From: Kangiella geojedonensis
GTDB lineage: Bacteria > Pseudomonadota > Gammaproteobacteria > Enterobacterales > Kangiellaceae
Length of the DNA stretch: 64,000 bases
NCBI RefSeq assembly: GCF_000981765.1
Contig: NZ_CP010975.1
Span: 868,001-932,000 of the forward strand
Direction: 5' to 3'
The position numbers were made by a program, and so were the translations under genes. Under the pieces are notes generated by a model. The model searched no databases. It was given only the letters and a program-made list of their open reading frames with translations, and was not told the origin of the DNA. This document shows positions 1 through 64,000 of the stretch, piece after piece; positions within the stretch are counted from its first letter, which is position 1; each line of letters starts with the position of its first letter.

Positions 1-561
1 CCAGGTATGCGTGACCGTCTATCGAAAAGTATAGAAGTTAATGGTGAGAGAGCTTATGCCCAAGCTAACGGTATGGTTCCTTTGCCAGAGTCTCCTGCAC
101 TTGTCACGATTGGCAATGGCTTTATGAGAAGGGCAGACTTTGGGCCAGCAAATCAGCGAATTGGTGTTGCTTACGAGACTGTTTGGAGCTTTATGACAGA
201 CAGCTCTATGCAAGGCCCTCAGCCAGTGATTGTACCAAGCATCGATGTACCATCGGATCTGGACAACGCGATTCCAGCAGGTGAACCAGCGACATTATCT
301 ATCAAAGGTTTAGTAGACGGACTGGGCAGCGTGCCGTTGGCGTCAGTTCAAGTTGAATATGCGTATGGTACTCAGCAGAACCTTCGCTGGCCTGTGATTG
401 AGTGGCAGTCGGTTGAAGCAACTCAGTCGAATGGTGATTGGAGTGTTACTATTCCAAACGACTCAGAAGCTGGTCAATATGTTCACTTACGAGTGGTACT
501 GTCAGACCACAATGGTTCGACTGTTGATCAATCGATGGTTCGAGCTTACCTGTTGAAATAG
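1..561 (+). CDS. C-terminal part of an unrecognised, probably exported protein (5' end outside window)
   Basis: The frame is open from the first base, so the true start lies upstream; the ATG at 7 is probably internal. About 186 residues are visible. From about residue 85 there are alternating hydrophobic/polar stretches with repeated Val, Ser and Thr, like an Ig-type or FN3-type beta-sandwich at the end of a secreted enzyme. No catalytic motif falls in the visible part. It could be the tail of a large secreted hydrolase or peptidase, but I do not recognise the family. A strong terminator follows 25 bp downstream, so it ends its transcription unit. Confidence 0.6.
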   Translation, partial: PGMRDRLSKSIEVNGERAYAQANGMVPLPESPALVTIGNGFMRRADFGPANQRIGVAYETVWSFMTDSSMQGPQPVIVPSIDVPSDLDNAIPAGEPATLSIKGLVDGLGSVPLASVQVEYAYGTQQNLRWPVIEWQSVEATQSNGDWSVTIPNDSEAGQYVHLRVVLSDHNGSTVDQSMVRAYLLK

Positions 562-586
562 TAAGCTTGTTATGACATTGGTATTG

Positions 587-611
587 AAGGCGGCCTTAGG
601 GTCGCCTTTTT
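587..611 (+). terminator. Rho-independent terminator
   Basis: A 9-bp stem (AAGGCGGCC with GGTCGCCTT, one G-T wobble), a TTAG loop and a following T run. It lies 25 bp after the stop of the first gene and separates it from the sensor kinase. Confidence 0.85.
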
Positions 612-694
612 ACGTTGTGGGATAAATCATATTCCAAATTGATTTTATGTAGCAAATTCACTTATATTCAAAGTAAGCCGTTTTGTGAGAAGAC

Positions 695-3600
695 ATGATT
701 AATAGCACCCGCTTAACTACTTTAATAACTTTCGTTTTGGCACTTTTGTGTATGGGGGTGCTGAAGGCAGAGGTAACTTATCAACCATTGGGCCAAGGAC
801 GTGGTTTAGAGGCTGAGGTTGTTTCAAGCTTATTGGTCGATCAGCAAGGTTTTTTGTGGGTTGGTTCAAGAGAAGGTGTCTTTCGCTATGATGGTTATTC
901 CGCTACTCACTTCAACCCTGATATTCATGATCCAAATGCGATCAGCGATACCGATATACGAAATCTCTACGAGGACAAAGATGGCAATATTTGGGTATCC
1001 ACCAATACTGCTGGTTTAAATTACTACGATCCTAAAGCGAAACAATTCATAATCTATCGACACGAGGCAGAAAACGAGCAAACCATCAGTAATGACAGCG
1101 TTTATGATATTGTACAGATGGATGATGGTAGTTATTGGGTTGGTACTGATATTGGTTTAAACAAATTAGATATTAGCTCGGGAACTTTCGAGCGCCATTA
1201 CTTTAATAAAAACGATCCCAGCACAATCAGTAATGATTACATATACAATCTCTTGATTGATCGAGATGATAACTTATGGATAACTACAGTTGGTGGTGGA
1301 ATTAATGTTAAAGAAAAAGGTTCGAACACTTTTATTCGTCATAGCTTAAGTGACTTAACAGGTGACCCCTTTAATGACGAAGTATTCGCGATTAAGCAGG
1401 CTACTGATGGTGATTTTTGGTTGGGAACACGCCGAGGACTTATCAAATATAACCCACATAAGCGTGAAGCCAAATTAGTTGGTTTGAGAGAGGGAGAGCA
1501 GCATCCAGCTATCGTCTCATTAGAGGTAACTGGGCGAGGTGAATTATTGATTGGTACTATAAGCAGAGGCATCTTGCGTTATGATGCTGAGTTAAACCGT
1601 TACCAAGCCTTTAATACAAATCCTTTGGGAAGCAAAGGTCAGTTACCATCTTTACCGGTTTTAGCTATGGAGTACTATAAAGGAAAGTTGTTTGTTGGAA
1701 CTTGGGGCAGTGGCGTGTATGTGGCTCGTTTAGGTCAGCTTCCTTTTCGTGTTTTGGGAAGTGGTGATGACCCGCGGACAGGCTTGAGTAATCATAACGC
1801 AACGGCTCTTTATGCTGACAATAACCATCTGCTTGTAGGAACTTTCGGTGGCGGTGCACAAAAGCTCAATGTAGCAACAGGTTATATTGAAGAACAATTA
1901 GCGTCTAATGAGATATTCAGTGCTGAAGGTATATTGACTATAGTCAAACACAATGAATGGATATACGCCGGAGCTTCAACAGGACTTTGGCAGATAAAAG
2001 GTGGTGTCGGCAAATATTATCAGTATGGGATTGATGACGAGCATGGTATTGGCAAAGGTTACATTAATAGTTTGGTTGCCACTGACGAAGGTATTTGGAT
2101 AGGAACAGGGACGGATGGTCTGTATTGGAAAAAGCATACCCAAGAACAATTCAAGTCCTACAGTCATGAGGTTGATAAACCTAACTCTCTAAGTGGTTAC
2201 TACATTACAACCATACTTCAAACTGATGACAACACGCTTTGGGTTGGTACTCGATCGAGTGGTTTGAATCGGTGTCAAATTTCTCCTTGGAAGTGTGAGT
2301 ACTTTGGTCGTCATAACAAAGAACAGCATGGACTTTTGAGCGATAATATTACACACCTTTATCAAGATCACGATGGAGATATCTGGGTTGCGACAAATGG
2401 TGGTGGCGCTTATCAACTGATAGATAAAAATAAGGTCAGATTCAGGGCTTGGGGTGAGCGAAATGGCTTAACAACCAATGTTATTATGAGTATTCAGCAA
2501 GATACTAATGGACTTTATTGGCTGGCAAGTAGAGAGGGTATTAGCCAACTAAATACTGAAACGCAGCAAGTTCGGAACTTTAAAGCAGAGTCGGGTCTTT
2601 TAATCACACACTTCAACCGAACAACTGCTTCACAAAATGACCAATATTTATTCTTTGGGGGTATTGGAGGGGTGCTTGCCATCCCTAAAGGTACTCCTTT
2701 GGTACCAGCGCCAGCCCCTACAGTTAAAGTGACTCGCGTTGAAACCTTGGGGGGAGATACTGACGGAAATGCTCGTGGAGAGCTTTTGTCGAACATGGTC
2801 GAGCGGAAGGAAATTGATTATGGCGACGTGTTCTCCGTAGAGTTCACCGTATTGGATTACTCAGAAAAACCGCACAACTATAAATATCGAATGAATACTG
2901 AAGAAGACTGGATTGAACTTGGCGGGCGACGCGAAGTGACTTTCTATAATTTAGCACCGGGCAGTTATCAGCTTCAAGTCATGGGGCAGGATGTATTTGG
3001 TGTATGGGGGGAAACTGAGCCGCTTGAGCTAGAAGTTGTACCGCCTTTTTGGATGCAAACTTGGTTTAAATTATTGGTGTTAGCTTTTGTGGCGACATTT
3101 ATTATTGGTATGCATCGCATAAGACTGAACAAATTAAGGGCTCGAAATCGTGAGTTGTTGGCGTTACAGGTGCAGAAGGAGCAGGCATTACAGGATATAC
3201 GTGAAAAAGAAAAAGAGTTAAAAATTGCTTTTAAAGGTTTAAGGAATTTGACTAACCGTATCGAAACTGCGAAAGAAGAAGAGCGACAGCATATTTCTCG
3301 TGAGCTACATGATGAGTTAGGGCAGACCTTAACCGCGACTAAAATCAATTTACAGGTTATCGGTACTTTGCAAGAGCCGCAAGCTATCAAAGAGCGACTT
3401 GAACAAAGTATTTCTGTAGTTGATGGCATGATCGAGCAAGTAAGAAATGTATCATTATCTTTAAGACCGCCTTTGCTCGATGAAGCGGGCTTAGTACCTG
3501 CATTAGAGTATTATTTAGACGTTATCCAAGAGCGCACAGGACTAGATATTCAGCTCGAAGCCGATCAAGATGTATCTGGCAACTCGCATGATGTTCGTGT

Positions 3601-3883
3601 CGTTATCTTTAGGATTATTCAAGAGGCGATAAGTAATGTCTTACGTCACGCAAATGCTACAGTGTTGCATATTAAATTATCGGTGGACGGTGAGCAGGTT
3701 TGTGTTCATATTGAAGATGATGGCGACGGATATGACATTGAAGCAGTGAATGAGCGTATCAAGCATGGTGAGCACTTAGGCTTGCTCGGGATGTTGGAGC
3801 GAGTAAAGAACGTCAATGGGCACATTGAACTTGAATCTGAGCCAGGGAAGGGGAGTACCATTAAAGCGAGAATTCCACGGTGA
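695..3883 (+). CDS. Reg_prop/Y_Y_Y sensor histidine kinase (HisKA_3 type)
   Basis: Membrane-bound sensor kinase of 1062 aa. A signal peptide or first membrane segment (about residues 5-25) is followed by many two-component-regulator propeller repeats (GxLWVGTxxGL-type, about 30-690), predicted to form periplasmic beta-propellers. A Y_Y_Y domain (about 720-780) and one transmembrane segment (about 787-807) come next, then a coiled coil. The cytoplasmic kinase core has an H-box with SRELHDELGQ, phospho-acceptor His872, an N-box EAISNVLRHA and a G-box EDDGDGYD. This is the architecture of HisKA_3 kinases that pair with NarL-type regulators. The partner follows with a 4-bp GTGA overlap, so the two are translationally coupled. 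The ligand is unknown. Confidence 0.93.
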   Translation: MINSTRLTTLITFVLALLCMGVLKAEVTYQPLGQGRGLEAEVVSSLLVDQQGFLWVGSREGVFRYDGYSATHFNPDIHDPNAISDTDIRNLYEDKDGNIWVSTNTAGLNYYDPKAKQFIIYRHEAENEQTISNDSVYDIVQMDDGSYWVGTDIGLNKLDISSGTFERHYFNKNDPSTISNDYIYNLLIDRDDNLWITTVGGGINVKEKGSNTFIRHSLSDLTGDPFNDEVFAIKQATDGDFWLGTRRGLIKYNPHKREAKLVGLREGEQHPAIVSLEVTGRGELLIGTISRGILRYDAELNRYQAFNTNPLGSKGQLPSLPVLAMEYYKGKLFVGTWGSGVYVARLGQLPFRVLGSGDDPRTGLSNHNATALYADNNHLLVGTFGGGAQKLNVATGYIEEQLASNEIFSAEGILTIVKHNEWIYAGASTGLWQIKGGVGKYYQYGIDDEHGIGKGYINSLVATDEGIWIGTGTDGLYWKKHTQEQFKSYSHEVDKPNSLSGYYITTILQTDDNTLWVGTRSSGLNRCQISPWKCEYFGRHNKEQHGLLSDNITHLYQDHDGDIWVATNGGGAYQLIDKNKVRFRAWGERNGLTTNVIMSIQQDTNGLYWLASREGISQLNTETQQVRNFKAESGLLITHFNRTTASQNDQYLFFGGIGGVLAIPKGTPLVPAPAPTVKVTRVETLGGDTDGNARGELLSNMVERKEIDYGDVFSVEFTVLDYSEKPHNYKYRMNTEEDWIELGGRREVTFYNLAPGSYQLQVMGQDVFGVWGETEPLELEVVPPFWMQTWFKLLVLAFVATFIIGMHRIRLNKLRARNRELLALQVQKEQALQDIREKEKELKIAFKGLRNLTNRIETAKEEERQHISRELHDELGQTLTATKINLQVIGTLQEPQAIKERLEQSISVVDGMIEQVRNVSLSLRPPLLDEAGLVPALEYYLDVIQERTGLDIQLEADQDVSGNSHDVRVVIFRIIQEAISNVLRHANATVLHIKLSVDGEQVCVHIEDDGDGYDIEAVNERIKHGEHLGLLGMLERVKNVNGHIELESEPGKGSTIKARIPR

Positions 3884-4536
3884 AACAGATAGAAAAATTA
3901 ATATTGGCAGACGATCATACGTTAGTGAGAGAAGGTATTAAAACCTTAGTTCAAGCAATGCCCGAAGTTGGTCAGATTTTTGAAACGGGTGATGGCCTGG
4001 AGGTGGTTACCTTAACAAGACAGATATCACCAACTTTAATTGTGCTAGACATTACACTACCTAGTTTAAACGGTCTTGAAGTGGTGGAGCGTGTCAAACA
4101 GCAGAATAGTGACGTTAAAATTTTAATGTTGTCGATGCATGCTGGACCTGAGTATGTGGCGCGAGCTTGGAAAGCAGGAGCTGATGGATACTTAATTAAA
4201 GATTCAGCATTTGAAGAGCTAGCAACCGCCATTAAAACTGTGATGAATAATGTCCGTTATTTGAGTCAAGGCATTGACGAAGAGGTTGTGCAGCGATTTA
4301 TAAAGGAAAAAGATGGACTACACCATGAAATCGATATTCTAACACCACGTCAGCGACAAATTTTACAGTTAATCGCAGAGGGAGTTAGCACAAAAGATAT
4401 TGCGGACAAACTTTGCGTCAGTGTAAAGACGGTTGAAAGTCATCGTGCTCAACTTATGGATAGGCTGGGCATTCATGATGTGCCAGGATTGGTTCGCTTT
4501 GCCATTCGAGTAGGCTTGATACAGAACGATAGTTAG
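3880..4536 (+). CDS. NarL/FixJ-family response regulator
   Basis: DNA-binding regulator of 218 aa, cognate to the kinase just upstream. The receiver domain (about 5-120) has the acidic pair D11-D12, phospho-acceptor Asp57 in IVLDITLP, a Ser in the LMLSMH strand and Lys in the YLIKDS strand. The C-terminal LuxR-type helix-turn-helix (about 150-210) carries TPRQRQILQLIAEG and KTVESHRAQLMDRL. It starts with GTG at 3880, overlapping the kinase stop by 4 bp. No adjacent gene is an obvious target; the nearest downstream gene, at 4648, encodes an uncharacterised exported protein. Confidence 0.93.
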   Translation: MKQIEKLILADDHTLVREGIKTLVQAMPEVGQIFETGDGLEVVTLTRQISPTLIVLDITLPSLNGLEVVERVKQQNSDVKILMLSMHAGPEYVARAWKAGADGYLIKDSAFEELATAIKTVMNNVRYLSQGIDEEVVQRFIKEKDGLHHEIDILTPRQRQILQLIAEGVSTKDIADKLCVSVKTVESHRAQLMDRLGIHDVPGLVRFAIRVGLIQNDS

Positions 4537-4647
4537 TTTTTTACACCTCTCAACTTACTCTGTATAAAATCAGGGATTCCCCGATACTTTACTGCAATCT
4601 GTCAGCCTATAATCAATTAAGCATAGAGAAGCAATTGAAGGTGGCTA

Positions 4648-5307
4648 ATGGGAAGCGCGAATAACAATACGAAAGAGTATGCGTTGGTTGGTATTGCTAC
4701 TAGGGGCCTGAAAGTTATTGTGATGACAATACTATTGTCATCACTGAGTACGAATGCTAATCAACTTAGGAAGCATAATTTAAGGCAACTTATTGAGCAG
4801 TCTCACATCATTATTTATGGAACCGTTAAGTCGGTAACAGATGGCGTCACAACAAAAGGTATTCCGTTTACGGAAGTTGTTTTTGATATTAAAAGAAGTG
4901 CGAAAAATCGTGTCCGTTCATCCACAGAATACATTTATCGGCAATTCGGCTTCACAGGATTGAAAACTCAAACTCCAAGCACAACTTTGATGACTATAGC
5001 TGAAGGAGTGCCCCGCTGGAATAAAGGAGAAGTTGTCGTGGCTTTTTTGTACAAAGCAAATGCCAAAACAGGTCTCCAAGCCACGGTTGGTTTGGAGCAG
5101 GGCAAGTTGAGTGTATATGAAGGAAAGCTTATTGGTCGTGATGACTCCGATTCCTTATTCAGCCAAGTGAATATTGATAGGTCGCTTTTAACGCCTCAAG
5201 AATTCAAGATGATCCATTCTGACAAGGCTATTGAGGTCGATGATTTTATGGGGCTTATTGAACGGGCTGTCACTGAGCAGTGGATTGAGAGTGGCGGTAT
5301 GCATTAA
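4648..5307 (+). CDS. Hypothetical exported protein
   Basis: 219 aa with no recognised catalytic motif. A hydrophobic stretch at about residues 21-36 looks like a signal peptide core ending near SLSTNANQ. The mature part contains LIEQSHIIIYGTVKSV and EVVFDIKRSAK, a pattern resembling secreted proteins with a small beta-barrel-like (OB-type) fold; this is a weak resemblance only. ATG at 4648 has an upstream GAAGG. ATG at 4723 would start directly at the hydrophobic core and is an alternative. It sits alone between the two-component pair and a convergent membrane gene, and might be controlled by that pair (inference). Confidence 0.7.
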   Translation: MGSANNNTKEYALVGIATRGLKVIVMTILLSSLSTNANQLRKHNLRQLIEQSHIIIYGTVKSVTDGVTTKGIPFTEVVFDIKRSAKNRVRSSTEYIYRQFGFTGLKTQTPSTTLMTIAEGVPRWNKGEVVVAFLYKANAKTGLQATVGLEQGKLSVYEGKLIGRDDSDSLFSQVNIDRSLLTPQEFKMIHSDKAIEVDDFMGLIERAVTEQWIESGGMH

Positions 5308-5324
5308 GAGTAAAATTGTAACAG

Positions 5325-5615
5325 CTAAGTCCCTGCAAATAGTGTGCTAAAAATACCGACCGCAAGTTCTGCCCAGATAAGTAAGAAGGCAAGGATCAAG
5401 AATAAGGTAACAAGGTTACGCTTAGTCGAAGAGCTGAGTTTACGTATCCCCAGCTCGTAGATAAGCCCGACGATAGCAAGTAACCCTGCAAACACTACGA
5501 AGTCGTTGAGTGACCAACTCACTTCTTGGGTAAACTGCATAGCAATGAGGGGAATGGATAAAATTATACCGATGCCACCCAGCCAAAAAATGCCTCTTTT
5601 AGTGTTTATGTTCAT
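5325..5615 (-). CDS. Small inner-membrane protein of unknown function
   Basis: 96 aa with three predicted transmembrane helices: about residues 9-27, 38-55 and 68-90. A short basic KLSSSTKRN loop lies before the last helix. No family is recognised. It lies 22 bp downstream of metH on the same strand, so it is probably co-transcribed with or reads through from metH. It converges with the hypothetical gene ending at 5307. Confidence 0.65.
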   Translation of the reverse strand: MNINTKRGIFWLGGIGIILSIPLIAMQFTQEVSWSLNDFVVFAGLLAIVGLIYELGIRKLSSSTKRNLVTLFLILAFLLIWAELAVGIFSTLFAGT

Positions 5616-5637
5616 AGTTCAAGGTCAACTCAGTTAA

Positions 5638-8600
5638 TTAAGGATCGTAGTTTAAGGTTGGTGCCAGCCACTGCTCCGCTTTCTCAAGGCTCCAACCTTT
5701 ACGTTGAGCATAATCCTCAACCTGATCTTTTTCAATTTTTCCTGTGCCAAAGTATTTAGATTGTGGGTGTGCGAAATACCAGCCTGATACTGCGGCAGTA
5801 GGGTACATGGCGAAGTGCTCGGTGATATTTAAGCCAATGGTTTCATCGGGTTTTAGCATTTCCCACAGGGTTCCTTTTTCGGTGTGATCAGGGCATGCTG
5901 GGTAGCCTGGAGCAGGGCGTATACCTTGGTATTCTTCAGAAATTAGTTGCTCGTTACCTAGCTTTTCATCTTTGGCATAACCCCAGTACTCTTTTCTGAC
6001 AAGCTCATGCATTTTCTCGGCAAATGCTTCTGCTAAACGATCCGCGAGCGACTTTATTAAAATAGAATTGTAGTCGTCATGGTTCTTTTCAAATCTCTCA
6101 ACATGCTCATCAATGCCAATACCTGCGGTGACAGCGAACCCACCAATGTAATCGTTAAGCTGCGTTTCTTTCGGTGCGATAAAGTCCGATAGGCAGTGAT
6201 TAAATTTGCCTTTGCGAGTTTGCTTTTGTTGGCGTAGGTGATGCAAGTTATAAGCTGTTTTATCACGCTGTTCATCACTATAAACTTCAATGTCATCACC
6301 AACTGAATTAGCGGGAAAGAAACCAATAACACCACGTGCGGTAAGCCACTTCTCGTCGATGATAGTTTTTAGCATGGCTTGCGCATCGTGATACAGTTTG
6401 GTGGCGGTTTCCCCAACGACTTCATCCTCTAGAATTTTTGGAAACTTGCCTGCAAGCTGCCATGAACGGAAAAAGGGAGTCCAGTCGATTCGTTCAAGTA
6501 AATTTTCGAGAGGGTAGTCGTCAAATACTTTAGTACCCAAAAAGGATGGCTTCACGATGTCTTCAGCTTTCCAGTCGATATCTGGTGCAAACTCTCTAGC
6601 TTCTTGTAATGAAGTTAGCGTTTTCTTTTTCATGCGCTGTTCACGTTGTACCCGTAACTTCTCGTACTCGTCTTTGTTTTCCTGAACAAAAGCAGCTTTG
6701 TCATCACCCAGTAATTTACTGGCAACACCAACTACCCGCGAAGCGTCGGCAACATATAACGTTGCATGATCATACTGGGGTTCGATTTTGACAGCCGTGT
6801 GTATTTTTGAGGTGGTGGCGCCACCAATTAGCAGTGGCAAGTCCATGCCTCGGCGCTGCATTTCTTTTGCGACGTTAACCATTTCTTCCAGTGATGGTGT
6901 GATCAGGCCGGACAAACCAATAATGTCACAGTTCTCGTTCACTGCCGTTTCGAGGATTTTGTCGGTTGGTACCATGACGCCTAAATCAATCACTTCGTAG
7001 CCGTTACATTGAAGTACTACCCCTACAATGTTTTTACCAATATCGTGTACGTCACCTTTTACGGTGGCCATGAGGATTTTGCCTTTAGGCTTGTCAGCAA
7101 GGTTTAGCCGTTTCTTTTCTTCTTCCATGAAAGGGAAGAGGTAAGCCACAGCTTTTTTCATCACACGCGCCGACTTAACCACTTGCGGCAAGAACATTTG
7201 GCCTGAGCCAAATAAATCCCCTACCACGTTCATACCGTCCATCAAGGGCCCTTCAATGACATGAAGCGGACGCTCAAATCCCTGCCGAGACTCTTCGACA
7301 TCTTCATCAATAAATTCAGTGATGCCTTTGACCAAGGAGTGCTGTAAGCGTTTATTGACTTCCCAAGTCCGCCACTCTAAATCTTGCTTATTCTTTTCTT
7401 GCGTACCATCTTGCCGATACTCTTCAGCTAATTCGAGTAAGATATCGGTGGCGTCGTCTTTACGATTAAGCACCACATCTTCAACCGCTTCTCTCAGCTT
7501 TTCTGGTATTTCGCTATAAACCTCAAGCTGGCCAGCGTTAACGATGCCCATATCCATGCCAGCTTGAATTGCATGATAGAGAAAGACCGCATGAATCGCT
7601 TCACGAACTTTGTCGTTGCCTCGGAAGGAGAAGGATACGTTTGAGACACCGCCAGAAATCATGGCGTGTGGTAAATTCTTTTTGATCCATTCGGTGGCTT
7701 CGATGAAGTCCACTGCATAGTTGTTGTGTTCGTCGATCCCTGTAGCGATAGCAAAGATATTGGGGTCGAAAATAATGTCACAGGGATCAAATCCAACTTG
7801 CTCGGTTAAGATTTTATAGGCACGGGCACAGATTTCGGTCTTGCGCTTGAAGGTATCGGCTTGGCCTTGTTCATCGAAAGCCATCACGATCACCGCAGCG
7901 CCGTAGCGTTGGATCAATTTGGCCTGTTCAAGAAATACTTCCTCGCCTTCTTTAAGCGAAATCGAATTGACCACACCTTTGCCCTGAATGCATTTTAAAC
8001 CAGCTTCAATCACTTCCCACTTCGACGAGTCGAGCATGACGGGAACGCGGCTGATATCGGGTTCCGAAGCTATCAGGTTCAAAAAACGCTGCATTGCTGC
8101 AGTAGAATCCAACATGGCCTCATCCATGTTGATATCGATGATTTGAGCGCCATTTTCTACTTGCTGTAAGGCAACTTCGAGCGCGGTTTCATAATCGTCT
8201 TCTTTGATCAGTCGCAGAAAACGTTTTGACCCAGTCACGTTGGTTCGTTCGCCGACATTAAGAAATAGACTGTCTTGATCAATGGTTAAAGGCTCTAAGC
8301 CTGACAAGCGACACTTTTGGTCTTTATTGATGCTGAGCCTTGGCGTCTTATTTTTTACCAACTGGCTAAAATATGCGATATGTTCTGGCGTGGTACCACA
8401 ACAACCACCGATGATGTTAATCATGCCATCATCGACCCATTGCATCATTTCTTCTGCCATGTCCTGTGGGGTTTCATCATAACCGCCGAACTCATTAGGC
8501 AGGCCTGCATTTGGGTGCGCAGAAATATTAAACTCACTGATACGGTTGAGTTCGGTGACATAAGTACGCAAGTCTTTTGGCCCTAAAGCACAGTTTAAAC

Positions 8601-9330
8601 CTATGGAAATAGGGTTGGCGTGACGCACTGAGTTATAGAAGGCTTCGGTTGTTTGGCCGGTTAGCGTTCGTCCAGAAGCGTCTGTAATAGTGCCGGAGAT
8701 CATGATAGGTAATTCAACATCATGATCATCAAAGTATTTTTTCACGCCATAAATGGCTGCTTTGGCATTTAAAGTATCGAAAATGGTTTCGATCAGCAGC
8801 AAATCTGCTCCGCCCCGATATAGCGCATCGGTTGATTCATAATAGGCATCGGCCAGTTGATCAAAGCTGACGTTTCGAAATGCTGGGTCATTGACGTCAG
8901 GCGATATGCTACAGGTTCGATTGGTTGGCCCTAACACGCCAGCCACAAATCGTGGTTTCTCAGCAGTCGAGTATTCGTCGGCAATTTCCTTGGCTAAGCG
9001 AGCTGACTCGTAATTAATTTCAGCGGACAAGTCCTCCATATCGTAATCAGCCATGGCGATACGGGTGGCATTAAAGGTATTGGTTTCAATAATGTCTGAG
9101 CCTGCTTTAAGGTACTCTTCGTGAATATCTTTAATGATTTTAGGTTGCGATAGGCTGAGCAAATCATTATTACCCTTGACGTCGCAGTGCCAGTCTTTAA
9201 AGCGTTCGCTTCGATAATCTTCTTCTTCCAGCTTATATTGCTGGATCATGGTGCCCATGGCGCCATCTAACACAAGGATGCGCTCTTTGAGTAACTCTCT
9301 AATACTGAGATTATTGTTAGCTGATGTCAT
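5638..9330 (-). CDS. metH: Cobalamin-dependent methionine synthase
   Basis: Transfers a methyl group from 5-methyltetrahydrofolate to homocysteine via methylcobalamin. All four modules are present. The homocysteine-binding domain starts with [15 protein letters not shown] and has Zn-ligand cysteines in GLNCALG (about 250) and GGCCGT (about 315). A pterin-binding domain follows (about 355-620). The cobalamin domain has the [10 protein letters not shown] motif whose His is the lower-axial ligand. The C-terminal AdoMet-dependent reactivation domain has [14 protein letters not shown]. Length (about 1230 aa) matches full-length MetH. ATG at 9330 is chosen; an in-frame GTG at 9342 would add four residues, and neither has a convincing ribosome-binding site. 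Confidence 0.98.
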
Positions 9331-9408
9331 TGTTTCTGCCACATTATTTGATGATGTCTAGCGTCTAGCTTTCTAACTGGCCTGAGAAAACCCGGTTGCC
9401 GAGGAAAA

Positions 9409-9414
9409 AGTATA
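9409..9414 (-). promoter_or_regulatory. Candidate -10 element of the metH promoter
   Basis: On the minus strand this reads TATACT, about 70 bp upstream of the metH start. The matching -35 position would fall close to the AGACGTCT box at 9433-9440, which fits repression by occlusion. The -35 hexamer is poor, so the assignment is tentative. Confidence 0.3.
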
Positions 9415-9424
9415 ATTGCACAAA

Positions 9425-9440
9425 AGAAGTATAGACGTCT
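9425..9440. promoter_or_regulatory. Candidate MetJ operator (two tandem met boxes)
   Basis: AGACGTCT at 9433-9440 is identical to the consensus met box. The adjoining octamer at 9425-9432, AGAAGTAT, matches 6 of 8 positions. MetJ binds two or more contiguous met boxes, so the arrangement is as expected. It lies about 95 bp upstream of metH, in the divergent region shared with the btuB leader. Regulation of metH by MetJ with S-adenosylmethionine is inferred from this site alone. Confidence 0.5.
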
Positions 9441-9564
9441 AAATAGCTTGTGGCTATAATACCACCGAGTTGAAGAAGGGTGAACCGTTTTATGGCTATT
9501 TACCCAGTAAATAAGTTCATGCTTCTTTAAAACTACAATCATTCGATATAACTACTGACTAATA

Positions 9565-9725
9565 AGGTTCCTTGCGATTAATCGGGAAACCAGTGAGATT
9601 CTGGTACTGCCCCCGCAACGGTAATAAAGAGCGTTACTCCATGGCCACTGAGTAGATACTTGGGAAGGCGGAGTGACTTAGCATGGTATTTTGCTAGAGC
9701 TTTTGAGTCCGGAGACCGGCCCTAT
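9565..9725 (+). promoter_or_regulatory. Cobalamin (AdoCbl) riboswitch
   Basis: The leader of btuB contains the conserved cobalamin riboswitch core in order: an AAGGTTCC start, GGGAA, a central CTGCCCCCGCAACGG block, GCCACTG, TGGGAAGGCGGAGTGA, and the B12-box-like GAGTCCGGAGACCGGCC. This class normally switches off B12 uptake genes when cobalamin is plentiful. A further inverted repeat (TTGAGCA 9732-9738 with TGCTCAA 9753-9759) follows and may be part of the expression platform. The downstream genes btuB, adenosyltransferase and an ECF-S-like protein are consistent with this regulator. Confidence 0.93.
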
Positions 9726-9786
9726 TAGACGTTGAGCAGATCGGTGGGCTCTTGCTCAATATGAAGTGGTTATTAATTTAATGCCC

Positions 9787-9807
9787 GCTAGAATTAAGAG
9801 ATCTAGC
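9787..9807 (+). promoter_or_regulatory. Hairpin around the btuB ribosome-binding site
   Basis: GCTAGA (9787-9792) is complementary to TCTAGC (9802-9807), with the loop ATTAAGAGA carrying the Shine-Dalgarno-like AAGAGA just upstream of the ATG at 9809. A second copy of GCTAGA lies inside the riboswitch (9693-9698) and could pair with the same TCTAGC. That would give two exclusive structures. The role in translational control is inferred. Confidence 0.35.
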
Positions 9808-9808
9808 A

Positions 9809-11785
9809 ATGACACAACAAACATTAGCTGCCCGCTCGGCGGCAGCTGCAATAACAGCAATTTGTGGCTTTGGCGCGCCAACAGCTTACGCAGAAGAGCC
9901 TGTTATTGGCGATGACAATACGGTGGTTATCACGGCCTCTCGGTTTAAAGAGGAGAGCGTTCGACTGCCAACTAACATCACGATCATTTCCAAAGAAGAT
10001 ATTGAGCGTAGCAATGCAACACAAATTGCTCAGTTGTTAAAGCGCGTGGCGGGGATTCAAGTATCCTCTGTCAGCGGTAAAACCACCGTCAGTATGCGAG
10101 GAATTTCGGCCGAGCAGGCGAGTAATAATGTACTGATCCAAGTGGATGGACGCCGACTTAATTATACGGATATTGCAGCGCCTGACTTGGAGTCTGTTTT
10201 AGTAGCGGATATTGAGCGCATCGAAATTATTCAAGGCGCGGCGAGCACTTTGTATGGTGACCAGGCTGTTGCTGGTGTGATTAATATCATCACCCACTCG
10301 GGTAAAAACAAAGAGTCTAGCGCGAATCTAGTTGGCGGAAGCTATGGCACGGTCCAAGGGAGCTTAAACCTTAATCATGCGTTAAGTCAGGATTGGTCAT
10401 TCTTGCTGAGTGCGAACTATTTAGAAACTGATAATTACCGTGATCATAACGAGCGTGAGCAATCGCAGTTAGGGTTGAAATTTCATTATTTAACGGAAAC
10501 GTCGGACTGGCTGTTTGAGTTGAATACAAACAATGAAGATTTGAATACGCCGGGAGCTTTACTAGAGTCCGATTTAGATAAATCGACTCAATCACGCCCA
10601 GAGTTTGCTAATGATTATGTGGATACACAACAGGGTGTGTTGCGTGTCTTTGGTCAAGAAACCATTGATGACAACTGGCAGTATGCGATTGATGTTAACT
10701 ACTTAGACTCGGACATTGAAAGTATCAACAGCTTTGTTGGCTTTCCAACGACAACGGTTAACACTACAGATCGTAAGCAGTGGAGTGTTTACCCTCGAAT
10801 AAAAGGGCAATGGCAGGCTGACTCAGGCTCTATCGATTGGATCAATGGGCTTGATTATGATCATGCGGAATATGCCTTTTCGCTGCTGGGGCGAGGCAAT
10901 GAGCAAGTGGTTAAAAGTGTGTATTCGCAACTTTTTGTGCCGGTTTCACAGCATACGGATTTAGAGCTTGCGGCTCGTTACGCTCGCGTCGAAGATGATT
11001 TAGTGGACTTTATGGTGTACCCAACGGGTATTAAGTTAAAAAATTCAGCTACGGCTTATGATTTAGGAGCGAGTCATCAATTTGATAAGCGCAGTAAAGG
11101 CTATGTGAGGTTTAGTAAGAATTATCGTTTTGCCAAAGTCGATGAACAATCTTACACAGCAGATGGAGTGGTTGGCTTGGAGCCACAAACGGGTGATTCA
11201 TTGGAAGTGGGTTATGAGCAAACGCTAGGGCATGGTTTTTTAAAGTTGTCGGTATACCAGTTAGAGTTGGATGATGAGATTTTCTTTGACCCAGCTGTTA
11301 CACCGCCTCCAGGAGCTTTCTTTCCAGGCGCCAATGTGAATGGCGGGCGTTCAGAACGATTAGGTTTTATCGCGGATTATCAGGCGGATATTTCATCCAA
11401 GCTAACATCTGGCATCAATTATCATTATGTCGACGCTGAGATTAAGCAGGGCGAGCCAAGCAGTCAGGGCAGTACTATTCCAGGAGTGTCGGAGCATACC
11501 ATCAATGGTTGGTTTGACTGGCAAATCGATAAAGTCGCTAATTGGTATCTTGAAGTTAATTATCGTGGGAGCCGTTATCAAGAAGGAGATGTGGCAAATG
11601 CCTTACCCAAAATTGAGAGCCATGTGATCTTGAGCTCAGCGATAAACTGGCGTTGGCAGCAACTCACTCTGGGTATTCGCGTGGATAATCTATTGGATAA
11701 GGAATATATCGATTATGCGCAATTTGGCGGCTATTATCCTGCGAATGGACGAAATGGTTATGCTAAACTGAGTTATCGTTTTTAA
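9809..11785 (+). CDS. btuB: TonB-dependent outer-membrane vitamin B12 receptor
   Basis: 658 aa outer-membrane receptor. A signal peptide ends near AYAEE. A TonB-box-like NTVVITASR is followed by the plug domain (about 55-160) with IIQGAASTLYGDQAVAGVINIIT, then a beta-barrel ending in an aromatic C-terminal residue (SYRF). Specificity for cobalamin comes from the upstream cobalamin riboswitch and the adenosyltransferase 17 bp downstream, together with BtuB-like length. It imports corrinoids into the periplasm using TonB-ExbBD energy. No btuCDF genes are in this window. Confidence 0.9.
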   Translation: MTQQTLAARSAAAAITAICGFGAPTAYAEEPVIGDDNTVVITASRFKEESVRLPTNITIISKEDIERSNATQIAQLLKRVAGIQVSSVSGKTTVSMRGISAEQASNNVLIQVDGRRLNYTDIAAPDLESVLVADIERIEIIQGAASTLYGDQAVAGVINIITHSGKNKESSANLVGGSYGTVQGSLNLNHALSQDWSFLLSANYLETDNYRDHNEREQSQLGLKFHYLTETSDWLFELNTNNEDLNTPGALLESDLDKSTQSRPEFANDYVDTQQGVLRVFGQETIDDNWQYAIDVNYLDSDIESINSFVGFPTTTVNTTDRKQWSVYPRIKGQWQADSGSIDWINGLDYDHAEYAFSLLGRGNEQVVKSVYSQLFVPVSQHTDLELAARYARVEDDLVDFMVYPTGIKLKNSATAYDLGASHQFDKRSKGYVRFSKNYRFAKVDEQSYTADGVVGLEPQTGDSLEVGYEQTLGHGFLKLSVYQLELDDEIFFDPAVTPPPGAFFPGANVNGGRSERLGFIADYQADISSKLTSGINYHYVDAEIKQGEPSSQGSTIPGVSEHTINGWFDWQIDKVANWYLEVNYRGSRYQEGDVANALPKIESHVILSSAINWRWQQLTLGIRVDNLLDKEYIDYAQFGGYYPANGRNGYAKLSYRF

Positions 11786-11802
11786 AGGCAACGTGGAACT
11801 CT

Positions 11803-12369
11803 ATGGCTAATCGTTTAACTCAGATAACAACCGGTGCTGGTGACGGCGGCACGACACGTTTGGCTGATGGTAAAAGTGTCAGTAAGTCATCGTTACGTAT
11901 CGATGCGATAGGCTCGGTGGATGAGCTGAATGCTGCTGTTGGGATCTTCTTGGCCGCTTTACCACACCTAGATAAGGCAAATTTTTCTGAGTTTGATGAT
12001 ATTCAGATGTTTTGTCAGCAGGTCCAAAATGAGCTGTTTAACGTAGGAGGGGAGTTGGCATCGCCCAGTAATCATTTCCTATCAGGCTCCGCTACTGACG
12101 ATATAGAGCATTTTATTGAGCAATGGAACGCGACATTGCCAGCGCTTAAAGAGTTCGTGATACCCGGGCAAAACTTACCCTCTGCGCATGCTCATTTTGC
12201 GCGCTGTGTAGCAAGACGAGCTGAAAGGGATGTTGTAAGGCTGGGGGAGCAAGAAACAATCTCTACCGAATTGTTAGTGTATTTAAACCGTCTATCAGAT
12301 GCCTTCTTTATTATTGCACGACTAACCGGTAGGGCAGACTCGACACAGGAGCCACAGTGGCAAAAATGA
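11803..12369 (+). CDS. Cob(I)alamin adenosyltransferase, PduO type
   Basis: Converts cob(I)alamin and ATP to adenosylcobalamin. The 188-aa protein carries the PduO-family signatures: TGAGDGGTTRLADG near the N-terminus, then DAIGSVDELNAAVG. A C-terminal ARCVARRAERDVV segment contains the conserved Arg/Glu residues. It follows btuB after 17 bp, so uptake and adenosylation are probably expressed together under the riboswitch. It could carry the symbol cobO/pduO, but the PduO and CobA families are unrelated and this one is clearly PduO-like. Confidence 0.93.
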   Translation: MANRLTQITTGAGDGGTTRLADGKSVSKSSLRIDAIGSVDELNAAVGIFLAALPHLDKANFSEFDDIQMFCQQVQNELFNVGGELASPSNHFLSGSATDDIEHFIEQWNATLPALKEFVIPGQNLPSAHAHFARCVARRAERDVVRLGEQETISTELLVYLNRLSDAFFIIARLTGRADSTQEPQWQK

Positions 12370-12412
12370 GAGCCTCACGAATGGGCAATGATTAAGTCTT
12401 AGAGAATCAGTT

Positions 12413-12949
12413 ATGAGTAAATTATCGATAAAAACAGTCACCTTAGTGACTATTATTTTAGCGCTTGGCGCTTACCGGTTGTTTCCACATCCGTTCAACG
12501 TAACCCCTGTGATGGCAATGGGGCTTTTTGCAGGGACTTATTTTGATAAAAAATGGATGGCCTTTGTAATACCCATGTTATCGATGTTTCTGGCGGATAT
12601 TTTCTTAGGCTTCCATAACACTATGCTGTTTGTTTATGGTGCTATTTTAGTGGCTGTTTCGATTGGCTTTTTACTCAGAGACTCTGTCAGTTCGTTGAAG
12701 GTAATCGGCGCTTCCGTGGCTGGCTCTATACTCTTTTTTGTAATTACAAATTTTGGTGTGTGGGCGGTTAGCGACTATTACCCAAAAACTTGGCAGGGCC
12801 TAACAACTTGTTTCACCATGGCGATCCCGTTTTTTCAGCGAACTCTGTTAGGCGATCTCTTTTTTAATGGCGTTTTGTTTATTAGTTATTGGTATTTCGC
12901 TAAGTCACTCGGGCGCTACACTTTGGAGATTAGCCGCTCAAGTCACTAG
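12413..12949 (+). CDS. ECF-transporter S-component-like membrane protein (DUF6580-like)
   Basis: 178 aa with five or six predicted transmembrane helices and the conserved N-terminal LFPHPFNVTPVMAMGLFAG. This resembles the DUF6580/ECF-S-like family of small putative transport proteins. It lies 43 bp after the adenosyltransferase and so is likely part of the riboswitch-controlled transcript. That context suggests a role in uptake of a corrinoid or corrinoid precursor across the inner membrane. No ECF A/A'/T genes are nearby. Its stop codon overlaps the convergent gene by 4 bp. Confidence 0.75.
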   Translation: MSKLSIKTVTLVTIILALGAYRLFPHPFNVTPVMAMGLFAGTYFDKKWMAFVIPMLSMFLADIFLGFHNTMLFVYGAILVAVSIGFLLRDSVSSLKVIGASVAGSILFFVITNFGVWAVSDYYPKTWQGLTTCFTMAIPFFQRTLLGDLFFNGVLFISYWYFAKSLGRYTLEISRSSH

Positions 12950-13323
12950 GCTTTATCGAGCGAAAGGTTTTCAATAACCAGAAACTCTTTAACGGCGGTT
13001 AATTCTAGACTCAGTGATAAGGTCTGAGAGCTATCCGTAGAAATAAGCCATTGCTCAAAGAGATTTCCATCCTTCAGTCTTGAGCTTGTTTGCTCTTGCA
13101 CCCTTAGTTTTTGGTATTGGTTGGTGACTTTCTGATGTAATGAGGAAAACTCAGCGGCCCCCATTGTTTTAGTGAATTCGTCGCTAAAATAACGCCAAAC
13201 TAGCGAGTAGTTGCCGACATTTAAGGCGCGAACTAAATCATCAACGATATCTTGGGTGATTTTTAACCGTTGCTCTGGGGTTAATTGGTTAAGTTTTAGC
13301 TCTGAAAGTTCAGTTTTCGACAT
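12946..13323 (-). CDS. Hypothetical protein (NTF2/DUF3887-like size)
   Basis: 125 aa, soluble, with no signal peptide. A segment with WRYFSDEFTKTMGAAEFSSLHQKV resembles the FS...MT..EF...W pattern of small DUF3887/NTF2-like proteins; the resemblance is weak. It converges with the ECF-S-like gene and the two share a CTAG tetranucleotide containing both stop codons. The divergent M61 peptidase gene starts 99 bp upstream. Confidence 0.6.
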   Translation of the reverse strand: MSKTELSELKLNQLTPEQRLKITQDIVDDLVRALNVGNYSLVWRYFSDEFTKTMGAAEFSSLHQKVTNQYQKLRVQEQTSSRLKDGNLFEQWLISTDSSQTLSLSLELTAVKEFLVIENLSLDKA

Positions 13324-13422
13324 GGCTTCACAGTCTTTTGCACTTAGCCCTGTAATTCAGGGCTTAAATCTCTATAATTGAATCAACGAAATCTACAATG
13401 TGATTGGGCAAAAGTCTAGTTT

Positions 13423-15258
13423 ATGATTCATTATCAGATCCACCCTGTAAATCCAGAAGCACACTTATTTGAGGTTAAACTCTTTTTAGATACCGTCGGA
13501 GCCGACGGGCAGTTGCTTTACATGCCAAACTGGATCCCTGGAAGTTATATGGTAAGGGACTTTTCAAAGCATATTCAATGGATCAAGGCAGAAAATGCTA
13601 GCGGCCAGTTGGAATTAGGCCGAGTCGATAAGTCGACTTGGAAGTTGCCAACGTCTGACAGTCCTGTGACGGTGACTTATCAAGTGTATGCATGGGACCT
13701 GTCTGTTAGAGGAGCGCACCTCGATCAAACACACGGTTTCTTTAATGGCACTTGTGTCTTTTTTGCTGTATCAGGTCGTGAAGATGAAACTTGTACCATT
13801 GATATTACTCGGCCTGATGGTGATGATTATGTCCACTGGCGCCTAGCGACAGGGCTAAAACCTATCGAAGGGACCAGCGAGTTTGCATTTGGACGTTATC
13901 AAGCGATGGATTACGCGGAGCTTATTGATTGCCCAGTGGAGATGTCTGACTTCCACCTTATTAGTTTTGAAGCTTGTGGCGTTCCGCACCATATGGTGCT
14001 AACTGGTCGACATAAAGTTGATGAGAAGCGCTTGTCTGATGATTTGACCAAAATTTGTGAGCATCATATTCGTTTCTTTGGCGACGAAGCGCCGATGGAA
14101 CGTTATGTGTTCATGACCTACGTCTTAGGCAGTGGCTTTGGTGGCCTTGAGCATCGAAATTCGACTGCTTTGCACTGCAGTCGTGAAGATTTGCCTTTAG
14201 AAACCGATGACCAAGATAAGGTTAAAGACACCTACCAGACCTTCTTAGATTTGTGCTCTCACGAATACTTCCACACTTGGAATGTTAAACGGATCAAGCC
14301 CGCGGAATTCTTGCCTTATGACACGCAAAACGAAAGTTATACAGAGTTATTGTGGGCCTTTGAGGGGATTACCTCTTACTATGACAATTTGGCATTAGCT
14401 CAAACACAGTGCATTGATAAAGAAGAATACTTAACCCGTTTAGCTAAAACCTTAACGTCTGTCAGACGTTCTAAAGGGCGTCTAATTCAAACGGTTACGG
14501 ATTCGAGTTTTGATGCTTGGACTAAATTCTATAAGCAAGATGAAAACGCACCCAATGCAGTCGTGAGCTATTACACGAAAGGTGCTGAAATTGCCTTGTG
14601 TTTGGACTTATTAATTAGAGAAAAAACTGATTGGAACAAGTCGTTAAAAGATATCATGCGTCGTCTATGGGCAGAGTATGGGAAAGTACAGAAGGGTGTT
14701 GAAAACGATACGATTCAGTCAATAGTATTAGAAGAAACCCCTGAAACATCCCACGATGACATTAAGGAGTTTTTTGAAACGGCGTTATACAGCACCAACC
14801 CATTACCAACAGAGAGGTTACTGTCTCATTTAGGGTTATGCTTAGCCTACCTCCCACGTTCAGACAGAAATGATCGCGGAGGTTTTAAAGCCAGCTTACC
14901 TCAGGATAAGCATTTGGCAGACTTAGGGTTAGAGTATAAGTCAAAAGCTACGGGGGTTTTGGTTAAGAGTGTTTACGCTGATTCTCCGGCTGGGAAAGCG
15001 GGTATATCAGCTGGCGACCACTTAATCGCTATGGATGGACTTCGTATTAATGCCTCAACCTTTGACCGCGAGATTAAACAGGTTCCTGTTGGTGAGAGCA
15101 TTTCGGTCGTTGGCTTTCGACGTGATGAACTGATGACGTTTAGGGTGGCACTTGAAGCGGCAGAGTGTGATACTGCTTATATTACTTATGCTGATGATTT
15201 TGATAAACATCAGAGTAACTTTGAACACTGGTTAAACATAAAAGATTCTGGACAATAA
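13423..15258 (+). CDS. M61-family glycyl aminopeptidase with C-terminal PDZ domain
   Basis: 611-aa metallopeptidase. The N-terminal beta domain (about 1-170) and the thermolysin-like catalytic domain are typical of M61. The zinc motif HEYFH is at residues 280-284 in SHEYFHTWNVKRI, with the downstream Glu in LLWAFEGITSYY. A PDZ domain (about 505-580) contains GVLVKSVYADSPAGKAGI. M61 enzymes release N-terminal Gly or Ala. There is no evident signal peptide, so a cytoplasmic location is likely. xthA starts 6 bp after its stop. Confidence 0.95.
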   Translation: MIHYQIHPVNPEAHLFEVKLFLDTVGADGQLLYMPNWIPGSYMVRDFSKHIQWIKAENASGQLELGRVDKSTWKLPTSDSPVTVTYQVYAWDLSVRGAHLDQTHGFFNGTCVFFAVSGREDETCTIDITRPDGDDYVHWRLATGLKPIEGTSEFAFGRYQAMDYAELIDCPVEMSDFHLISFEACGVPHHMVLTGRHKVDEKRLSDDLTKICEHHIRFFGDEAPMERYVFMTYVLGSGFGGLEHRNSTALHCSREDLPLETDDQDKVKDTYQTFLDLCSHEYFHTWNVKRIKPAEFLPYDTQNESYTELLWAFEGITSYYDNLALAQTQCIDKEEYLTRLAKTLTSVRRSKGRLIQTVTDSSFDAWTKFYKQDENAPNAVVSYYTKGAEIALCLDLLIREKTDWNKSLKDIMRRLWAEYGKVQKGVENDTIQSIVLEETPETSHDDIKEFFETALYSTNPLPTERLLSHLGLCLAYLPRSDRNDRGGFKASLPQDKHLADLGLEYKSKATGVLVKSVYADSPAGKAGISAGDHLIAMDGLRINASTFDREIKQVPVGESISVVGFRRDELMTFRVALEAAECDTAYITYADDFDKHQSNFEHWLNIKDSGQ

Positions 15259-15263
15259 ACACT

Positions 15264-16082
15264 ATGAAAATTGTGACATTTAATATTAATAGTATTCGTA
15301 CTCGTGCTCATCAAATGGAAGCGCTGGTAGAAAAGCATGATCCTGACATTATTTGTGTTCAGGAAACTAAAGTCCATGATGATATGTTTCCTTTTGATTT
15401 GTACAAAGACTTGGGGTATCACATAGAAATTCATGGTGGAAAAGCTCATTATGGCGTTGCGACATTCAGCAAAAAAAAGCCCATTGCCGTAGAGAAAGGC
15501 TTTCCCAATGATCCTGAAGATGCTCAACGCCGAATGATCATTACCACGTTCCAGTATGGTAATGAAACGATTAAGGTACTTAACGGCTATTTCCCACAGG
15601 GTGAGAACCGTGAACACCCAACCAAGTTTCCTTATAAGCAAAAATTCTACCAAGACTTACAAGACTACTTAGACAGTCATGACATTGAAAATGTAAGAAC
15701 CATTGTTCTTGGTGATATTAATATTTCACAACTGGATATTGATATCGGTATTGGTGAACCCAATCGCAAGCGTTGGTTAAGAGAGGGTAAGTGTAGCTTT
15801 TTACCAGAAGAACGTGAGTGGGTTCAGCGCATGTTAAGTGCTGGGCTGTATGATACCTACCGTACAATAAACCCCGATAAAGATGATAAGTTTAGCTGGT
15901 TTGATTATCGCAGTCGTGGTTTTGAGCGCGAGCCTAAGCGAGGACTGCGTATTGACTCAGTGTTTGCCTGCGATTGGCTTAACCAGCGAGCAGTAGCATC
16001 AGATATTGATTATGAGATTCGTAGTATGGAGCGTCCATCGGATCACGCACCAGTTTGGACGGAGTTTAATTTAGACAAGTAG
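15264..16082 (+). CDS. xthA: Exodeoxyribonuclease III
   Basis: 272-aa DNA-repair nuclease (AP endonuclease and 3'-5' exonuclease) of the exonuclease III/APE1 family. It starts MKIVTFNINSIRTR, with the metal-binding Glu in IICVQETKVHD, catalytic Asp and Asn in VLGDINIS, and C-terminal RIDSVFACDWL plus SDHAPVW. Length matches E. coli XthA. It is tightly spaced behind the M61 peptidase and ahead of the AsmA-like gene. Confidence 0.96.
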   Translation: MKIVTFNINSIRTRAHQMEALVEKHDPDIICVQETKVHDDMFPFDLYKDLGYHIEIHGGKAHYGVATFSKKKPIAVEKGFPNDPEDAQRRMIITTFQYGNETIKVLNGYFPQGENREHPTKFPYKQKFYQDLQDYLDSHDIENVRTIVLGDINISQLDIDIGIGEPNRKRWLREGKCSFLPEEREWVQRMLSAGLYDTYRTINPDKDDKFSWFDYRSRGFEREPKRGLRIDSVFACDWLNQRAVASDIDYEIRSMERPSDHAPVWTEFNLDK

Positions 16083-16091
16083 TAATAATTT

Positions 16092-19000
16092 ATGACGAAA
16101 AGCTGGAAATGGTTAAAAAGGATATTGTGGGTCTTATTAGGATTCTTCGTACTACTGTTTCTGGCTGTTTCCGTTTTTGTCTATATTATAAACTCTGAAT
16201 CTTATCTTGAGGATTATTTAAAAGAACACCTTGGCGTCGAAGCAACAGTTGGTGAGTTAGACGTTTCGCTATTGAGTGGGACTATCAAAATCAGCTCTAG
16301 CGTTATCGGGCCTAAAGATGACCCTTTTGTCCAGTTCGAGCGATTAGAAGGGGAGCTGGATTATAGTCACTTATGGTCAAGCCAGCTGACGGTGGAGTTA
16401 CTACAACTAACCAACGCAAAAGTTCGTTATCCTTTTGAGTTCAAACTCAAAGAAGACGAAACAACCTCTGAAGAGACATCACTGCCGTTTGATTTTATTG
16501 ATGTCGCAGCCATCGATATTAATAACCTCGACTTCGAGTACCGTGGTGAAGTGACGCTATTGGCAAAAGGAGCTGAAGTTAAAGTTCGGAATATTCCTGT
16601 TGCTGAAGATGGATTTCTTTTATTTGAAGATTTGCAGCGCTTAGTTAAAGCGAGCAACACCACTCTAGAAGCAAGCTTAAAAACGTTACAGTCAGATAAA
16701 ACCCAGTTAAATGACCTTAGCTTAAATGCTCACATCGATGGTCAGCGACTGGTGATTGATGATGTTTACTCAGGTCAATCATCAATTAATATCAATTTAT
16801 TGGATCACTCACAAGCGTCATCCGTTCCAGCTACTCAGGTTAAGCAAGACGGCAAGAGTTCTAATCCGACATCGCCGAAAGCTGAGAGCTTAGAACTTCC
16901 TTTTAATGATATTGTGATCAAGAAAATCGATTTGGGTAAGACAGACCTTGCAATTCAGGATCAGCATGAGCTATCGATCAAGGCGATAGAGGCTGAGTTT
17001 TCTGAGCTGCTACTCGTTCAAGATAAAAAAGCACTGTGGCTCGATTGGCCTGCGTTTTATCAAGCCCAAAATAGCCAGTTTAACCTGAGCTCAGAAGTCA
17101 TGCAGTCTGCAATTATGGATTTTGAAAGCTTGCATCTAACCGGTGAGCTTAAGGGCGGACAGTTTGTTATTCCACAACTAGATATTGTGCGTCCTGCTGT
17201 AAAGCTTAACCAAGACACTGATGTTGCTAACAGCGACAGTAGCGCATCGGACAATCAGTGGTTCTTGCCTTTTAAAACCGCAACGCTACTTAAGGGCAAT
17301 GTTTCTCAAGGGAGTCTTGTATTGACACAGAGCGGTGCAGAGCACTCTGTGTCAAAGGTTGATCTTGAGCTTACTAAAATACCACTAGTTGTTGATAATC
17401 AACCTGTCTTTGCTATTGATAGCCTGAATGTTGGAGGCGAGCAGGCGTCCGTGCTACTTAAAAGAGGCACTTACTCTGGCAGTTTTGGTGAAGTTGGCAA
17501 CATGACTTCAGAGCTGACTTTGACGAACTCTTCTCTTGAAATCCAGCGAGTTACTGTTGAACAGCCGAATATCCAGTATCAATTGACGAATGTTAGTTCG
17601 GCTGAGGCACAGCAAGCGACGCCTTCGCTGCTGCCCATTGAGTCCATTAGTCTGACCGAGCTTAAGGTCAAGAATGGCAATGGGGCACTCAATATCACCG
17701 AGTCGAATCTGCAGTATGCCGGCGAAGGTTTAACGATCAGCGCATCCAACATCCCCATTTATAACGGCGGCGAGTGGGTTGTTACAGATCCCAAGTCTTG
17801 GCAACAGCAGTCGATACTTTCTTTTGAAGCAGATGCACTTAAAGTGCCACAAGGCAGTTTAGCCGGCTTGAAAGTGAACACTGAATATCAAAATAACCGG
17901 TTAAGCGTGAAAGAGCTGGGACTGAGTTCAGCTGAGTTGTCGATTGATGCCACGATGGACGATAGCGCTCAAGGTACGCCATCAAGTGAGTCGTTACCGA
18001 TTGATTATGTCGAGCTTAACAATATTAATTTGCGACAAATAAGTCTGGGTTATCAAAATGATGACGTTCAATATCAGGTGTCGAACGGTAACCTTGTCTT
18101 GAGTCACTTTCCATTGGTCCGAGATGGCCAACTGTTAAGCAATCCGATGCCACATTTTGCTAATTCCGCAAATACCATTCGACTTAACATTGACAAACTT
18201 AGCGTCCCAGAAGGAAGTGTCAGCGGATTAGACCTGAAAGGGACATTGCGCAATAAAGATTTAATGCTCGACCGCCTACATACTCGTAGTGCAGATATTA
18301 TGCTGGTTCTACCCAAACAAGATCACTCAGCTAGTGAGGAAAGCACTAAAGAAGACCAGCAGCAACAAAAAGAAGCCTCAAAGTTTGCCTTGCGAACATT
18401 GAAAATTGGTGATTTAAAGCTTCGCAATGTGAATGCTGAGATTCAGCAGGGCAAGGACGATAATGCTGAAACGATATCGGTTAATGATTTTTATCTCGGA
18501 GCTACTGAGCTTATGGTGGCCAAAAATCATCAAACTATTGATCAATGGTACGGCTCTCAGCTTGAAAATGCGTTTACGTTGATTGCCCTCAAGGTCGGAA
18601 CCATTGCTCGGAAACAGACGGATATCAACAATCTGACCGTTACAGCGGTTCAAGATAAGCAAACTATTACCATCCAGCCTTTACGAGTGACGATTAATGA
18701 AGCTCCGATCAGTGCTAAATGGGTGCTTGATTTAACTCAGCAACCTTACCGCTCTACTTATGTCTCAGAGTTCAATAATTTGCTGCTGGAAAAACTTGTT
18801 GAGCCTGAAGCTAAGGACGGTATCGCTATGTCTGGCAGTTTACAGGGCGATATTAACATTCAGTTTTTAGGAGTCGATGCTGAAACTATCGCAGATACTT
18901 TACAAGGGAAAGTATTCATTCGAAATCAAACGCCTGTAACCTTACATCGACTGAACGTTAATAAAGTTTTGAGAAGTTTCTTAGACAGTCAAAAGTTCGG

Positions 19001-19565
19001 ATTGCTGGATGTAGGTGGCTTGTTACTCGCAGGTCCTCTGGGACTTTTGGCATCTCAAGGCGTTAGTCTTCAAGATACTCTTAGCCAGTTAGGTGCCGAT
19101 AAAGGGGATACACATTTTTCTCACCTTAACGTCGATATGGACATAGAAAAAGGTATTATGTCGACCAAGGATGTGGCCGCTGCTACTCAACAGTACCGCT
19201 TTGCCTTTAATGGGCAGATTAATTTAGCGGCACAAGAGTTCAAGGATTTTGAATTTGACATCATTAATGAAAAAGGTTGTAGCGAGTACGGACAAACCCT
19301 TAACGGCAGCCTGACTTCCCCTGATATTGAAACATTCACTGCGGCCTTTGATGCCGTAACCGGTTCGATTACTGGCTTGTTCAAGCAAGGCGTTGGTTTG
19401 ATTACAGGCGGAGCCTGCTCAGCTATCTATGAAGGTGTGGTTCCACACCCTGAAGACGGTGCTGAGATTATTCCTAAGGAGCAACAGCGAACCATAGACC
19501 CTAACGCAGAAGATGCTATAGAAGAGGGTAGTGCTGATGAAGAAGAAGCCGATAACGCAAATTAG
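16092..19565 (+). CDS. AsmA-family protein
   Basis: 1157-aa envelope protein. An N-terminal transmembrane anchor (about residues 9-33) is followed by a very long periplasmic region. The C-terminal AsmA-type region (about 930-1120) includes the late GDTHFSHLNVDMDIEKG, the AFNGQINL segment and the CSAIYEGVVPHPE ending typical of AsmA. Members are thought to bridge inner and outer membranes and help lipid transport or outer-membrane homeostasis. A highly acidic tail (EEGSADEEEADNAN) ends the protein. It converges with the PTPS-like gene with a shared TTAG. Confidence 0.88.
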   Translation: MTKSWKWLKRILWVLLGFFVLLFLAVSVFVYIINSESYLEDYLKEHLGVEATVGELDVSLLSGTIKISSSVIGPKDDPFVQFERLEGELDYSHLWSSQLTVELLQLTNAKVRYPFEFKLKEDETTSEETSLPFDFIDVAAIDINNLDFEYRGEVTLLAKGAEVKVRNIPVAEDGFLLFEDLQRLVKASNTTLEASLKTLQSDKTQLNDLSLNAHIDGQRLVIDDVYSGQSSININLLDHSQASSVPATQVKQDGKSSNPTSPKAESLELPFNDIVIKKIDLGKTDLAIQDQHELSIKAIEAEFSELLLVQDKKALWLDWPAFYQAQNSQFNLSSEVMQSAIMDFESLHLTGELKGGQFVIPQLDIVRPAVKLNQDTDVANSDSSASDNQWFLPFKTATLLKGNVSQGSLVLTQSGAEHSVSKVDLELTKIPLVVDNQPVFAIDSLNVGGEQASVLLKRGTYSGSFGEVGNMTSELTLTNSSLEIQRVTVEQPNIQYQLTNVSSAEAQQATPSLLPIESISLTELKVKNGNGALNITESNLQYAGEGLTISASNIPIYNGGEWVVTDPKSWQQQSILSFEADALKVPQGSLAGLKVNTEYQNNRLSVKELGLSSAELSIDATMDDSAQGTPSSESLPIDYVELNNINLRQISLGYQNDDVQYQVSNGNLVLSHFPLVRDGQLLSNPMPHFANSANTIRLNIDKLSVPEGSVSGLDLKGTLRNKDLMLDRLHTRSADIMLVLPKQDHSASEESTKEDQQQQKEASKFALRTLKIGDLKLRNVNAEIQQGKDDNAETISVNDFYLGATELMVAKNHQTIDQWYGSQLENAFTLIALKVGTIARKQTDINNLTVTAVQDKQTITIQPLRVTINEAPISAKWVLDLTQQPYRSTYVSEFNNLLLEKLVEPEAKDGIAMSGSLQGDINIQFLGVDAETIADTLQGKVFIRNQTPVTLHRLNVNKVLRSFLDSQKFGLLDVGGLLLAGPLGLLASQGVSLQDTLSQLGADKGDTHFSHLNVDMDIEKGIMSTKDVAAATQQYRFAFNGQINLAAQEFKDFEFDIINEKGCSEYGQTLNGSLTSPDIETFTAAFDAVTGSITGLFKQGVGLITGGACSAIYEGVVPHPEDGAEIIPKEQQRTIDPNAEDAIEEGSADEEEADNAN

Positions 19566-20425
19566 CCGTGAGCAATAGCACCCTTGTTAACGCCTTCAAA
19601 GGCTTTAACTTCTAGTTTTGCATTAGGCTCTAAGACTTTTAGCTGTTTGAGGATATGATTAGCAATCAACTCTACGGTTGAGTCATTTTTCATGATGTGA
19701 CACCGTGCTTTAGGGATTTCTAGAGAAAAATACCCTTGTTCGCTGGTATAGGCAAAGCGGTAATAGTCTTTTGAGCTTTCGACTTCTGGCTCAACCAAGT
19801 CTTCTTCGGTACCAATATAAATATCTTCCCACTTCTCGCTCCAAAAAGCTTCGAGCTTCTGGCTGCGTTGTCCATTATCAAAAATATGGATGCGCGAACG
19901 ATGACCATGAGCAATTCGCTGACAGTCGCCAAGATGCTTCTTTAAGCCGTGGGCATAATGATAATAATTACCAGTGATGGCTTCAGTACTGAGCTTAAGG
20001 TTAATTTTCGCAACGTTAGCGGGTACGACTTCAAGACACGCTTCATTCAGCACCTTAATAACATCGTCCATAGTCACTTCTTCTGCGTCTAACAAAACAA
20101 CGGCTTGCTCGGGTGACTGGTGGTAATAACGGTGACCTGAAGTGTCTGATAGAGTGAGCTTTAACCCTTGGTCGTTATGTTCAGTGGTCACATACTTGCT
20201 ATTGGCTGGAACCACAAACTTGTGATCAACCGTTGCGTCGATGGCTTGTTTGATGCGTTTCTTCACATCACCGAAGTCGAATACCATGCCCTGATCGTCT
20301 AGCTCACCTTCTAAGACAAGGTCAACAATCCAGCTTTCACCGACAATTCCACGGTGAATATCGAAAAAAGCAAAGTCAATTACGGTAAGTTGGTCAACAA
20401 AGAGTGCAGGCATAGCCAAAACCAA
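19562..20425 (-). CDS. Two-module 6-pyruvoyl-tetrahydropterin synthase/QueD-like protein
   Basis: 287 aa, about twice the length of QueD. The first module (about 12-115) retains GMVFDFGDVKKRI and a DHKF motif but has GES where the Zn-binding HGH would be. The second module (about 140-280) retains AHGLKKHLGDCQRIAHGHRSRI (His ligands and the catalytic Cys) and a STVELIANHI segment with the family Glu, but lacks the GMV.DF motif. One active site may therefore be assembled from both halves. Known relatives act in queuosine or pterin synthesis; the substrate here is unknown. Confidence 0.8.
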   Translation of the reverse strand: MVLAMPALFVDQLTVIDFAFFDIHRGIVGESWIVDLVLEGELDDQGMVFDFGDVKKRIKQAIDATVDHKFVVPANSKYVTTEHNDQGLKLTLSDTSGHRYYHQSPEQAVVLLDAEEVTMDDVIKVLNEACLEVVPANVAKINLKLSTEAITGNYYHYAHGLKKHLGDCQRIAHGHRSRIHIFDNGQRSQKLEAFWSEKWEDIYIGTEEDLVEPEVESSKDYYRFAYTSEQGYFSLEIPKARCHIMKNDSTVELIANHILKQLKVLEPNAKLEVKAFEGVNKGAIAHG

Positions 20426-20496
20426 GGAGTGGTTAACGTTTAATCTTGCGATAAATTATAGCATAATCGGGACAAACTCTAATCAAGATTTTAAAG

Positions 20497-21510
20497 ATGA
20501 CAAAAAAATATGACTTGTACGCGCTCGGAAATGCTTTGGTGGACGTTGAAATCGAAGTCAATGAAACTGAGCTAGAACGTTTGGGCGTTGAAAAGGGTGT
20601 GATGACATTGGTCGATGAAGAGCGTCATGATTATTTATTAGGCCATCTCAAAGGAAATATTCACCAAAGAGCATCAGGCGGTTCAGCAGCTAATAGCGTA
20701 ATCGCGCTGGCACAGCTTGGCGGGAAAGCGTTTCATTCATGCAAAGTTGCTAAAGATGAAGCTGGCGTATTTTACTCGGATGATTTAGATGATGCTGGTG
20801 TCACCAATACCTTGAGTCAACTAGAAGGTAACGAAGGTACAACAGGAAAGTGCTTGGTCATGATTACCCCTGACGCCGACCGGACCATGAATACTTTCTT
20901 AGGCATCAGTAGTGAACTTAAAGAGCAGGATATTAATTACGAAGCGCTTGGCGACAGTCAGTATTTGTATATTGAGGGTTATTTAGTCAGCTCGCCAGAC
21001 GCTCATTTTGCAGCGATTAAAGCGCGTGATTTCGCTAGAGAGAAAGGTGTTAAGGTCGCGACCACTTTATCGGATCCAAACATGGTTCGTTTTTTCAAGC
21101 CAGAGATTGAGCAGATTCTCGATGGTGGTGTGGATTTATTATTCTGTAATGATGACGAGGCTTTAGAGTATACAGGCACTGATAACGTTGAAAAGGCACT
21201 GACCATTTTGTCACAGCAAGCGAAGCAAGTTGTGATTACTTTAGGTAAAGAAGGTGCCTTAAGTTTCGATGGCGAGAAAGTACAAACGATTGAGCCATTT
21301 AAGGTGAAAGCGCTTGATACCAATGGTGCTGGCGATATGTTCGCAGGTGCATTTATGTTCGGTCTAACCAACGGTTTAAGCTGGGCAGATTCAGGTAAGC
21401 TAGCAAGCTTCGCATCAGCTCACCTTGTGACGCAGTTTGGCCCACGCTTAAAGTCAGAAGCTGTGGCCGAGTTACAACAGTTTGTTAAGAAAGAATTCTC
21501 TATTCAGTAA
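20497..21510 (+). CDS. PfkB-family sugar/nucleoside kinase (adenosine-kinase-like)
   Basis: 337-aa ribokinase-family kinase. The glycine-rich signature 1 (RASGGSAANSVIALAQLGG) lies at about 58-77. Signature 2 with catalytic Asp (DTNGAGDMFAGAF) is near 270-283. The N-terminal ALGNALVDVEIEV is typical of the adenosine kinase-like branch found in many gammaproteobacteria. It phosphorylates a nucleoside or sugar; the exact substrate cannot be read from sequence. It is divergent from the PTPS-like gene. Confidence 0.9.
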   Translation: MTKKYDLYALGNALVDVEIEVNETELERLGVEKGVMTLVDEERHDYLLGHLKGNIHQRASGGSAANSVIALAQLGGKAFHSCKVAKDEAGVFYSDDLDDAGVTNTLSQLEGNEGTTGKCLVMITPDADRTMNTFLGISSELKEQDINYEALGDSQYLYIEGYLVSSPDAHFAAIKARDFAREKGVKVATTLSDPNMVRFFKPEIEQILDGGVDLLFCNDDEALEYTGTDNVEKALTILSQQAKQVVITLGKEGALSFDGEKVQTIEPFKVKALDTNGAGDMFAGAFMFGLTNGLSWADSGKLASFASAHLVTQFGPRLKSEAVAELQQFVKKEFSIQ

Positions 21511-21550
21511 ATCGCAAACGTTGTTAAGGACTGACAAGTAGAATTTGTTT

Positions 21551-22021
21551 ATGAGGCATATTTTTATCATGAGACATGGCGACGCTCCTTACATTAATGG
21601 GGAGCGTCAAATTTCTGAGACGGGGCATCAGCAAATCAAGCAAATGACACGCTGGTTTGCAGAATATCTGCTAAAACACGAAACTAAGCTCGATACTTTA
21701 TTGGTGAGTCCAGTTTTGCGAGCACAACAAACCGCAGATACCTTTGAAGAAACCCTATCTTCTCTAGTCGATTATCGTTGGCAGCGACAAACAGAGTCTT
21801 TGTTGAGTTCAGAATCTGATCCTGATATGACGATTCCTTATGTTGAAGAAGCGACAGAAGGAACCACTATGTTGATCAGTCACATGCCTCTGGTTTCTCA
21901 TTTATGGGCCGGTTGGTTGAGAGGGGAGAGTCAATATTTCCCGACCGCAGCGATTGGCAGCCTCGTGTTTAATAAGATGAATCAGAGCGCTAGAAAAGTG
22001 TCGTTCCACACGCCAGAGTAA
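21551..22021 (+). CDS. sixA: SixA-type phosphohistidine phosphatase
   Basis: About 156 aa, histidine phosphatase superfamily. The catalytic RHG is at the very N-terminus (IFIMRHGDAP) and a second His is in LISHMPLVSHL. SixA dephosphorylates phosphohistidine on signalling proteins, and in E. coli acts on nitrogen-PTS components. ATG at 21551 is preferred; TTG at 21545 would add two residues and is closer to AAGGA. Confidence 0.88.
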   Translation: MRHIFIMRHGDAPYINGERQISETGHQQIKQMTRWFAEYLLKHETKLDTLLVSPVLRAQQTADTFEETLSSLVDYRWQRQTESLLSSESDPDMTIPYVEEATEGTTMLISHMPLVSHLWAGWLRGESQYFPTAAIGSLVFNKMNQSARKVSFHTPE

Positions 22022-22068
22022 GTATATTCAAAGAATCTTCTGGAAGTCCTTGAGAAAAATAGCTAGCA

Positions 22069-22887
22069 TTGCGTTTCTATGACATTTGTGTGACATCGGT
22101 TTTGAACGAACTAACAGTCAAAAAAGCAAACCTACTTAGAGCTTGGTGGGTAATATTGGTCTCTATTGCCGCAACGGGCAAGTATAGTCTATTGACCCTT
22201 GGAACCGCTCTATTTAATCGCAGCGAATCAGCCAAAAAGACCGTGAGGCCTAAAATTGACCGCGTTATTTATCGTTGGGGAACTTGCCTAGTCAATGCGG
22301 TTCGTCTGCGTTGGACGGTGGAGGGTGATTTAGAGAGTCAGGCTGAGCCTGGGCGTCGTGTTATTATTGTCGCTAATCATTCCAGCGCATACGATATTCC
22401 GCTTATTTTTGCTGCGCTCCCAGGCAGTATTCGTATGATTTCTAAGAAAGAATTGTTCAAAATCCCACTGCTCTCTAGAGCGATGAAAACCGCTGAAATC
22501 CTTTCGATCGATCGACAAAATCGGCAACAAGCGATTAAAGACCTCAGTATCGCTAAAGAAAAAATGGAGAGCGGTATTCGCATTTGCATGTTCCCAGAAG
22601 GAACCCGTTCAAGTAATGGCAAGCTCTACCCACTGAAAAAAGGCGCCATTCGGTTAGCCATTGATACTAATGCATTGATTATTCCTGTGGCGATCGAAGA
22701 TATCTATAAAGTGCTTCCTAATAAAAAGTGGTTACAGATGCGTTTAAATCAAAAGGTTAGCGTAAAGGTAGGCAAGGCTATTGATTGTCGAGAATTTGAG
22801 GTGGCAGATCGCAATCAACTTACAGAATTAGTATATAATTCATTATATAGCATGTTAAGCGAACAGCAGGGCGAGGTGGCCTCATGA
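22069..22887 (+). CDS. plsC: 1-acyl-sn-glycerol-3-phosphate acyltransferase
   Basis: Phospholipid synthesis enzyme that acylates lysophosphatidic acid. The 272-aa frame has the acyltransferase motif I NHSSAYD (His and Asp of HX4D), the FPEGTRSSNG motif III and a hydrophobic N-terminal segment anchoring it to the inner membrane. No ATG precedes the conserved part. The TTG at 22069 is the longest start; GTG at 22090 or TTG at 22102 are equally possible, so the N-terminus is uncertain. It overlaps prmB by 4 bp (ATGA). Confidence 0.9.
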   Translation: MRFYDICVTSVLNELTVKKANLLRAWWVILVSIAATGKYSLLTLGTALFNRSESAKKTVRPKIDRVIYRWGTCLVNAVRLRWTVEGDLESQAEPGRRVIIVANHSSAYDIPLIFAALPGSIRMISKKELFKIPLLSRAMKTAEILSIDRQNRQQAIKDLSIAKEKMESGIRICMFPEGTRSSNGKLYPLKKGAIRLAIDTNALIIPVAIEDIYKVLPNKKWLQMRLNQKVSVKVGKAIDCREFEVADRNQLTELVYNSLYSMLSEQQGEVAS

Positions 22888-23798
22888 ATGAACAAGACAT
22901 TTACCAACAAGCTGAACAAGAGTTAAGCAGCATCGCTGACTTTGTACGCTTTGCGGCAACACAGTTCCACCAATCCGATCTGTATTTCGGTCATGGCACA
23001 GATAATCCGTGGGATGAGGCTGTCGCTGTTGTACTTCAAATGCTTGATTTGCCAGCAGATTATCCTCAAAGTATGCTAGGTGCTCAGGTTCTTACAGAAG
23101 AAAAGAAGCACTTAATTCATGCTATTAAAACTCGGGTCTCCGAGCGAAAACCCTTAGCGTTTATTACTAATAAAGCTTATTTTGCAGGTTTAGAGTTCTT
23201 TGTTGATGAGCGAGTCCTAGTGCCGCGCTCACCAATTGCTGAATTGATCCATAATGATTTTTACCCATGGCTTGAAGCCGATAACCCGAAAGTATTGGAT
23301 TTATGCTGTGGAAGTGGTTGTATTGGCCTTGCTACGGCGGCCTATATCGATGATGCCGAAGTCGTGATGTCTGATATATCAGAAGATGCGTTGACGGTAG
23401 CTGAAATTAATATTGAGCGTTTAGGCTTGTATCATAAAGCACGTGCGGTGCAGTCTGATTTGTTTGATGGCTTAGAGGGTGAGCAGTTTGACTTGATCGT
23501 CTCCAACCCACCGTATGTTGACGCTGAAGATTTAGCTGACATGCCACAAGAGTATCACCACGAGCCTGAAATTGGCTTGGGTTCAGGGCTTGATGGTTTG
23601 GACATTACACGCCAAATTTTAGAAAATGCGGCACACTACTTAAGCGACCAAGGTGTTCTTATCGTAGAGGTCGGAAACAGTTGGCCAGCTCTTGAAGAAA
23701 GCTTCCCTGAGGTTGAGTTTAACTGGATTGAATTTGAACAGGGTGGTGATGGTGTCTTTGTTTTAACTAAAAAACAATTACTCGAATATTTCAGCTAA
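22884..23798 (+). CDS. prmB: Ribosomal protein uL3 N5-glutamine methyltransferase
   Basis: 304-aa SAM-dependent methyltransferase that modifies a glutamine in ribosomal protein L3. It has the SAM-binding VLDLCCGSGCIGLA motif and the catalytic NPPY in VSNPPYVDAEDL. The N-terminal ADFVRFAATQF region separates PrmB from PrmC and HemK. ATG overlaps the plsC stop by 4 bp. It is followed after 3 bp by epmC, another translation-related modification gene. Confidence 0.95.
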   Translation: MNEQDIYQQAEQELSSIADFVRFAATQFHQSDLYFGHGTDNPWDEAVAVVLQMLDLPADYPQSMLGAQVLTEEKKHLIHAIKTRVSERKPLAFITNKAYFAGLEFFVDERVLVPRSPIAELIHNDFYPWLEADNPKVLDLCCGSGCIGLATAAYIDDAEVVMSDISEDALTVAEINIERLGLYHKARAVQSDLFDGLEGEQFDLIVSNPPYVDAEDLADMPQEYHHEPEIGLGSGLDGLDITRQILENAAHYLSDQGVLIVEVGNSWPALEESFPEVEFNWIEFEQGGDGVFVLTKKQLLEYFS

Positions 23799-23801
23799 TT
23801 C

Positions 23802-24416
23802 ATGTTATTTGAAGCACCGTTACAACAGTTTGAACCTAGCCCGATTGACAGCTCATCTTCTGAATGCTGCTATCAACAACCGAGTGTTCAGCACTTGGCT
23901 GAAGCCTTCAATCGGCATTTTAAGCAACACAGTACCCAATTAATGCCTGGTGCTACGGAACCGTTTTACCAGGCTGCTAAGTCCCCAGATGAAGCTGCTA
24001 TCATTTTTTCAAGCCACGACTATTTCTCCAGTGCGCTCCACGAGATCGCACACTGGTGTATTGCTGGTGTTGAACGCCGTCAGATAGACGATTATGGTTA
24101 CTGGTATGAGCCCGACGGTCGCAGTCCCGAGCAACAGATAGCGTTTTTTAAAGTCGAAGTAAAGCCACAAGCTTTAGAGTGGGCTTTTAGTCTTGCTGCA
24201 GGTATTCCCTTTAGACTAAGCATTGATAACCTTGACGGTGGTGCTGAAGCTTCAAAGCAAGCTGATGCTTTTCGTGATGACGTTTACCGTCAACTGGGTT
24301 GCTACTTCTTAGAAGGTTTTCCGCCACGAGCATTGTCTATGATACAGCTCTTATGCAAGCTCTATCGACAACAACACCCCATTCATCAACCGCATATAGA
24401 CTCATGTTTACTTTAG
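23802..24416 (+). CDS. epmC: Elongation factor P hydroxylase
   Basis: 204 aa, YfcM/EpmC family. It hydroxylates the modified lysine on EF-P after EpmA/EpmB action. Family features include HEIAHWCIAGVERR (metal-binding HExxH) followed by DDYGYWYEPDGRS and a QALEWAFSLA segment. It is placed between prmB and an NAD-kinase-like gene and overlaps the latter by 13 bp. No epm partners or efp are in the window. Confidence 0.92.
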   Translation: MLFEAPLQQFEPSPIDSSSSECCYQQPSVQHLAEAFNRHFKQHSTQLMPGATEPFYQAAKSPDEAAIIFSSHDYFSSALHEIAHWCIAGVERRQIDDYGYWYEPDGRSPEQQIAFFKVEVKPQALEWAFSLAAGIPFRLSIDNLDGGAEASKQADAFRDDVYRQLGCYFLEGFPPRALSMIQLLCKLYRQQHPIHQPHIDSCLL

Positions 24417-25543
24417 GTTTTATCATTAATCCTTTTGCCGGCATTGGTGGCAAAGTAGGCCTCAAAGGCAGTGATGGCGAGGCCATTCGAACAGAAGCTT
24501 TCGCTCGCGGGGCAAAGCCACAGGCTGTTCAGCGCGCGAAAATTGCTCTGGAAGCATTGATGCCATACAAAGAACAGCTCCTTATCTTAACGGCTTCGGG
24601 CGATATGGGAGAGAACCTTCTTGAGGACATGGGGTTCCGATTTAAAGTGGTGTATCAATCACATGAGCCTTCAACTTCTGATGACACGATTAAGGCGGCT
24701 ACGATCATGGTTGGACTTGAAGACAAGTCCGACGCTATTGATGTGTTGCTGTTCGCTGGAGGGGATGGCACTGCCCGAAATATTTATGAGGCCGTTGACG
24801 GCACTGTACCAGTTCTTGGTATTCCAGCTGGTGTAAAGATTCATTCAGGGGTCTATGCCGTAACGCCACATGCCGCAGGGTTAGTGATCGAGAAAATGAT
24901 TAATAAAGAGCTAGTGAGCCTGCTTGAAACGTCGGTGATGGATATTGACGAAGATGCGTTCCGGAAAGGTGTGGTTCGAGCTAAGCAGTATGGCGAGATG
25001 CAGGTTCCAGCGGAGCATCGTTATGTCCAAGCCACAAAGTCGGGTGGGCGTGAGCTAGAAGAGTTAGTCCTACAGGATATTGCTGATTTTATCACCGACA
25101 ATATGGATGATGATAATTATTATTTAATTGGCTCTGGATCAACCTGCGCTTTTTTGATGGAGTCGATGGGACTGGAGAATACCTTGCTAGGCCTCGACTG
25201 TGTCCATGCTGGCAAGGTTATCGCGAGCGATATGACAGAGTCGGACATATTAAGACTGCTGTCAGAGCACGGAGGAAAGGTCAAGCTAGTTATTACCGTG
25301 ATTGGAGGACAAGGCCATATCGTTGGGCGAGGGAATCAACAGTTAAGTGCCAAAGTCTTATCACAGCTGGAAAAAGACGATATATATATCATTGCCACTA
25401 AAACCAAGCTTAAGGAACTGGAAGGGAAGCCGCTTATCGTGGATAGCGATGATCCCGCCTTGAACCAACGATTATCAGGTGTAATGAAGGTGATCACCGG
25501 TTATGAAGACTTTATTTTGTATCCAGTAGGACTAAACAATTAG
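24404..25543 (+). CDS. ATP-NAD kinase-family protein (COG3199)
   Basis: About 379 aa. The N-terminus MFTLGFIINPFAGIGGKVGLKG and the nucleotide-binding FAGGDGTARNIYEAV match the COG3199/NAD-kinase-like branch, which is longer than classical NadK. A GIPAGVKIHSGVYAVTP segment follows. ATG at 24404 is chosen because conservation begins there; a longer frame runs from 24299 but only overlaps epmC. It probably makes NADP or phosphorylates a related substrate; this is not certain for this subfamily. Confidence 0.88.
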   Translation: MFTLGFIINPFAGIGGKVGLKGSDGEAIRTEAFARGAKPQAVQRAKIALEALMPYKEQLLILTASGDMGENLLEDMGFRFKVVYQSHEPSTSDDTIKAATIMVGLEDKSDAIDVLLFAGGDGTARNIYEAVDGTVPVLGIPAGVKIHSGVYAVTPHAAGLVIEKMINKELVSLLETSVMDIDEDAFRKGVVRAKQYGEMQVPAEHRYVQATKSGGRELEELVLQDIADFITDNMDDDNYYLIGSGSTCAFLMESMGLENTLLGLDCVHAGKVIASDMTESDILRLLSEHGGKVKLVITVIGGQGHIVGRGNQQLSAKVLSQLEKDDIYIIATKTKLKELEGKPLIVDSDDPALNQRLSGVMKVITGYEDFILYPVGLNN

Positions 25544-25568
25544 GTGGGTTTAAGCTTTTGACCGCTCC

Positions 25569-25592
25569 TTTTGTGCGAGATCTCGCACAAAA
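25569..25592. promoter_or_regulatory. Perfect 24-bp palindrome, operator-like
   Basis: The half-site TTTTGTGCGAGA (25569-25580) is followed immediately by its exact reverse complement to 25592. With no spacer and no T run after it on either strand, it is a poor terminator and looks like a binding site for a dimeric regulator. It lies 25 bp after the NAD-kinase-like stop and about 130 bp upstream of the putative sRNA promoter. The cognate protein is unknown. Confidence 0.5.
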
Positions 25593-25723
25593 CTCTAAGC
25601 AAAGTCTGAAAAGTCGCAGGGTTTTAAGAGGTTTTTTAAATGCATCTTTTGTAACCCATTGATATACAAACATAAAAATAATTTTCCTAAATGAGCCGTG
25701 TTAACTTTTTCTTAATTTGCTCA

Positions 25724-25751
25724 TTGCTCAAGTGAACGGTTTTGATAAAGT
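25724..25751 (+). promoter_or_regulatory. Putative promoter of the CsrA-sponge-like sRNA
   Basis: TTGCTC (25724-25729) and TAAAGT (25746-25751) are 16 bp apart, giving a start near 25757-25759. An upstream imperfect inverted repeat (TTTGTA and TACAAA separated by 11 bp, about 25649-25671) is vaguely like a GacA/UvrY-type upstream site (TGTAAG-N6-CTTACA) but is not a good match. Confidence 0.4.
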
Positions 25752-25756
25752 ACCTC

Positions 25757-25920
25757 TCGTGTTCAGGGAGAACACACTATCTACAAATCGACTATCTAAC
25801 GATAGGTTATGGAATAATAATTTAGGACATATTAAACGGACGTGTCATCCAAGGTAGGATACCGAAAAACTGTGGGACGGACTCATCCTATATTGAAAGC
25901 GGCTTTGGCCGCTTTTATTT
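25757..25920 (+). ncRNA. Candidate CsrB/RsmY/RsmZ-type regulatory RNA
   Basis: A gene-free stretch of about 165 nt with seven GGA motifs (25767, 25811, 25825, 25838, 25857, 25875, 25879) before a strong terminator. Several sit in small hairpin loops: GTGTTC-AGGGA-GAACAC (25759-25775), TTAT-GGA-ATAA, GGT-AGGAT-ACC (about 25853-25863), and TGGG-ACGGA-CTCA. Hairpin-loop A(N)GGA elements are how CsrB, RsmY and RsmZ RNAs titrate CsrA/RsmA. There is no ORF here with a start and ribosome-binding site. Identification is by motif pattern and structure, not by alignment. Confidence 0.65.
25896..25920 (+). terminator. Rho-independent terminator of the sRNA
   Basis: AAAGCGGC (25896-25903) pairs with GCCGCTTT (25908-25915) around a TTTG loop, followed by TATTT. 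A perfect 8-bp stem. Confidence 0.88.
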
Positions 25921-26126
25921 TGACGGCAACATTTTCTTAGCGGCAACCACCCCTTAGCGACACCAAGTCATCATTGACAGCTACATTCGATATTTTCGTA
26001 TATCATTCATTGGCTTATCGCATAACCTTCATTTCTTTTTTAGCGTAAATTTGTGTAGACTCAGGGATAGAATGTAACAAGCACTAGGTTTGTTATTGGG
26101 TGACATAACAAAAAGCGCAAACGTTT

Positions 26127-26702
26127 ATGACGACTCGTGTCCTGCTAAATTTAGTACATCCTATTTTTGAAAAGTCTTGGGCTAACCAGGTCATGCTTGA
26201 GGCTATAAAGGATCTGGATTATGTTCGAGTTAATGACTTATATGAAGAATATCCCGACTATTTTGTCGACATTAAACGTGAGCAAAAGCTGCTACTCGAG
26301 CATTCCTTAATCATTTTTCAACACCCTTTTTATTGGTACAGCTCTCCTTCTTTACTCAAAGAGTGGCAAGACTTAGTCCTCGCAGAGGGGTTTGCTTATG
26401 GAGAAGGAGGCTACCAGTTAGCAGGGCGTTATTGGATGAATGCCATTACTGCTGGTGCGGCTAAAGACAGCTACACTCCTCATGGTTTTAACAATTTTTC
26501 GACCACTGAGTTGCTCAGACCTTTTGAGCAAACGGCTGATTTCTGTGGCATGAACTTTGTTGAACCGTTTGTGATGTATGAGGCTGAAACACTGAGTCAC
26601 AGCGCTGTTGAAAAAGAAGCTCAACGTTATCGTGATTATGTGGATTCATTGGTTCAGTCTTTTGATTTGCTGAAAGACGCTGACAATACAGAGGAGGGAT
26701 AA
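26127..26702 (+). CDS. KefF/KefG-like flavodoxin-fold quinone oxidoreductase
   Basis: 191 aa of the NAD(P)H dehydrogenase (quinone) fold that forms ancillary subunits of Kef potassium efflux systems. Family traits include LVHPIFEKSWAN near the N-terminus, IIFQHPFYWYSSPSLLKEWQD and an AGRYWMNAITAGA segment. It immediately precedes the Kef transporter (no gap: TAA then ATG), so it is very likely its cytoplasmic activator. Whether KefF or KefG is the closer relative was not resolved. Confidence 0.9.
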   Translation: MTTRVLLNLVHPIFEKSWANQVMLEAIKDLDYVRVNDLYEEYPDYFVDIKREQKLLLEHSLIIFQHPFYWYSSPSLLKEWQDLVLAEGFAYGEGGYQLAGRYWMNAITAGAAKDSYTPHGFNNFSTTELLRPFEQTADFCGMNFVEPFVMYEAETLSHSAVEKEAQRYRDYVDSLVQSFDLLKDADNTEEG

Positions 26703-28634
26703 ATGGAAGAAGCGAGCATTCTTTATCAAGCGTTTGTTTTCCTTCTCGCCGCGGTTGTTGGTGTTCCAATTGCGAAGCAGTTGGGCTTGGGGTCAGTTCT
26801 CGGCTATTTAATCGCAGGTATTATTATTGGTCCTTTTGCCTTAGGGTTAGTGGGACAAGATGTCACAGACATCATGCACTTCGCGGAGTTTGGCGTGGTC
26901 ATGATGTTATTTTTGATTGGCTTGGAACTGCAGCCTAAAAAACTCTGGAAAATGCGAATGCCCATTTTGGGGCTTGGTGGCCTGCAGGTCATTATTACCA
27001 TGCTCTTACTAACGCTGTTGGCTTTGGCGTTTGATCTGCACTGGAAAATGGCGCTTGCGATCGGCATGATTTTAGCTCTATCCTCAACCGCCATCGTATT
27101 ACAAACTTTATCGGAGAAAGATTTATTACGAACTGATGCTGGCAAGTCAGCTTTTTCAGTGCTTCTATTCCAAGATATTGCCGTCATCCCCATGCTGACC
27201 TTGTTACCTTTATTGGCAACTTTGCCAGTAGAAAGCTCACAATCAGTTGGCCATACTGAGCTGGAAGCATGGCAACAGGCAGCGTTAGTCCTTGGCGTCA
27301 TTAGTGGCATTATTATCGTTGGCCGTTATCTGGTAAGGCCTATTTTCAACTGGATTGCTCGCACAGGCCTGCGCGAGATTTTTATCGCAACCTCTTTGTT
27401 GTTGGTCTTAAGTATTACTATTGCTATGCAAGAGATTGGATTGTCACCAGCGTTAGGTGCTTTCTTGGCAGGGGTAGTGTTGGCGGAGAGTGAGTATCGA
27501 CACGAATTAGAAGTGGGGCTGGTCACGTTTAAAAGTTTACTCTTAGGCCTTTTCTTTATAACGGTTGGCGCCAGCATCAACCTCGACATGCTGATGCAAT
27601 CTCCAGGTCTTATTGCTTTGTTATTGGTATCTTTAATCGCGATTAAAATTATCGTGCTGATGATATTGGCTAAACAGTTCAAGATGTCGTTAATTGAGAA
27701 TTTACTGTTCTCGTTTGCCTTAGCGCAAGGTGGTGAATTTGCTTTCGTTCTCTTTAGCTTCGCTTCTCAAAACGGAGTTTTGAGCAACGACATCATTTCC
27801 TTGCTCACTGTGGTGGTGGCGCTTTCGATGGCTCTAACGCCAGTGTTATTGATTGCTTGTGAAAAACTGATTATTCCGCGCTTGTCTTTCGGCAAAGAGC
27901 GCCGTGCCTTTGATAAAGTTGATGATGGTGAAACTCCAGTCATCGTCGCAGGCTACGGGCGCTTCGGACAGATCGTGTCGCGCATACTACGCTCGCAGGG
28001 GTTTGATACTACGTTGCTGGAGTACGATGCGGTTCAAATCGACTTGGTTAAGAAGTTTGGTACCAAAGCCTACTATGGTGATGTAACGAATGAAGAGGTA
28101 CTTAGAGCCGCTGGCGCTGATGATGCGAAGATGATGGTCATTGCGGTTGGTAACCAAGAAAAGACGCTAAAAGTTATCGACCTGTGTCATAAACATTTCC
28201 CACACCTAAAGATTTACTCGCGTGCTAAAGGTCGTCGTGAAGCTTATGAGCAGAAGAAAGCTGGTGCTGATTTTGTCATGCGTGAAACCTTGGGGTCAGC
28301 GGTGGTACTGGGTAGAGAAGCTTTGATGGGACTCGGCTATCGTAAGTATCAAGCGCACAGAACGGCAACCGCATTTTACCACTATGATTCTCAACATTTA
28401 GAAGAGTTAGCTGAGTTGTGGGGTGATAAGCAATACGTGATTAAAGCTGCTGAGCGCGCAGAAATGCTGGAGGCTGTTTTGAAAGCTGACCAAAGAGACT
28501 CAAAAGTTATGCGCCGCGCGTGGAATACACCCGTGTCACTGGAAGAAGAGGAGAGTGATGACTCCGAAAACGAGGGCGAAAACTCTGACTCTTCTTCAAA
28601 AGAATCATCAGAAAAGAAGAAATCTCGGCCTTGA
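26703..28634 (+). CDS. Glutathione-regulated potassium/proton antiporter, KefB/KefC family
   Basis: 643-aa CPA2 antiporter. About 12 transmembrane helices cover residues 5-380 and include LGYLIAGIIIGPFALG and an ALSSTAIVLQTL segment. A cytoplasmic RCK/TrkA-N domain with the Rossmann motif VIVAGYGRFGQIVSRIL follows (about 400-520), then an acidic/Ser-rich tail. It effluxes K+ in response to electrophile-glutathione adducts to protect against toxic carbonyls. A strong GAGGAGG ribosome-binding site precedes ATG. The stop overlaps the TTG start of fetB. Confidence 0.93.
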   Translation: MEEASILYQAFVFLLAAVVGVPIAKQLGLGSVLGYLIAGIIIGPFALGLVGQDVTDIMHFAEFGVVMMLFLIGLELQPKKLWKMRMPILGLGGLQVIITMLLLTLLALAFDLHWKMALAIGMILALSSTAIVLQTLSEKDLLRTDAGKSAFSVLLFQDIAVIPMLTLLPLLATLPVESSQSVGHTELEAWQQAALVLGVISGIIIVGRYLVRPIFNWIARTGLREIFIATSLLLVLSITIAMQEIGLSPALGAFLAGVVLAESEYRHELEVGLVTFKSLLLGLFFITVGASINLDMLMQSPGLIALLLVSLIAIKIIVLMILAKQFKMSLIENLLFSFALAQGGEFAFVLFSFASQNGVLSNDIISLLTVVVALSMALTPVLLIACEKLIIPRLSFGKERRAFDKVDDGETPVIVAGYGRFGQIVSRILRSQGFDTTLLEYDAVQIDLVKKFGTKAYYGDVTNEEVLRAAGADDAKMMVIAVGNQEKTLKVIDLCHKHFPHLKIYSRAKGRREAYEQKKAGADFVMRETLGSAVVLGREALMGLGYRKYQAHRTATAFYHYDSQHLEELAELWGDKQYVIKAAERAEMLEAVLKADQRDSKVMRRAWNTPVSLEEEESDDSENEGENSDSSSKESSEKKKSRP

Positions 28635-29341
28635 ACTTGCCCGAAATTGGTTATCTAGAATTGTTAATAAGCTGCTTCCCCGTTGTGTTGGTGGCAGTTA
28701 TTTTTTATCGCTGGAAAGCCAATAGCAAAGAATTAATCATTGCCACCTTACGCATGGTAGGACAATTGATTGCGATTGGCTTTGTGCTGGTCTATTTATT
28801 CAAAGAAACTTCCAGTTGGTTAGGCCTATTAGTCATGTCAATAATGCTCGTCGCTGCGGGTTGGATTGCCATGAGACCATTGGTTGATAAGAGTCTTAAA
28901 CATATTGCTCAGCTTTCATCCGCTTTGTTGCTTGGGTGTGGCTCAATTTTAGGACTGGTCATTGTTTTTGTATTGGATTTATCGCCTTGGTATCAGCCTC
29001 GGTTTGTGATTCCATTAGCCGGTATGTTGCTAGCAAACACCATGAATAGCTTGAGTTTATCCGGTGAGCGCTTTGATACTGAGGTAAAAGCTGGGGCGCT
29101 GCTCGAAGCTGCTCGCAATAAGGCTTTTTACACAGCGATGATTCCACAAATAAATTGTTTGCTGGCCGTTGGTCTAGTGGCATTACCCGGTATGATGACA
29201 GGACAGATTTTGTCTGGCGTTAGTCCATTGGTCGCGGTGCGTTATCAAATTGTGATTATGGTGGCGATATTATGCTCTTCAGCATTCTCCACTGCTTGGT
29301 ATCTGATGTCTCGCCACAGACAGAGCGTGGATGAAAACTAA
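28631..29341 (+). CDS. fetB: FetB-like ABC transporter permease (UPF0014)
   Basis: 236 aa with about seven transmembrane helices and the UPF0014 signatures NTMNSLSLSGERF and GMMTGQILSGVSPL. E. coli FetAB (YbbLM) exports iron and gives peroxide resistance. The start is TTG at 28631, overlapping the Kef stop (TTGA), so it is translationally coupled. The usual partner ATPase FetA is not adjacent; it must lie elsewhere or be replaced. Its stop overlaps the convergent mnmC by 4 bp. Confidence 0.85.
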   Translation: MNLPEIGYLELLISCFPVVLVAVIFYRWKANSKELIIATLRMVGQLIAIGFVLVYLFKETSSWLGLLVMSIMLVAAGWIAMRPLVDKSLKHIAQLSSALLLGCGSILGLVIVFVLDLSPWYQPRFVIPLAGMLLANTMNSLSLSGERFDTEVKAGALLEAARNKAFYTAMIPQINCLLAVGLVALPGMMTGQILSGVSPLVAVRYQIVIMVAILCSSAFSTAWYLMSRHRQSVDEN

Positions 29342-31233
29342 TTTATCCTTAGAGGTGAAACTCTACTTAGTAGTGTTTTCGGAAGCGGTGAAGGGCGCTG
29401 ATTGATGGCGTTTGCAATAACTTTTGCACACAGCATTGAGAAGCATAATCCGCGAGCACCAAAGCCGTAGTTCAGCCAAAGGGTTTGATCGCCAACTTGA
29501 TTAAAATAACCGCAAAATGGGAAGCGGTCATAACTGGTCGCTCGCACTCCAGGGTGCTCGTTAGCAATATCTTTTTCAGTAAAATGAAACCCAAAACGCC
29601 GATTGACCTGCGCTATATTGGTTAATGAGTTTTCTCTTCTGACAGCGTCATCAGAGCTATTTTCAAAGGTTGCTCCAATAACTAACTGGCCGTTGTAATG
29701 AGCGATATGCCCATCGTGGTTGATAGGGGTTGTGTGACTATGTTCGGCTTTTAAAGTGGTTAGTTGGCCTCGCATAGGGGCGATTTGAGGCAGGTTCTGA
29801 GTACACGCCGTATGAGGGCTTTGATAACCACTAGCGATGACAACATGGTCGAATTCATTGAGCTGACTTAAGTCGTCAACTTTAGTATTAAGGTGCAACT
29901 GAGTTTTGTCCAAGTCTTTAATTAAGTGCTGACAAAAAGTTTTCCCGTGCACTTGAATCGCTGGAAGTTTGAGTGCTTGAACCAAGCGCTCAGCAACTTG
30001 TAACGTTTGAAATTGAAACCAGCTTTCTTCTCTATGCCAGTTTTGCTTCGCGTAAACCTCTTGGTACTGCTCTAAGTGGTGTTGCGAATATTTTTTATTG
30101 CTCAGTTGGTGTGCAAACTGACTTTGCGCTAGCTCGGGGTACTTATCAATATAGGCTTTTAAGTGACGGAAGCCATGAAAGGTGAGTTGACTGTAGGCAT
30201 TATGATCAGCCGATAAAACGGGTAAAGCGACCAGTGACGGCATGTTGGAAGCGCCACTACAAATGCCATGCTGATCGAACAAGTGGACGTCGATCTGTTG
30301 CTTATGTAACTGATGCGCTAAGGAGCAACCAGCTAGACCGGCACCAATGATAGCTACTTTGTTTGGTTTGGGGCGTGCTGTGATATAGTCTGTAGCGAGC
30401 GTAGGTTTCGGTGTGGAGAGCTCTTTTTCACTGAATTTAGCAGTTAACATTTCACGCTTTCGCCCAAAGCCTGGACGCTTTTCGATATTGAAGCCATAGT
30501 GTGGCAGAGGCTTTCTTAACGCAGCTGCGACGGTAAAGGTCGACAATGTGGTGCCATGAGTGCTGTGAAGCGCCATGAAGTGTAGTAGGCTTTTAGCCCA
30601 CATGTCGGGATTCTTACTGGGCGCAAAACCATCTAAAAACCAAGCGTCGAAAGCGTGGCTTTCCGGCAAGGCTAATTCCTTAAGAGCTTTGTCCGCGGGG
30701 TAAAACAATAAATGAAGCACGATGTTGTCTGAGATTTGCAGCTGATGAATCCCAGGCAGAGCATCAGGGTAATTACTTAACAGCTTTTCCGAATACTCTG
30801 ATTCTACTCCAAGTATTCGAAAGGCTTTTTTTAGGTCGTTAGGGTGAAGAGGGAACTGCTCAATTGACCAGAAGTGGAGTTCAGCTTTTGAGTCTCGAAT
30901 CGCTGTTTGCTGCCACAGCTTTGCCGTTAATAAAAAATTTAACCCTGTGCCAAAGCCTGATTCAAAAATGTGAAACTCGGAACTCTGTTGTAACTTATGT
31001 CGTTCGGTGAACCTAGGCTCAAGGTTATTACCGTTTAAAAAGACATGCGTGCTTTCAGCGATGCCATCTTGAGGGTTGAAGTAAATATCATCAAAAGCGG
31101 GAGAGTAGGGGGCTATTTGGCTATTTTTAGATTGAAGCTGCTCTTCGGAAGCTTCAAGCCACTGATGCTTTTCTGAGTCGTATTGGCGCCATTCGATAAC
31201 AGCGGGTTTTACGCCCAGAAAAGCATTATGCAT
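29338..31233 (-). CDS. mnmC: Bifunctional tRNA mnm5s2U34 biosynthesis protein MnmC
   Basis: 631 aa. The N-terminal methyltransferase domain (about 1-260) has FESGFGTGLNFLL and DAWFLDGFAPSKNPDMW. The C-terminal FAD-dependent oxidoreductase domain begins at about 292 with VAIIGAGLAGCSLAHQL and ends near NYGFGARGL. Together they convert cmnm5 to nm5 and then mnm5 at the wobble uridine of several tRNAs. The length is usual for the fused enzyme. It converges with fetB (4 bp shared) and lies 6 bp downstream of folE on the same strand. Confidence 0.95.
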   Translation of the reverse strand: MHNAFLGVKPAVIEWRQYDSEKHQWLEASEEQLQSKNSQIAPYSPAFDDIYFNPQDGIAESTHVFLNGNNLEPRFTERHKLQQSSEFHIFESGFGTGLNFLLTAKLWQQTAIRDSKAELHFWSIEQFPLHPNDLKKAFRILGVESEYSEKLLSNYPDALPGIHQLQISDNIVLHLLFYPADKALKELALPESHAFDAWFLDGFAPSKNPDMWAKSLLHFMALHSTHGTTLSTFTVAAALRKPLPHYGFNIEKRPGFGRKREMLTAKFSEKELSTPKPTLATDYITARPKPNKVAIIGAGLAGCSLAHQLHKQQIDVHLFDQHGICSGASNMPSLVALPVLSADHNAYSQLTFHGFRHLKAYIDKYPELAQSQFAHQLSNKKYSQHHLEQYQEVYAKQNWHREESWFQFQTLQVAERLVQALKLPAIQVHGKTFCQHLIKDLDKTQLHLNTKVDDLSQLNEFDHVVIASGYQSPHTACTQNLPQIAPMRGQLTTLKAEHSHTTPINHDGHIAHYNGQLVIGATFENSSDDAVRRENSLTNIAQVNRRFGFHFTEKDIANEHPGVRATSYDRFPFCGYFNQVGDQTLWLNYGFGARGLCFSMLCAKVIANAINQRPSPLPKTLLSRVSPLRIN

Positions 31234-31239
31234 AAGGGA

Positions 31240-31797
31240 TTATTTCTTTTCTATAAGGGTCAAGAACTCGTTACGTGTATTCTGAGACGAGCGGAATTGG
31301 CCCAGCATGGTGGAGCTGGTCATGACGGAGTTTTGCTTCTCAACGCCACGCATCATCATACACATGTGTTTTGCTTCGATAATAACGCCAACACCAGATG
31401 CTCCAGTCACTTCTTGTATTGCCTCAGCAATTTGCTTGGTTAAATTCTCCTGAATCTGTAATCGACGGGCAAACATGTCAACGATGCGAGCAATCTTTGA
31501 TAAGCCAATAACCTTACCTGTTGGCAAGTATCCAACGTGGGCTTTCCCGATAAATGGTAGCATGTGGTGCTCACACATAGAGTAAAGCTCTATGTCCTTA
31601 ACGATAACCATTGAATCATTATCAGAATCAAATATTGCACCATTGACCACGGTATTTAAGTCTTGCTCATACCCTTGGGTCAAAAATTGCATTGCTTTTG
31701 CGGCGCGAGTAGGTGTGTCGAGGATACCGTTGCGTGAAATGTCTTCACCTAATTCGACCAACACATCTTTATATAAATTTGCTAACTTATCGGACAT
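31240..31797 (-). CDS. folE: GTP cyclohydrolase I
   Basis: Converts GTP to 7,8-dihydroneopterin triphosphate, the first step of folate and pterin synthesis. About 185 aa with zinc-ligand Cys/His in [20 protein letters not shown] and in [22 protein letters not shown] at 31797 is chosen as the start; an in-frame ATG at 31857 would add 20 residues without family support. It is divergent from pdxB with a short shared promoter region. Confidence 0.95.
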
Positions 31798-31872
31798 CTT
31801 GCCATTTCCCGTTTCAATTTCAGTCGTAATTCTAATGGATATCGCTACAATACCCAAATAATTATCACAATT

Positions 31873-32949
31873 ATGTTAATACCGATGTGGAATATCGTTG
31901 CCGATGAAAATATGCCGTTAGTTGAAGAACTGTTTTCCAATATCAGTGGAAAAGCAGCTCATATCAAGCGACTAGCGGGGCGTAGTATTACTTCGCGAGA
32001 CCTACATAACACCGATATTTTATTGGTGCGCTCGGTGACTCAGGTTAATCAATCGTTACTTGAAGGGACTCATGTTCAATTTGTCGGAAGCGCTACCATC
32101 GGCACCGATCATATCGATTTAGACTACTTAGCGGCCAAGAACATTGCCTTTTCCAATGCTCCTGGCTGTAACGCGCAGGGCGTGGCTGAGTATGTATTAA
32201 CCAGTATTGCTTACTGGGCGGAACAGCGTCATATCGACTTAACTAAAGTCACAGTGGGGATTATCGGAGCCGGCAATGTCGGTAGCCGTGTGGCTAAAGT
32301 TTTAGACATACTGGGTATTAAGTACCTACTCAATGACCCACCACTGGCTGATGCTGGCGATCCCAGAGACTTTGTTGGTATTGAACAAATACAACAATGC
32401 GATGTGGTGACCTGCCATGTTCCGTTTGTGCGAGCTGGACAATATGCGACTTATCATCTGGTGGATGACGCTTTTTTAGAGGCCATGCCACAACAGAGCT
32501 TGCTCATTAATAGTTCCCGTGGAGCTGTGGTTGATAACACGGCTGCGCTTGAAATCAAGCGAGCAGGCAAAGTGATTGATTATATTCTTGATGTTTGGGA
32601 AGGCGAGCCTGACGTTAATATTGAACTGTTTGAGCAAACCATGATTGCCACTCCGCATATTGCAGGTTATTCGCAAGAAGGCAAAATCCGTGGCACCTAT
32701 CAACTGTATCAGGCTTTCAATCAATGGTTCGACTTGGAAGATAGTATTGCGCTTGATGAATTACTTCCTGAGGCACCAAAGTGGCAGTGGAGCGGCTCGT
32801 TAGATGGGTTATACCAAAGCCTTCAGCCTTATTACGATATTGAAGCCGATGACCAACGTATGCGCCAAGTTAAAAATAACATTCAGAAAAAGTTTGATCA
32901 TTTGCGCAAAACCTACCCGCAAAGACTCGAATTTCTTGATACGCTATAA
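31873..32949 (+). CDS. pdxB: Erythronate-4-phosphate dehydrogenase
   Basis: Second step of DXP-independent-branch pyridoxal phosphate synthesis in gammaproteobacteria. 358 aa. Features are [15 protein letters not shown] near the N-terminus, a [12 protein letters not shown] segment, the NAD-binding [16 protein letters not shown], and a C-terminal PdxB-specific dimerisation domain. ATG at 31885 (MWNIVADEN) is an alternative start that fits homologues; neither has a clear ribosome-binding site. Confidence 0.94.
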
Positions 32950-32952
32950 ATT

Positions 32953-33189
32953 ATGAAACCATTAAACTTTATTTTAAAAGCAAAGATTCAACGTGGCTGG
33001 AAGATAGTGATTCTCAGCTTTATCCTCGCCGCTTTTATCGGCTTACCGCTGATGTTTCTCGCCTCATTGATTGCAGCAGGAGCTCTACAAACTGTGTTGG
33101 GCTTGGTCTCGATATTTATTGTTGTTGCGGGGTTGGTGAGTATGATGGGCGGGTTTTTTATTGTGTTGTATGATTTGTATCAGAGTTAG
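32953..33189 (+). CDS. Small membrane protein of unknown function
   Basis: 78 aa with two predicted transmembrane helices (about 17-43 and 46-74) separated by a short loop, and a basic N-terminus. It starts 3 bp after pdxB and is probably co-transcribed. No family is recognised. Confidence 0.6.
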   Translation: MKPLNFILKAKIQRGWKIVILSFILAAFIGLPLMFLASLIAAGALQTVLGLVSIFIVVAGLVSMMGGFFIVLYDLYQS

Positions 33190-33528
33190 GTTTGTAGTTA
33201 TGTAATGTACCCTTTTCTTTGCTTGTCCAAAGAAAAGGGCGAAAAGAAAAGACACCCCAAATATTAGACCTAAAGGCTTCCCTCGTAATCTAAAATTATA
33301 ACGTGCCATCAAATGAAACCTCGCTGTTTCGTTTTGATTAAATTAGGCTATCCCTGCCTAATTTGCACTATAATTTTAAATCACATCGGCTAATGTTTAT
33401 GGGGAATGGGCGCAAGCCTGATAACTTTATATTCTTGTCATTCCGAGAATTGATCGAAGAGAATCCTTTTAGGGAGATCGTGGGATCCAGCTCATAGAAC
33501 AGGTTAAGCGTAGCTGTAACCCTACACA
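33190..33528. repeat. Intergenic region with a 12-bp inverted repeat and repeat-like segments
   Basis: No gene is supported in this gap of about 340 bp. CCCTTTTCTTTG (33210-33221) pairs perfectly with CAAAGAAAAGGG (33228-33239) around CTTGTC, and could end transcription from pdxB. The following AAAAGAAAAGACACCCC and the CATTCCGAG segment at about 33440 look like dispersed intergenic repeat sequence known in many proteobacteria. The minus-strand frame 33085-33312 through it is judged non-coding. Confidence 0.5.
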
Positions 33529-34860
33529 TTAATCATCAGACTTCTTAATACCGCCAAACTTCTTCTTTGGCTTTGAGCTTATATTTGAGTTTTTCTTTTC
33601 CTGTTTCTTGTCTTGCTTTTTCGCGAGTCGTTTTTTGTCGCGGTTGGTCATGCCTTTTTTGCCGGCGGGTTTACGTTTTTGGGTGCCGGCGGCTTTGCCG
33701 CTTTTCTTGAGTTTTTGTGGCCCCTGGTATTTGGCGACGAGGTTTTTGACGGTTTTAACGTCGAAGCGGGTGCCGAGTTTGGTTTGAATGGTAACCATGA
33801 GGTTCCAGTCTTTGTGGGTAATTAGGGATATGGCGGCGCCTTCTGCGCCTGCGCGGCCGGTACGGCCGATACGGTGAATATAGTCTTCAAGGCTTTGCGC
33901 CATGTCGAAGTTGATCACGAGGTCAACGTCTTTGACGTCAAGGCCGCGTGCGGCGACGTCTGAAGCAATCAAAACGTCGAACTTTCCGTCACGGAATTGC
34001 ACCATGATATGGTTACGAGTGTCTTGCTTGATATCGCCGTGGATATGGCCAACTCGTAGCTTGTGATAACGAAGAAGCCCGCTGAGTCGTTCAACCTGTG
34101 TTTTGGTGTTACAGAAAACGACGGCTTTGCGGTATTTTTCGTTTTGTAATAATTGCCCTGTGAGCTTTTCTTTGTGCTCTAAATTATCGGCCGTGATGAT
34201 CGACTGGTGAATATTCGCTTGCGCGTCTTCGTAGGTGTTGAGCGTGATGGTTTCAGGGTTTTTGAGCAAGGTCTTAGTGATATGGCGAATACCTGAGCCT
34301 TGTAGCGTTGCTGAAAATAGCAGGCTTTGGCGATCGTTAGAGCAATAGTTTGCAATAGCAATAACATCGTCACTGAAGCCCATATCGAGCATCTTGTCGG
34401 CTTCGTCCAGCACCAAAAACTCTAAGTCATCGAAATCAGTCGCGCCTTGCTGGCTATGATCGAGAATACGTCCTGGCGTACCAATAATAATCTCAGGGTT
34501 TTTGCGCATGGCTGCACGCTGAACCTTAAACTCTTCGCCACCCGTAATTAAACCTGCTTGAATACCCGTAAACTTTGCCAAGTCCATGGTTTGCTTGTGG
34601 ATCTGGCGAGCCAGTTCGCGTGTCGGCGCTAAGATTAGGACGCGAGTACCGCTATTCGGTGCTTTCTTCGCTAGCAATTGCTCTAAAATGGGCAGTACAA
34701 ATGCTGCTGTTTTACCTGAGCCAGTTTCCGCGCTGGCCATAACATCTAAGCCATCCAACACCACTGGGATCGCTTCCTGCTGAATATCAGTAGGCTTGGT
34801 GATACTCAGTTTATCAAGGGCTTTTATCAGTTTTGGATTCAGTTCTTGGAAGATGCTCAT
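33529..34860 (-). CDS. DEAD-box ATP-dependent RNA helicase (SrmB-like)
   Basis: 443 aa with the full motif set: the Q motif (KPTDIQQEAIP), Walker A AETGSGKTAA, PTRELA, TPGRIL, DEAD, SAT (LLFSATLQG), and C-terminal ARGLDVKDVD and HRIGRTGRAG. The tail (about 375-443) is very Lys-rich, suggesting RNA binding. LLFSATLQG and ADNLEHKEKL recall SrmB, which acts in 50S ribosome assembly, rather than RhlE. The precise paralogue is not certain. Confidence 0.93.
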   Translation of the reverse strand: MSIFQELNPKLIKALDKLSITKPTDIQQEAIPVVLDGLDVMASAETGSGKTAAFVLPILEQLLAKKAPNSGTRVLILAPTRELARQIHKQTMDLAKFTGIQAGLITGGEEFKVQRAAMRKNPEIIIGTPGRILDHSQQGATDFDDLEFLVLDEADKMLDMGFSDDVIAIANYCSNDRQSLLFSATLQGSGIRHITKTLLKNPETITLNTYEDAQANIHQSIITADNLEHKEKLTGQLLQNEKYRKAVVFCNTKTQVERLSGLLRYHKLRVGHIHGDIKQDTRNHIMVQFRDGKFDVLIASDVAARGLDVKDVDLVINFDMAQSLEDYIHRIGRTGRAGAEGAAISLITHKDWNLMVTIQTKLGTRFDVKTVKNLVAKYQGPQKLKKSGKAAGTQKRKPAGKKGMTNRDKKRLAKKQDKKQEKKNSNISSKPKKKFGGIKKSDD

Positions 34861-34950
34861 GCGCTATAGGGTTCTCTAATCAATGTGGGCGGCGAATCTG
34901 AGGCTAATTCTATCACTAACTTTAAAGGACTGTTACTGTTTCGGACTATC

Positions 34951-35169
34951 CTAAGAAGGTTTCTTCAACAGCGGCCGTAACATGCCTTCAAGGCCGTTAA
35001 GTTTTACTTCGTACATTAAAGCGAGCTGCTGGCCGAGTTTGCCTTCGGGGAAGCCGTTTTTGTGGAACCAGACTAAGTAAGGTTCTGGTAGCTCCAGAAG
35101 TTTACGGCCTTTGTATTTACCAAAAGGCATGGTTTGATTGATACTTTCGAGAAGAAGTTCTTGATTCAT
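34951..35169 (-). CDS. DUF3820 family protein
   Basis: 72 aa. The core TMPFGKYKGRKLLELPEPYL followed by GFPEGKLGQQLALMYEVKLNGL is the DUF3820 signature, a small family sometimes called quorum-sensing-regulated virulence factor-like. Its function is not established. ATG at 35169 is chosen over TTG at 35196, which would add nine non-conserved residues. Confidence 0.85.
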   Translation of the reverse strand: MNQELLLESINQTMPFGKYKGRKLLELPEPYLVWFHKNGFPEGKLGQQLALMYEVKLNGLEGMLRPLLKKPS

Positions 35170-35252
35170 AAGGTTGGAATAAGGTTGTCTTTGCAATTAT
35201 TTTTGGACGCTTTATGATGCTATTACCTCAAATTATTATTAAAAAGGCAATT

Positions 35253-36488
35253 ATGATGAAAAAAACAATGATTGCATCGCTTGTGGCGTCGGTGGCATTG
35301 GGTTTAGTGGCTTGTGGCTCTGCGCCAGTTGTTGAAGAAGCGGCTCCCGATTATGCCAAGCAAGCACAAGAGATTAGTAAGAAATATGTGATCGCGGATT
35401 TGCATATTGATGTGCCACACCGTTTGCATGACTCGAATGAGGACATCAGTGAAGCGACTGAAGGTGGAGACTTTGATTATCCTCGTGCTGTTCAAGGCGG
35501 TTTAGACGCGCCTTTTATGTCGATATATATTCCCGCGAATTTGGAGTTTAAAGCTGAGGGTGAAAGTTATAAGTTAGCGAATGAGCTGATCGATAACGTT
35601 GAAGCAATCGTGGCAAATAATCCGAATAAGTTTGCTTTAGCGACTAGTCCTGCGGAAGTCCGCGAAAACTTCAAAAATGGTGTCATTTCTTTGCCGATGG
35701 GCATGGAGAATGGTTCGCCAATTGAAGGCAAGCTAGAAAACGTAGAGTATTTTTATGACCGTGGTATTCGTTACATTACCTTAGCGCACTCTCGTAGTAA
35801 TCACTTGTCGGACTCTTCTTACGATGAAGCTCGCCCGAACGAAGGCTTAAGTGACTTTGGTAAGGATGTGGTTCGAGAAATGAATCGCTTAGGTATTATG
35901 GTCGACGTATCGCACCTATCTGATGATGCGTTTTATGATGTTCTAGAAGTGTCGGAGACTCCAGTCATCGCCAGCCACTCGTCTGCCCGTTATTACACAC
36001 CAGGTTTTGAGCGTAATATGGACGACGATATGATTGAGGATATGGCTGAGAAAGGCGGCGTTATCTTTATTAACTTTGGTTCGACGTTTATCTCGCAAGA
36101 CTCGATTGAAAACAATAATGCTTATAAAGAGGCAGTAAAAAATTATATCGAGTCTAATAATCTTGACCCTAAGAAAGATGCATCATCAATAGAAAGCTTT
36201 AGAAAAAGCTATCGCCAGAGAACGCCATTCCAGTTTGCCGATCGTGAGGATGTGCTGGATCACATTGACCATGTGGTTAACTTGGTGGGTGTTGATTATG
36301 TCGGTTTAGGCTCAGATTACGATGGGGTGGGCGACAGCTTACCAACGGGGCTTAAAGATGTATCAACTTATCCAAACTTGATTGCAGGCTTGTTGGAAAG
36401 AGGCTACTCAGAGCAAGATATTGAGAAGATGCTTTCCGGAAACTTGATGCGTGTTTGGACACAAGTAGAAAATCACGCTACGAAGTGA
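35253..36488 (+). CDS. M19-family membrane dipeptidase, lipoprotein
   Basis: About 411 aa with a lipoprotein signal peptide (lipobox LVAC, Cys21), so it is anchored in the envelope. M19 renal-dipeptidase features are DLHIDVPH (first Zn ligands), MGMENGSPI (bridging Glu), ITLAHSRSNHLSDSS, VDVSHLSDDAF, IASHSSAR (His ligand), and a GLGSDYDGVG motif with the catalytic Asp. It hydrolyses dipeptides, including D-configured C-terminal ones. ATG at 35253 (or 35256) has an AAGG site; the longer frame from 35214 would bury the signal peptide. Confidence 0.94.
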   Translation: MMKKTMIASLVASVALGLVACGSAPVVEEAAPDYAKQAQEISKKYVIADLHIDVPHRLHDSNEDISEATEGGDFDYPRAVQGGLDAPFMSIYIPANLEFKAEGESYKLANELIDNVEAIVANNPNKFALATSPAEVRENFKNGVISLPMGMENGSPIEGKLENVEYFYDRGIRYITLAHSRSNHLSDSSYDEARPNEGLSDFGKDVVREMNRLGIMVDVSHLSDDAFYDVLEVSETPVIASHSSARYYTPGFERNMDDDMIEDMAEKGGVIFINFGSTFISQDSIENNNAYKEAVKNYIESNNLDPKKDASSIESFRKSYRQRTPFQFADREDVLDHIDHVVNLVGVDYVGLGSDYDGVGDSLPTGLKDVSTYPNLIAGLLERGYSEQDIEKMLSGNLMRVWTQVENHATK

Positions 36489-36543
36489 TATTTTTTGTAG
36501 CTTAAAAGTTCAATAAGGTTTACTAGCAAAAAAAGAGAGGAAA

Positions 36544-36750
36544 ATGATGAATAAGAAAATTATTGGAATTGTATTGTTAGCAGTAGGCATCGCCTTGTTC
36601 TTCTGGGGTTATAATATGACCCAGTCGGTCGGTGAAGAAATGAAGGAAGCTTTTACGGGATCTTTCTCTGATAAAGCGACTTGGTTGATGATCGGTGGCG
36701 GGGCACTTGGCCTTATTGGCTTGTTACAGTTAGTGATTGGAAAGAAGTAA
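36544..36750 (+). CDS. DUF3185 family small membrane protein
   Basis: 68 aa with two transmembrane helices (about 5-24 and 47-65). The N-terminal KIIGIVLLAVGIALFFWGYNM and later GSFSDKATWLMIGGGAL match DUF3185. The function is unknown. It has an AGAGAGG ribosome-binding site and is followed by a strong terminator. Confidence 0.85.
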   Translation: MMNKKIIGIVLLAVGIALFFWGYNMTQSVGEEMKEAFTGSFSDKATWLMIGGGALGLIGLLQLVIGKK

Positions 36751-36764
36751 TTACCATCGATTCT

Positions 36765-36796
36765 AAAAAAGCCCGCGTTATCGCGGGCTTTTTTGT
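36765..36796. terminator. Bidirectional Rho-independent terminator
   Basis: GCCCGCG (36771-36777) and CGCGGGC (36782-36788) with a TTAT loop, flanked by A6 on the left and a T run on the right. It serves the DUF3185 gene on the plus strand and, with the complementary T run, the convergent SRPBCC gene. Confidence 0.92.
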
Positions 36797-36811
36797 TTTT
36801 AGCTCTAGTGC

Positions 36812-37333
36812 TTATTTAAACTTAGATTCTAAGTTTTTAACTTGGGTATTTAGTACGCTATCGACGGCTTTGGCCATCATGTTAGATTCTTCTCCGACAA
36901 AGCCTTTGACTAAATAGCTCATGCTGAGCGTTGTCAGGCCCTTCGTCTTTTCTTCAAAACTCCATGACATGTGGCCATAAACGCCCATGCTTTGCAGTGG
37001 GCCTAAACCACCGACCATTTGCACGTTTTTATTCGGCATTACCATGCTAACTGTCATGTGCATCGCTTCTTTATCACCATTAACTTCACAAAAGCAGCCG
37101 TTCGCTTTTGGTTCGATGTACATTTTTGACGCATCGCTAAACCACGTATGGCTTGATTCCCACCAGTCGCCAACATTGAGGAACTGTTGATACACCTCTT
37201 CAGCGGGAGCCTTAATGGTGGTTTCTATTTTGATTGAAAAGTGCTGCTTGCTTTGAGCGCTGACAATGGCTTCGGCACTGTTTACGGTTAGCAAGATCAA
37301 TGCACTAAGGGTTGCCATAATAAGTCGTTTCAT
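36812..37333 (-). CDS. Exported SRPBCC/START-like protein
   Basis: 173 aa. A signal peptide (about 1-22) is followed by the polyketide-cyclase/AHSA1-like fold pattern: IKIETTIKAPAEEVYQQFLN, WWESSHTWFSD, and an amphipathic C-terminal helix. Such domains bind hydrophobic ligands. An exported version is less common than cytoplasmic ones. The ligand is not predicted. Confidence 0.8.
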   Translation of the reverse strand: MKRLIMATLSALILLTVNSAEAIVSAQSKQHFSIKIETTIKAPAEEVYQQFLNVGDWWESSHTWFSDASKMYIEPKANGCFCEVNGDKEAMHMTVSMVMPNKNVQMVGGLGPLQSMGVYGHMSWSFEEKTKGLTTLSMSYLVKGFVGEESNMMAKAVDSVLNTQVKNLESKFK

Positions 37334-37367
37334 TCTATCTCCTTAAAAGATGCCTATTCTTTTTGCT

Positions 37368-38240
37368 TTAGATGTTTTTTTCACTCTTGAGTAACTTAAC
37401 CAGTTCTTGTGACGCGTTGGATAGGGTTTTGTTGGTTCGGTAAATAATACCCATATCGCGGTCTGATAGGAACTGCTTTGAGGATAAACTCACCAGCGGT
37501 TTTGTTAATAATCGCGTGGGCAATAAAGTCCAACCCATTTTACAGGCGACTAATTTCGCAATTACTTCTAAGTAGTTGGCCGTTTTAACTTTCCCCAATG
37601 ACACTCCCGCATTGGCCAATTGCACTTCGAACAGCTCACGAGGGAAGGTGTGTGCCGGTGGCAAGATACAAGGGTAGTGCTGTAGTTGCTTTAATGGCTC
37701 TTCTTCGTGAGCTAAATCATAATCTTGGTGGCAAACTATAGCCAACCGCTCTTTCCAAATAAGCTCGTGCTCAAGACGTGGATCTTTCTGTGGTGGAAAC
37801 GTCAGTAGTGCTAACTCCAGATCGCCACTTAAAACTCGCTCATAGGCCAGCTCAGAGTCAATAAACTCAATATTAACGTCGACTTGCTCAAAGGTATCAA
37901 CGTACTGTTCTAAGTAGTTGGGGAGTAAGTGTAAGCCTATATAGTGGCTGGTGCCAATATGGAGCTCGCCACTTACCTTACCACTCAAGTCTCGAATATT
38001 TTGCACGGTGTCTTCGATGTCACTGATGATTTGTGGCGCTTGCTGGCGCAAAAGTTGACCCGCTTCAGTCACTGCGACGTGACTTCCAACGCGATCAAAG
38101 AGTTGGCTATCGACTAAGGTTTCAAGGCGCTTGATGCGTTTGCTTAGAGCGGGCTGTGTCATCTGCAGTTCTTTGGCGGCGAGCGTGAAGGATTTTAATC
38201 GCGCTACAGTCAAAAATGTTTTGAGTAAATCAATGTCCAT
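37368..38240 (-). CDS. LysR-family transcriptional regulator
   Basis: 290 aa. The N-terminal winged helix-turn-helix (about 1-62) has LKTFLTVARLKSFTLAAKELQMTQPALSKRIKRLE, and a periplasmic-binding-protein-like effector domain (about 90-285) follows. It is divergent from leuC across a 168-bp region, and LysR-type proteins usually control the divergent neighbour, so control of leuCDB is inferred. Confidence 0.92.
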   Translation of the reverse strand: MDIDLLKTFLTVARLKSFTLAAKELQMTQPALSKRIKRLETLVDSQLFDRVGSHVAVTEAGQLLRQQAPQIISDIEDTVQNIRDLSGKVSGELHIGTSHYIGLHLLPNYLEQYVDTFEQVDVNIEFIDSELAYERVLSGDLELALLTFPPQKDPRLEHELIWKERLAIVCHQDYDLAHEEEPLKQLQHYPCILPPAHTFPRELFEVQLANAGVSLGKVKTANYLEVIAKLVACKMGWTLLPTRLLTKPLVSLSSKQFLSDRDMGIIYRTNKTLSNASQELVKLLKSEKNI

Positions 38241-38318
38241 ACTGTTATTACTAGGTAAGCTTGTTAAAAACAGTCTATTCCTTATGGTTATGAGTTTTAT
38301 AAAAATAATGAATTGGAG

Positions 38319-38332
38319 TTATTCTACAATAA
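38319..38332. promoter_or_regulatory. Candidate LysR-type operator upstream of leuC
   Basis: The dyad TTATT-CTAC-AATAA fits the T-N11-A rule of LysR binding sites. It lies in the regulator/leuC divergent region, 77 bp upstream of the leuC ATG. A second, weaker dyad (TTAT-N7-ATAA) lies about 30 bp to its left. Confidence 0.35.
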
Positions 38333-38408
38333 GGACTACACTTGTTCCACTTTGCTGCGAATGTGCGGCTATTTTTATTATGTGAAAAGACCAAATGAGG
38401 CACAGTTA

Positions 38409-39851
38409 ATGGCTGGAAAAACTCTTTACGACAAGCTATGGGAAGACCACCTTGTCGCAGAAAATGACGACGGATCAGCATTGATCTATATCGACCGTCA
38501 ATTATTACATGAAGTAACGTCACCGCAAGCGTTTGAAGGTTTGCGTATTGCTGGCCGTAAACCGCGTCGCTTAGAAGCAAACTTGGCGACTCCGGATCAT
38601 AACGTCCCAACCACAGACCGTACTAACGGTATCGAAGATCCGGTATCACGTATTCAGGTGCAGACCTTGGATGATAACTGTGATACTTACGGCGTGACAG
38701 AGTTCAAGATGGACGACATTCGCCAAGGTATCGTACATATCGTTGGTCCTGAGCAGGGCTATACGCTTCCGGGCTTGACCATGGTCTGTGGTGACTCGCA
38801 TACAGCAACGCACGGCGCTTTCGGCGCGATGGCGTTTGGTGTGGGCACGTCAGAAGTTGAACACGTTCTAGCGACTCAATGTTTACGTCAAAAGAAAATG
38901 AAGAACATGCTAGTTCGCGTTGATGGCGAGCTTGGCACAGGCGTTACAGCTAAAGATGTGGTTCTAGCGGTCATCGGTGAAATCGGTACGGCTGGCGGTA
39001 ATGGTCACGCGATTGAGTTTGCGGGCTCGGCTATCGAAAGCTTATCGATGGAAGGACGCATGACGATCTGTAACATGGCAATCGAAGCGGGCGCACGCGT
39101 TGGCTTAGTAGCCGTGGATGACAAGACTATCGAATACGTAAAAGGCCGTCCTTTTGCGCCAAAAGGCGAGCAGTGGGACATGGCAGTTGAAGCATGGAAA
39201 GACTTGCACAGCGATGCTGATGCAGAGTTCGACCGTGTGGTTGAGTTGAAGGCTGAAGACATTATTCCTCAAGTGACTTGGGGTACTTCGCCAGAAATGG
39301 TGAAGCCTGTGAATGGCAATATTCCAAACCCTGAAAAAGAATCCAACCCTGTGAAGAAAGAGGGTATTGAGCGCGCACTTCAGTACATGGATCTAAAAGC
39401 GGACACGCCGATTACGTCGATTCCGCTGGACAAAGTCTTTATTGGTTCTTGTACCAACGCTCGCATCGAAGATCTTCGTGAAGCTGCGGCGGTGGCAAAA
39501 GGTCGAAAAGTATCACCAAGCATTAAACAGGCGATGGTGGTTCCAGGTTCTGGTTTGGTGAAAGAGCAAGCAGAAGCTGAAGGTTTGCACACTATCTTTA
39601 CCGAAGCGGGATTCGAGTGGCGTGAGCCGGGTTGTTCGATGTGTCTTGCCATGAATGCTGACCGTTTAGAGTCAGGTGAGCACTGTGCATCAACCTCAAA
39701 CCGTAACTTTGAAGGTCGTCAAGGCCAAGGTGGTCGTACACACCTAGTCAGCCCAGCGATGGCGGCTGCAGCAGCGGTTCATGGTCACTTTGTTGACGTG
39801 CGTGAACTCGAGTTAGACAAAGAATTAGCAAAAGCTTCGGAGGTGCACTAA
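38409..39851 (+). CDS. leuC: 3-isopropylmalate dehydratase large subunit
   Basis: Iron-sulfur aconitase-family enzyme of leucine synthesis; with LeuD it isomerises 2- to 3-isopropylmalate. About 480 aa. It starts [16 protein letters not shown] and has a [12 protein letters not shown] active-site segment. [4Fe-4S] cysteines are in [15 protein letters not shown] and [12 protein letters not shown] at 38409 is chosen by family N-terminus. The stop overlaps leuD by one base (TAATG). Confidence 0.97.
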
Positions 39852-40492
39852 TGGAAGCCTTTACGCAACATACTGGTCTAGTCGTACCTTTAGATCGTTC
39901 AAACGTCGACACGGATGCGATTATTCCTAAGCAATTTTTAAAGTCAATCAAACGAACAGGCTTTGGCCCGAACTTGTTTGACGAGTGGCGTTATTTGGAT
40001 CACGGAGAGCCAGGTATGGACAACTCAAAGCGTCCGCTAAACCCTGACTTCGTGATGAATAAAGAGCGTTATCAAGGTGCTTCTATTCTATTGGCTCGTG
40101 AGAACTTTGGTTGTGGCTCAAGCCGTGAGCACGCTCCATGGGCGCTAGAAGATTATGGTATTAAAGCGGTAATCGCACCAAGCTATGCCGATATTTTCTT
40201 CAATAACTGCTTTAAGAACGGTATTTTACCGATCGTGCTTGACCACGCGACGATGGATACTTTGTTCGAGCAAACTGAAGCAAACGAAGGCTATAAGCTG
40301 GATATCGACCTTGATAAGCAAACCATTACTCTGCCAAGTGGCGATGTGATCAGCTTTGAGGTTGAATCAGACCGTAAGCACAGCTTGTATAACGGCTTGG
40401 ACGATATTGGTATTACCTTGCAGCAAGAAGATGCGATAACGGCGTATGAAGCTGAGCGGGCTAAGCGAGCCCCTTGGTTATTCAACCAGTAG
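39851..40492 (+). CDS. leuD: 3-isopropylmalate dehydratase small subunit
   Basis: 213 aa swivelling domain partner of LeuC. The family features are [33 protein letters not shown] and [18 protein letters not shown]. It is coupled to leuC by a 1-bp overlap. Confidence 0.97.
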
Positions 40493-40500
40493 CAAACAGT

Positions 40501-40902
40501 ATGAAGTGGACGGTGCTCTTAACTGCTTTTTACCTAGTGTCTTTTAGCTTAGTTGCAAAAGATATTAGCCATGCCGAAGCGTACAAAGCAGCCAGCAAGA
40601 TGGAAGAGACTCTTGATCAAAACGATATGTATTCATTGTTTATGGCGAGAGGGCAACTAATTTCTGATGCTGTACCAAGCTGTATTAGTAAAAGAGCAAC
40701 CGCTCCAACGAACATCTCTGTTGTGATAGAGCTAGATGAGACAGGCTTGGTAAAAAGGATGTGGAGTGATAATCAAAGCCTTTTTGGACTATGTTTTGAA
40801 AAAGAAATCGTCACGAGATTCAAATTCAAAGCTCCAAAGGCACCATTTTACACTCTTATAGAAATTACAGACGATAATCAGATTGAGTTTAATTATGACT
40901 AA
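40501..40902 (+). CDS. Small exported protein inserted between leuD and leuB
   Basis: 133 aa with a signal peptide (about 1-20, ending near LVAKD). The C-terminal half reads as a TonB_C/AgmX-like pattern: [18 protein letters not shown], then a helix and [11 protein letters not shown]. This is a weak structural resemblance only. It has two cysteines in the mature part. ATG at 40501 is chosen because it gives the signal peptide; it lies 8 bp after leuD and overlaps leuB by 8 bp, so it is in the leu operon although nothing links it to leucine synthesis. Confidence 0.75.
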
Positions 40903-41971
40903 AAAAGTATTGGTATTACCGGGTGACGGTATTGGCCCTGAGATTGTAGGGCAGGCGACGCGTGTGTTGGATGCGTTGATTGAGAATCATGGCTTGGACG
41001 TGACGTATGAGTCTGCATTGGTGGGTGGTTCGTCGTATGATGCACACGAAACACCATTGACGGATGAAGTCTTAGCTCAGGCGAAAGATGCGGACGCGAT
41101 TCTTTTGGGTGCTGTGGGCGGACCTAAGTGGGAACAGTATGATATTTCAGTACGTCCAGAGAAGGCGTTGTTGAAACTACGTTCTGAGCTAGAGTTGTTC
41201 GGTAACTTGCGTCCTGCGATTTTGTATAAACAACTGGCTGATGCTTCGAGCTTAAAGCCTGAGCTTGTGTCTGACCTAGACGTTTTAATTGTTCGTGAGT
41301 TAACGGGCGGTATTTATTTCGGTCAACCACGCGGTATTCGCACACTTGAAAATGGCGAGCGCCAAGGTTTTAACACTTACGTTTACTCGGAAAGTGAAGT
41401 TGAGCGTATTGCTCATGTGGCGTTTAAAGCTGCGATGTTACGCGATAAACGTGTTTGCTCAGTGGACAAGGCGAATGTACTTGAGGCGACTGAGCTATGG
41501 CGTGAAGTGATGGAGCGTGTGAGCAAGGAATATCCTGAAGTTGAGTTGACTCATATGTATGTTGATAACGCGGCGATGCAGCTGGTACGTGCACCTAAGC
41601 AGTTCGACGTCATGGTAACGGGCAACATGTTCGGCGATATTTTGTCAGATTGTGCTGCGATGCTAACGGGTTCGATAGGTATGTTGCCGTCGGCGAGTTT
41701 GGATGCGAACGGCAAAGGCATGTACGAGCCGATTCACGGTTCAGCACCTGATATCGCGGGTCAGAACAAAGCTAATCCATTGGCGACGATACTGTCAGTA
41801 TCAATGTTATTGCGCCACAGCTTCGGCGAAGGTGCTTTAGCAGACAAAATTGACCAAGCGGTTTCAACGGTATTGGATCAAGGTTATCGTACTGCTGATA
41901 TTCATACGGAAGGCGATACCTTGGTTTCGACCACAGAAATGGGCGACGCGGTATTAAAAGCATTAGCATAA
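40895..41971 (+). CDS. leuB: 3-isopropylmalate dehydrogenase
   Basis: About 358 aa NAD-dependent oxidative decarboxylase of leucine synthesis. It starts [18 protein letters not shown] and has [46 protein letters not shown] and [14 protein letters not shown] at 40895 is chosen; a TTG at 40883 would add four residues. It is the last gene of the leu block. Confidence 0.97.
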
Positions 41972-42001
41972 GCTGAGCTTAAGTAAATCTACGTAAAATC
42001 A

Positions 42002-42030
42002 TTGGCATAAGGGGCTAAGCCCTCTATAAT
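42002..42030 (+). promoter_or_regulatory. Sigma70 promoter of the ccm operon
   Basis: TTGGCA (42002-42007) and a perfect TATAAT (42025-42030) separated by 17 bp, 37 bp upstream of the ccmA ATG. This is the best promoter match in the window. Confidence 0.8.
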
Positions 42031-42066
42031 TCAGGGCAAAGCAACTTATGCCAAGCCGTAGCTCAG

Positions 42067-42729
42067 ATGTCTCAACCTCAAGACATACAATTCGATGGAC
42101 TTTATGCCCATGAGCTAACGGTTTCTCGATCGGAGCAGATACTTCTTGAAGATGCTGACCTGCATCTAGCTCCATCAACAATTACTTATCTTTATGGCGA
42201 AAACGGCGCAGGCAAAACCAGCCTGATGCGTTGCCTCGCGGGCTTGTTGCCTTCAGACCAGGGTTCTATCTATTGGAATAAACAGCCAATTCATCACCCT
42301 GATTCAAGCTACTTTCAAGAGCTCATCTTCCTAGCACATAGTTTGTCCATGAAGAACGAGCTGACCATTGCCGAAAACCTATCTTTTTACGCTAATTTGC
42401 GCTTAAAAGGGGGGATCTTGCAGAGAAGTCTATCAAAACAGATTTCTGAAGTGCTGTTGGAGCTAGGTATCGGAGGTCTTGAAAACCGTATGTTTGCTGA
42501 GTTATCAGCAGGGCAGCAGCATAAAGTGGCTTTGGCGCGATTAATGCTTGAGCCAGCGAAGATTTGGATCCTCGATGAGCCTTTCGTCAATCTTGATCAA
42601 AAAACGCGCGGTTGGCTGGCCGATAAAACCTTAGCGTTTAAAGAACAGGGCGGGGTGGTACTGTTTACCTCGCATCATCACATTGACGAGCTGCCGGTCG
42701 ATCAAAAAGTTGGAGTAGAGCACGAATGA
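42067..42729 (+). CDS. ccmA: Heme exporter ATP-binding subunit CcmA
   Basis: ATPase of the CcmABCD complex that releases holo-CcmE in System I cytochrome c maturation. 220 aa with Walker A YGENGAGKTS, signature ELSAGQQHKVALARL and Walker B IWILDEPFVNLD. ccmB overlaps by 4 bp. Confidence 0.97.
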   Translation: MSQPQDIQFDGLYAHELTVSRSEQILLEDADLHLAPSTITYLYGENGAGKTSLMRCLAGLLPSDQGSIYWNKQPIHHPDSSYFQELIFLAHSLSMKNELTIAENLSFYANLRLKGGILQRSLSKQISEVLLELGIGGLENRMFAELSAGQQHKVALARLMLEPAKIWILDEPFVNLDQKTRGWLADKTLAFKEQGGVVLFTSHHHIDELPVDQKVGVEHE

Positions 42730-43397
42730 TTTTGACTCTGCTGAAACGTGAAATGAAAGTCGCACGCCGTAACTGGATTGGCCTAGCCATTCCATTGCTA
42801 TTTTTCATCATTGTGGTCAGCTTATTTCCGTTTGCTGTTAGCCCTGAAGCGCCGGTATTGCAAAAACTTGCTCCAGGCGTGATATGGGTCGCGGCACTGT
42901 TAGCCATGTTATTGTCATTGGAACAGTTCTACCGCAGTGATTATCAAGATGGCTCGCTTGAGCAACTTCTTTTAATGAGTTCGCCGACCTCGGTAGCCAT
43001 GAGTAAAATATTGGCTCATTGGTTATTAACGGGGCTACCACTGGTGATTTTGTCGCCATTATTGGCAGTATTGATGCAAATTAACTACGGTAGCGAAGGC
43101 TCGCCTCATACGTGGGTACTGATGCTCAGCCTTGTGATGGGGACGCCAACGCTATGCTTGTTGGGGGCTGTGGGCATGAGCTTAACCTTGGCGGCGAACC
43201 GTAACGGTTTATTAGTGTCCATTTTGATCATTCCATTGTATGTACCAATTTTGATATTTGGGGCTTCGACAGTTACAGCATCCCTAGAAAATATGCGTTA
43301 TAATGGCGAACTCGCCATCTTGGGCGCTTTTTTATTGATAGCAATTGTATTTGCGCCTTTCGCATCGGGTCGCGCACTTAAAATTTCAGTAGGTTAA
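42726..43397 (+). CDS. ccmB: Heme exporter membrane subunit CcmB
   Basis: 223 aa with six transmembrane helices, starting ILTLLKREMKVARRNW, and containing SLEQFYRSDYQDGSLEQLLL, characteristic of CcmB. It forms the membrane part of the CcmAB ABC complex. The start overlaps ccmA by 4 bp. Confidence 0.96.
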   Translation: MILTLLKREMKVARRNWIGLAIPLLFFIIVVSLFPFAVSPEAPVLQKLAPGVIWVAALLAMLLSLEQFYRSDYQDGSLEQLLLMSSPTSVAMSKILAHWLLTGLPLVILSPLLAVLMQINYGSEGSPHTWVLMLSLVMGTPTLCLLGAVGMSLTLAANRNGLLVSILIIPLYVPILIFGASTVTASLENMRYNGELAILGAFLLIAIVFAPFASGRALKISVG

Positions 43398-43403
43398 GAT
43401 TTA

Positions 43404-44171
43404 ATGGCAAACGGTTGGCGCTGGTTTCACCGGCTGGGTTCTCCGAAATATTTATTCCAAAAAACAGGTCAGTGGCTTCCATGGATATGGGCGGCGACCT
43501 TGATTTTATTGGGTGTGGGCTTGTACTACTCGCTCTGGGCTTCGCCGATTGAAGTGCGTCAGGGACAAGGTCATACCGTGCGTATCATGTATGTGCATGT
43601 CCCCGCAGCTGCTTTGTCGATGATTGCTTACATCGCGATGGCGATTGCAGCGATAGTCGGGCTAGTTTGGAAGATGAAGATGGCTTTTGCGGTGGTGCGC
43701 TCGATTGCACCTGTGGGCGCGGCCATGACCTTTCTTGCGTTATTTACAGGTTCTGTGTGGGGCAAGCCCACTTGGGGTACTTGGTGGGAGTGGGACGCAC
43801 GAATGACGTCTGAGCTCCTATTGCTATTCCTATACCTAGGCTATATTGCTTTACATGCCTCTTTTTCAGATCGCTCAAAAGCTGATAAAGCTGGTGCGAT
43901 CTTAGCGATTGTGGGTGTGATTAATATCCCGATTATTTACTTCTCGGTAAAGTGGTGGAATACCTTGCACCAAGGCTATTCAGTGACACAGAAAGGTGCT
44001 TTAGCTCCGGAGTTTCAAACACCACTGTTTTTGATGCTGGCTGGAATCTATCTGTTATTTGCAGCTCTAGTCATCATGCGCTTGCGAGCTGAAATTATTT
44101 TACGTAACCAAAAAGCTCGCTGGGTCACTGAGTGGGCAACAGGTGCCACGAGCAAAAGAGGTGAGTCATGA
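43404..44171 (+). CDS. ccmC: Heme-handling protein CcmC
   Basis: 255 aa with six transmembrane helices. The periplasmic WWD-type tryptophan-rich motif WGKPTWGTWWEWDARMTSEL presents heme to CcmE, and conserved heme-ligand histidines lie in the flanking loops (MYVHVPAA and TLHQG). ccmD follows with a 4-bp overlap. Confidence 0.96.
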   Translation: MANGWRWFHRLGSPKYLFQKTGQWLPWIWAATLILLGVGLYYSLWASPIEVRQGQGHTVRIMYVHVPAAALSMIAYIAMAIAAIVGLVWKMKMAFAVVRSIAPVGAAMTFLALFTGSVWGKPTWGTWWEWDARMTSELLLLFLYLGYIALHASFSDRSKADKAGAILAIVGVINIPIIYFSVKWWNTLHQGYSVTQKGALAPEFQTPLFLMLAGIYLLFAALVIMRLRAEIILRNQKARWVTEWATGATSKRGES

Positions 44172-44377
44172 GCAGTTGGCATGAGTTTATTTTTATGGGT
44201 AAACATGGCGTATACGTATGGTCGAGCTATTTGATGAGCTTGATTGTTTTAGTAGGCTTGTTTGTTGGTTTTAGAATGATGCTGAAATCGCTCAAGAAAC
44301 AGGTGCTGGCAGAAGTGGCTGCTCCTGATGCCCAGAAGCAAAAAGCACGTAAGTTAAAAGTATCCCAAGCGGACTAA
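44168..44377 (+). CDS. ccmD: Heme exporter accessory protein CcmD
   Basis: 69 aa with one transmembrane helix (about 18-37), preceded by the family motif FIFMGKHGVYVWSSY. It stabilises the CcmABCE complex. It ends with a basic cytoplasmic tail. Confidence 0.92.
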   Translation: MSSWHEFIFMGKHGVYVWSSYLMSLIVLVGLFVGFRMMLKSLKKQVLAEVAAPDAQKQKARKLKVSQAD

Positions 44378-44412
44378 CGTAAAATTCATTAGTTGAGTAA
44401 ATAGTAGATTTC

Positions 44413-44868
44413 ATGAAAGCACATCGTCGTAATAAATTAATCGCCATTATTGGTGGCTTGTTGCTGCTCTCGGGGGCGGTTGCACTGATCCTGTACGCAC
44501 TGAGCTCTAACATCAATCATTTCTACCCGCCAACAGAAGTCAGCCAAGGCAAAGCGCCGCTTAATAAAACCATCAGAGTGGGTGGGTTAGTGGCTTATAA
44601 TTCGGTAAAACGTGCTGCCGATGGACTTGATGTCGAGTTCACTGTGACAGACAACCAAAACTCGTTAAGAGTGCAGTACCATGGCATTCTGCCTGACCTG
44701 TTTAAAGAGGGCCAAGGCGTGATCGCTGAAGGTCAGCTAGTTTCTAAGACAGAGTTTGTCGCATCGAAAGTATTAGCTAAGCACGATGAAAAGTATATGC
44801 CACCAGAGGTTGAGCAATCGCTGGAGAAATATGGGCATCCTGGTAAAAAGCAATCAACTGACTATTAG
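44413..44868 (+). CDS. ccmE: Heme chaperone CcmE
   Basis: 151-aa membrane-anchored periplasmic OB-fold protein. The covalent heme-binding His124 and Tyr128 are in KHDEKYMPPE. The N-terminal anchor is at about 9-29, and the LRVQYHGILPDLFKEGQGV strand region is typical. Confidence 0.97.
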   Translation: MKAHRRNKLIAIIGGLLLLSGAVALILYALSSNINHFYPPTEVSQGKAPLNKTIRVGGLVAYNSVKRAADGLDVEFTVTDNQNSLRVQYHGILPDLFKEGQGVIAEGQLVSKTEFVASKVLAKHDEKYMPPEVEQSLEKYGHPGKKQSTDY

Positions 44869-44877
44869 GTACGACTC

Positions 44878-46866
44878 TTGATCCCTGAACTCGGTAATTT
44901 TTTATTAATCATGGCGTTTATTAACGCCATATTTTTAGGTGTGCTTTCGTTTATTGGTGCTCATTACCAACACAAAGGTTTGATGCAGTTTTCGAAACGC
45001 GCGTCGGTTAGTATTTTTGTACTGATTCTTGCCAGCTTTGTTTGCTTAACCATTTCCTTCATCAATAATGATTTCTCAGTTGCTTACGTTGCAAACCACT
45101 CGAACACACAGCTGCCGATTCATTATCGAATTTCCGCCGTTTGGGGGGCGCATGAAGGCTCGTTGCTCCTGTGGGTGCTTATCCTAACCGGCTGGATGGC
45201 TGCTGTGGCAATCTTTAGCAAGTCTTTGCCCAAGCCTTTGATTACCCGCGTTTTAGGGGTGATGGGTTTCATTGCAATTGGCTTTATCGCCTTTACTCTA
45301 TTCACATCAAACCCTTTTGAGCGTGTCTTGCCGTTTATTCCAATCGATGGTTCTGACTTAAATCCTTTACTGCAAGACTTTGGTTTGATTGTACACCCGC
45401 CCATGTTGTACATGGGCTATGTCGGCTTTTCGGTGGTTTTTGCTTTTGCGATAGCTGGATTATTGCAGGGTGATTTGGATCACCACTGGGCGCGTTGGAG
45501 TCGTCCTTGGACGACTGTAGCGTGGATTTTCATGTCATTAGGGATCGCACTCGGAAGCTGGTGGGCATATTATGAACTCGGCTGGGGTGGCTGGTGGTTC
45601 TGGGATCCAGTAGAAAACGCCTCTTTCATGCCGTGGTTGGCAGGTACTGCTTTGATTCACTCGTTGGCAGCGACCGAGAAGCGTGGTGTGTTTAAGTCGT
45701 GGACTGTATTGCTTGCTATTTTAACCTTCTCTTTGAGCTTACTAGGGACTTTCCTAGTGCGTTCAGGTGTCCTAACGTCTGTTCACTCGTTTGCAAATGA
45801 CCCTGTAAGAGGCCGCTTTATTCTAGTCTTCTTAGGCATTGTGGTGGGCGCTTCATTGCTTATTTATGCGATTCAGTCGAGCAAGATACGTTCCAAAGCC
45901 AACTTTGGACTTTTCTCTCGCGAAACAGCGCTATTGTTTAACAATGCATTGCTCGCGGTTGTGACTTTTATGGTCTTGCTAGGAACTTTGCATCCGTTGA
46001 TTCAAGAAGCCTTTACGGGCGACAAATCTTCTGTCGGTCCTCCGTACTTTAATCTAATGTTTTCAATCTTCATGATTCCAATTTTGATTTTAATGCCTAT
46101 TGGGCAGCAAATTAATTGGAAACAAGAGTCAATGAAACCGATGTTGACCAAGTATTGGCTGTGGGCGATCAGCAGTATTATTATCGCCTTAGCCGTGGTC
46201 ATTATCATGGGTGGCATTGAACCGATGGCATTCGTGGGAACGACTCTAGGACTGTGGGTGTTAGCCGGTTGTGCTAAGTATGTTTTAGCGCAAGCCTCAA
46301 AAAGTACTTCGTTTGCCGTTGGCGTAAAGAAAATTAGTCGCAGTTACTGGGGAATGCTGGTAGCTCACCTCGGTGTGGCTGTAACGGTTCTTGGGGTTGT
46401 GCTGACTTCCTATTACAGTATTGAAGAAAACATCAAGATTCACCAAGGCGAAACGGTTCAGGTTGAAGATTTAGACGTTGAGTTCTACGACTTCAAGAAT
46501 ACTGAGGGGCCAAACTACATTTCTTCAGCGGGTAGTTTCCGTATTTATTCTGAGGGTGAGTTGATCACTGATTTGCACCCTGAAAAACGCAAGTACAATG
46601 CCTCAAAAATGGTTATGACCGAAGCAGATATTGATGCTGGATTATTCAGAGATATTTACGTGGTTATGGGCGAGCCGCTAGACGACGGTGCTTGGGCTAT
46701 TAGTGTTTACTACAAACCTTTTGTGCGTTGGATTTGGTTAGGCTCAATTTTTATGGCTTTGGGTGGTTTGTTAGCAGTCTCTGACAAACGTTATCGTCAA
46801 AGACGCCGTGAACGAAAGCAAGCCAAATCAGAAACGACAAGTGTCGAGGAGGGGCAGGGTGAATAA
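44878..46866 (+). CDS. ccmF: Cytochrome c heme lyase subunit CcmF
   Basis: 662 aa with about 15 transmembrane helices. The family WWD domain GWGGWWFWDPVENASFMPW is present, together with a conserved N-terminus LIPELGNFLLIMAF. It starts with TTG at 44878, as no ATG precedes the conserved N-terminus. It accepts heme from CcmE and attaches it to apocytochromes with CcmH. Confidence 0.97.
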   Translation: MIPELGNFLLIMAFINAIFLGVLSFIGAHYQHKGLMQFSKRASVSIFVLILASFVCLTISFINNDFSVAYVANHSNTQLPIHYRISAVWGAHEGSLLLWVLILTGWMAAVAIFSKSLPKPLITRVLGVMGFIAIGFIAFTLFTSNPFERVLPFIPIDGSDLNPLLQDFGLIVHPPMLYMGYVGFSVVFAFAIAGLLQGDLDHHWARWSRPWTTVAWIFMSLGIALGSWWAYYELGWGGWWFWDPVENASFMPWLAGTALIHSLAATEKRGVFKSWTVLLAILTFSLSLLGTFLVRSGVLTSVHSFANDPVRGRFILVFLGIVVGASLLIYAIQSSKIRSKANFGLFSRETALLFNNALLAVVTFMVLLGTLHPLIQEAFTGDKSSVGPPYFNLMFSIFMIPILILMPIGQQINWKQESMKPMLTKYWLWAISSIIIALAVVIIMGGIEPMAFVGTTLGLWVLAGCAKYVLAQASKSTSFAVGVKKISRSYWGMLVAHLGVAVTVLGVVLTSYYSIEENIKIHQGETVQVEDLDVEFYDFKNTEGPNYISSAGSFRIYSEGELITDLHPEKRKYNASKMVMTEADIDAGLFRDIYVVMGEPLDDGAWAISVYYKPFVRWIWLGSIFMALGGLLAVSDKRYRQRRRERKQAKSETTSVEEGQGE

Positions 46867-47452
46867 GAAGTTAGTGTTAGCGGTAGCGCCAATCGTTACC
46901 TTCATCATCTTAGTCATTTTCTTTTGGTTTGCGTTAGAAAAAGATCCTAAAAAATTAAACTCAACCTTGATCGATAAACCGGTTCCTGACTTTAAATTAT
47001 CAGCGCTACAAAATCCTGAGCGTGTGTATACGACAGATTCATTACCCGATGAATTATTTCTGCTGAATGTCTGGGGGACTTGGTGTGGCCCTTGCCACAT
47101 TGAACACCCTTATTTAATGAAGTTCTCACAAAAATATCCAGTGCCTATCGTTGGGGTTAACTATAAAGACCAAGCGAGAGATGCCTTAGAGTTCCTAGAA
47201 CAGAAAGGTAACCCATATTCAATGGTGATCGCTGATGTTGACGGACAGCTGGGTATTGACCTAGGCGTTTATGGTGCTCCTGAGACATTTGTCGTGGATA
47301 GCGATGGCAAAGTGAGATTTCGTTATGTAGGGGTGATTGATGACCGTGTTTGGAATAGCAAAATATTACCGGTGATCGAGCAAGTTCAAGGGTATCCTTT
47401 AGAGCAGGTGCAAAAAGAAGCAGCCGAGAATAATAGTGAGGGAATGAAATAA
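46859..47452 (+). CDS. ccmG: Thiol:disulfide interchange protein CcmG/DsbE
   Basis: About 197-aa membrane-anchored periplasmic thioredoxin-fold protein with active-site WGTWCGPC (Cys76, Cys79) and the cis-Pro in GVYGAPETF. It keeps apocytochrome CXXCH cysteines reduced. GTG at 46859 overlaps the ccmF end by 8 bp and has a strong GAGGAGG site 7 bp upstream; the longer frame from 46808 only shadows ccmF. Confidence 0.95.
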   Translation: MNKKLVLAVAPIVTFIILVIFFWFALEKDPKKLNSTLIDKPVPDFKLSALQNPERVYTTDSLPDELFLLNVWGTWCGPCHIEHPYLMKFSQKYPVPIVGVNYKDQARDALEFLEQKGNPYSMVIADVDGQLGIDLGVYGAPETFVVDSDGKVRFRYVGVIDDRVWNSKILPVIEQVQGYPLEQVQKEAAENNSEGMK

Positions 47453-47868
47453 TGAAACAGTTAGTAGCCACAATCGCCTTATTAGTGAGCTTACAAGCTT
47501 TTGCTGTTATCGAAACCTATGAGTTCAAAACAGAAGAGCAAGAACAGCTTTATACGGATATTATCAATGAGCTCCGTTGCCCAAAGTGCCAAAATCAAAC
47601 CATCGCTGAGTCTAATGCTGGTTTGTCAGAAGATTTGAGGTATATCGTTTATCAGCAGGTCAGCAACGGCTCCAGCAAGCGAGAAATTCTAGCTTATATG
47701 CAAGAGCGTTACGGTGACTTTGTGCTTTATGATCCGCCAGTAAAGCCATCAAACTACTTTCTATGGTTCGCACCACTAGCAGTGTTCATGATTATTTTAA
47801 TTACTGTGTTGCTAAAGGTTGGGCGCCGTAAAGTAAAACCAGAACAAGCTGAAACTGGGGAAGAATAA
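47452..47868 (+). CDS. ccmH: Cytochrome c maturation protein CcmH (N-terminal type)
   Basis: 138 aa. A signal peptide is followed by the CXXC motif LRCPKCQNQ (Cys43, Cys46), then one C-terminal membrane helix. This is the short CcmH/CycL form; the TPR part is the separate gene that follows. It overlaps ccmG by one base. Confidence 0.95.
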   Translation: MKQLVATIALLVSLQAFAVIETYEFKTEEQEQLYTDIINELRCPKCQNQTIAESNAGLSEDLRYIVYQQVSNGSSKREILAYMQERYGDFVLYDPPVKPSNYFLWFAPLAVFMIILITVLLKVGRRKVKPEQAETGEE

Positions 47869-47871
47869 CTG

Positions 47872-48897
47872 ATGTTGGTTTGGGTCGCATTTGTATTAAT
47901 TGCCTTGGTATGGGCTGCATGGTTATTTGGACAAGTATTTACAGGTAAGCATCGAATTATGGCTTATTTGTCACTATTGGTATTGGCAAGCCTTAGTTCG
48001 TTAGGCATTTACTTCTATCAGGGGGCTCATCAAGAGTTACAAGAGACTGCCGAGTTGCACCAGCGCTTAAGTGGCTTTGACCTCAAGCAGTTAGCAAATA
48101 AAGCGGACCAAAAAGAAATTACCATCCAAGAGCTGTTGGCCGAGTTAAGACTGCGAACGGAAAGTGATCCTAACAACTTTGAAAAGTGGCGTGAGCTTGG
48201 CAACATTTTCTTAAGGTTTGGTGAAGTGGCAAGAGCCGAGCAAGCTTACACCAGAGCGATTGCAGCTAAGCCTGGTTCCGAAACGAGAATCGAAGTGGCT
48301 CGCTACTTTATGGAGCAGGGTAGCCCAGAAGCTTTTGAGAATGCAGAGCGACATATCAACCTTGTACTCATGAATGAGCCAAACCATGAAGGTGCCTTGT
48401 TGATGCAGGGTATTAATCATTTCAAACAGCAAGAGTATCAGGCTGCGATTAGTTATTGGCAACAATTACTGCAATACAGAGATCCCGGTAGCGAATCTCA
48501 CAAGTTAATTAGCAAACAAATCGAGCAAGCTCAACGACAACTTAAACTTTCTCAACTGAATCACATCACCGTTGTTATCGACAATCTGGATTCACTTCTA
48601 CTGACGCGTTATAAAAAGGCGTTTTTCCTTGTTCGAAGCGAGAAGGGTGGCCCTCCAGTTGCGGTAAAGTCTATTGATATCGCTAAGCTTCATACCCCTC
48701 AAAAGATCACACCGAATGATGTGATGTTGCCCGGTGTTAATCTTTGGGATGCTGAGAATATTTATATTCAAGTTCGTTTATCGCAAAGTGGTTTAGCACA
48801 ACCCGAGCCTGGTGACCGCTTTGGTCAGACCAGTGTGGAAAATTCTTTAACTCCTAGCGAAACGTTTCACATAGAAATCACGGAAAGCGTGGAATAG
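47872..48897 (+). CDS. ccmI: Cytochrome c maturation TPR protein CcmI
   Basis: 341 aa. Two N-terminal membrane helices (about 3-20 and 29-47) are followed by a cytoplasmic or periplasmic heptad region and TPR repeats (about 100-215, including NFEKWRELGNIFLRFGEVAR). A C-terminal beta domain with ITVVIDNLDSLL follows. It delivers apocytochromes to the CcmFH lyase. It is the last gene of the ccm operon. Confidence 0.92.
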   Translation: MLVWVAFVLIALVWAAWLFGQVFTGKHRIMAYLSLLVLASLSSLGIYFYQGAHQELQETAELHQRLSGFDLKQLANKADQKEITIQELLAELRLRTESDPNNFEKWRELGNIFLRFGEVARAEQAYTRAIAAKPGSETRIEVARYFMEQGSPEAFENAERHINLVLMNEPNHEGALLMQGINHFKQQEYQAAISYWQQLLQYRDPGSESHKLISKQIEQAQRQLKLSQLNHITVVIDNLDSLLLTRYKKAFFLVRSEKGGPPVAVKSIDIAKLHTPQKITPNDVMLPGVNLWDAENIYIQVRLSQSGLAQPEPGDRFGQTSVENSLTPSETFHIEITESVE

Positions 48898-49043
48898 TGT
48901 TATCAAGGTGAATTTTTGCGTGACTTTTGTCTCAAAAAACGCCAAATTTAGACGATACAAAAAAAATCTGTAACAAATTCAGATATGGTAAGTCTAAGTT
49001 TCTGAATAACTTAACTAAAGTAAGCAATCTAGGAGTAAGTTCT

Positions 49044-49427
49044 ATGTTAAACAAAGACAAGAAAAAATTAGCCGTAATCGTGGGCGCATCAATCGCAGCT
49101 TCTGCTGCAATGGGTACAGCCGTTGCAAATGACAACCCATTCGCGCTAAACGATCTTCAAGCTGGCTACGACCTTGCCAAGTTCGAAGCAGGTGAAGGTA
49201 AGTGCGGCGAAGGCAAGTGTGGTGAAGAGCATGCCAAAGAGCACGAAGGTAAGTGTGGCGAAGGCAAGTGCGGTGAAGGCAAAGCCGAAAAAGAAGGTAA
49301 GTGCGGCGAAGGTAAATGTGGTGAAGGCAAAGCCGAGAAAGAAGGTAAGTGTGGCGAAGGCAAATGCGGTGAAGGAAAAACCGAGAAAGAAGGTAAATGC
49401 GGCGAAGGTAAGTGTGGCGTAGCATAA
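49044..49427 (+). CDS. HvfA/bufferin-like precursor with EGKCG repeats (RiPP-type metallophore)
   Basis: 127 aa. A signal peptide ends with a TAVA/ND cleavage site at about residue 28. After a short spacer, residues 51-125 hold five EGKCGEGKCG blocks separated by EEHAKEH or EGK[AT]EK, giving ten cysteines (54, 59, 71, 76, 87, 92, 103, 108, 119, 124) and no others. EGKCG motifs are substrates of DUF692 MNIO enzymes in the Haemophilus HvfABC and Caulobacter bufferin systems, where Cys residues become copper-binding groups. The matching DUF692 and DUF2063 genes follow. ATG at 49044 has an AGGAG site 10 bp upstream. Confidence 0.88.
   Translation: MLNKDKKKLAVIVGASIAASAAMGTAVANDNPFALNDLQAGYDLAKFEAGEGKCGEGKCGEEHAKEHEGKCGEGKCGEGKAEKEGKCGEGKCGEGKAEKEGKCGEGKCGEGKTEKEGKCGEGKCGVA
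49194..49418 (+). repeat. Tandem coding repeat (about 48-51 bp period) inside the EGKCG precursor
   Basis: Five copies of a block coding EGKCGEGKCG, with period 17 residues once and 16 residues three times. Third-position differences between copies (for example AAGTGCGGC and AAGTGTGGC) show the array is maintained at protein level while drifting in DNA. It is not CRISPR: copies are in frame, contiguous and without unique spacers. Confidence 0.9.
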
Positions 49428-49449
49428 TCTTCTAAGCCTTAAAAAAATA

Positions 49450-49472
49450 GGGTGATGGCTCGTCCATCACCC
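49450..49472. terminator. Strong hairpin between precursor and MNIO genes
   Basis: GGGTGATGG (49450-49458) pairs perfectly with CCATCACCC (49464-49472) around CTCGT. On the plus strand no T run follows, so it is probably a partial terminator or mRNA-stabilising stem giving more precursor than enzyme transcript. On the minus strand a seven-T run follows, so it would be a good terminator there. Confidence 0.6.
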
Positions 49473-49507
49473 ATCCTTCCATTCACTCAACTTTATTAGG
49501 TGATCCT

Positions 49508-50353
49508 TTGTATCCAGTAACAGGTGCAGGACTTGGTTTAAGGCGTGACTTCATGAGAGAGTTTGAAGCGTTAGATGCTTCAAATATAGACTTTATGGAA
49601 GTTGCTCCGGAAAACTGGTTACCTTTTGGCGGGCATTTAGAGCAAGTCTTTGCTCAATATGCCGAGCGATTCCCTTTTGTGATTCATGGCTTGTCCTTAT
49701 CTATTGGCAGCCCTAGCCCTCTTGATACGGCATTTGTAAAAGAAGTGGCAGAGTTTATCAAAAAGTATAATATCCGTTGTTACAGCGAGCACCTAAGTTA
49801 CTGTAGCGATGATGGTCATATGTATGATCTGATGCCGATTCCATTTACCGAAGAAGCGGTACATTATGTTGCGGATCGAATTAAGCAGGTGCAAGACATT
49901 ATTGGTCAGCGGCTCGCGATGGAAAATGTTTCCTACTACGCTGCGCCTGGACAAGAAATGTCCGAATTAGAGTTTTTCAAAGCAGTGGTCGAAGAGGCTG
50001 ACTGTGATATTTTACTCGATATCAACAACATTTATGTCAACAGCATTAATCACAGCTATGATCCTAAAGAATTCCTATTAGCACTACCCAAAAATAGAAT
50101 CGCTTACTCTCATATTGCTGGGCATTATGATGAAGCTGATGATTTAAAAGTAGATACGCATGGTGCCGACGTAAAAGATGATGTTTGGTCATTGCTGGAC
50201 ACTGCTTATGACCATTTTGGAGTATTTCCAACATTGCTTGAGCGTGATTTTAACATTCCAGCGATGCCACAGTTGCTCACTGAAGTGGACAAAATTAAGC
50301 AGTTACAAGATAAGTATAGTAGTAACCATAATCATCAACCAGCGATTGCATAG
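49508..50353 (+). CDS. DUF692 multinuclear iron oxidase (HvfB/BufB/MbnB-like MNIO)
   Basis: 281-aa TIM-barrel enzyme of the MNIO family. Conserved N-terminal GAGLGLRRDF and metal-ligand segments FVIHGLSLSIG, CYSEHLSY, LLDINNIYVN, YSHIAGHYDE and TLLERDF are all present. MNIO enzymes oxidise cysteine residues in precursor peptides; with EGKCG precursors they form copper-binding groups. TTG at 49508 (Shine-Dalgarno-like TTAGGTGA) is chosen because the conserved N-terminus starts there. DUF2063 partner follows after 11 bp. Confidence 0.93.
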   Translation: MYPVTGAGLGLRRDFMREFEALDASNIDFMEVAPENWLPFGGHLEQVFAQYAERFPFVIHGLSLSIGSPSPLDTAFVKEVAEFIKKYNIRCYSEHLSYCSDDGHMYDLMPIPFTEEAVHYVADRIKQVQDIIGQRLAMENVSYYAAPGQEMSELEFFKAVVEEADCDILLDINNIYVNSINHSYDPKEFLLALPKNRIAYSHIAGHYDEADDLKVDTHGADVKDDVWSLLDTAYDHFGVFPTLLERDFNIPAMPQLLTEVDKIKQLQDKYSSNHNHQPAIA

Positions 50354-50364
50354 GGATAATACCT

Positions 50365-51141
50365 ATGGCTCATTCACTACCTAAATTTCAAGAAATCCAA
50401 TACCAGTTTTCAAAGAACCTTCGTAACCCGTCCGAGTTTGAGGCTCCAGATGGCATAGAAGCTCGAAGAATGAAGGTTTATCATGACTTGTTTTATAACA
50501 ACATTGAGAACTTCTGCAAAAATAGCTTCCCAGTATTACGCAAAATCACATCGGATGATAAGTGGCATCGAATGGTTCGTGCTTTCTTTACGGACTTTAG
50601 AGCGGAATCCCCCTACTTTATCGATATATCAAAAGAGTTCTTTGTCTACCTTTCTGAGCATCGAAAGCCTGAGGCCGATGACTTTCCCTTTATGCTGGAA
50701 CTGGCACACTGGGAGTGGATGGAGGTTAAAACGGTGTCAGCAAAAGAGGATATTCTCAAGATACCGCATGAACGGAACGGAGACTTATTCAATGAGCCCG
50801 TTGTAGTGTCGCCGCTAGCTCATAGTCTAGTCTATGAGTATCCGGTGCATAGAATTGGCCCTAGCTATATTCCTGATGAAGCTCCAGAGACGCCAACCTT
50901 CTTAATGATAAGTCGTAATCGCAAGCATAAGGTCGACTTCATGGAGGGGAACTCTATGACTTATCGACTGCTAGATATCTTTATTGAGCATCTACACGAG
51001 GGGCGACAAATAACGGGGAAACAGGCTTTGGAACAACTAATTGACGAAACCAGCTTTCCAAACCCTGAACAATTACTGAATGGCGGGCAACAAATCTTAA
51101 CCAGTTTGCTAGAACGTGACATCATTTTAGGGACTGCCTAA
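50365..51141 (+). CDS. DUF2063 partner protein (HvfC/BufC-like)
   Basis: 258 aa. The N-terminal DUF2063 domain (about 1-105) has LVYHDLFYNNIENFCKNSFPVLRK-type content (starting at MKVYHDLFYNN) and SPYFIDISKEF; the C-terminal domain has the RNRKHKVDFMEG segment. In HvfBC and BufBC pairs it recognises the precursor leader and presents it to the MNIO enzyme. It is directly downstream of the DUF692 gene. Confidence 0.92.
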   Translation: MAHSLPKFQEIQYQFSKNLRNPSEFEAPDGIEARRMKVYHDLFYNNIENFCKNSFPVLRKITSDDKWHRMVRAFFTDFRAESPYFIDISKEFFVYLSEHRKPEADDFPFMLELAHWEWMEVKTVSAKEDILKIPHERNGDLFNEPVVVSPLAHSLVYEYPVHRIGPSYIPDEAPETPTFLMISRNRKHKVDFMEGNSMTYRLLDIFIEHLHEGRQITGKQALEQLIDETSFPNPEQLLNGGQQILTSLLERDIILGTA

Positions 51142-51231
51142 TTTAAGCATAGCGACTCTCTTTAGCGCTGGTCATAAGCGATTTGGTGCTTTATGATTAG
51201 CGCATATTAAGCATAGAAAGGTTATTGAGGA

Positions 51232-51957
51232 ATGAAAAGTAACCCTATTATTATCATTTTGTTAGCGACATTGCTGACGGCCTGTGCCACAACAGGTGAT
51301 AATCCCAAGGATCCCTATGAAGAGCGTAATAGGGCTGTCTGGGAGTTTAACCGCTCGATTGATAAAGCTGTTCTAAAGCCTGTGGCTGAGGGGTATCAGT
51401 ATATTACTCCTGATCCCGTTGAAGCAGGGGTCTCAAACTTCTTTGATAATTTGGGTGAAATCTCTAACATCGTGAACTCTTTGTTACAGGCCAAGTTTGG
51501 TGATGCTGGCAAAAGCACGGGGCGCTTCCTGATCAATAGCACTATTGGTTTAGCCGGTTTATTGGATCCTGCTACTGAGATGGGGATTGATGAAAAAGAT
51601 GAAGACTTTGGACAAACCCTTGCCGTTTGGGGCTTTGAGTCAGGTCCATTCCTCATGTTGCCACTAATTGGTCCTTCTAACCCAAGAGACGGCATTGGCT
51701 TTGCTGTAGATTCCTTTGGCGTTTATAGCCCGTATGACTCATTAAATGACTCACAGACAGAATGGACTTTACGTTCCTTGTGGTTAATCGATACAAGAGC
51801 TGAGTTATTACCGCTTGAAGAACAGTTGGAAGAAGCGTTAGATGAATACCTAATGGTGCGTGATGCTTATCTACAACGTAGAGAGTTCTTAATTTATGAT
51901 GGTCGTCCGCCGATTGAAGATGAGTGTGAGTTTGAGGAAGACTGCGAAGAGTGGTAA
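51232..51957 (+). CDS. mlaA: Outer-membrane lipoprotein MlaA
   Basis: 241-aa VacJ/MlaA-family lipoprotein. The lipobox is LTAC (Cys18). The family features are DPYEERNRAVWEFNRSIDKA, NFFDNLGEISNIVNSLLQ, TGRFLINSTIGLAGLLDPA, GFESGPFLMLPLIGPSNPRD and a C-terminal acidic tail with two cysteines. It extracts phospholipids from the outer leaflet in the Mla pathway. It lies 90 bp after the DUF2063 gene. Confidence 0.95.
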   Translation: MKSNPIIIILLATLLTACATTGDNPKDPYEERNRAVWEFNRSIDKAVLKPVAEGYQYITPDPVEAGVSNFFDNLGEISNIVNSLLQAKFGDAGKSTGRFLINSTIGLAGLLDPATEMGIDEKDEDFGQTLAVWGFESGPFLMLPLIGPSNPRDGIGFAVDSFGVYSPYDSLNDSQTEWTLRSLWLIDTRAELLPLEEQLEEALDEYLMVRDAYLQRREFLIYDGRPPIEDECEFEEDCEEW

Positions 51958-51969
51958 AACTAAAGCATT

Positions 51970-52869
51970 ATGCCAATCGAATTTAACGACACTTTAGTCA
52001 TAGCAATTTCGTCAACGGCTCTGTTTGACTTAGCCGAAAGTCATCGTATTTACATGGAAAGTGGTGTCGACAGTTATGCGCAGTACCAAATTGATCATGA
52101 AGATGAAATGCTTAAGCCGGGTGCTGCTTTTGGCTTAGTAAAAAAGTTACTATCGTTAAACGAGACTAAAAAAGATACGCCAAAAGTTGAAGTGATCTTG
52201 TTATCACGCAACAGCGCTGATACAGGACTTCGAGTCTTTAACTCTATCGAGAATCATCAATTAAAAATCACCCGTGCAGCTTTTACCTCAGGCAATAGTC
52301 CTTATCTTTATGCTGAAGCTTTTGGAGCGCACTTATTTTTATCGACAAATCCAAAAGATGTGTTGCAGGCAATTAATGCCGGTATAGCTGCAGCGACCAT
52401 TGTCTCGCCAACTCAGTCGAATAACGATAGCGATATTATTAAATTTGCTTTCGATGGAGATGCCGTTTTGTTTTCAGATGAAGCGGAACAAATCTTCCAG
52501 CAAGACGGCCTCGAAGAATTTACTCGTTCCGAAAAACAATCTGCGCAAAAACCATTAGAGGGTGGGCCTTTCAAAAACTTCCTCCAAGCCCTTCACAAGC
52601 TACAAAAAGAATATACCCAAGACAACTGCCCAATCCGTACAGCGCTAGTCACCGCGCGTTCAGCCCCAGCACACGAGCGCGTTATCCGTACGCTGCGCTA
52701 TTGGGATATTCGTATCGACGAGGCTTTATTCCTCGGCGGCATGGATAAAACCAAATTCCTAAAAGCCTTCGGTGCTGACGTCTTCTTCGACGATCAAGAA
52801 GGGCATATCGACCGTGCAAAAAGCCACATCCCTAGTGGTCATGTTCCGAGTGGCGTCATAAACGAGTAA
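51970..52869 (+). CDS. 5'-nucleotidase (NT5C1/PF06189 family)
   Basis: 299 aa. Sequence features are LVIAISSTALFDLAESH, VILLSRNSADTGLRVF, FAFDGDAVLFSDEAE with the catalytic Asp motif, ALVTARSAPAHERVIRTLR and ALFLGGMDKTKFLKAFGADVFFDDQ. It probably dephosphorylates nucleoside monophosphates in the cytoplasm. A disrupted membrane gene begins with a TAATG overlap at its stop. Confidence 0.92.
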   Translation: MPIEFNDTLVIAISSTALFDLAESHRIYMESGVDSYAQYQIDHEDEMLKPGAAFGLVKKLLSLNETKKDTPKVEVILLSRNSADTGLRVFNSIENHQLKITRAAFTSGNSPYLYAEAFGAHLFLSTNPKDVLQAINAGIAAATIVSPTQSNNDSDIIKFAFDGDAVLFSDEAEQIFQQDGLEEFTRSEKQSAQKPLEGGPFKNFLQALHKLQKEYTQDNCPIRTALVTARSAPAHERVIRTLRYWDIRIDEALFLGGMDKTKFLKAFGADVFFDDQEGHIDRAKSHIPSGHVPSGVINE

Positions 52870-53110
52870 TGAAATTCGGAAAACTTAAGCGCCTGACTAT
52901 ATTGCTAGCTTTTCTATTATTTCATTAGTAGTGGTACTTTTAGCAGTTGCAGTATTTTCAGGTGACGATCGAATTTCAAATACTAGGGGGCTGTTTTCTG
53001 TAGGATATTCAACCGGAATAGGTTTGTTATTATCATTGCTTCTAGGTGGGGTAATTGCACTGTTTGGTTACATAAGACACATCATAGAAAAAAGAAAGTA
53101 CGATTTATAA
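52869..53110 (+). pseudogene. Frameshifted small membrane protein gene
   Basis: ATG at 52869 overlaps the 5'-nucleotidase stop (TAATG). The first frame reads MKFGKLKRLTILLAF then stops early. The reading continues one base back as IISLVVVLLAVAVFSGDD and ends SLLLGGVIALFGYIRHIIEKRKYDL at 53110. Adding one T in the TTTT run near 52910 restores a continuous product of about 80 aa with two transmembrane helices. It is either a recent one-base deletion or an assembly error. No family is recognised. Confidence 0.6.
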
Positions 53111-53214
53111 AAACGAAGATCGCACAATTAAGATTTATAGCTTTTGCCTGACCACTACTTATATCAACTCTTTTAGAGTTAATGGTGAATTGGTGAGGTC
53201 TGAGTAATGGGGTA

Positions 53215-53276
53215 CATAATAAATATACTCTGACCCCATGACTTTCATAATAAATATACTCTGACCCCATGACTTT
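53215..53276. repeat. Tandem 31-bp direct repeat
   Basis: Two identical 31-bp units, 53215-53245 and 53246-53276. The minus strand of each contains TGGGGTCAGAGTATATTTAT. Similar TGGGGTCAGAGT sequences occur near REP-associated transposases in other gammaproteobacteria, so this may be a REP-like remnant (from memory, not searched). No transposase is present. The gap 53111-53296 holds nothing else. Confidence 0.75.
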
Positions 53277-53296
53277 TGAGAAGAGGCTTTAATAAT

Positions 53297-53449
53297 ATGT
53301 ATAACGATACGCGTAACGGTTTCAATTCTTTGGGAAGGGAAGCTATGTATTATTACTACAGAAGGCCTGAGGCTTTCAAAAGAGACGCGTTCCAGTTGCC
53401 TTTATTTTATAGTGATACAATGAGGTTGCTGCATGATAACTTTTTATAG
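53297..53449 (+). CDS. Possible 50-aa hypothetical protein
   Basis: A 50-codon frame with ATG at 53297 and GAGG 10 bp upstream. It is rich in Tyr/Arg and has YYYYRRPEAFKRDAF. It overlaps the start of the membrane gene at 53433 by 17 bp, which suggests coupling. Composition gives little support, and no family is known. Confidence 0.35.
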   Translation: MYNDTRNGFNSLGREAMYYYYRRPEAFKRDAFQLPLFYSDTMRLLHDNFL

Positions 53450-53816
53450 ACGAATGTATTATGGGTACTTCTTATCATTGAAAGAGAAAGGAAGGAGCGT
53501 TAATGAGGCCGACGTTAGTATCTTTGTTGGTATGTCAAGATTTGTTTTTTATACAATAATATTGTTTTTCTTGCGGTATTACGGTGTTTTCAGTTTGACG
53601 AGAGAAAATGTTTGGTATGCTGTGATTTTCTTCGTGCTCTTTGAAGTACTGCTATCAAACTTTCTTTATGGGAAGAGTAAGTTGGAAAGAATAAAAATAG
53701 ATTTTGACTCTTTAAGTGAAAATAAAAAAACCCTTTATAAGAAAGTAGCAACTGTCATTACTCCTATATCCGCTATTCTTTCAATTGGAGTTTTGTATTT
53801 CACATATGGAGCATGA
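53433..53816 (+). CDS. Hypothetical membrane protein
   Basis: 127 aa with three predicted transmembrane helices (about 35-52, 61-80 and 105-125) and a charged cytoplasmic segment between the second and third. The DNA is noticeably more AT-rich and uses rarer codons than the neighbours, suggesting acquired DNA. No family is recognised. Confidence 0.6.
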   Translation: MITFYRRMYYGYFLSLKEKGRSVNEADVSIFVGMSRFVFYTIILFFLRYYGVFSLTRENVWYAVIFFVLFEVLLSNFLYGKSKLERIKIDFDSLSENKKTLYKKVATVITPISAILSIGVLYFTYGA

Positions 53817-53935
53817 TTGGAATTTGAGCAGATGGTTTGCTAACTTGATTCGGAGCAATAACAGTAGCCCTCGGAAAGCTGTCTGGTTTAGGTGTGTAAG
53901 TGTGGGCAGTAGAGGTCGGAATTGAGCAAACGTAG

Positions 53936-53962
53936 CCTCGACGAGCGTTAGCGAACTCGAGG
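53936..53962 (-). terminator. Possible hairpin terminator of the minus-strand remnant
   Basis: CCTCGA (53936-53941) pairs with TCGAGG (53957-53962). On the minus strand it lies 11 bp after the stop of the gene at 53973. It has no T run, so it is weak. The rest of 53817-53972 shows nothing. Confidence 0.3.
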
Positions 53963-53972
53963 TTTCTTCTTA

Positions 53973-54313
53973 TTAGTTTTCATCCTCGCTTTCCAGCTCT
54001 ACTTTTGTCTCAAGAGCAATAGCCCACATTGCTTGGATGAAGTCCAAGCCGCTGCAAAGGTGGGTATGAACCATCAAGTTATCGATTTCGTGGAATTGTC
54101 CATTGCCCATCAACTTATAAATGGTATTTCTGGCTTGGACGATATTTTGCTCCATATCTGTATAAATGATTGGGGTACAGCAGACCCAGAAACCCGGTTC
54201 GAAGGGCCTGTATAGTTTTCAACGATAATTCCTCTGGCGACTTTGTATAGGGCTTCTTCGCTGTTAAAAGTCACCAGCTCCCAATCTTTAATCACGCAAT
54301 CAACTCTACCCAT
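53973..54313 (-). pseudogene. Frameshifted gene, DUF6957-like hypothetical
   Basis: Two overlapping minus-strand frames reconstruct one protein. The first starts at ATG 54313 (GAGG site) and reads MGRVDCVIKDWELVTFNSEE to ENYTGP. Then, in the other frame, FEPGFWVCCTPIIYTDMEQN runs into NTIYKLMGNGQFHEID and ends at 53973. Restoring one base near 54200-54206 gives about 113 aa. The GFWVCCT and NTIYKLMG motifs recall the DUF6957 family often carried in integron cassettes; this is weak. Confidence 0.55.
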
Positions 54314-54586
54314 AACCAACCTCGCTCAATGTTATGTGTCGCTTATCCAGACTAAAAGCGTAGCAACTATTGTCGTTGGCTGTTTCTATAAGAACGGTGG
54401 CTAGTGGGTAATTATCTCGGCTAGGGAATATTGGAATCGGTGGCTAGGGCTAATGATTTTGTCGGCTAAAAGGCGTAATGCCATACAGTTAAAATCTACC
54501 ACTATGTAAAAAATAGTAGCATAATGCGTTGAAATCTGTAGTATTTATGGTTGCGCAAATAATAAATAACTAATGTGGGGACCAAT

Positions 54587-54805
54587 ATGTCAACTTTAAA
54601 CAAGTTCTTAACCGAGCTAGGTACTAACGCTAAATTACTGGAAGACTACAAAGCAGAGCCTGTTGCGACAATGAAAGCTGCGGGTTTAAATAGTGATGAA
54701 ATTGATGCTGTTCAACATGCCAATATTGCTAAAGTGAAGGAATTGATAGGTGATGGGGGAGAGTATCCAGTTGTTGTTCATAATGTAAAAGAGCATAACT
54801 TGTAA
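54587..54805 (+). CDS. SonA-like split-borosin precursor peptide
   Basis: 72 aa. Residues 1-56 (STLNKFLTELGTNAKLLEDY, then AGLNSDEIDAVQHAN) form a LigA-like helical borosin-binding domain as in the SonA precursor of Shewanella. Residues about 57-72 (GGEYPVVVHNVKEHNL) form a short tail rich in Val, the likely core for backbone N-methylation. The matching methyltransferase is at 56538. ATG at 54587 has GGGGA 6 bp upstream; the GTG at 54575 is less likely. No core residue can be named as methylated from sequence. Confidence 0.82.
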   Translation: MSTLNKFLTELGTNAKLLEDYKAEPVATMKAAGLNSDEIDAVQHANIAKVKELIGDGGEYPVVVHNVKEHNL

Positions 54806-54812
54806 TTTTCAG

Positions 54813-56531
54813 GTGAAGAAGCTTGCATTAATTCTGGTTCTGCTTTTAGTATTCGACTTGGCAAATGCGGATATTGAACAGGACCTAAAGCTACTAAGGG
54901 AAAGCAACACGAGTGACTCCAGTCAAGCCTTTCGCTTGATACAGGATCTACAAAGTCGGTGGGACGAGTTTGAAAGTGACGAGCAAAAAGCACGATTTTA
55001 TATTCAAGAATCGTATTTCCATATACTGAAATCCGAGAGTCAAAAAGCAAAAAGACCCTTAAGATTACTGTTACAGCTAGCGGATGTGTCTGAGGACTCG
55101 AGGCTAGCTGCATATTCTTTGCTGTCTCAAATTTACATGAGTCTGAATGAGTATCAGAAGGCTTTTAATTATCTGTTTGACGGCTTGTCAATAACGCCTA
55201 AGATTAAAGACCAATCCTTACAGTTTAACTCTTACTATGCTGCAGCGAATGTGTTTGTAGAGCTAGAGGCTTTTGATGAGGCTTTAGAATATGTCCACAA
55301 AGCAAACGAAATCGCAGTAGCCATGAGCGACAACCGAAATCAATGCTATGCTAAGGCATTAGTGGCTAATATATTTTTAAGCCAAGATAATAGTCTAAAC
55401 CACGAGGAGCGACTTAAAGAAGTCATTAATTATTGTAAAGGTTTAAACTTATTGGTGATTGATGCTCATCTTTACAAAAGCTTAGCAAAAAATTATTTTA
55501 ACCATGGCTTATTAGAAAAATCTGAGCTTTCTTACATCAGAGCATTAAAAATATCCGCTAATAACGGCTATCTCCCGGATGTTTTGCAAATCAAACTTGG
55601 CTTGGCTCGGGTGTATTTAGAGACCGGAGAGTTGGAGAAGGCTAAAGTACATATTGATGAGGTTTTAGAAGAAACTGCAATACGAGAGTCTGGAGTGAAT
55701 AGAAGGGATGCTACTGAGCTGCTGGCAAAGTATTATGAAAAGAATAGTAACCCTGTCGAAGCTAATAAAGCACTATCCCAGCTTGTTCAAATTCAGGATG
55801 AGATGCTTGCAGATCAAGCAAATAAAAATCTCGCTTACCAGAAAGTTAAATATTCACACTTAGATCAAAATGCTCAGATCCAAATTTTAGATCAAAAAAA
55901 CAAATTGTTAGCACTGACATCACAAGTAGAAGAACAGTCAAAACGAAACTTTCAGCTACTTTTAGTCATTGTATTAATTGTACTAACGGGAATTAGCTTA
56001 TGGTTTTGGCGTGTTAAAAAGCAAAAAGAACGTTACCAAAGACTTTCACAAATAGACGCGCTAACAAACACCTTAAATCGCAGGTACGCACTAAAACTGG
56101 CTCACGAAATTCACCAAAACAGCCTGATTAATAATAGTCACTACTGCGTCATAATTTTTGATTTGGATTACTTCAAAACAATCAATGATCGCTTTGGCCA
56201 TGCAATGGGTGACTGGGTATTGAAGAAAGTGAGCGACTGTGTGAAGGGGAGAATGCGTTCTGTAGATGTGTTTGGAAGGCTCGGAGGCGAAGAGTTTATC
56301 GTTATTTTACCTCAGTGTACGAGTGATGACGCTAAAAAGTTCATTGAGCGTTGCGCTGAAGCTTTTAAAGAGATTGAGCATGCGAAATTACCGACTAACT
56401 TCCAAGTTACCGCAAGTTTTGGGGTGGCAGCAAAGCAAAACGGGGAATCTCTAGAAGAGCTGATCATAGAAGCTGATAACGCCATGTATCAAGCTAAAAG
56501 AAATGGTAGAAATCAGACCCAGGTGTATTAA
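54813..56531 (+). CDS. TPR-containing diguanylate cyclase
   Basis: 572 aa, GTG start 7 bp after the precursor stop. A signal peptide (about 1-20) leads to a periplasmic region of TPR-like helical repeats (about 60-330). A coiled coil and one transmembrane helix (about 388-405) follow, then a cytoplasmic GGDEF domain (about 420-572) with RLGGEEFIVIL. An RSVD inhibitory-site motif lies five residues upstream of GGEEF. It should synthesise cyclic di-GMP with product inhibition. It is sandwiched between the borosin precursor and methyltransferase genes. Confidence 0.93.
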   Translation: MKKLALILVLLLVFDLANADIEQDLKLLRESNTSDSSQAFRLIQDLQSRWDEFESDEQKARFYIQESYFHILKSESQKAKRPLRLLLQLADVSEDSRLAAYSLLSQIYMSLNEYQKAFNYLFDGLSITPKIKDQSLQFNSYYAAANVFVELEAFDEALEYVHKANEIAVAMSDNRNQCYAKALVANIFLSQDNSLNHEERLKEVINYCKGLNLLVIDAHLYKSLAKNYFNHGLLEKSELSYIRALKISANNGYLPDVLQIKLGLARVYLETGELEKAKVHIDEVLEETAIRESGVNRRDATELLAKYYEKNSNPVEANKALSQLVQIQDEMLADQANKNLAYQKVKYSHLDQNAQIQILDQKNKLLALTSQVEEQSKRNFQLLLVIVLIVLTGISLWFWRVKKQKERYQRLSQIDALTNTLNRRYALKLAHEIHQNSLINNSHYCVIIFDLDYFKTINDRFGHAMGDWVLKKVSDCVKGRMRSVDVFGRLGGEEFIVILPQCTSDDAKKFIERCAEAFKEIEHAKLPTNFQVTASFGVAAKQNGESLEELIIEADNAMYQAKRNGRNQTQVY

Positions 56532-56537
56532 GATATT

Positions 56538-57344
56538 TTGAATACTAACAATAAAACCTCAACAGGCTCTTTAACCTGCATCGGTACAGGGATCACCTTA
56601 GCCGGCCAAATCACAACCTTATCAAAGAACTATCTTGAAGAGGCTGAAAGTGTTTTCGGTATTTTGCCGGATAAACTTTCTGAAGACTGGGTTAAATCGC
56701 TCAATCCCTCCTATGAAAGTTTGCAATATTTGTATGCCGAGGGAAAATCTCGCCGCCAAACCTACCAGGACATGACTGAAGTGGTCTGCCAGGCTGTACG
56801 TGATGGTAAGAAAGTGGTGCTGGCGCTTTATGGACATCCAGGGATTTTTGCATGTGTTGGTCATTTTGCAATTGAACGGTTGATTGGCGAGGGTTATCCC
56901 GCCCAGATGCTCCCCGGAGTCTCTGCTGATGCTTGTCTTTACGCCGACCTAGGCTTCGACCCAGGTACTACCGGTTGCCAAGCTTATGAGGCGACTCAGT
57001 TTTTATTCAGTGGTGTTCCTCTTAACACTTCAGCTTATACCATTTTATGGCAAATCGGTCTTGCTGGAGAGCACACGCTAAAAACGTTCAAAACCACGGC
57101 ACAAAACCTTGAAGCGTCCGTTCGGATTTTAAATAAGTGGTATCCGCTTGAGCATGAGATGATTTTATACGAGGCGCCGTTTATACCAGTGCAAAAACCA
57201 CGAATTGATAGGTTCATGCTAAAGGACCTGCCTAAAATGGACATAACGTCTATTTCAACACTCGTGATTCCGCCTTTGACAGGATTAAAATTAGACAAAA
57301 ATGCTTTAGATGAGTTTGGATTGGATATTAAGGATTTCGGATAA
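56538..57344 (+). CDS. SonM-like borosin alpha-N-methyltransferase
   Basis: 268 aa, tetrapyrrole-methylase fold. Features are GSLTCIGTGITLAGQITTLS at the N-terminus, VVLALYGHPGIFACVGH (SAM pocket), LPGVSADACLYADLGFDPG, and IGLAGEHTLKTF. These match the class to which the split borosin enzyme SonM belongs rather than CobA/CysG methylases. It would N-methylate amide bonds of the SonA-like peptide using SAM. TTG at 56538 is the only plausible start; no Shine-Dalgarno was seen, and coupling to the upstream gene is possible. Confidence 0.85.
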   Translation: MNTNNKTSTGSLTCIGTGITLAGQITTLSKNYLEEAESVFGILPDKLSEDWVKSLNPSYESLQYLYAEGKSRRQTYQDMTEVVCQAVRDGKKVVLALYGHPGIFACVGHFAIERLIGEGYPAQMLPGVSADACLYADLGFDPGTTGCQAYEATQFLFSGVPLNTSAYTILWQIGLAGEHTLKTFKTTAQNLEASVRILNKWYPLEHEMILYEAPFIPVQKPRIDRFMLKDLPKMDITSISTLVIPPLTGLKLDKNALDEFGLDIKDFG

Positions 57345-57467
57345 GTGTTGCTTAAGCTTCTAGTACTTCATTCAAAGAGCCAGTATGCTCATTCAGAACC
57401 ATGTCACACCTTGATTATTTACGATACATAAGGCATCTTGTCTCTACTTGAGCTTGGGGATGTCACA

Positions 57468-59018
57468 ATGATTCGTTATACATTATTCGCACTTTTCTGT
57501 GTATTAAGTCTTACTTTGTCTGCTCGTACCTTAGATGCGCCAGAACGCGCTGAAGGTGAGGGACCTTTTGAACGATTGATTTTACGCGGAGGTATTGTCA
57601 TCGATGGTAAAGGCGCGCCACCTTTTGGACCTGTCGATATTATTATTGAAGACAATAAAATCGTTTCTGTACGTTCTGTTGGTGCCCCAGGCGTAAAGAT
57701 TAAAGAATCTAGCCGCCCTAAGGCTGGACCTGGTGACAAGGTCATCGATATTTCTGGACACTATGTACTGCCAGGTTTTGTTGATATGCATGGTCACATT
57801 GCTGGTAGTGTTGATGGGTTGCCTGCAGAGTATCCGTTCAAGTTATGGCTTGGTCATGGCATTACGACGGTGCGAGAGCCTGGCAGTTTTAATGGTTTAG
57901 ACTGGACCTTAAAGCACCAAGAACTGAGTGACGATAACCTCATTACCGCTCCTCGAATCGTGCCCTACGTTGGCTTTAACATGGATTGGGACAAAGAAAT
58001 TACCACACCTAAGGAAACCCGTCGCTGGGTGCGTCATGTCGCCGATAAAGGAGCTAAAGGCATTAAGTTCTTTGGTTTACCACGACCGATGATGGAGGCT
58101 GCGCTTGATGAAGCTAATAAGCAAGGCTTAGGGACTATGATGCACCATGCGCAATTAAACGTGGTGGGGACCAACGCTTTAGACTCTGCGCGTTTAGGTC
58201 TAACTTCTATGGAGCATTGGTACGGACTCCCTGAAGCTTTGTTTGAAGATAAAGTGATTCAGGATTATCCGCTAGAGTATAACTATAACAACGAATCACA
58301 TCGCTTCACTGAAGCGGGACGTTTGTGGCAGCAAGCGGCTAAAAAAGGTTCTGATAAGTGGAATACCGTACGAGACGAGCTGATAGAGTTGGATTTTACA
58401 CTAAACCCAACCCTGACTATTTACGAAGCCAGTCGTGACGTTATGCGAGCCCGCAATGCGCCATGGCACAAAGAGTTCACTCACCCAAAACTGAAGGCTT
58501 TTTTCGAGCCAAATCGTGAGTCGCACGGTTCTTACTTTTTCGATTGGACCACGCAGAACGAAATCGATTGGAAAAATAACTACAGAATCTGGATGAGTTT
58601 CCTTAATGACTTTAAAAATAACGGTGGACGAGTAACGACAGGTTCGGATACCGGCTATATTTATAAGATATTCGGTTTTGGTTTTATTCGTGAGTTAGAG
58701 TTACTTCAAGAAGCAGGCTTCCACCCACTAGAAGTTGTACAGTCCGCGACCATCAATGGTGCTGAAGCGTTAGGCCTTGATGATAAAATCGGCACCATAC
58801 AAGCTGGTAAGCTAGCTGACCTCGTGATTGTCGAAGAAAACCCGATCGCAAACTTCAAAGTTTTGTATGGGACAGGTCACTATCGTCTCGGGTTAGATAA
58901 TAAAGCTGAGTACGTTGGTGGCGTAAAGTACACCATCAAAGATGGTATTGTTTTCGATGCGAAGCAGCTCCGTGAAGATGTAAAACGACTGGTTGAGCAA
59001 GCAAAGCAATCAGATTAA
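57468..59018 (+). CDS. Exported amidohydrolase
   Basis: 516 aa with a signal peptide (about 1-19), so it is likely periplasmic. It is a metal-dependent amidohydrolase of the imidazolonepropionase/prolidase-like branch, with VDMHGHIAG (metal HxH), AKGIKFFG (bridging Lys), MMHHAQL and EHWYG (His ligands) and TTGSDTGYI (Asp). The substrate is unknown. ATG at 57468 has GGGGA 8 bp upstream; the TTG at 57438 would add ten residues ahead of the signal peptide. It converges with the epimerase (4 bp shared). Confidence 0.9.
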   Translation: MIRYTLFALFCVLSLTLSARTLDAPERAEGEGPFERLILRGGIVIDGKGAPPFGPVDIIIEDNKIVSVRSVGAPGVKIKESSRPKAGPGDKVIDISGHYVLPGFVDMHGHIAGSVDGLPAEYPFKLWLGHGITTVREPGSFNGLDWTLKHQELSDDNLITAPRIVPYVGFNMDWDKEITTPKETRRWVRHVADKGAKGIKFFGLPRPMMEAALDEANKQGLGTMMHHAQLNVVGTNALDSARLGLTSMEHWYGLPEALFEDKVIQDYPLEYNYNNESHRFTEAGRLWQQAAKKGSDKWNTVRDELIELDFTLNPTLTIYEASRDVMRARNAPWHKEFTHPKLKAFFEPNRESHGSYFFDWTTQNEIDWKNNYRIWMSFLNDFKNNGGRVTTGSDTGYIYKIFGFGFIRELELLQEAGFHPLEVVQSATINGAEALGLDDKIGTIQAGKLADLVIVEENPIANFKVLYGTGHYRLGLDNKAEYVGGVKYTIKDGIVFDAKQLREDVKRLVEQAKQSD

Positions 59019-59911
59019 TCAATTAAATCTTCTAAGGCTTCATCTATTGTAGGATACTCAAAGGTGAAGCCTTTCTCTTCAAGTTTCTTAGGAAGTACTC
59101 TTTGTCCCGTTAATAGGATCTTTGCCATTTCACCAACAATAATGTTAAGCGCAAAAGCAGGCATGGTTGCAATGGTCGGTCTATTGAGCTTCTTACCTAA
59201 AGCTTTAGTCAATTGTGTATTGGTGACGGGCTGGGGAGCCGTTAAGTTAAATGCTCCTGATAGATCCTGGCGGTTGATCAAGTACATGAGTGCTCGAATA
59301 TGGTCTTTAATATGAATCCATGAAAAGTATTGGTTGCCACTACCAAGCTTGCCACCAAGTCCAAACTTAAACGGTGTGAGCATTTGTTGTAATGCACCTT
59401 CATCGCCTAAAACAACTCCCGTTCTGACGCAGCATACTCGAACTCCAAGTGACTCTGCTTTATAAGCGGCATCTTCCCACTGAGAGCAAAGCCTGACTTG
59501 AAACTCAGAAGCGCTTCCAGAGGTTGAGTTTTCGTTGAGCTCTTCGTTGCCTCGCGCGCCGTAATAACCTATGGCAGAGCCGCTAATTAGGGTATGAGGT
59601 TTTTTAGATTGTCCCTTAATCCACTCAAGTAAGTTTTCCGTTAGGTTTAAGCGGCTTTCTACTATTTCTTGTTTATAGTTATCGCTCCAACGTTTTGCTG
59701 ATAAATTGGCACCTGCTAAATTGACAACGATGTCTACCGGCGCAACTTCTGACAAACTACTGGTCAAGGAAACGCCGTTAAAGGTAGGGTAAGCACGGTA
59801 TTTTTCCGGTGACCGAGTTAACACGGTGACATCAAAATGTTGCTCTTTCAGCACAGGAACGAGGTTGCGGCCGATAAAACCTGTTCCGCCGGTAATTAAA
59901 ATATGTGACAT
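59015..59911 (-). CDS. TIGR01777-family NAD-dependent epimerase/dehydratase
   Basis: 298 aa short-chain dehydrogenase-like protein (YfcH/SDR39U1 group). It starts MSHILITGGTGFIGRNLVPVL and has GSAIGYYGARGNEELNE and a conserved C-terminal DUF1731-type segment ending KLEEKGFTFEYPTIDEAL. The function of this family is not established. It converges with the amidohydrolase gene. Confidence 0.92.
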   Translation of the reverse strand: MSHILITGGTGFIGRNLVPVLKEQHFDVTVLTRSPEKYRAYPTFNGVSLTSSLSEVAPVDIVVNLAGANLSAKRWSDNYKQEIVESRLNLTENLLEWIKGQSKKPHTLISGSAIGYYGARGNEELNENSTSGSASEFQVRLCSQWEDAAYKAESLGVRVCCVRTGVVLGDEGALQQMLTPFKFGLGGKLGSGNQYFSWIHIKDHIRALMYLINRQDLSGAFNLTAPQPVTNTQLTKALGKKLNRPTIATMPAFALNIIVGEMAKILLTGQRVLPKKLEEKGFTFEYPTIDEALEDLID

Positions 59912-60024
59912 GACAACACCCCAAGGTTGTTAATGTTATAGGACTACTATAACAAACAATGTGTCGTCATTAAGTGAATACCGTTGAGATTGCTCAATAA
60001 GTTGAAAGAAGAGTTTAGGGCAAC

Positions 60025-60050
60025 AAAAAAGGCGCATGACGCGCCCTTTT
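60025..60050 (-). terminator. Rho-independent terminator of sdaA
   Basis: On the minus strand GGCGC and GCGCC flank a GTCAT loop and a T6 run follows. It lies 23 bp after the sdaA stop. On the plus strand a CTTTTT follows, so it may act both ways. Confidence 0.8.
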
Positions 60051-60072
60051 TACATTAAGCATGTATGTACGG

Positions 60073-61446
60073 CTAGCACTCAATAATATGAACCGCCAGG
60101 CCGCCACGAGCTGTTTCTTTGTACTTATCACGCATGTCTTTACCCGTCGCCCACATGGTTTTAATAACCTTGTCGAGAGAGACTTTATGTTGGCCATCGC
60201 CACGCATGGCGAGACGAGAAGCGTTAATGGCTTTAATCGCACCCATAGCGTTACGTTCAATACAAGGAACCTGTACAAGGCCACCAACCGGGTCGCAGGT
60301 TAGCCCTAAATTGTGCTCCATACCGATTTCAGCAGCATTTTCTACTTGCAGGGGAGAACCGCCCATCACTTCTGTTAAAGCTCCTGCCGCCATCGAACAC
60401 GCTGTACCGACTTCGCCTTGACAGCCAACCTCTGCACCTGAAATTGAAGCGTTTAACTTATAAAGAACGCCAATCGCGCCAGCGGTTAGCAAGAAGCGAA
60501 CCACGGCTTTCTCGTCAGCATTCGGGTTAAAGCGCATGAAGTAATACAACACAGCAGGGATAATACCGGCAGCACCATTAGTCGGAGCTGTTACGACACG
60601 TCCGCCTGCAGCGTTCTCTTCATTAACTGCTAACGCATACAGATCCACCCAGTCCATCGTAGACAGGGTGTCTGTAGTATTACTTTCAGACTTTAATTTT
60701 CGATAAATACCTGGGGCGCGACGTTTAACTTTAAGTCCACCCGGCAAGATACCTTCACGGTTACAACCACGCTTGATGCATTCTTCCATGGTATGCCAAA
60801 TTTCGAGCAGCTTGCTACGAACTTCTTCTTCAGTACGCCAAGACTTCTCGTTTTCCATCATCAAGGTAGAAATACAGATACCTTCTTCTTCACAGGTATC
60901 GATTAATTCTTTTGCTGTGCTGAAAGGGTATTTAACTTTTGTGTCGTCTTCGATGATGGGAGAATCAGCGTCTACGTCATCATTGACCACAAAGCCACCG
61001 CCCACTGAATAAAAGGTTCTTTGTGCGATTTCGTTGCCATCTTTGTCGTAGGCATAAAAAATCATACCATTAGCATGCTTAGGCAGTGATTTTTTCTTAT
61101 AAAGCACCAAGTCGGTTTCTTCGTTAAACGCTATGACTTTTTGCTCGTTTAAATGAATTTTTCCATCGCCACGAATGACTTCTAGACGTTCAGGAATAAT
61201 ATCTGGGTTAATTTCTTCAGGTAAGTGACCTTCCAAACCCAGTAGCACGGCTGTATCTGAGCCGTGACCTTTACCTGTTGCTCCTAAAGAGCCATACAGT
61301 TCACTGACAACACGCTGAGTCGAGTCGAGTAAGTTTTTCTCAGTAATAAACTCGATAAAACGATGTGCTGCACGCATTGGGCCAACCGTATGTGAGCTAG
61401 AAGGGCCAATTCCGATGCTGAACATGTCGAATACGCTAATTGCCAA
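60073..61446 (-). CDS. sdaA: L-serine ammonia-lyase (iron-sulfur)
   Basis: 457 aa single-chain L-serine dehydratase converting serine to pyruvate and ammonia. The N-terminal beta domain starts [21 protein letters not shown]. The alpha domain carries [20 protein letters not shown] and the [19 protein letters not shown] segment with cluster-binding cysteines. The length matches E. coli SdaA/SdaB. Confidence 0.96.
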
Positions 61447-61546
61447 AGTGTTTTCCTCGTTTCAAATTGATAACACTATTGTAATGGTAATAAGCGTCAC
61501 TGGCTATGAAAGCAAGGGGAGTGCAACTTGTGATCTGACCAGTTGG

Positions 61547-62137
61547 TTATAACTTATCGATATATGCAGAGTGATTAATCAGCTGAGAAAATTTAACGAT
61601 AATATTTGCGGTGGCTCCCCAAATATTCCAGCCGTCATAAGGTATTGAATAGATAGAATAATTTTTACCGCCATACTCTCGGTAAGAGTGGATTTGATTG
61701 TCGGGGTTGAACATAAAATCGAGTGGCGCTTCGAAAGCAGAGGAGACTTCATCTTGGCACAAAACTAACTCAACATTGTCGGGCAATATACCCACAACCG
61801 GCTGAATTAAGAAACCAGAGCCAGTTGGTTGCAAGGGGAGCTTACCCAGCACTTCAATATCCGTCTGTGGAATGCCGACTTCTTCTTCGGTTTCACGCAA
61901 TGCGGTATGAACGAGATCATTGTCAGTGTCGTCCATGCTGCCGCCAGGGAAACTGATTTGGCCAGCGTGGTGTCGTAAGTGCTCTGAGCGTTGGGTTAAC
62001 AAAATATGCAGCCCATTAGCTTTCTGAATTAAGGGCACTAGTACAGCGCTCGGTCTGAGCTTCGCTGTTCGTGGCGTGATTTCATCTGCAGCATCTAATG
62101 CTTGTTGTATTTGTTCAAGAGTTATCATAGTGCTCAT
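61547..62137 (-). CDS. nudL: NUDIX CoA pyrophosphatase NudL
   Basis: About 196 aa. The Nudix box GGSMDDTDNDLVHTALRETE continuing EEVGI is preceded by LTQRSEHLRHHAGQISFPGG, the NudL/CoAse UPF0035 signature. It hydrolyses CoA derivatives. ATG at 62137 (MSTMITLEQ) is chosen; it lies 6 bp after the pabB stop on the same strand, so it is in an operon with pabB. ATG at 62128 is an alternative. Confidence 0.9.
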   Translation of the reverse strand: MSTMITLEQIQQALDAADEITPRTAKLRPSAVLVPLIQKANGLHILLTQRSEHLRHHAGQISFPGGSMDDTDNDLVHTALRETEEEVGIPQTDIEVLGKLPLQPTGSGFLIQPVVGILPDNVELVLCQDEVSSAFEAPLDFMFNPDNQIHSYREYGGKNYSIYSIPYDGWNIWGATANIIVKFSQLINHSAYIDKL

Positions 62138-62143
62138 TACCAA

Positions 62144-63574
62144 TCATTCATCACTGAGAACGGGTAATATTTTACTGAGTTTATGAAGCGTTTCTTCATA
62201 CTCGTTTTCTGCTTCTGAATCAGCCACTAAGCCGCCGCCGCCCCAAGCATGAATTTTTCCACCGTCAGTAACCAAAGTACGAATGGCAATATTGGAGTCT
62301 AAGAAGCCTCTGAAATCTATGTACATCATTGAGCCACAATAAATACTGCGGCGATGCGGTTCTAACTCCTCAATAATTTCCATCGCGCGAACTTTCGGCG
62401 CGCCGGTAATAGAGCCGCCTGGGAAGCAGTGTTTTAATAAAGTAAAGACATCGCTGTCTTGCGCTAAGTCTGCTTCAATCGTACTCACTAGGTGATGAAC
62501 CGATATAAAAGATTGCAGCTCGAATAACTTGGTGACATTGACGGAACCTATTTCAGCGTTGCGACCAATATCGTTGCGCAGGAGATCGACAATCATCAAA
62601 TTTTCAGCACGATCTTTGTCGCTGTTTTGAAGCTCGTCAGAAAGGCGCTTGTCTTCTGCTTCGTCTTTGCTGCGTGGGCGCGTGCCTTTGATCGGTTGTG
62701 TGACCACATGCAGCTTTTTTCGTTTACCTGTACCCTGGGGGAACACCTGTATAAAACGCTCTGGCGACAATGAGAGAATTTGTTGCTGTTCCAAATTCAT
62801 ATAAGACGAGAAGGGCGCTTGATTATGATCAGTGAGCTTTAAATAAGCATTCCAAGGATGACCTTGATAGTCGGCGGAAAAACGTTGAGCCAAATTCACT
62901 TGGTAACAATCGCCAGCATGAATGTAGTCATGAACTTGGTTAAAACGTTTGATGTAACCGTCTTTGTTCATGTTGCTTTGCCAAGTACTACTTAAGCTAA
63001 ACTCGTTCTCTTTGGCGCTGACGCCTTCTTCATACAGCTTTTCGAATTCGACGATAATATCTTTCCAATACGCATCACAATACCGACAGAACTTAACCAA
63101 AAAACTTTTATGGTTTTTATGATCGCTGATGTAAGCCCATTCGTACAAACCAAATGCTAACTCTGGTAGCTCAATGTCGTTTTCGGCAAGACTAGGCAAC
63201 TTCTCAACGTAACGTCCAGCGTCGTAACTACAGTAACCGGCAATACCACCATGAAAAGGCAGTTGAGCCAATTGATCTGGTAAAGGCTGAGCATCTTTTA
63301 AGCCAAACTCGTAAAAGCGCTTTAAGGTATCAAACGGATCGGCACTAATTTGTATATCAGCACCATTGATATCCGACTCGCCATCTGAGAACGCAAAAGT
63401 GGCTCTTGGGCGGGCCAGAATAATGTCGAACTGAGCCGCTTGATGAAGCGTTTTGCCACTATCGAATAACAGAGCCCAAGGTTCATCCGCAAAGTGCCCA
63501 AAAAGCTCACGAACACCAGCGGGCTCACGATAGGGTAATTCAACAAATGATGATTCTGAGTGCTCTTTTTTCAT
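62144..63574 (-). CDS. pabB: Aminodeoxychorismate synthase component I
   Basis: 476 aa chorismate-binding enzyme for p-aminobenzoate (folate) synthesis. The C-terminal chorismate domain has LPIKGTRPR-type content (TQPIKGTRPRSKDEAED), MIVDLLRNDIG, HHLVSTIEADL, PGGSITGAPKVRAMEIIEEL and GGGLVADSEAENEYEETLHK. The PIKGT motif (Lys) is typical of PabB rather than TrpE. The glutaminase PabA is not adjacent. It is divergent from the fumarase gene. Confidence 0.93.
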   Translation of the reverse strand: MKKEHSESSFVELPYREPAGVRELFGHFADEPWALLFDSGKTLHQAAQFDIILARPRATFAFSDGESDINGADIQISADPFDTLKRFYEFGLKDAQPLPDQLAQLPFHGGIAGYCSYDAGRYVEKLPSLAENDIELPELAFGLYEWAYISDHKNHKSFLVKFCRYCDAYWKDIIVEFEKLYEEGVSAKENEFSLSSTWQSNMNKDGYIKRFNQVHDYIHAGDCYQVNLAQRFSADYQGHPWNAYLKLTDHNQAPFSSYMNLEQQQILSLSPERFIQVFPQGTGKRKKLHVVTQPIKGTRPRSKDEAEDKRLSDELQNSDKDRAENLMIVDLLRNDIGRNAEIGSVNVTKLFELQSFISVHHLVSTIEADLAQDSDVFTLLKHCFPGGSITGAPKVRAMEIIEELEPHRRSIYCGSMMYIDFRGFLDSNIAIRTLVTDGGKIHAWGGGGLVADSEAENEYEETLHKLSKILPVLSDE

Positions 63575-63634
63575 GCAGATTGATTAAAAAGTAAGCTAAA
63601 TGTGAGGCTGATTCGGCTTATTCACCCTCAAAAT

Positions 63635-63664
63635 TTGGGAAACGCCTGATCCAGCCTGTATAAT
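63635..63664 (+). promoter_or_regulatory. Putative sigma70 promoter of the fumarase gene
   Basis: TTGGGA (63635-63640) and TATAAT (63659-63664) with an 18-bp spacer, 85 bp upstream of the fumarase ATG. The leader of about 78 nt shows no strong structure. Confidence 0.55.
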
Positions 63665-63749
63665 GATGCACCGATTTTAGAGGTTTATGTGTAGCTTGTA
63701 TAGCGGAGCTCACATAAGCTCGACAAACCAAGATTCGGAGAGACCTTGC

Positions 63750-64000
63750 ATGGGCACAATTAAAGCCGAAGATTTTATTGAAAGCGTTGCTGACGCTTTC
63801 CAGTATATTTCCTATTACCACCCGAAAGATTTCATCCAAGCCATGTCTGCGGCTTATGAAAAAGAAGAAAGTCCTGCTGCAAAAGATGCGATGAAACAGA
63901 TTCTCGTTAACTCGCGCATGTCTGCGACAGGGCATCGCCCCGTTTGCCAAGACACTGGTATTGCCTGTGCCTTCGTTAAAGTCGGTATGGATGCAACCTT
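63750..64000 (+). CDS. Class I fumarate hydratase, N-terminal part (runs off window)
   Basis: The visible 83 residues (MGTIKAEDFIESVADAFQYI, then ISYYHPKDFIQAM and CQDTGIACAFVKVG) are the N-terminal signature of iron-sulfur class I fumarases (FumA/FumB type). The Cys in VCQDTG is a cluster ligand. The enzyme interconverts fumarate and malate in the TCA cycle. The rest lies beyond base 64000. ATG at 63750 has CGGAGAG 10 bp upstream. Confidence 0.93.
   Translation, partial: MGTIKAEDFIESVADAFQYISYYHPKDFIQAMSAAYEKEESPAAKDAMKQILVNSRMSATGHRPVCQDTGIACAFVKVGMDAT

Follow-up and report, generated by a model that had tools for sequence, protein, structure and literature searches.

What does a split-borosin peptide do for the cell that makes it, and what can the gene beside its precursor tell about this? 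The question is raised by three genes in a 64,000-nucleotide stretch (the window) of the genome of Kangiella geojedonensis, a marine bacterium (NZ_CP010975.1, positions 868,001 to 932,000). A sequence-only reading of the window had seen here a SonA-like precursor and a SonM-like N-methyltransferase in one transcription unit, separated by a gene thought to set the locus apart from the described Shewanella pair.

According to passages of PMC8429565, no split-borosin pathway had been linked to a final product as of 2021. A GGDEF-containing domain is already listed among borosin architectures in the Figure 1 legend of PMC11395268, and a link between GGDEF and borosins as such is therefore not claimed as new. 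Among the open-access matches listed, no text tied borosins to TPR receptors, histidine kinases or pepsin homologues, which is weak evidence of absence. A later paper reportedly describes a bacterial borosin product. A receptor-like gene inside the cluster turns the question of purpose into a direct experiment, namely which peptide switches the cyclase or kinase, and the recurrence of the precursor, TPR and methyltransferase trio in relatives offers orphan peptides a testable job.

Organization of the locus

The locus is a type IV split-borosin cluster in a Kangiella species, a new addition to the known type IV group. On the + strand, the SonA-type precursor gene runs from an ATG at 54587 to a stop at 54805 (72 aa; an alternative GTG start at 54575 would add 4 aa), and the SonM-type methyltransferase gene from a TTG at 56538 to a stop at 57344 (268 aa), both frames as first described. 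The single gene between them (54813..56531, +) encodes a TPR-GGDEF membrane protein of 572 aa. The gaps are 7 and 6 nt and all three genes lie on the + strand, so that one transcription unit is likely, as had been proposed. A promoter scan of the locus predicted 9 sites, where shuffled sequences yielded 7.1, with no + strand site upstream of the precursor; promoter and terminator predictions were not above the shuffles, and Rfam at gathering scores found neither a c-di-GMP riboswitch nor any other RNA in the locus.

Methyltransferase and precursor

In phmmer searches the 268-aa protein (56538..57344, +) matched SonM (7ltc_A) at E=1.7e-85 and the fungal OphMA/dbOphM at about 1e-45. It is identical to SonM at 131/259 aligned residues (50.6%). 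Six SonM residues that have been discussed, Y58, R67, Y71, Y93, F99 and W166, correspond to Y66, R72, Y76, Y98, F104 and W171 and are all retained; of 17 SonM positions compared, 13 are identical. The best chain other than borosin enzymes was 2ybo (E=7.9e-4), given only as METHYLTRANSFERASE and presumably the tetrapyrrole enzyme NirE. Tetrapyrrole methylases and the borosin enzyme share the Pfam family TP_methylase (2.9e-16 here), which is what speaks for a CobA/CysG-type tetrapyrrole methylase beside an unrelated small protein. That identity is ruled out for practical purposes, and we give it a negligible probability: the SonM match is ~80 orders of magnitude better than the best non-borosin chain, the tetrapyrrole NCBIfam models among the matches listed all fall well below their cut-offs (TIGR01469, 17.4 bits against 185), and a SonA-type precursor lies in the same probable transcription unit. 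Homology places the 268-aa protein with SonM as a backbone N-methyltransferase, and the earlier assignment stands.

The same holds for the 72-aa protein, which ends in GGEYPVVVHNVKEHNL and matches the SonA chain 8t1s_B at E=6.5e-12 (phmmer). An AlphaFold2 model (mean pLDDT 77.5) predicts five helices, at residues 3-13, 15-23, 25-32, 36-43 and 47-54, and rows 1-30 of a Foldseek search with it were all SonM-SonA entries, with E between 1e-3 and 0.06 and query-normalised TM-scores of 0.60-0.73. The leader (residues 3-54, +) is thus predicted to be a five-helix borosin binding domain (BBD) as in SonA. The precursor carries no signal sequence.

The predicted core region is the tail, residues 55-72 (54749..54802, +; GDGGEYPVVVHNVKEHNL), which aligns with the YLVISH stretch of SonA. 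In SonA itself, the methyl groups sit on L63 and I65 (PMC8429565). The first phmmer alignment, in which the SonA chain carries a QSY deletion, places P61 at SonA L63, V62 at V64 and V63 at I65. Proline has no amide N-H, so P61 cannot be N-methylated and V62-V64 (54770..54778, +) become the likelier sites. By its alignment to SonA, the Val-rich tail probably undergoes alpha-N-methylation. In comparison with four close relatives, codon differences in the tail were synonymous in 16 cases and non-synonymous in 2, with 2 further gaps of one codon each; the leader had 69 and 31, a contrast that is suggestive only (Fisher p=0.095, with non-independent comparisons). The tail terminus hardly varies, being EYPVVVHNVKEHNL or EYAVVVHNVKEHNL in 5/5 species compared.

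Comparison with described borosins

SonM and SonA of Shewanella oneidensis MR-1 are, like the Kangiella pair, a separate type IV methyltransferase and BBD precursor (PMC8429565), and the level of identity and the six kept residues given above make them the closest likeness. The tail differs, EYPVVVHNVKEHNL in Kangiella against SYLVISHGNGD in SonA. The fungal borosins OphMA/dbOphMA and MroMA are homologous in their methyltransferase domain (E about 1e-41 to 1e-45), to which the precursor is fused, whereas in Kangiella the two are encoded apart.

Contrary to what had been suggested, the locus is not set apart by its intervening gene. One genome (L135) has an enzyme 100% identical to SonM, and there this same gene comes directly after sonA, just as it adjoins the precursor in Kangiella; it is likewise present in the named Shewanella records L007-L009. 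On these grounds it is rejected as a special feature of the Kangiella locus. The methyltransferase gene comes last in Kangiella and first in Shewanella, the two loci being versions of one three-gene cluster that differ in gene order. The sequence-only reading was right on precursor and enzyme and probably right on the transcription unit and on methylation of the tail, and missed that the middle gene, the most informative part of the locus, encodes an apparently periplasmic TPR region and a GGDEF domain.

The TPR-GGDEF protein

The 572-aa protein matches Pfam GGDEF (2.6e-41) and TPR_2 (2e-8), and its model has a mean pLDDT of 91.5. It has the architecture expected of a membrane-bound TPR receptor with cyclase output: an apparent signal sequence (hydrophobic segment, residues 1-23), a TPR region, one membrane helix and an intact GGDEF motif, the signal and membrane calls being made by hydropathy only. 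The TPR sensor region (about residues 21-313; 54873..55751, +) forms helical pairs in the model and is predicted from hydropathy to be periplasmic; its C178 and C208 are invariant across 59 aligned homologues. A transmembrane segment is predicted at residues 376-402 (55938..56018, +; best 19-residue Kyte-Doolittle mean 2.54). The diguanylate cyclase domain (residues 413-568; 56049..56516, +) is recognised by Pfam, motifs and Foldseek, and reads RSVD-VFGRL-GGEEF, with an intact GGEEF and an RxxD five residues upstream. In Foldseek, the model matched SiaD, WspR and other cyclases; the 50 rows listed are cyclase-containing entries, and the listing is therefore uninformative on the TPR part.

A TPR domain joined to GGDEF is also found in RcbB of Vibrio vulnificus, where it represses the cyclase, and two V. 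parahaemolyticus diguanylate cyclases have predicted periplasmic TPR domains (PMC12282931). Unlike the Kangiella protein, RcbB has another TPR protein, RcbA, as its partner, and it localises to the flagellar pole (PMC12282931); that paper nowhere uses the term RiPP. In the PDB, the Kangiella TPR region gave 42 matches at E<=1, which were generic TPR proteins, none named Rap, Rgg, NprR, PlcR or PrgX. The RRNPP receptors of Gram-positive bacteria are TPR proteins. They read peptide signals through a repeat domain, as the Kangiella protein is proposed to do; they are cytoplasmic regulators, whereas the borosin-linked receptor would be a membrane protein with a GGDEF or kinase output and a backbone-methylated ligand, and the likeness is offered as an analogy only, with no claim of RRNPP membership.

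Recurrence across genomes

A TPR-family protein lay on the same strand within 2.5 kb of the methyltransferase in 123/133 sampled loci and 16/23 taxonomic groups, counts that are made with a profile built from, and hence biased towards, borosin-linked proteins and on non-independent loci in which Kangiella and Shewanella predominate. On the opposite strand the same rule gave a TPR-family protein in 1/133 and a plain GGDEF protein in 1/133. The remaining 10/133 loci, including single loci of seven further groups, had no TPR partner. The gene set is retained and its order varies (BBD-TPR-MT, MT-BBD-TPR, BBD-MT-TPR, with MT the methyltransferase), and the TPR partners carry GGDEF, histidine-kinase or no output domain. 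Sixteen long TPR proteins lacked a GGDEF match, and among the 11 scanned, HATPase_c was found in 11/11 and HisKA in 10/11. Retention of the TPR part while the output is exchanged points to the sensor, not c-di-GMP, as what accompanies the borosin.

The Kangiella genome holds a second module, in which a further precursor and methyltransferase accompany two TPR-only genes; these two genes are among the three own-genome matches to the TPR region besides the query. A profile search added three further weak TPR matches off both modules (E 6e-16 to 2e-17). The best TPR match was at E<=9.2e-28 in the 30/41 genomes with a methyltransferase, against none or E>=3.2e-16 in the 11/41 without; outside the genus, the co-occurrence held over 10 genomes with and 11 without (p=2.8e-6). 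There are also TPR-only proteins that lack membrane segment and output domain, some of them distant from any methyltransferase, and eight regions with such orphans had neither precursor nor methyltransferase nearby.

Correlations between the charge of the tail and that of the TPR domain differed in sign among three classes (rho -0.27, n=77, p=0.019; rho -0.52, n=14, p=0.056; rho +0.51, n=18, p=0.030), and charge complementarity was not used as support. Over 46 loci, the distance correlation for precursor-TPR (0.41) barely exceeded that for precursor-GGDEF (0.30) and fell short of that for precursor-MT (0.44).

Discussion

The best explanation of the locus, which we hold with slightly better than even confidence, is that a type IV split-borosin peptide is methylated and sensed by the TPR-GGDEF protein, with c-di-GMP as output. 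In the cytosol, the methyltransferase would bind the five-helix leader of the precursor and methylate the Val-rich tail at backbone amides that most likely fall within V62-V64. Once mature, the tail would be carried out of the cytosol by functions encoded elsewhere, no gene for export or cleavage having been recognised at the locus, and would bind the periplasmic TPR domain, altering the attached diguanylate cyclase activity and hence c-di-GMP. Homology supports the enzyme, the leader and the cyclase with its intact motif; we infer methylation, the residues that receive it, topology, cleavage, export, binding and the direction of the signal. That the methylated peptide is the ligand of the receptor is a proposal towards which the balance tips modestly: TPR linkage, order variation, output swap, second module and co-occurrence were counted for it, and the failure to recognise an export or cleavage gene at the locus or a signal sequence in the precursor, the loci without a TPR partner (10/133), the TPR-only versions, the extra weak own-genome TPR matches, the charge and distance results, the profile bias and the non-independence of loci against it.

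The borosin pair could be real and its neighbour no peptide sensor, timing the cluster or serving another process and co-inherited through the operon. C-di-GMP enzymes are common (17 GGDEF matches in the Kangiella genome), genes that share an operon need not interact, and TPR-peptide binding is still putative, the charge and distance results having lacked a consistent signal. The TPR part is, however, retained where the output is a histidine kinase or lost, and we regard such a neighbour as unlikely, if still the most serious competitor. Less probable again is a released peptide acting as an antibiotic, metal-binding or other effector, with the TPR protein sensing its effect, exporting it or protecting the producer. 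Backbone methylation brings structural constraint and membrane permeability (PMC8429565), and the TPR-only proteins encoded at the second locus might act in binding or in protection; yet the tail end is nearly constant, unlike many diversifying toxins, and GGDEF and kinase outputs suggest signalling.

Extended beyond Kangiella, sensing of the peptide by the TPR protein leads to a more tentative proposal, held at somewhat less than even confidence: SonM-type split borosins may be Gram-negative backbone-methylated peptide signals, each cluster having its own TPR receptor with exchangeable output, and acidic-core peptides being finished by a pepsin homologue in the cytosol together with a GNAT acetyltransferase. 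If so, the receptor would be a membrane protein that carries a periplasmic TPR domain, with a diguanylate cyclase, a histidine kinase or soluble TPR alone as output. Borosin TPR receptors would be a functional counterpart of Gram-positive peptide receptors, and the peptides a new class of modified Gram-negative signals feeding c-di-GMP or two-component output.

The Kangiella genome gave no Pfam Asp match (14 controls gave no signal, and the same family search found members in 20/77 Shewanella-like genomes), on which ground a pepsin homologue was rejected as maturation protease for the Kangiella locus. The Shewanella pepsin homologues known as shewasins (PMC4814920) are Pfam Asp proteases of the kind that adjoins acidic-core borosin loci, and are absent from the Kangiella locus; shewasins A and D are likened to the borosin-linked genes by Pfam family only, and in the text of PMC4814920 their role is speculation only. 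Many of the acidic-core relatives carry two additions, an acetyltransferase and a pepsin-like protease. In the 20 Shewanella-like genomes that have a pepsin homologue, it lies exclusively beside borosin enzymes, which offers a candidate substrate for those proteases and, if the maturation reading is true, would give bacterial pepsins a job.

The split borosin pair

The three genes at 54587-57344 of the 64-kb window, all on the plus strand, encode in order a 72-aa precursor, a 572-aa protein and a 268-aa methyltransferase (MT). The outer two are almost certainly a split borosin pair and belong, as a new member, to type IV. Intergenic spacers are 7 nt and then 6 nt, and the TTG start of the MT is in frame with the stop of the 572-aa gene 6 nt away; an ATG lies near the matching place in four other loci (L042, L045, L046 and L051).

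The sequence-only reading had proposed a SonM-like N-methyltransferase and named SonM and OphMA as search targets. This identification is borne out, since borosin enzymes matched best in phmmer searches: E=1.7e-85 for SonM (7ltc) and ∼1e-45 for fungal OphMA-type enzymes, against 8e-4 for the best non-borosin chain, 2ybo, which we take to be NirE. The window MT and SonM are identical at 131 of 259 aligned residues and at 13 of 17 compared positions. SonM Y58, R67, Y71, Y93, F99 and W166, the residues treated in passages of PMC8429565, are all present.

The SonA-like nature of the precursor, also proposed earlier, agrees with its match to SonA (E=6.5e-12, phmmer) and with its AlphaFold2 model (mean pLDDT 77.5), which has five helices in residues 3-54 and a low-confidence tail; the SonA leader is described in part of PMC8429565 as a five-helix bundle of residues 1-53. 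With this model, rows 1-30 from Foldseek were SonM-SonA entries only, at E-values (1e-3 to 0.06) whose modesty is expected from so short a chain. The same paper gives L63 and I65 as the methylated SonA residues. P61/V62/V63 of the window precursor were aligned with SonA L63/V64/I65 in the first phmmer alignment, in which the SonA chain has a linker deletion. Because proline is unable to carry the modification, the methylation sites, judged from sequence, likely lie within V62-V64. Compared with four close relatives, the tail shows 16 synonymous and 2 non-synonymous codon differences plus two one-codon gaps, and the leader 69 and 31 (p=0.095, from counts that are not independent).

The MT was found in 20/20 Kangiella genomes searched, 13 of which gave two matches, and the window is assigned to this genus from the 92% identity of the K. 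taiwanensis enzyme at L005 and from the genus label shared with the closest genomes. With a cut at E<=1e-30, not applied to Kangiella, it was present in 67/77 genomes of the genus of genome G029, taken as Shewanella because locus L135 belongs there, and in 37/148, 10/369 and 15/398 genomes of the order, class and phylum samples, each of which includes the own genome (one contig, 2,495,242 bases).

The TPR-GGDEF protein

The middle protein carries TPR repeats and a GGDEF domain (Pfam), and hydropathy predicts a signal-like stretch at its N-terminus and a single membrane segment, residues 376-402. Its model, of high confidence (mean pLDDT 91.5), has helical repeats to residue 310, a long helix at 314-413 and then the cyclase, and the expected topology would place the cyclase inside and the TPR part outside the inner membrane. 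When the window protein was aligned with 58 of 85 non-redundant homologues, C178 and C208 of the TPR part did not vary, which would fit a periplasmic disulphide. The cyclase contains RSVD, five residues, then GGEEF, which we take to be the RxxD inhibitory-site pattern followed by an intact active-site motif. GGEEF occurs in 29 of the 33 GGDEF-bearing proteins compared, and was not seen in four at loci L012 and L084. Homology supports a split-borosin enzyme and precursor beside a predicted cyclase with an intact motif.

Conservation of the three-gene arrangement

We gathered 133 MT stretches: the matches from 41 genomes except a weak hit and a fragment at a contig end, all new class and phylum matches, 40 of 92 Shewanella-like match rows, and the order-sample rows not already included, minus three. 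At 123/133 loci an MT has a TPR-family protein on its own strand no more than 2.5 kb away (122 in a first count, which considered only the central enzyme and also accepted plain GGDEF proteins). On the opposite strand the same rule gave one TPR-family protein and one plain GGDEF protein, each 1/133. The 123 loci span 16 of 23 groups: 10 are families other than the own one, and 6 are genera within it. The ten loci lacking such a partner are L056 (on a 5.9-kb contig), L106, L172 and single loci from the 7 remaining groups, where the enzymes had the lowest scores of the class and phylum samples. Precursors with a borosin binding domain (BBD) were detected at 112/133 loci by a short profile that may miss some; the hit at L172 is a doubtful, overlapping 489-aa frame.

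The L135 enzyme is 100% identical to SonM across 262 residues, its precursor is the same as SonA as far as compared, and a TPR-GGDEF gene follows directly. The named Shewanella records L007-L009 contain the same three genes, and the described Shewanella cluster therefore matches the window in gene content. The sequence-only reading was right that the tail differs from that of the Shewanella pair, but not that the intervening gene does; what differs besides the tail is gene order. The order BBD precursor, TPR-GGDEF, MT recurs in other families (L084, L167, L168, L171, L173 and L175).

Some loci depart from these layouts. L145 and L148 have two consecutive BBD precursor genes between the MT and TPR-GGDEF genes. 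At L105 (6782-7585), a 267-aa ORF beside a distant MT has a start resembling the binding domain by eye, and gave no Pfam match at E<=0.01. In L116 (3540-7064), an open frame of 1174 aa carries a SonM-family domain close to its N-terminus and had no Pfam match at E<=0.01 in the remainder; it could be a genuine fusion or a frame kept open by high GC content.

Exchange of the output domain

What accompanies the borosin pair through changes of output domain is the TPR sensor rather than c-di-GMP synthesis. By class, the 123 loci divide into 91 with GGDEF output, 14 whose long TPR protein gave no GGDEF hit and 18 with TPR-only proteins. There are 16 such long proteins; among 11 scanned, HATPase_c was found in 11 and HisKA in 10, some also with receiver or Hpt domains (one of the 11, at L079, has TPR by custom profile only, not by Pfam). 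A second split-borosin module in the own genome (G000:C1:146030-149538, L003 6031-9539) comprises a BBD precursor with tail TKAVCINIVMLMKDDK, a SonM-type enzyme 47% identical to the window MT, and two TPR-only proteins with no GGDEF. TPR-only proteins of this kind begin with a signal-like stretch and lack a second membrane segment. At L087 (6137-10132), a TPR histidine kinase accompanies a single precursor and two MT genes in tandem.

Elsewhere in the own genome, the TPR region gave three matches, namely the two second-locus TPR-only genes and a weak one; a profile search added three further weak ones. Among 41 genomes, the best TPR match reached E<=9.2e-28 in all 30 with an MT, and was absent or at E>=3.2e-16 in the 11 without (outside the genus, 10 vs 11 genomes, p=2.8e-6). 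TPR matches lay within 6 kb of an MT in 62/64 cases at E<=1e-40 and 69/89 at E<=1e-20; the profile was made from borosin-linked proteins, which it hence favours, and the genomes, where related, are not independent. A number of TPR-only genes of this family stand alone, as at L177-L180, where no precursor or MT was found in the 9-10 kb examined.

Pepsin homologues at loci with acidic tails

Acidic tails, defined here by a net charge of -5 or below, a threshold set once the tails had been seen, include many like VCPDVVCVLLPAED..., and many of their loci (L144, L153, L112 and others) carry genes for a pepsin-like aspartic protease (at L144 it matches Pfam Asp at 4.1e-16) and a GNAT acetyltransferase ∼1.8-2.7 kb upstream of the MT. 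Across the 109 loci with an assigned precursor, which are not independent, the protease occurs at 21/34 acidic-tail loci vs 0/75 others and the acetyltransferase at 20/34 vs 1/75, the exception being L059, which has two modules. The other 4 protease loci lack an assigned precursor and fall outside this comparison. Hits are on the MT strand in 25/25 and 22/24 cases, respectively. Pfam Asp is present in 20/77 genomes of the G029 genus, and in all 20 a borosin MT sits on the same strand, with no more than 2.6 kb between the starts of the two genes.

These proteases are likened, at family level only, to the pepsin homologues shewasins A and D. Shewasin D of S. denitrificans is mainly cytosolic according to part of PMC4814920, which matches the location needed by a RiPP maturation protease. 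Both genes are missing from the window locus, and a search of the own genome for Asp gave no match.

Proposed function

The MT would add methyl groups within V62-V64, and the tail would then be released, exported and bound by the TPR domain, with binding altering c-di-GMP. We lean slightly towards the TPR protein being the receptor of the methylated tail peptide. According to PMC12282931, most work on TPR domains concerns how they bind peptide motifs or regions of proteins, and the Vibrio vulnificus cyclase RcbB is repressed by its own TPR domain, so that a TPR domain could plausibly control a cyclase. Two tests added no support to the receptor reading: charge complementarity between tail and TPR domain gave inconsistent signs, and distance correlations with the precursor were close together (TPR 0.41, GGDEF 0.30, MT 0.44). 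The TPR protein makes borosin function testable.

A GGDEF link to borosins is at least hinted in print, in the Figure 1 legend of PMC11395268. We claim novelty for three points alone, the reading of the TPR protein as a receptor, the exchange of outputs and the link to pepsin homologues, none of which turned up in the open-access literature searched, which lacks key borosin papers.

Other features of the window

A second RiPP-type locus lies ∼3.5 kb upstream of the trio (48927-51141), with a Cys-rich repeat protein (EGKCGEGKCGE), an HvfB-family MNIO maturase (49508-50353) and HvfC (50365-51141). The window also contains a cobalamin riboswitch at 9548-9738 (Rfam RF00174, 106 bits).
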